A stretch of 10,592 nucleotides of DNA from Nocardia sp. Lineage in GTDB: Bacteria > Actinomycetota > Actinomycetes > Mycobacteriales > Mycobacteriaceae. Positions 1 through 10,592 of the stretch are shown here, piece after piece. The position numbers and the translations under genes are program-made. The stretch is from NCBI GenBank assembly GCA_013361595.1, contig JABFXT010000821.1, positions 1-10,592 of the forward strand. The letters run 5' to 3'. The notes below the pieces were generated by a model. The model saw only the letters and a list, made by a program, of their open reading frames with translations. It ran no database searches and had not been told where the DNA came from. Every line of letters starts with the position of its first letter. Position 1 is the stretch's first letter.

Positions 1-80
1 CGCGGACCTGCCGATACGGAGAGCGCGCCGATATGTGGTTCGGCCAGACACGCCTGTCGTTCATCGAGGGTGAGTGGCAT
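1..80 (-). CDS. PPOX-fold (pyridoxamine 5'-phosphate oxidase-like) protein, N-terminus only
   Basis: Read on the minus strand from the ATG at 80-78, the frame stays open to the window edge and gives about 26 residues beginning MPLTLDERQACLAEPHIGAL. The pattern MPLT-DER-x-FLAEPHI-A-LSV is the usual opening of small actinobacterial split-barrel flavin- or F420-binding proteins of the PPOX superfamily, which are normally about 130-160 residues. The substrate cannot be inferred from this fragment. The rest of the gene lies outside the window. It diverges from the PLP-enzyme operon across 158 bp. No Shine-Dalgarno sequence at normal distance precedes the ATG; instead a -10-like hexamer ends 6 nt before it, so the mRNA may be leaderless. 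Too short for the cofactor-binding residues to be checked; the family call rests on the N-terminal motif alone. Confidence 0.72.
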   Translation of the reverse strand, partial: MPLTLDERQACLAEPHIGALSVSAGP

Positions 81-86
81 ATCGGC

Positions 87-109
87 ACCATAGCCTCGGC
101 CACCGACAT
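87..109 (-). promoter_or_regulatory. Candidate PafBC-dependent (RecA-NDp) DNA-damage promoter for the PPOX-like gene
   Basis: On the minus strand, positions 109-101 read ATGTCGGTG, followed by exactly 8 nt (100-93) and the hexamer TATGGT (92-87). This fits the mycobacterial RecA-NDp/PafBC motif tTGTCRGTG-N8-TAnnnT at every conserved position except the weakly conserved first base. The hexamer is followed by 6 nt and then the ATG at 80, so transcription would start at or next to the start codon. The motif is known to drive the LexA-independent mitomycin-type damage response in actinobacteria. That it acts on this gene is inferred from its position. Confidence 0.6.
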
Positions 110-185
110 CTTCCGGCGGCTCGCGGCGCGGCCGCCGTGGCGATCGAAACCGGTTGCGCACCAAGTGCACTGGGCGAACTTTCCG

Positions 186-202
186 ACAATGAGTATCGTT
201 GT
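186..202 (+). promoter_or_regulatory. Imperfect inverted repeat over a candidate -10 box, upstream of the PLP-enzyme operon
   Basis: ACAATGA-gta-TCGTTGT forms two 7-bp arms with one mismatched pair around a 3-bp centre. The right half contains TATCGT (194-199), a TAnnnT-type -10 element that would put transcription start near 206 and leave a short leader with the ribosome binding site at 225-230. No convincing -35 is visible at 17-18 bp spacing. An AT-rich palindrome over a -10 box is typical of a repressor operator. The metal-binding domain encoded downstream makes a metalloregulator possible, but the regulator cannot be named from the sequence. Confidence 0.35.
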
Positions 203-224
203 TCGCAGTCCGGGCAGATCGGCG

Positions 225-230
225 AAAGGA
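225..230 (+). promoter_or_regulatory. Ribosome binding site that decides the start of the cysteine desulfurase-like gene
   Basis: AAAGGA lies 8 nt before the ATG at 239. This favours 239 over the in-frame ATG at 74, which has no comparable site, would overlap the divergent gene and its promoter, and would add 55 residues unlike the family N-terminus. Confidence 0.6.
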
Positions 231-238
231 GCGATCGG

Positions 239-1531
239 ATGGGATCACCCCTGCGCCGTCCGGAATATCCCGTACTCGTTCCCGGCGTGGCGGCGACCCG
301 GCCGGGCGCGCTGCTGCCGGCGGATGTCCGCACCTCGTTCCCGGCGCTGGCCGAAACGGCGGAGATCTATCTGGACAGTGCCGCCACCACGCAGAAACCC
401 CGCGCTGTGGTCCAAACGGTCCGGGATTACCACGCGGTCGCCACGGCCAATGCGGCGCGCGGCACCTACCCGTGGGCGACGGTGCTCACCCAGCGCATCG
501 CCGCGGTCCGGGCCCGCACCGCGCGGTTCCTGGGTGCCGCCCACACCGACGAGATCGTGTTCACCGGCGGCGCCACCGCGGCGCTCAACGCGGTCGCACT
601 GTCCTGGGGGCTCACCGCCCTCGCGGACGGGGACGAGATCCTCTACAGTCCGCGCGACCACGCGGCGAATATCGCACCCTGGTTCCTGCTCCGGGACACC
701 CTCGCGCATTTCGGCCGCCGGATCGAACTCGTGCCCTACCGGGTCACCGCGGACGGACGAGCGGACACCACCGATATCGCCGGGAAACTCGGCCCCCGGA
801 CCCGGCTGCTCACTGTCACCCATCTGCACCATGTCTACGGCGCTCTCTCCACCCTCGCCGAACTGCGCGACCGAATGCCCGAACGAGTGCTCCTCTGCTT
901 CGACTGCAGCCAGAGTGGCGGCCACATTCCGGTGGACGTCGCGGCGCTCGGTGCCGATTTCGCGGCCTTCGCGGCGCACAAGATGTTCGGGGCGCCGGGC
1001 ACCGGGATTCTGTACTGCCGCCGTCGGATACATTCCGCGCTGCGCCCGTTCCTTCCGGGCGGAACCACCGACGCGTCCCTCACCGCTGCCGGTTTCGCCG
1101 GGGGTGTCATGCCCGGCCTGCTCGAGGGCGGTACGCCCGATATCCCGGGCATTCTCTCCCTGGGAGCAGCCCTCGACGTGCTCGGTTCCTATGGGATGCC
1201 CGCGATCGCGGCGCACAACCGGGAACTGACCGGGCGGTTGATCCGCGGCCTGCGGGCGGTGCCCGGCGTGAGTTTCCTGCCGGGGCCCGCCCACGGGTCC
1301 GGCGACGACGGCTACGGCATCGTCTCGTTCACCCTGGCCGGGATATCGGCGGCGGACCTGGGGTTCGTCCTCGCCGAATACGGCTTTCTCGTCCGGACCG
1401 GCACCCACTGCGTACCCGAGGCCGCGGGCGAACCGGAATCGGTGCGGGTCAGCACCCATATCTACACGGGTATCGACGATATCGACCGCTTCGTCGCCTG
1501 CGTCCGGACTCTCGCCGAGGAGCTGTCATGA
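239..1531 (+). CDS. SufS-like cysteine desulfurase (class V aminotransferase fold)
   Basis: A 430-residue fold-type I PLP enzyme predicted to remove sulfur from cysteine (or a related amino acid) as an enzyme-bound persulfide. The N-terminal YLDSAATTQKP (44-54) is nearly diagnostic of the SufS/CsdA group. FDCSQSGGHIPVDVAALGADF (split here as D222-Q225 and H229-D233) holds the PLP-contacting Asp and Gln, AAHKMFG gives the Schiff-base Lys248, EGGTP (296-300) matches the family EaGTP motif, and RTGTHC places the catalytic Cys391 in the usual RxGxHC loop. All key residues are present, so it should be active. Length fits the family. It is the first gene of a four-gene operon and overlaps the next by ATGA. 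No SufBCD or SufU partner is visible, so it is more likely a dedicated pathway enzyme than the housekeeping Fe-S desulfurase. A cysteine-lyase or sulfinate role is the main alternative. Confidence 0.88.
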   Translation: MGSPLRRPEYPVLVPGVAATRPGALLPADVRTSFPALAETAEIYLDSAATTQKPRAVVQTVRDYHAVATANAARGTYPWATVLTQRIAAVRARTARFLGAAHTDEIVFTGGATAALNAVALSWGLTALADGDEILYSPRDHAANIAPWFLLRDTLAHFGRRIELVPYRVTADGRADTTDIAGKLGPRTRLLTVTHLHHVYGALSTLAELRDRMPERVLLCFDCSQSGGHIPVDVAALGADFAAFAAHKMFGAPGTGILYCRRRIHSALRPFLPGGTTDASLTAAGFAGGVMPGLLEGGTPDIPGILSLGAALDVLGSYGMPAIAAHNRELTGRLIRGLRAVPGVSFLPGPAHGSGDDGYGIVSFTLAGISAADLGFVLAEYGFLVRTGTHCVPEAAGEPESVRVSTHIYTGIDDIDRFVACVRTLAEELS

Positions 1532-2805
1532 GCACAGAGATCAGCGCATCCACCGAAGCCGGCACCCGGTACGACCGCCGCGCCGCCGCCCGGATCCTGG
1601 CCGAACTCGCCCGGCCGGGGTCGCCGGCCGGCAGTCCCCCGCGGCGGCCGGGCAGAGTCGAATACACCGCGACGGAGCTGCGTACCGAACCCGGCAGGCA
1701 TCTCACCGTCTCGCAGCAGCTGTACCTGGAACGCTTCATGCGGCCCTGCCACGCCGACGAGGTCACCTCCGCCACCCACCGGATGACCTGGGTCGACAGT
1801 GCCGGGATCCCCAATACCGGGTTCTATCGGGCGGATGCCCTCGGACCACTCGTACCCATCGCCACCCGCGAGGCGGTACTCGCGCTCTGGCGATCCATCG
1901 ACGAGGACCATGGTCTGGCCGCGCGGATATCCCGGCTCGACCCGGCGGCGCACGCGGTGCTGGCCGGTACCACGACCGATCACGAACCCGTCGACATCTT
2001 CCGGGTCGGGGTGGAATCCGCGGGCCGGGCGCTGGCTCAGCACGCATTGATCGCCCGGCAGACTCCGTACCGCACAGCCGGTGAATTCGCCGGCGGACTA
2101 CACGACTCCGGAATTTTCACCGCGGTCGCCACCCGGTGGTTCTGGGAGCTGCAAGCTTCCACCTACCGGCGCGGGATGATCCCGGTGAGCCTGCGTACCG
2201 TACCGGACGGAACAGTCCGGTACGCGTCGCAGTCGATCGCCACGCTGCGGGCGATGAAGGACGCGACCATTGCCGAGGCGCACGAGGTGATGGCTCGGGC
2301 GACCGGCGTCGAAGGGCTGACCGTTTCCGAGGCGATCGCCCGGTACCACGACGATCTGGACCTCATCTCCCGCCAGTACGCGCTGCTGCCCGCGGGCGAG
2401 CATCCGATCTGCCTCGCCGCGGTCACCCGTCGTGAGGGTTCGGCGAACACCACGGTGCTGTCCGGGGTGGTGGACCGATTGGTCGAGCTGTTCACCGATA
2501 TCGCCGGACACTGCGAGCCGGTCGCCGTGACGCCCCGGGACGAGGCGGGCAGCGGTCCGGCGGACCGGTCGGATCGGATCTTCTATGTGCCCGATATGAC
2601 CTGCAAACACTGTGTACGCACGATCGGCGGCGTGTTGGAGTCGATGAATATCCGGGTCGAGGACATCGACCTCGACAGCAAGCGGGTCGTGGCCGAATTC
2701 CGCAGTCCACGCAACCGCGCTCGCGCCTTCGAGGCGCTGCGCGACGGTGGATACAACCCGGTGGGTGAACGACCGGAAGCGATACGGCCGGGCAGTCCCG
2801 GATGA
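1528..2805 (+). CDS. Unrecognised helical protein with C-terminal heavy-metal-associated (HMA) domain
   Basis: A 425-residue protein starting at the ATG that overlaps the previous stop. Residues 351-415 form an HMA ferredoxin-like domain: IFYVPDMTCKHC contains the MxCxxC copper/soft-metal loop (M357, C359, C362), followed by the typical second half ending in ALRDGGYNPVGE. Residues 1-45 are low-complexity (Ala, Arg, Pro, Gly). Residues about 50-330 look mostly alpha-helical and match no family I recognise; notable points are FMRPCHADE (70-78), several scattered His residues and no nucleotide-binding glycine loop. There is no signal peptide or membrane segment, so it should be cytoplasmic. A Pro/Gly/Asp-rich linker (331-350) joins the two parts. 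HMA domains normally pass Cu(I) or similar ions to a partner; here the partner may be its own N-terminal part or a neighbouring enzyme's product. It overlaps the next gene by ATGA. Confidence 0.8.
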   Translation: MSTEISASTEAGTRYDRRAAARILAELARPGSPAGSPPRRPGRVEYTATELRTEPGRHLTVSQQLYLERFMRPCHADEVTSATHRMTWVDSAGIPNTGFYRADALGPLVPIATREAVLALWRSIDEDHGLAARISRLDPAAHAVLAGTTTDHEPVDIFRVGVESAGRALAQHALIARQTPYRTAGEFAGGLHDSGIFTAVATRWFWELQASTYRRGMIPVSLRTVPDGTVRYASQSIATLRAMKDATIAEAHEVMARATGVEGLTVSEAIARYHDDLDLISRQYALLPAGEHPICLAAVTRREGSANTTVLSGVVDRLVELFTDIAGHCEPVAVTPRDEAGSGPADRSDRIFYVPDMTCKHCVRTIGGVLESMNIRVEDIDLDSKRVVAEFRSPRNRARAFEALRDGGYNPVGERPEAIRPGSPG

Positions 2806-4289
2806 CCGTGCGGCCACCACTGCGCGCCGCCGGATCCGCGCCCGCCGAGCCCACCGGTCCGCCCGCGCTCCCGGCGCGCTGGGATCCGCTCGTCACGTCC
2901 TTCCTCGCCGAGCGGTCGGTTTTCGACGAGGTGCTGCGCGGTTTCGGTACGCCGGTGAACCTGCTCTTCCCGCAAGTGTTCGCCGACAATATCGACCGGC
3001 TCACCGCGGTTCTCGATGCGTCCGGTACCGGATACCGGATCTGCTACGCGCACAAAGTGAACCGGTCCCGAGCCCTGGTCCGCACGGCCGCGGGGCACGG
3101 GATCGGCGTGGATGTGGCCTCGTCCGGCGAACTCGAATCCGCGCTGGCCGCCGGCTTCACCCCCGCACAGATCGAGGTGACCGGACCGAAGGGCGAGGCG
3201 TTCCTGCGCGAGCTGGTGGGTTCCGGGGTGACGGTGAACGTCGACAACGAATGGGAGCTGCAGACTCTCGCCGACCTCGCCGATCCCGCCCGCCCCGTCC
3301 CGGTCCTCCTCCGGGTCAGCGGATTCGCGGGGTCGCAGGTGAGCCGCTTCGGAATTCCGGTACCCCGGATGGAGTACGCGCTGGCGATCCTGGCCCGGCA
3401 CCGGGATCGGCTCGTGTTCCAGGGCACGGCATTCCATCTCGACACCGGCGATATCGGCGAACGGGTCCGCGCCGCCGATACCTGTTTCGCTCTGCTGGAA
3501 CACGCCTACGCCGCCGGCCTCGCGCCGACGGTACTGAATATCGGTGGCGGGCTTCGCCAGGTCTTCACGGCCGACGGTGACCGGTTCGACGATTACGTGA
3601 GCCGTCTACGTGCCTCGCTGGGCGGCGCGGGTACGGCGATGAGCTGGGGAAACAATACCTTCGGTTATCACGTCGACGGCGCGGCCGTGCGCGGGACACC
3701 GATCTTCCACAAGTACGCCAACACCGTTCCCGCCGACGAGATGCTGGCCGATCTCCTGAACGCCCCGCTCGCGCGCCACGGCGGGCGCAGTATCGCCCGG
3801 GTGGCCGCCGACAATCTGCTCGATATCTGGCTCGAACCCGGGAAAGCGCTGGCCGATCACACCGGAATCACGGTGGCCCGCGTGGAATTCGTGAAATCGG
3901 CTGCCGACGGCAGTGTGCTCGTCCATGTGGATATCAGCCGCGACGCGGTGACCCCGGCCGATCAAGAGGTGATGGCCGACCCGCTGCTGCTGCCGGGCGA
4001 ACGGCCCGCACCTGCCGAGAACCCGGTCGGTGTCTTCCTGGCAGGCCGGCTCTGCCTCGAAAGGGATCTCGTCACCACCCATATGGTCTGGTTGCCGTGG
4101 CTGCCCAGACCGGGCGATCTGATCGTGTTCCCGAACACTGCGGGCTATCACATGGATCTGTCGGCGGCCGCCGCGGCCATGCACCCACCGGTCCCGAAGG
4201 TGGCGGTGCTCCGCCACGACGGGCACTTCCGGGCGATACCCGACGCGGACCACCGACCGACCATCCCCGAATCTCCCGAGGTTTCGTGA
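2802..4289 (+). CDS. Y4yA-type fold-III PLP enzyme (diaminopimelate decarboxylase-like)
   Basis: A 495-residue alanine-racemase-fold PLP enzyme related to diaminopimelate/ornithine decarboxylases. CYAHKVN gives the Schiff-base Lys85; GVDVASSGEL (102-111) is the family DvaSxgE motif; FHLDTGD holds His212, which stacks on PLP; NIGGGL (246-251) is the phosphate-binding glycine loop; EPGK (345-348) replaces the usual EPGR; and CLERD (418-422) keeps the Cys and Asp that complete the active site across the dimer. The C-terminal FPNTAGYHMDL (443-453) is typical of the Y4yA subgroup rather than housekeeping LysA. Length is slightly above LysA (about 420-470) because of an N-terminal extension. Decarboxylation of a D- or L-configured amino acid intermediate is likely; the substrate is unknown. 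It starts on the ATGA overlap and itself overlaps the next gene by GTGA. Confidence 0.85.
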   Translation: MTVRPPLRAAGSAPAEPTGPPALPARWDPLVTSFLAERSVFDEVLRGFGTPVNLLFPQVFADNIDRLTAVLDASGTGYRICYAHKVNRSRALVRTAAGHGIGVDVASSGELESALAAGFTPAQIEVTGPKGEAFLRELVGSGVTVNVDNEWELQTLADLADPARPVPVLLRVSGFAGSQVSRFGIPVPRMEYALAILARHRDRLVFQGTAFHLDTGDIGERVRAADTCFALLEHAYAAGLAPTVLNIGGGLRQVFTADGDRFDDYVSRLRASLGGAGTAMSWGNNTFGYHVDGAAVRGTPIFHKYANTVPADEMLADLLNAPLARHGGRSIARVAADNLLDIWLEPGKALADHTGITVARVEFVKSAADGSVLVHVDISRDAVTPADQEVMADPLLLPGERPAPAENPVGVFLAGRLCLERDLVTTHMVWLPWLPRPGDLIVFPNTAGYHMDLSAAAAAMHPPVPKVAVLRHDGHFRAIPDADHRPTIPESPEVS

Positions 4290-5605
4290 CGATCTACCAG
4301 CACATCACCGACCTGATCGGTGACACTCCCCTGCTCCGCCTGGACCCCGCCGTCCATCGGCTCCACGGCGTGGAGCTGTACGCGAAGCTCGAATCGCAGA
4401 ACCCGTTCGGTTCGGTCAAGGACCGAGTCGCCTGGGCGATGCTGCGCGACGAGCTCGAGACCCTGCGAGAACAGCAACGGACGCTGATCGAGGCGTCCAG
4501 TGGCAACACCGCGAAAGCTCTGCGCGTCCTGGGCGCGATCCACGGTATCGACCTGCGGGCGATGACCAACCGGATCAAGGTCGGCGAGGTACGCGATATG
4601 CTCCGGCTGCTCGGCACCGAGATCGTCGAACTTCCCGGGCTCTCCGAATGCCCGGACCCCACCACCCCGAACGACGTGTACTCGGCGATCGATACGGCCA
4701 TGGCCGCCGAACCGGGAAAGTTCCGGCATCTGTCCCAGTACACCAGCGAGAAGAACATCGCCGCCCACCACGACGGCACCGGCCGTGAGATCCACGACGA
4801 CCTCGCGGCCGCGGGAGTCGAGCGGATCGACTACCTGTTCGGCGGGCTGGGCACCACCGGTTCGAGTCGCGGAGCCGGCAGTTATCTGCGTAAATTCCAC
4901 CCGGAGCTGCGGACCGTGGCCGTGGTGTCCGAACGCGAGGACTTCAGCCCCGGTATCCGGTCGGAGCGGGAGATGTGGGAAGTGGGCCTGTTCCAGCCCG
5001 ACTTCTACGACGAGATCATGGCGATCGGATCCGGACCGGCAATATCGGCCACGCTCGAACTCGCCACCGGTTACGGCATCCTGGCCGGCCCCACCAGTGG
5101 CGCCGCCTACGCCGCGGCCCGCGAGGTGCTCGCCCGGCCCGATCGGACGGGTACGCCCGCGGTCGGCGTGATCATCGTCTGCGACCGGCTCGAACCGTAT
5201 CTCTCCTATATCGAGCAGCGCCGGCCGGAGCTGTTCGGTCGCGAGACCGGGCCCCGGCCGCCGGACGCCGCCGAGATCGCCGATGCTCCCTCGTTGATCC
5301 CCGGCGAGCTGGCCGACCTGGTCCGGAAGACACACACGGTGATCGTCGATACACGCGGTGCCATGGCGTACCGGGTGGCCCATATCCCGGGTGCGATCAA
5401 TATTCCCGACGATCGGCTCACCGATCTCTTCGCCCACGGCACACCGTTCTCCCGGGATCGGCCGGTGGTGTTCACCTGTCCCACCGGCGATATCTCCCGC
5501 CGGTTCGCCGCGACCGCGCGGCGGACCGGACATACCGCCTTCAGTCTGGACGGCGGAATCGCGGGTTGGCGGGCGGCCGGGCTGGAACTGGAACGCGGGA
5601 ACTGA
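4286..5605 (+). CDS. Cysteine-synthase-like PLP enzyme fused to a C-terminal rhodanese domain
   Basis: A 439-residue two-domain protein. The start is GTG 4286, overlapping the previous stop (GTGA), with GAGG at 4278-4281; the resulting TIYQHITDLIGDTPLLRL opening is the standard N-terminus of the CysK/CBS family. Residues 1-315 are fold-type II: NPFGSVKDR places PLP Lys45, SSGNT (71-75) is the substrate/PLP loop, and GLGTTGSSRG (187-196) is the phosphate loop, closer in feel to SbnA-type enzymes than to the GTGGT of CysK. Residues about 335-437 are a rhodanese domain: VIVDTRGAMAYRVAHIPGAINIP and the loop CPTGDIS with Cys398, which can carry a persulfide, then DGGIAGWRAAGL. It probably performs a beta-replacement on a serine-derived substrate, with sulfur possibly delivered by its own rhodanese domain. 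This is the last gene of the operon. True cysteine synthesis, cystathionine synthesis or a diaminopropionate-type reaction remain open. Confidence 0.85.
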   Translation: MTIYQHITDLIGDTPLLRLDPAVHRLHGVELYAKLESQNPFGSVKDRVAWAMLRDELETLREQQRTLIEASSGNTAKALRVLGAIHGIDLRAMTNRIKVGEVRDMLRLLGTEIVELPGLSECPDPTTPNDVYSAIDTAMAAEPGKFRHLSQYTSEKNIAAHHDGTGREIHDDLAAAGVERIDYLFGGLGTTGSSRGAGSYLRKFHPELRTVAVVSEREDFSPGIRSEREMWEVGLFQPDFYDEIMAIGSGPAISATLELATGYGILAGPTSGAAYAAAREVLARPDRTGTPAVGVIIVCDRLEPYLSYIEQRRPELFGRETGPRPPDAAEIADAPSLIPGELADLVRKTHTVIVDTRGAMAYRVAHIPGAINIPDDRLTDLFAHGTPFSRDRPVVFTCPTGDISRRFAATARRTGHTAFSLDGGIAGWRAAGLELERGN

Positions 5606-5625
5606 CCGACCGGCCTTCGCGCCGC

Positions 5626-5645
5626 GGGCCGGGCCGGGCCGGGCC
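5626..5645. repeat. Four tandem GGGCC pentamers between convergent genes
   Basis: Four exact GGGCC copies run head to tail in the 72-bp gap between the operon stop (5605) and the PAP2 stop (5680). Because GGCC is self-complementary, either strand's RNA could fold here, but there is no separate loop or T-tract, so this is not a canonical terminator. It is the only structure in this gap that could end both convergent transcripts. Confidence 0.4.
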
Positions 5646-5677
5646 GTATGGGCGAGGGACCGGGACGCGCATACCGG

Positions 5678-6370
5678 TCAGGGCCGGGTGCCGCCCGTGG
5701 CGGTTGTCACCGTCCCGGATGCGGCCGCGGAACGCGGACGGTTCGACGGGGAATCCGTATCCCCCGCGCGGGTCCGTATCAGCACCCCCACCGCGATCAG
5801 CAACCCACCGAGTATCCAGCCCGCGAACACATCCGTGGGCCAGTGCACCCCGAGGTAGATCCGCGAAAGACCCACCAGCACGACGAAAGCGGTGGCGAGG
5901 ACAGCGACGATCGCCGCGGCCACCCGGTGCGCGGTCCGCAGACAGAACAGAGCCGCCAGGACGCCCACGATCGCGGTCGAACCCACACTGTGGCCGGACG
6001 GGAACGAGGCATTGTTCACTTCGACCAGCCGGTCCGCCACCGGTGGCCGATGGCGGCCGATCAACTGCTTCGACACCGGCACCACGATCGCCGACGCCGC
6101 CCCTACTCCGGCGACGAGCAGCAGGTCCGCGTGCGCACCGCGTTTCAGCAGAAACGCGCATGCCACCAGCGCCAGTGTCCACATGGCGACCGATCCGCCG
6201 AGATGGGTGACGGCCGTGGCGGCCGTGGTGAGCGGTTCGTCGCGCCAGGTGAGCACCCAATCGTGCACCGGCCGGTCGATATCGGTCGTGGTGTCGCCCG
6301 CGACGACGTATCCGGTCGTCGCGGCGAACACCGCGAACAGCACCACCGCGAGCCCCAGCACGTATTCCAC
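5678..6370 (-). CDS. PAP2-family membrane phosphatase
   Basis: A 230-residue integral membrane protein read from GTG 6370. The three signature motifs of the type-2 phosphatidic acid phosphatase superfamily are intact: K101-x6-R108-P109 (KQLIGRHRP), P124-SGH127, and S169-R170-x5-H176-x3-D180 (SRIYLGVHWPTD), with His127 and His176 as the catalytic pair. Hydrophobic stretches near 4-24, 61-76, 82-99, 131-145, 150-168 and 183-199 fit the usual six-helix layout. Members dephosphorylate membrane lipids such as phosphatidic acid, phosphatidylglycerophosphate or undecaprenyl pyrophosphate; the substrate here is not determinable. The C-terminal 30 residues are polar and low-complexity. It is convergent with the PLP-enzyme operon and divergent from the small membrane protein gene across 65 bp. 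No clear Shine-Dalgarno is seen. Confidence 0.9.
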   Translation of the reverse strand: MEYVLGLAVVLFAVFAATTGYVVAGDTTTDIDRPVHDWVLTWRDEPLTTAATAVTHLGGSVAMWTLALVACAFLLKRGAHADLLLVAGVGAASAIVVPVSKQLIGRHRPPVADRLVEVNNASFPSGHSVGSTAIVGVLAALFCLRTAHRVAAAIVAVLATAFVVLVGLSRIYLGVHWPTDVFAGWILGGLLIAVGVLIRTRAGDTDSPSNRPRSAAASGTVTTATGGTRP

Positions 6371-6423
6371 CCTAGTCGTACGAGGTCCGGGGCCGTCGCC
6401 ACGGCGAACCGGCCGGGCGCGGT

Positions 6424-6429
6424 TATCGT
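6424..6429 (+). promoter_or_regulatory. Candidate -10 hexamer giving a leaderless mRNA
   Basis: TATCGT (TAnnnT type) ends 6 nt before the GTG at 6436, which places transcription start on the start codon. No Shine-Dalgarno sequence lies in between. This is common actinobacterial promoter geometry. Confidence 0.5.
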
Positions 6430-6435
6430 GGTGGC

Positions 6436-6783
6436 GTGGAAGTCCTCTTTCTCGGCGCCCCCATCGGGATGTTCCTGCTGGGCGCGGCCGCCGCGGTGCG
6501 CTGGGTCCACACCCGCTTCCCGAGGAGGGGCCGCGCGAACGGGCCCGACACCGCCACCCGGCTGGCGGCCGCGGGTGTCGAGGAACTCACCGCATTCTGG
6601 TACGGCAGCAAACGCGACCAGCTCGACCACCGCGCCGCGCAGACCATGCTCCGGGACGAAGAAGCCGACAGTGCCCCGCCCCGGGATCGGATGGACCTCA
6701 CCGCCGGTAAGGCGGTACTCGTCGCCCGCCGTTCCGGCTCAGCGGCCCACGACCGACCTGCGCCCAGGGCATACGTGCCGTGA
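6436..6783 (+). CDS. Small membrane-anchored protein, DUF6191-like
   Basis: A 115-residue protein of unknown function. Residues 3-23 form one hydrophobic segment (VLFLGAPIGMFLLGAAAAV), followed by basic residues WVHTRFPRR that suggest a cytoplasmic C-terminal tail by the positive-inside rule. The middle and end (FWYGSKRDQLDHR near 54-66, then MLRDEEADSAPPRDRMDL and GKAVLV near 71-96) resemble the short actinobacterial proteins described as DUF6191, in which a xLRxxExxxAPPR-x-xDL pattern recurs. The role of that family is not known to me. The start is GTG 6436 with a -10 box directly upstream and no ribosome binding site. The Arg/Pro/Ala-rich last 20 residues look unstructured. It is divergent from the PAP2 gene and 43 bp upstream of the TetR gene, so the two plus-strand genes may be read together in part. 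Confidence 0.65.
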   Translation: MEVLFLGAPIGMFLLGAAAAVRWVHTRFPRRGRANGPDTATRLAAAGVEELTAFWYGSKRDQLDHRAAQTMLRDEEADSAPPRDRMDLTAGKAVLVARRSGSAAHDRPAPRAYVP

Positions 6784-6814
6784 CCACCCGGTACGCCGGG
6801 GGACGCCCGCCCAC

Positions 6815-6820
6815 TACTGT
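6815..6820 (+). promoter_or_regulatory. Candidate -10 hexamer of the TetR gene (leaderless)
   Basis: TACTGT fits TAnnnT and ends 6 nt before the GTG at 6827, the same geometry as at 6424-6429. No Shine-Dalgarno sequence precedes the start. The -35 region has no recognisable match. Confidence 0.5.
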
Positions 6821-6826
6821 GGACGG

Positions 6827-7450
6827 GTGCAATCAGATGAGCGATCGGACGACAGCGGGCCCCGGATCTGGGGTGGTACCACGCTTTCCGAGCGAAAGCA
6901 GGCACGACGCAGCGCGTTGCTCGAGGCCGCGCTCGATCTGATCGGTGAATCCGGCGCCGCCGGGGTCACGATGCGGGCGGTATGCCGCCGGGCCAATCTC
7001 ACCGACCGGTATTTCTACGAAAGTTTCGCCAGCCGCGACGAACTCCTCGATGTGCTCTACCGGCAGATCGCCGACGATTTCCTCGATCCGATGACCGCGT
7101 TCGCCGTCGCCGACGACGCGTCACGAGACCGGGCGCTCTCGGAAGCGCTGGTGGACAAGGTGCTCGAAGATCCCCGCAAATCACGGCTGTTCCTGGTGGA
7201 GCCGTATTCCAGCACCGGTCTCGGCCAGACCACGATCGCGGTGATGCCCGCCTTCACCCGGCTCATCCAGGATCATCTGTTCGCGCAGATCGACGATCCG
7301 GTCCGGCGGCGCCTCGCGGCCGTCACCATGGCGAGTGGGAACGCGGGCATGTTCTCGGCCTGGCTCAACGGTTCGCTGCGGGCCACCCGCGCGGAGATCG
7401 TCGAACATCTCGTCGCCATGCTGGGGGCGTACCGCGGTCTCTATCGCTGA
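6827..7450 (+). CDS. TetR/AcrR-family transcriptional regulator
   Basis: A 207-residue regulator starting at GTG 6827. After a polar N-terminal tail of about 20 residues comes a TetR DNA-binding domain: SERKQARRSALLEAALDLIG (21-40) is helix 1, GVTMRAVCRRANLTDRYFY (46-64) is the helix-turn-helix, and ESFASRDELL (65-74) is the family's conserved helix-4 region. The ligand domain (about 80-207) is variable, so the inducer cannot be predicted. No other start in frame is closer to the domain than about 20 residues upstream. Such proteins usually repress their own or adjacent genes; the candidate targets are the downstream NfeD/flotillin/cold-shock genes, the upstream membrane protein and its own promoter. 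No clear palindromic operator was seen in the 43 bp upstream. Confidence 0.88.
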   Translation: MQSDERSDDSGPRIWGGTTLSERKQARRSALLEAALDLIGESGAAGVTMRAVCRRANLTDRYFYESFASRDELLDVLYRQIADDFLDPMTAFAVADDASRDRALSEALVDKVLEDPRKSRLFLVEPYSSTGLGQTTIAVMPAFTRLIQDHLFAQIDDPVRRRLAAVTMASGNAGMFSAWLNGSLRATRAEIVEHLVAMLGAYRGLYR

Positions 7451-7493
7451 CCGCGGCCGGAAACAACAGCCGGGCAGAGAGATCGGGGAGAAA

Positions 7494-7721
7494 TTGGGCG
7501 ACGAAGTCGTCGGGTCGACCGGTAAGCTGATCTCGCCGATCCGAGGCCCCGGGACGCTGGGTGAGGTCCTCGTGGCCGTCCGTGGGGGAACCGAGGGGTA
7601 TATCGCGCGAGCCGCCGAAGCGATACCGGCCGGGAGCACCGTGCTGGTCATCGCTGTCGATTCCGGTCGTATCGCCGATGTGGTGCCCTGGATACCCCTC
7701 ACGCCGGACCCGGCTCCGTAG
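7494..7721 (+). CDS. Small NfeD-like OB-fold protein
   Basis: About 75 residues from TTG 7494, preceded by GGGGAG at 7485-7490 (spacing short, 3 nt). The sequence GDEVVGSTGKLISPIRGPGTLGEVLVAVRGG, given here in part as GDEVVGSTGKL and GEVLVAVRGGTEGYIARA, then IPAGSTVLVIAVDSGRIADVVP, has the beta-rich pattern of the NfeD soluble OB-fold domain. No protease or membrane domain is present. In actinobacteria and other bacteria such short NfeD proteins lie next to flotillin genes and are thought to partner the flotillin at the membrane; here a flotillin gene starts 24 bp downstream, which supports the call. It follows the TetR stop by 43 bp. The TTG start is inferred: no ATG or GTG in this frame fits between the TetR gene and the conserved domain. 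Confidence 0.7.
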   Translation: MGDEVVGSTGKLISPIRGPGTLGEVLVAVRGGTEGYIARAAEAIPAGSTVLVIAVDSGRIADVVPWIPLTPDPAP

Positions 7722-7732
7722 CAACACGACAC

Positions 7733-7738
7733 GAGGAG
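7733..7738 (+). promoter_or_regulatory. Ribosome binding site of the flotillin-like gene
   Basis: GAGGAG lies 7 nt before GTG 7746, a near-ideal Shine-Dalgarno sequence that fixes the start. The first residues after it, LGYHVPDPDEAMLVSG, match the family N-terminus. Confidence 0.7.
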
Positions 7739-7745
7739 TTCATCC

Positions 7746-8833
7746 GTGCTGGGTTATCACGTGCCAGATCCCGATGAGGCGATGCTGGTCAGCGGCGCCA
7801 AGAGTCGCGACGCCACACCGTTCCGGGTCATCATCGGACGCGGCACGTGGGTGATGCCGTTCTTCCGCAAGGTCCGCTATCTGTCCCTGGCCATGTTCGA
7901 GGCCGAGATCACCGAACGCTGCGTCACCAAACAGGCCATCGTCCTGCAGGTACGAGCGGTCATCGCGTTCAAGGTCGCCAACGACACCCCCTCCATCGTG
8001 AACGCGGCCCAGCGGTTCCTGTCCGAGCAGGAACAGGAGATGTCGGTGCTGACCGGGCGGATCTTCTCCGGTCACCTGCGGTCCATCGTCGGTTCGATGA
8101 CGGTGGAGGAGATCATCCGGGAACGGCAGCGGCTCGCCGACGAGGTCCTGGTCGCGTCGAAGGTGGAGATGAGCAATATCGGCCTGTGGGTCGACTCGTT
8201 CCAGATCCAGTCCATCGACGACGGCGACCTGGGGTACATCTCCGCCCTCGCCGCCCCGCACAACGCGGCCGTACACCGGGACGCGCAGATCGCGAAATCC
8301 CAGGCTGCCCAGCGTTCCGCCGAGGCCGAGCAGGAATCCTTGCGCAAACAGGCCGAGTACTCGCGCGAGACATCGATCCTCAAAGCCGGTTATCAGCGCG
8401 ATATCGACAAAGCGCAGGCCCCCTCGCCGCGGCCCTCGCCCAGCAGGAGGTGCTCGGTGCGCAGGCCGCTCAGGCCCGCAAGGAGGCCGAACTCCGGGAG
8501 CAGCAGTTGCAGGCCGAGGTCGTCAAACCGGCACAGGCTGAAGCCGAGCGGGTGAAGATCCTCGCCGAGGCCGAGGCCAATCGCACCCGGATCCAGGCCG
8601 AGGCGGCCGCCTCCAACAACCGCATCGCGCTCGACCAGATGCTCATCGAGCAGTTGCCGCTCATCGTGGAGCAGGCCGCCCGCGGTCTCTCCAACGCCAA
8701 TCTGACCGTTCTGAACGGGCCCGATGGGGTGGGCGAACTGCTCAACGGCATGGTCGGACAGGGGCTGACGGTATTCAACTCGCTGCAAAAGGCGCTTTCG
8801 GCCACCGACGAGGAAAAACCGGATATAGAGTGA
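7746..8833 (+). pseudogene. Flotillin / SPFH-domain protein gene, frameshifted near 8411-8425
   Basis: The 5' part (GTG 7746 to about 8420, 225 residues) encodes an SPFH/band-7 domain (about 5-165) and the start of an Ala/Glu/Gln-rich coiled coil (about 172-225, ending GYQRDIDKAQA). Homology then continues in a different frame: from about 8411-8423 to 8833 the sequence reads SAGPLAAALAQQEVLGAQAA, further coiled coil, then NNRIALDQMLIEQLPLIVEQ and the conserved NLTVLNGPDGVGELLNGMVG tail of bacterial flotillins. The original frame instead runs into Arg/Pro/Ser-rich sequence and stops at 8555. The net shift equals a missing base (or an equivalent loss). Intact flotillins scaffold membrane microdomains; the truncated form would lack the second half of the coiled coil and the oligomerisation tail. 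A sequencing or assembly error in the C5 run at 8419-8423 is a serious alternative. The good codon character on both sides suggests a recent event. Confidence 0.8.
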
Positions 8834-8849
8834 CCAGCAGAACTGCGGC

Positions 8850-8855
8850 GAGGAG
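8850..8855 (+). promoter_or_regulatory. Ribosome binding site favouring GTG 8863 for the cold-shock gene
   Basis: GAGGAG lies 7 nt before GTG 8863 and 4 nt before GTG 8860. The upstream in-frame GTG at 8830, which overlaps the flotillin stop as GTGA, has only a poorly spaced GAGG about 16 nt away. Confidence 0.5.
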
Positions 8856-8862
8856 CGGTGTG

Positions 8863-9243
8863 GTGGCCAGCGGGAAATTGGTGTCGTTCGACGGATCGCG
8901 GGGATTCGGTTTCATCCGCCCCGAGGACGGTGGACCCGACGTGTTCGTCCACGTCAACGATATCGGCCTGGGCGAGGACGAGCTCCGACAGGGGCGCGTC
9001 TTCGAATTCGACGTCACCGAGGGTGATCGCGGTCCCAAGGCGATCAACCTCCGGTCGCCACGCGGCCAGCACGTCCGGCCCAAACCGGTGACCGACGGAA
9101 CCCGGCTGACGGCCGACGAACACACCCGGCTGGTCACCGAACTTCTCCTGGACGCCTCCCCGGCGCTGACCGCCGGGGAGATCGTCGCCATCCGGGAACG
9201 GCTCACCGATTTCGCGGTCGAACGGGGCTGGATCGACGGCTGA
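8863..9243 (+). CDS. Cold-shock-domain nucleic-acid-binding protein with C-terminal extension
   Basis: About 126 residues from GTG 8863 (137 if translation begins at GTG 8830, which overlaps the flotillin stop). The first 65 residues are a cold-shock domain: ASGKLVSFDGSRGFGFIRPEDG contains RNP-1 (RGFGFIR, split here as GSRGFGFIR), and DVFVHVNDI contains RNP-2, the aromatic and basic surface that binds single-stranded RNA or DNA. ASGKLV at the N-terminus matches the normal start of the domain, and the strong Shine-Dalgarno at 8850-8855 supports 8863. A hinge rich in Arg, Pro and Gly leads to a C-terminal helical part (about 85-126) not found in classical 67-residue cold-shock proteins; this longer form is common in mycolata. 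It probably acts as an RNA chaperone or regulator. It may be co-transcribed with the flotillin gene. Confidence 0.85.
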   Translation: MASGKLVSFDGSRGFGFIRPEDGGPDVFVHVNDIGLGEDELRQGRVFEFDVTEGDRGPKAINLRSPRGQHVRPKPVTDGTRLTADEHTRLVTELLLDASPALTAGEIVAIRERLTDFAVERGWIDG

Positions 9244-9260
9244 CGGCCGGATCCGGGGAT

Positions 9261-9283
9261 CTGTCGGTTCGAACTCCTATCAT
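9261..9283 (+). promoter_or_regulatory. Candidate PafBC-dependent (RecA-NDp) DNA-damage promoter of the ligC operon
   Basis: CTGTCGGTT (9261-9269), then exactly 8 nt, then TATCAT (9278-9283). This matches tTGTCRGTG-N8-TAnnnT except at the first base and the final G of the left element. Transcription would begin near 9290, leaving a leader of about 58 nt before the Shine-Dalgarno-equipped GTG at 9348. PafBC is the LexA-independent activator of DNA-damage genes in actinobacteria, so the site fits the repair function of the genes behind it. Confidence 0.6.
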
Positions 9284-9335
9284 CGGGGGCGATGATTCGG
9301 CGTCGGCCACGGCGTCGATACGGGTGAGCCGACCC

Positions 9336-9342
9336 GAGGAGG
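9336..9342 (+). promoter_or_regulatory. Ribosome binding site that fixes the ligC start
   Basis: GAGGAGG lies 5 nt before GTG 9348. This rules out the in-frame GTG at 9324, which has no such site; the protein from 9348 begins with the conserved MDLPV of LigC. Confidence 0.75.
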
Positions 9343-9347
9343 ATCGT

Positions 9348-10433
9348 GTGGATCTACCGGTGCAACCGCCCATCCGGCCCATGCTGGCCAAATCCGCGCC
9401 CGAGATCCCCTCGGGTCCGGGGCTGAGTTACGAACCCAAATGGGACGGGTTCCGGTGCGTGGTGTTCCGCGACGGCGACGAAGTGGAACTCGGGTCGCGC
9501 AACGATCGCCCGCTCACCCGGTATTTCCCGGAGGTCGCCGAACTGCTGCGCGCCGCGCTGCCGGCGCGGTGCGTCGTGGACGGTGAGATCGTGCTGGTCA
9601 CCGAGCACGGCCTCGATTTCGATGTCCTCCAGCAGCGCTTGCACCCCGCCGCGTCACGAGTGGCCAAGCTCGCCGCGGAGACGCCGGCCAGTTTCGTGGC
9701 CTTCGACCTGCTCGCGCTCGGTGACCGGGATCTGACCGGCGCGCCGTTCGGTGAACGCCGGCGGCTGCTGGAGACCATTCTCGACACCGAACCCGGCCGG
9801 GTGCATCTCACCCCGCTGACCGGTGATCCGGCGGTGGCCCGCGACTGGTTCACCCGGTTCGAGGGTGCCGGTTTCGACGGGGTGATGGTGAAGGCCGACG
9901 ATCAGCCGTATCAGCAGAACAAGCGGGTGATGCTCAAGGTGAAGCACGAGCGGACCGCCGACTGCGTGGTGGCGGGCTTCCGATGGCATAAGGACGGACA
10001 GGGGGTCGGTTCCCTGCTGCTGGGCCTCTACGACGACGAGGGCCGACTGCACCATGTGGGCGTGGCGAGCAGTTTCACCGCCGCCCGGCGCACCGAACTG
10101 ATCGGTGAACTCGCTCCCTACCGGGAGAACGCGCTGGCGAATCATCCGTGGCGGGAGTGGGCCGATGCCGCGGCCCAGGCCGCGTCGGGCGGCTCGATGC
10201 CCGGCGGGGTGAGCCGGTGGAGCGGCGGTAAAGACCTCTCCTGGGAGCCGCTGCGGGCGGAGCTGGTGGCCGAGGTGCGCTACGAGCATCTGCAGTCCGG
10301 CCGGTTCCGGCACGGCGGACGGCTGGTCCGGTTCCGTCCCGATCGCACGCCCGAATCGTGCACCTACGCCCAGCTGGACGAGGCCGCACCCGCCGAACTG
10401 CACGAGATCTTCGGAACCCCGGTGGCGAAATGA
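9348..10433 (+). CDS. ligC: ATP-dependent DNA ligase LigC
   Basis: A 361-residue ATP-dependent DNA ligase starting at GTG 9348. It opens MDLPVQPPIRPMLAKS, as in mycobacterial LigC (about 358 residues). Motif I is EPKWDGFR with the adenylated Lys31; SRNDR (50-54) is motif Ia; VVDGEI (76-81) follows; FVAFDLLAL (116-124) is motif III; GFDGVMVK (175-182) is motif IV; MLKVK (195-199) is motif V. Residues from about 205 form the OB-fold domain. All catalytic motifs are intact. LigC seals nicks and, with the adjacent Prim-PolC, has been implicated in short-gap and excision repair; it is distinct from the multidomain LigD of Ku-dependent end joining. It overlaps the following polymerase gene by ATGA, so the two are translationally coupled. 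A PafBC-type promoter at 9261-9283 suggests induction by DNA damage. Confidence 0.93.
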   Translation: MDLPVQPPIRPMLAKSAPEIPSGPGLSYEPKWDGFRCVVFRDGDEVELGSRNDRPLTRYFPEVAELLRAALPARCVVDGEIVLVTEHGLDFDVLQQRLHPAASRVAKLAAETPASFVAFDLLALGDRDLTGAPFGERRRLLETILDTEPGRVHLTPLTGDPAVARDWFTRFEGAGFDGVMVKADDQPYQQNKRVMLKVKHERTADCVVAGFRWHKDGQGVGSLLLGLYDDEGRLHHVGVASSFTAARRTELIGELAPYRENALANHPWREWADAAAQAASGGSMPGGVSRWSGGKDLSWEPLRAELVAEVRYEHLQSGRFRHGGRLVRFRPDRTPESCTYAQLDEAAPAELHEIFGTPVAK

Positions 10434-10592
10434 GTGAATCCGTGGAGATCGAAGCGGCCGGGCGAGTGCTCACCATCAGCAATCCGTCGAAGGTGTACTT
10501 CTCCCAGCGCGGTGAGACCAAACTCGATCTGGTGCGCTACTACGAGAGCGTCGCCGAGCCTTTCATGCGGGTCAACGGCGGGCGACCGCTGC
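10430..10592 (+). CDS. Primase-polymerase (Prim-PolC / LigD-POL-like), 5' part
   Basis: The ATG at 10430 overlaps the ligC stop (ATGA). The 54 residues visible before the window ends include SVEIEAAGRVLTISNPSKVYF, given here as the key parts VEIEAAGRVLTISNPSKVYF, and KLDLVRYYESVAEPFMR with GGRPL. This is the characteristic N-terminus of the LigD polymerase family (archaeo-eukaryotic primase fold), where SNPsKvyfp and KxdlvxYY are strongly conserved. The catalytic Asp residues lie beyond the window and cannot be checked. The gene next to LigC is the stand-alone Prim-PolC in mycobacteria (Rv3730c beside Rv3731, from memory), which fills short gaps for LigC to seal. A fused LigD is unlikely, because the ligase here is a separate gene, but cannot be excluded. 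Confidence 0.85.
   Translation, partial: MSESVEIEAAGRVLTISNPSKVYFSQRGETKLDLVRYYESVAEPFMRVNGGRPL

Follow-up and report, generated by a model that had tools for sequence, protein, structure and literature searches.

A four-gene operon conserved in Nocardia as a candidate for a dedicated sulfur-relay pathway

What would bring a SufS-like desulfurase, a protein with a metal-binding domain, a decarboxylase-like enzyme, and a CysM-like enzyme with a fused rhodanese domain together in a single operon, and does such an operon serve housekeeping metabolism or a pathway of its own? The question was raised by a window of 10,592 nucleotides, a term used here for the whole stretch of DNA analyzed, which corresponds to contig C384 in a genome of 5.18 Mb (78% complete) whose closest relatives are Nocardia species. 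The reading favored here is that the four genes, designated c1 to c4, would form a dedicated sulfur-relay pathway that is core to Nocardia and distinct from the housekeeping routes of cysteine and Fe-S metabolism. For this explanation as a whole, from c1 to c2, our confidence stays slightly below even.

Operon layout and distribution in Nocardia

An ORF check confirmed the four-gene observation of the initial annotation, with all genes at the positions given there (239..5605). They lie on the forward strand, as do all features below unless stated otherwise: c1 (239..1531) encodes a SufS-like class V PLP enzyme of fold I, c2 (1528..2805) a protein with an N-terminal domain lacking a family match and a C-terminal HMA domain, c3 (2802..4289) a Y4yA-like fold-III PLP decarboxylase-like enzyme, and c4 (4286..5605) a CysM-like fold-II PLP enzyme with a rhodanese fused at its C-terminus. 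The stop codon of each of the first three genes overlaps the start codon of the next, by ATGA at 1528..1531 (c1/c2), ATGA at 2802..2805 (c2/c3), and GTGA at 4286..4289 (c3/c4). Since these overlaps were conserved among the loci compared (4 nt at 64/74, 61/76, and 30/74 loci, respectively, with a 1-nt overlap at 33/74 loci for the last junction), the proposed translational coupling of the four genes was upheld.

The alignment of upstream regions revealed a ribosome-binding-site-like AAAGGAG (225..231) ahead of the c1 start. Further upstream, TGAGTATCGTTG (190..201) is part of a conserved box whose core GTATNGT was kept in relatives (26 upstream regions aligned) and which is possibly the -10 region of a promoter; no known operator was recognized in this box in the same alignment. 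On the reverse strand, positions 1..80 hold the first 26 codons of a PNPOx-family gene that is cut by the contig end and lies outside the four-gene set. Its product, MPLTLDERQACLAEPHIGALSVSAGP, resembles the start of L040:8136-8573:- (Pyridox_ox_2/PNPOx_N). A PNPOx gene was divergent beside c1 in 49 of the 79 loci and seems to be an optional companion of the operon. Counts of other neighboring genes and of the methyltransferase cluster below are indicative only, since the neighborhood gene calls were crude and included antisense ORFs. The genes flanking the four-gene block varied from clade to clade both upstream and downstream while the block stayed, so that the block itself is the unit, and a larger conserved operon was not seen. 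The absence of genes near the block was judged by eye on 17 neighbor-cluster representatives, and no siderophore synthetase or exporter gene was seen to stay with the block across clades in these crude calls.

The genes c2, c3, and c4 were each present in 128/128 Nocardia genomes, and c1 in 119 of the 128. Joint conservation of the four genes, the test that the initial annotation had set for itself, was thus upheld, with c1 missing in nine genomes. The c2 scan yielded 79 loci, nearly all from Nocardia; Planosporangium thailandense carried all four genes (55-58%). When the whole genomes of 99 relatives were searched, c2 was found in 59/59 Nocardia, and among the 40 non-Nocardia relatives one genome (G089) carried counterparts of the four genes, in pieces and at about 47-59%, and one further genome gave no more than a weak HMA-like match. 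In a class-wide sample of 394 genomes, with four candidates scored per genome, c2 was present in 4/4 Nocardia and 0/390 others. Distant relatives of c2 may exist. A plasmid origin was also considered and rejected, since a search of the plasmid collection with c2 at E 1e-5 gave no hit. Being present throughout the searched Nocardia and rare in the sampled relatives, the gene set is a marker of a genus-level trait.

Housekeeping genes were found beside the operon. A CysK/M above its cut-off and separate from the operon occurred in 29/30 Nocardia genomes (the exception being G021), and a separate SufS above its cut-off likewise in 29/30, the exception being the incomplete genome of the window itself. 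Because these enzymes exist separately, while c1 and c4 score below the same cut-offs, a housekeeping role of the operon, which the initial annotation had named as an outcome that would refute it, was rejected.

Active sites and families of the four proteins

None of the three PLP enzymes c1, c3, and c4 reached the curated NCBIfam cut-off of any listed family. Their active sites were compared in an alignment with as many as 77 rows from four-gene loci and 8 rows from a paralogous gene trio described below, with invariance counted among non-gap rows. The class V membership of c1 is given by Pfam PF00266 (Aminotran_5; 286.8 bits, above cut-off) and by the presence of both the PLP lysine and the persulfide-bearing cysteine position: Lys248 (980-982) was found in 73/73 rows and the catalytic Cys391 (1409-1411) in 74/74 and in 8/8 trio rows. 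The enzyme shares its conserved Lys and Cys with the desulfurases of the SufS/SufE and SufS/SufU Fe-S donors but differs from them in staying under the SufS cut-off (TIGR01979; 299.3 against 475.1 bits) and in the separate housekeeping SufS of 29 in 30 genomes.

Passages of PMC8346489 describe family 2A encapsulin operons that join a SufS-like desulfurase, a rhodanese, and a serine O-acetyltransferase, a combination of desulfurase, rhodanese, and serine/cysteine metabolism genes that recalls the present one. It is conceivable that c1 and c4 work like a system of this kind without the shell and keep persulfide or sulfide in check by trapping it in cysteine or in a persulfidated amino acid, with c3 and c2 handling by-products or copper-sulfur toxicity. 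The match of c1 to the encapsulin cargo desulfurase model NF041166 (244.5 bits) and the genus-wide retention, which fits a stress function, speak for such sulfane-sulfur homeostasis. However, the score is far under the 800-bit cut-off and covers only model positions 229-623, the long N-terminal cargo region being absent from c1, and no shell gene was noticed when the 17 neighbor clusters were read by eye. The rhodanese of the operon is, moreover, fused to a CysM-like enzyme, and the operon includes a decarboxylase and c2. A decarboxylase-like gene with a conserved active site accompanies c4 in the aligned loci and in 24/24 trio loci, which points to biosynthesis, and we regard homeostasis as unlikely.

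The membership of c4 in two families is given by PF00291 (PALP; 161.3 bits) and PF00581 (rhodanese; 65.5 bits), both above cut-off, and by the CxxGxxS rhodanese loop seen in the alignment and in 10/10 of the c1-less cases discussed below. The PLP lysine Lys45 (4418-4420) was found in 75/75 rows; the rhodanese domain (residues 339-430; 5300..5575) carries the loop CPTGDIS, and its Cys398 (5477-5479) was found in 74/74 non-gap rows and 8/8 trio rows. The best PDB profile matches were cysteine synthases, with the CysM type among the first, and the scores against the cysteine synthase models TIGR01136, TIGR01138, and TIGR01139 were 158, 136, and 131 bits (cut-offs 344, 394, and 351). The PDB matches also included 8h4h/8h4q, named 'Rhodanese domain-containing protein', for which no paper was found among open-licence PubMed Central papers.

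The genome has a CysM orthologue of its own, which scored 536 bits to the solved chains 3dwg and 3dki, whose names read cysteine synthase B or O-phosphoserine sulfhydrylase. The invariant substrate loop of c4, SSGNTAK, reads TSGNTGI in this orthologue, and the invariant Arg225 of the c4 GIR motif aligns with the orthologue's Arg. An O-phosphoserine reading of Arg225 builds on the role of the GIR arginine in M. tuberculosis CysM. Since the IPGIR motif is common to solved O-acetylserine sulfhydrylase B chains, O-phosphoserine as the c4 substrate goes no further than compatible. Passages of PMC11361707 describe O-phosphoserine as the substrate of CysM in M. tuberculosis and CysO as its carrier, and passages of PMC9855970 state that CysM-type enzymes accept thiosulfate too. 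By score c4 stands outside the CysM family, and it may nevertheless work like CysM, taking protein-bound sulfur and not free sulfide. The carrier of the mycobacterial enzyme is a thiocarboxylated ubiquitin-like protein, whereas in c4 it would be the fused rhodanese with a persulfide; the substrate loop differs as well, and the operon adds desulfurase and decarboxylase partners.

The third PLP enzyme, c3, matched PF02784 at 86 bits and showed about 30-34% identity over most of its length to genes annotated Y4yA, an annotation name only, for which the libraries used offered no curated model; its score to diaminopimelate decarboxylase LysA (TIGR01048; 111.6 bits) was far under the cut-off of 298. 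The PLP lysine Lys85 (3054-3056) was found in 77/77 non-gap rows and the decarboxylase-type Cys418 (4053-4055) in 75/75, and c3 would belong to a little-studied group of decarboxylase-like enzymes.

Staphyloferrin B is made by the SbnA-SbnB-SbnH route, and this set, like the rhizobial Y4yA/cysteine-synthase-like sets (L109), has a fold-II enzyme adjoining a fold-III decarboxylase-like enzyme. By analogy, c4 could use a nitrogen nucleophile as the diaminopropionate synthase SbnA does, with c3 in the part of SbnH and an amine ligand for copper or zinc as the product. Such a diamine metallophore would suit the neighbors of c3 relatives, namely cysteine-synthase-like genes together with an ornithine cyclodeaminase gene a few kilobases from copper genes (L110) or with IucA/IucC and octopine/nopaline dehydrogenase genes (L109), and also a Y4yA-like/CysK-like/MATE-like set elsewhere in the genome of the window (L159). 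The match of c4 to SbnA (TIGR03945; 128.5 bits) adds to this but remains under the 350-bit cut-off, and the 17 neighbor clusters, read by eye, showed neither an SbnB-like gene nor an NIS synthetase gene. The conserved rhodanese cysteine and the SufS-like partner, both absent from those sets, would be needless for a nitrogen nucleophile, and this route appears quite improbable. The metal-ligand product of the initial annotation also lost ground, its one basis being the HMA domain, while no siderophore synthetase or exporter gene was seen to stay with the block in the 17 clusters read by eye and the trio stands without an HMA protein of the c2 kind.

The HMA domain of c2 (about residues 349-412; 2572..2763) has the motif MTCKHC, in which Cys359 (2602-2604) and Cys362 (2611-2613) were invariant in 50 rows. 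This HMA-like part of c2 looks like a copper chaperone and may belong with the HMA/CopZ-like metallochaperones, whose yardsticks are a Pfam cut-off of 24.8 bits, MxCxxC, and a ferredoxin-like fold. The N-terminal domain (residues 13-343; 1564..2556) was modeled from the 50 rows with a pLDDT of 87 and a pTM of 0.87. No convincing family or structural match was found for it in Pfam, PHROGs, PDB sequences, Foldseek, or VIA-align, which does not by itself prove a new fold; heme-oxygenase-like diiron oxidases, which are marked by a conserved helical-bundle fold and a set of metal ligands, were not among the structural matches listed, an absence that does not exclude them. In this domain 79 positions were invariant in the 50 rows, and many of them are polar, including Cys74, His84, Glu163, His172, Glu207, His274, Asp278, and Cys295, which argues for an enzyme, though the rows come mostly from one genus.

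A paralogous trio without c2 and repeated loss of c1

Paralogous Y4yA, CysM-rhodanese, and SufS genes also occur as a trio that has no c2. Its first examples were two Streptomyces plasmid records with adjacent c3-, c4-, and c1-like genes and without c2. The trio was found as a second copy in 18/128 Nocardia genomes, its c4 counterpart at 43-46%, and in 15/390 non-Nocardia genomes of the class at the threshold used, 13 of these 15 in one genus, which we take to be Streptomyces. Fetching 7 of the 18 Nocardia copies, the 2 plasmids, and the 15 class genomes gave 24 trio loci. All 24 had the order Y4yA, CysM-rhodanese, SufS on one strand, and none had c2 nearby at E 1e-40. Thus, the three enzymes have a role without c2, and c2 is not needed for the core chemistry.

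This result bears on the idea that c2, as a copper metalloenzyme, would itself be the end product and would receive a sulfur-containing group made or supplied by the three PLP enzymes. The retention of c2 in every one of the Nocardia genomes, even where it has moved away from c3-c4 (G020/L071 and G535), and the invariant polar residues of its N-terminal domain speak for such a maturation. Its difficulty lies in the 24 trio loci without c2, and we consider it very unlikely.

Support for the relay comes from the nine Nocardia genomes without c1 (G012, G015, G018, G020, G031, G037, G500, G535, and G548), defined by a best match of at most 44% identity, the other 119 genomes having at least 59%. 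The trio was present in 9/9 of them compared with 9/119 of the others (Fisher p 2.6e-9, not corrected for kinship). Among 49 named genomes, it was present in 7/7 c1-less genomes versus 4/42 others; six of these seven appear, by coordinates, among the nine, and for L068 the search for c1 covered just the locus that was fetched. In a tree built from c2, c3, and c4, the state of c1 changed six times and 6/6 independent pairs agreed with the trio (sign test p 0.031), a result of a quick method with just six pairs on a tree where the trio itself changes nine times. On this tree there were six independent losses of c1, every one in a trio-bearing lineage.

Remnants of c1 without the PLP lysine lay directly before c2 in four loci (L063, L066, L154, and L155), and that of L155 has an Arg at the cysteine position. 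The remaining genes of the c1-less cases kept their motifs: the c4 rhodanese Cys and PLP motif in 10/10, the c2 HMA cysteines in 10/10, the c3 Cys motif in 10/10, and the c3 lysine motif, by a strict pattern, in 8/10. In the genome of Nocardia crassostreae (L055 and L164), c1 is frameshifted and the trio was not found, so that this species may break the rule unless the frameshift is a sequencing error.

Since c1 losses fall in trio-bearing genomes, c1 is most simply read as a sulfur donor for which the SufS of the trio can stand in, with c2, c3, and c4 making something that the trio does not. The repeated loss of c1 beside the trio is a natural experiment, which predicts that the sulfur donors are interchangeable.

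Literature searches of open-licence PubMed Central papers returned no description of the four-gene set. The enzyme superfamilies are each known; the combination, its fixation throughout the genus, the trio, and the pattern of c1 replacement appear to be new.

A candidate sulfur relay and its product

In the proposed pathway, c1 would draw sulfur from cysteine and carry it as a persulfide on Cys391, as its residues suggest, and the c4 rhodanese would accept it on Cys398, a step supported by the loss of c1 where another SufS of the same kind is present. The CysM-like domain of c4, judging by its active site, would convert an activated serine-type substrate into aminoacrylate, to which the sulfur or persulfide would be attached. 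The product or a later adduct would then be decarboxylated by c3 to an aminothiol of the cysteamine or cysteamine-persulfide type. The weakest step places c2 downstream as a probably metal-dependent enzyme whose HMA domain would supply or guard copper.

The interpretation of the initial annotation is thus supported in part, and these steps, deduced from sequence, differ in strength. The relay from c1 to c4, already suggested by the initial annotation as a transfer from cysteine through Cys391 to Cys398, is likely, as it fits the invariant residues and the loss of c1 in trio-bearing genomes. The β-replacement by c4 and the later decarboxylation by c3, which had been proposed along with it, are both plausible and consistent with the conserved active sites. 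The operon offers a testable case in which a fused rhodanese may pass sulfur from a desulfurase on to a CysM-like enzyme.

Because it would be futile to move sulfur from cysteine onto a plain serine acceptor, the acceptor or the product must differ from cysteine, and our best guess for the product is a cysteamine-type aminothiol or persulfide. A broader account, which we hold to be rather doubtful, is that all Nocardia make a small, as yet undescribed aminothiol or aminopersulfide through the relay from desulfurase to rhodanese-CysM to decarboxylase, that a new-fold protein with a copper-chaperone domain uses or metallates this product, and that the related trio, as found in Streptomyces-like genomes, produces a methylated variant, with its sulfur donor able to serve the Nocardia route as well. 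Under a strict test, a methyltransferase gene, which would be expected if a thiol product were capped, was located 3′ of the trio on the same strand in 7/24 loci; its cluster was represented in 11 loci.

Genes flanking the operon

A divergent PNPOx-family gene adjoins the SufS-like gene c1 in 49 of the 79 loci. In the window it lies at positions 1-80 on the minus strand, where just its first 26 codons are left before the contig end, and its counterpart in a relative was located at L040:8136-8573. Downstream of the operon, genes for a PAP2 phosphatase (5678-6370, minus strand), a TetR regulator (6800-7450), a flotillin-like protein (7746-8555), a cold-shock protein (8830-9243), and an ATP-dependent DNA ligase (9324-10433) follow in an order common to only some Nocardia clades.

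Remnants and frameshift of c1

At four loci (L063, L066, L154, and L155), c1 remnants with large deletions were found upstream of c2, the HMA-domain gene. One frame remained open in these remnants and ended in a stop that either immediately precedes c2 or overlaps it, which would fit retention of the short frame for translational coupling of c2. In N. crassostreae (L055:8722-9977 and L164), c1 was split by a frameshift and its downstream part was still conserved, which reflects either a sequencing error or a recent mutation.

Related gene sets

The genome of the window carries a further Y4yA-like gene with 29% identity to c3 (L159:1-3301, corresponding to G000:C104:7500-10800), adjoining an SbnA/CysK-like gene and, as judged by eye, a MATE-type transporter gene. 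This set resembles one on the M. avium plasmid pMAH135 (L110).

Around the c2-less trio (Y4yA, CysM-rhodanese, SufS), a CobW-type GTPase gene was located approximately 1 kb upstream in Streptomyces sp. NBC_01237 (L107:11211-12512), and in many Streptomyces-like loci the trio was followed by a SAM methyltransferase gene (e.g., L108:17632-18525). Four Nocardia trio loci contained a different gene, methyltransferase-like by eye and convergent to the trio.
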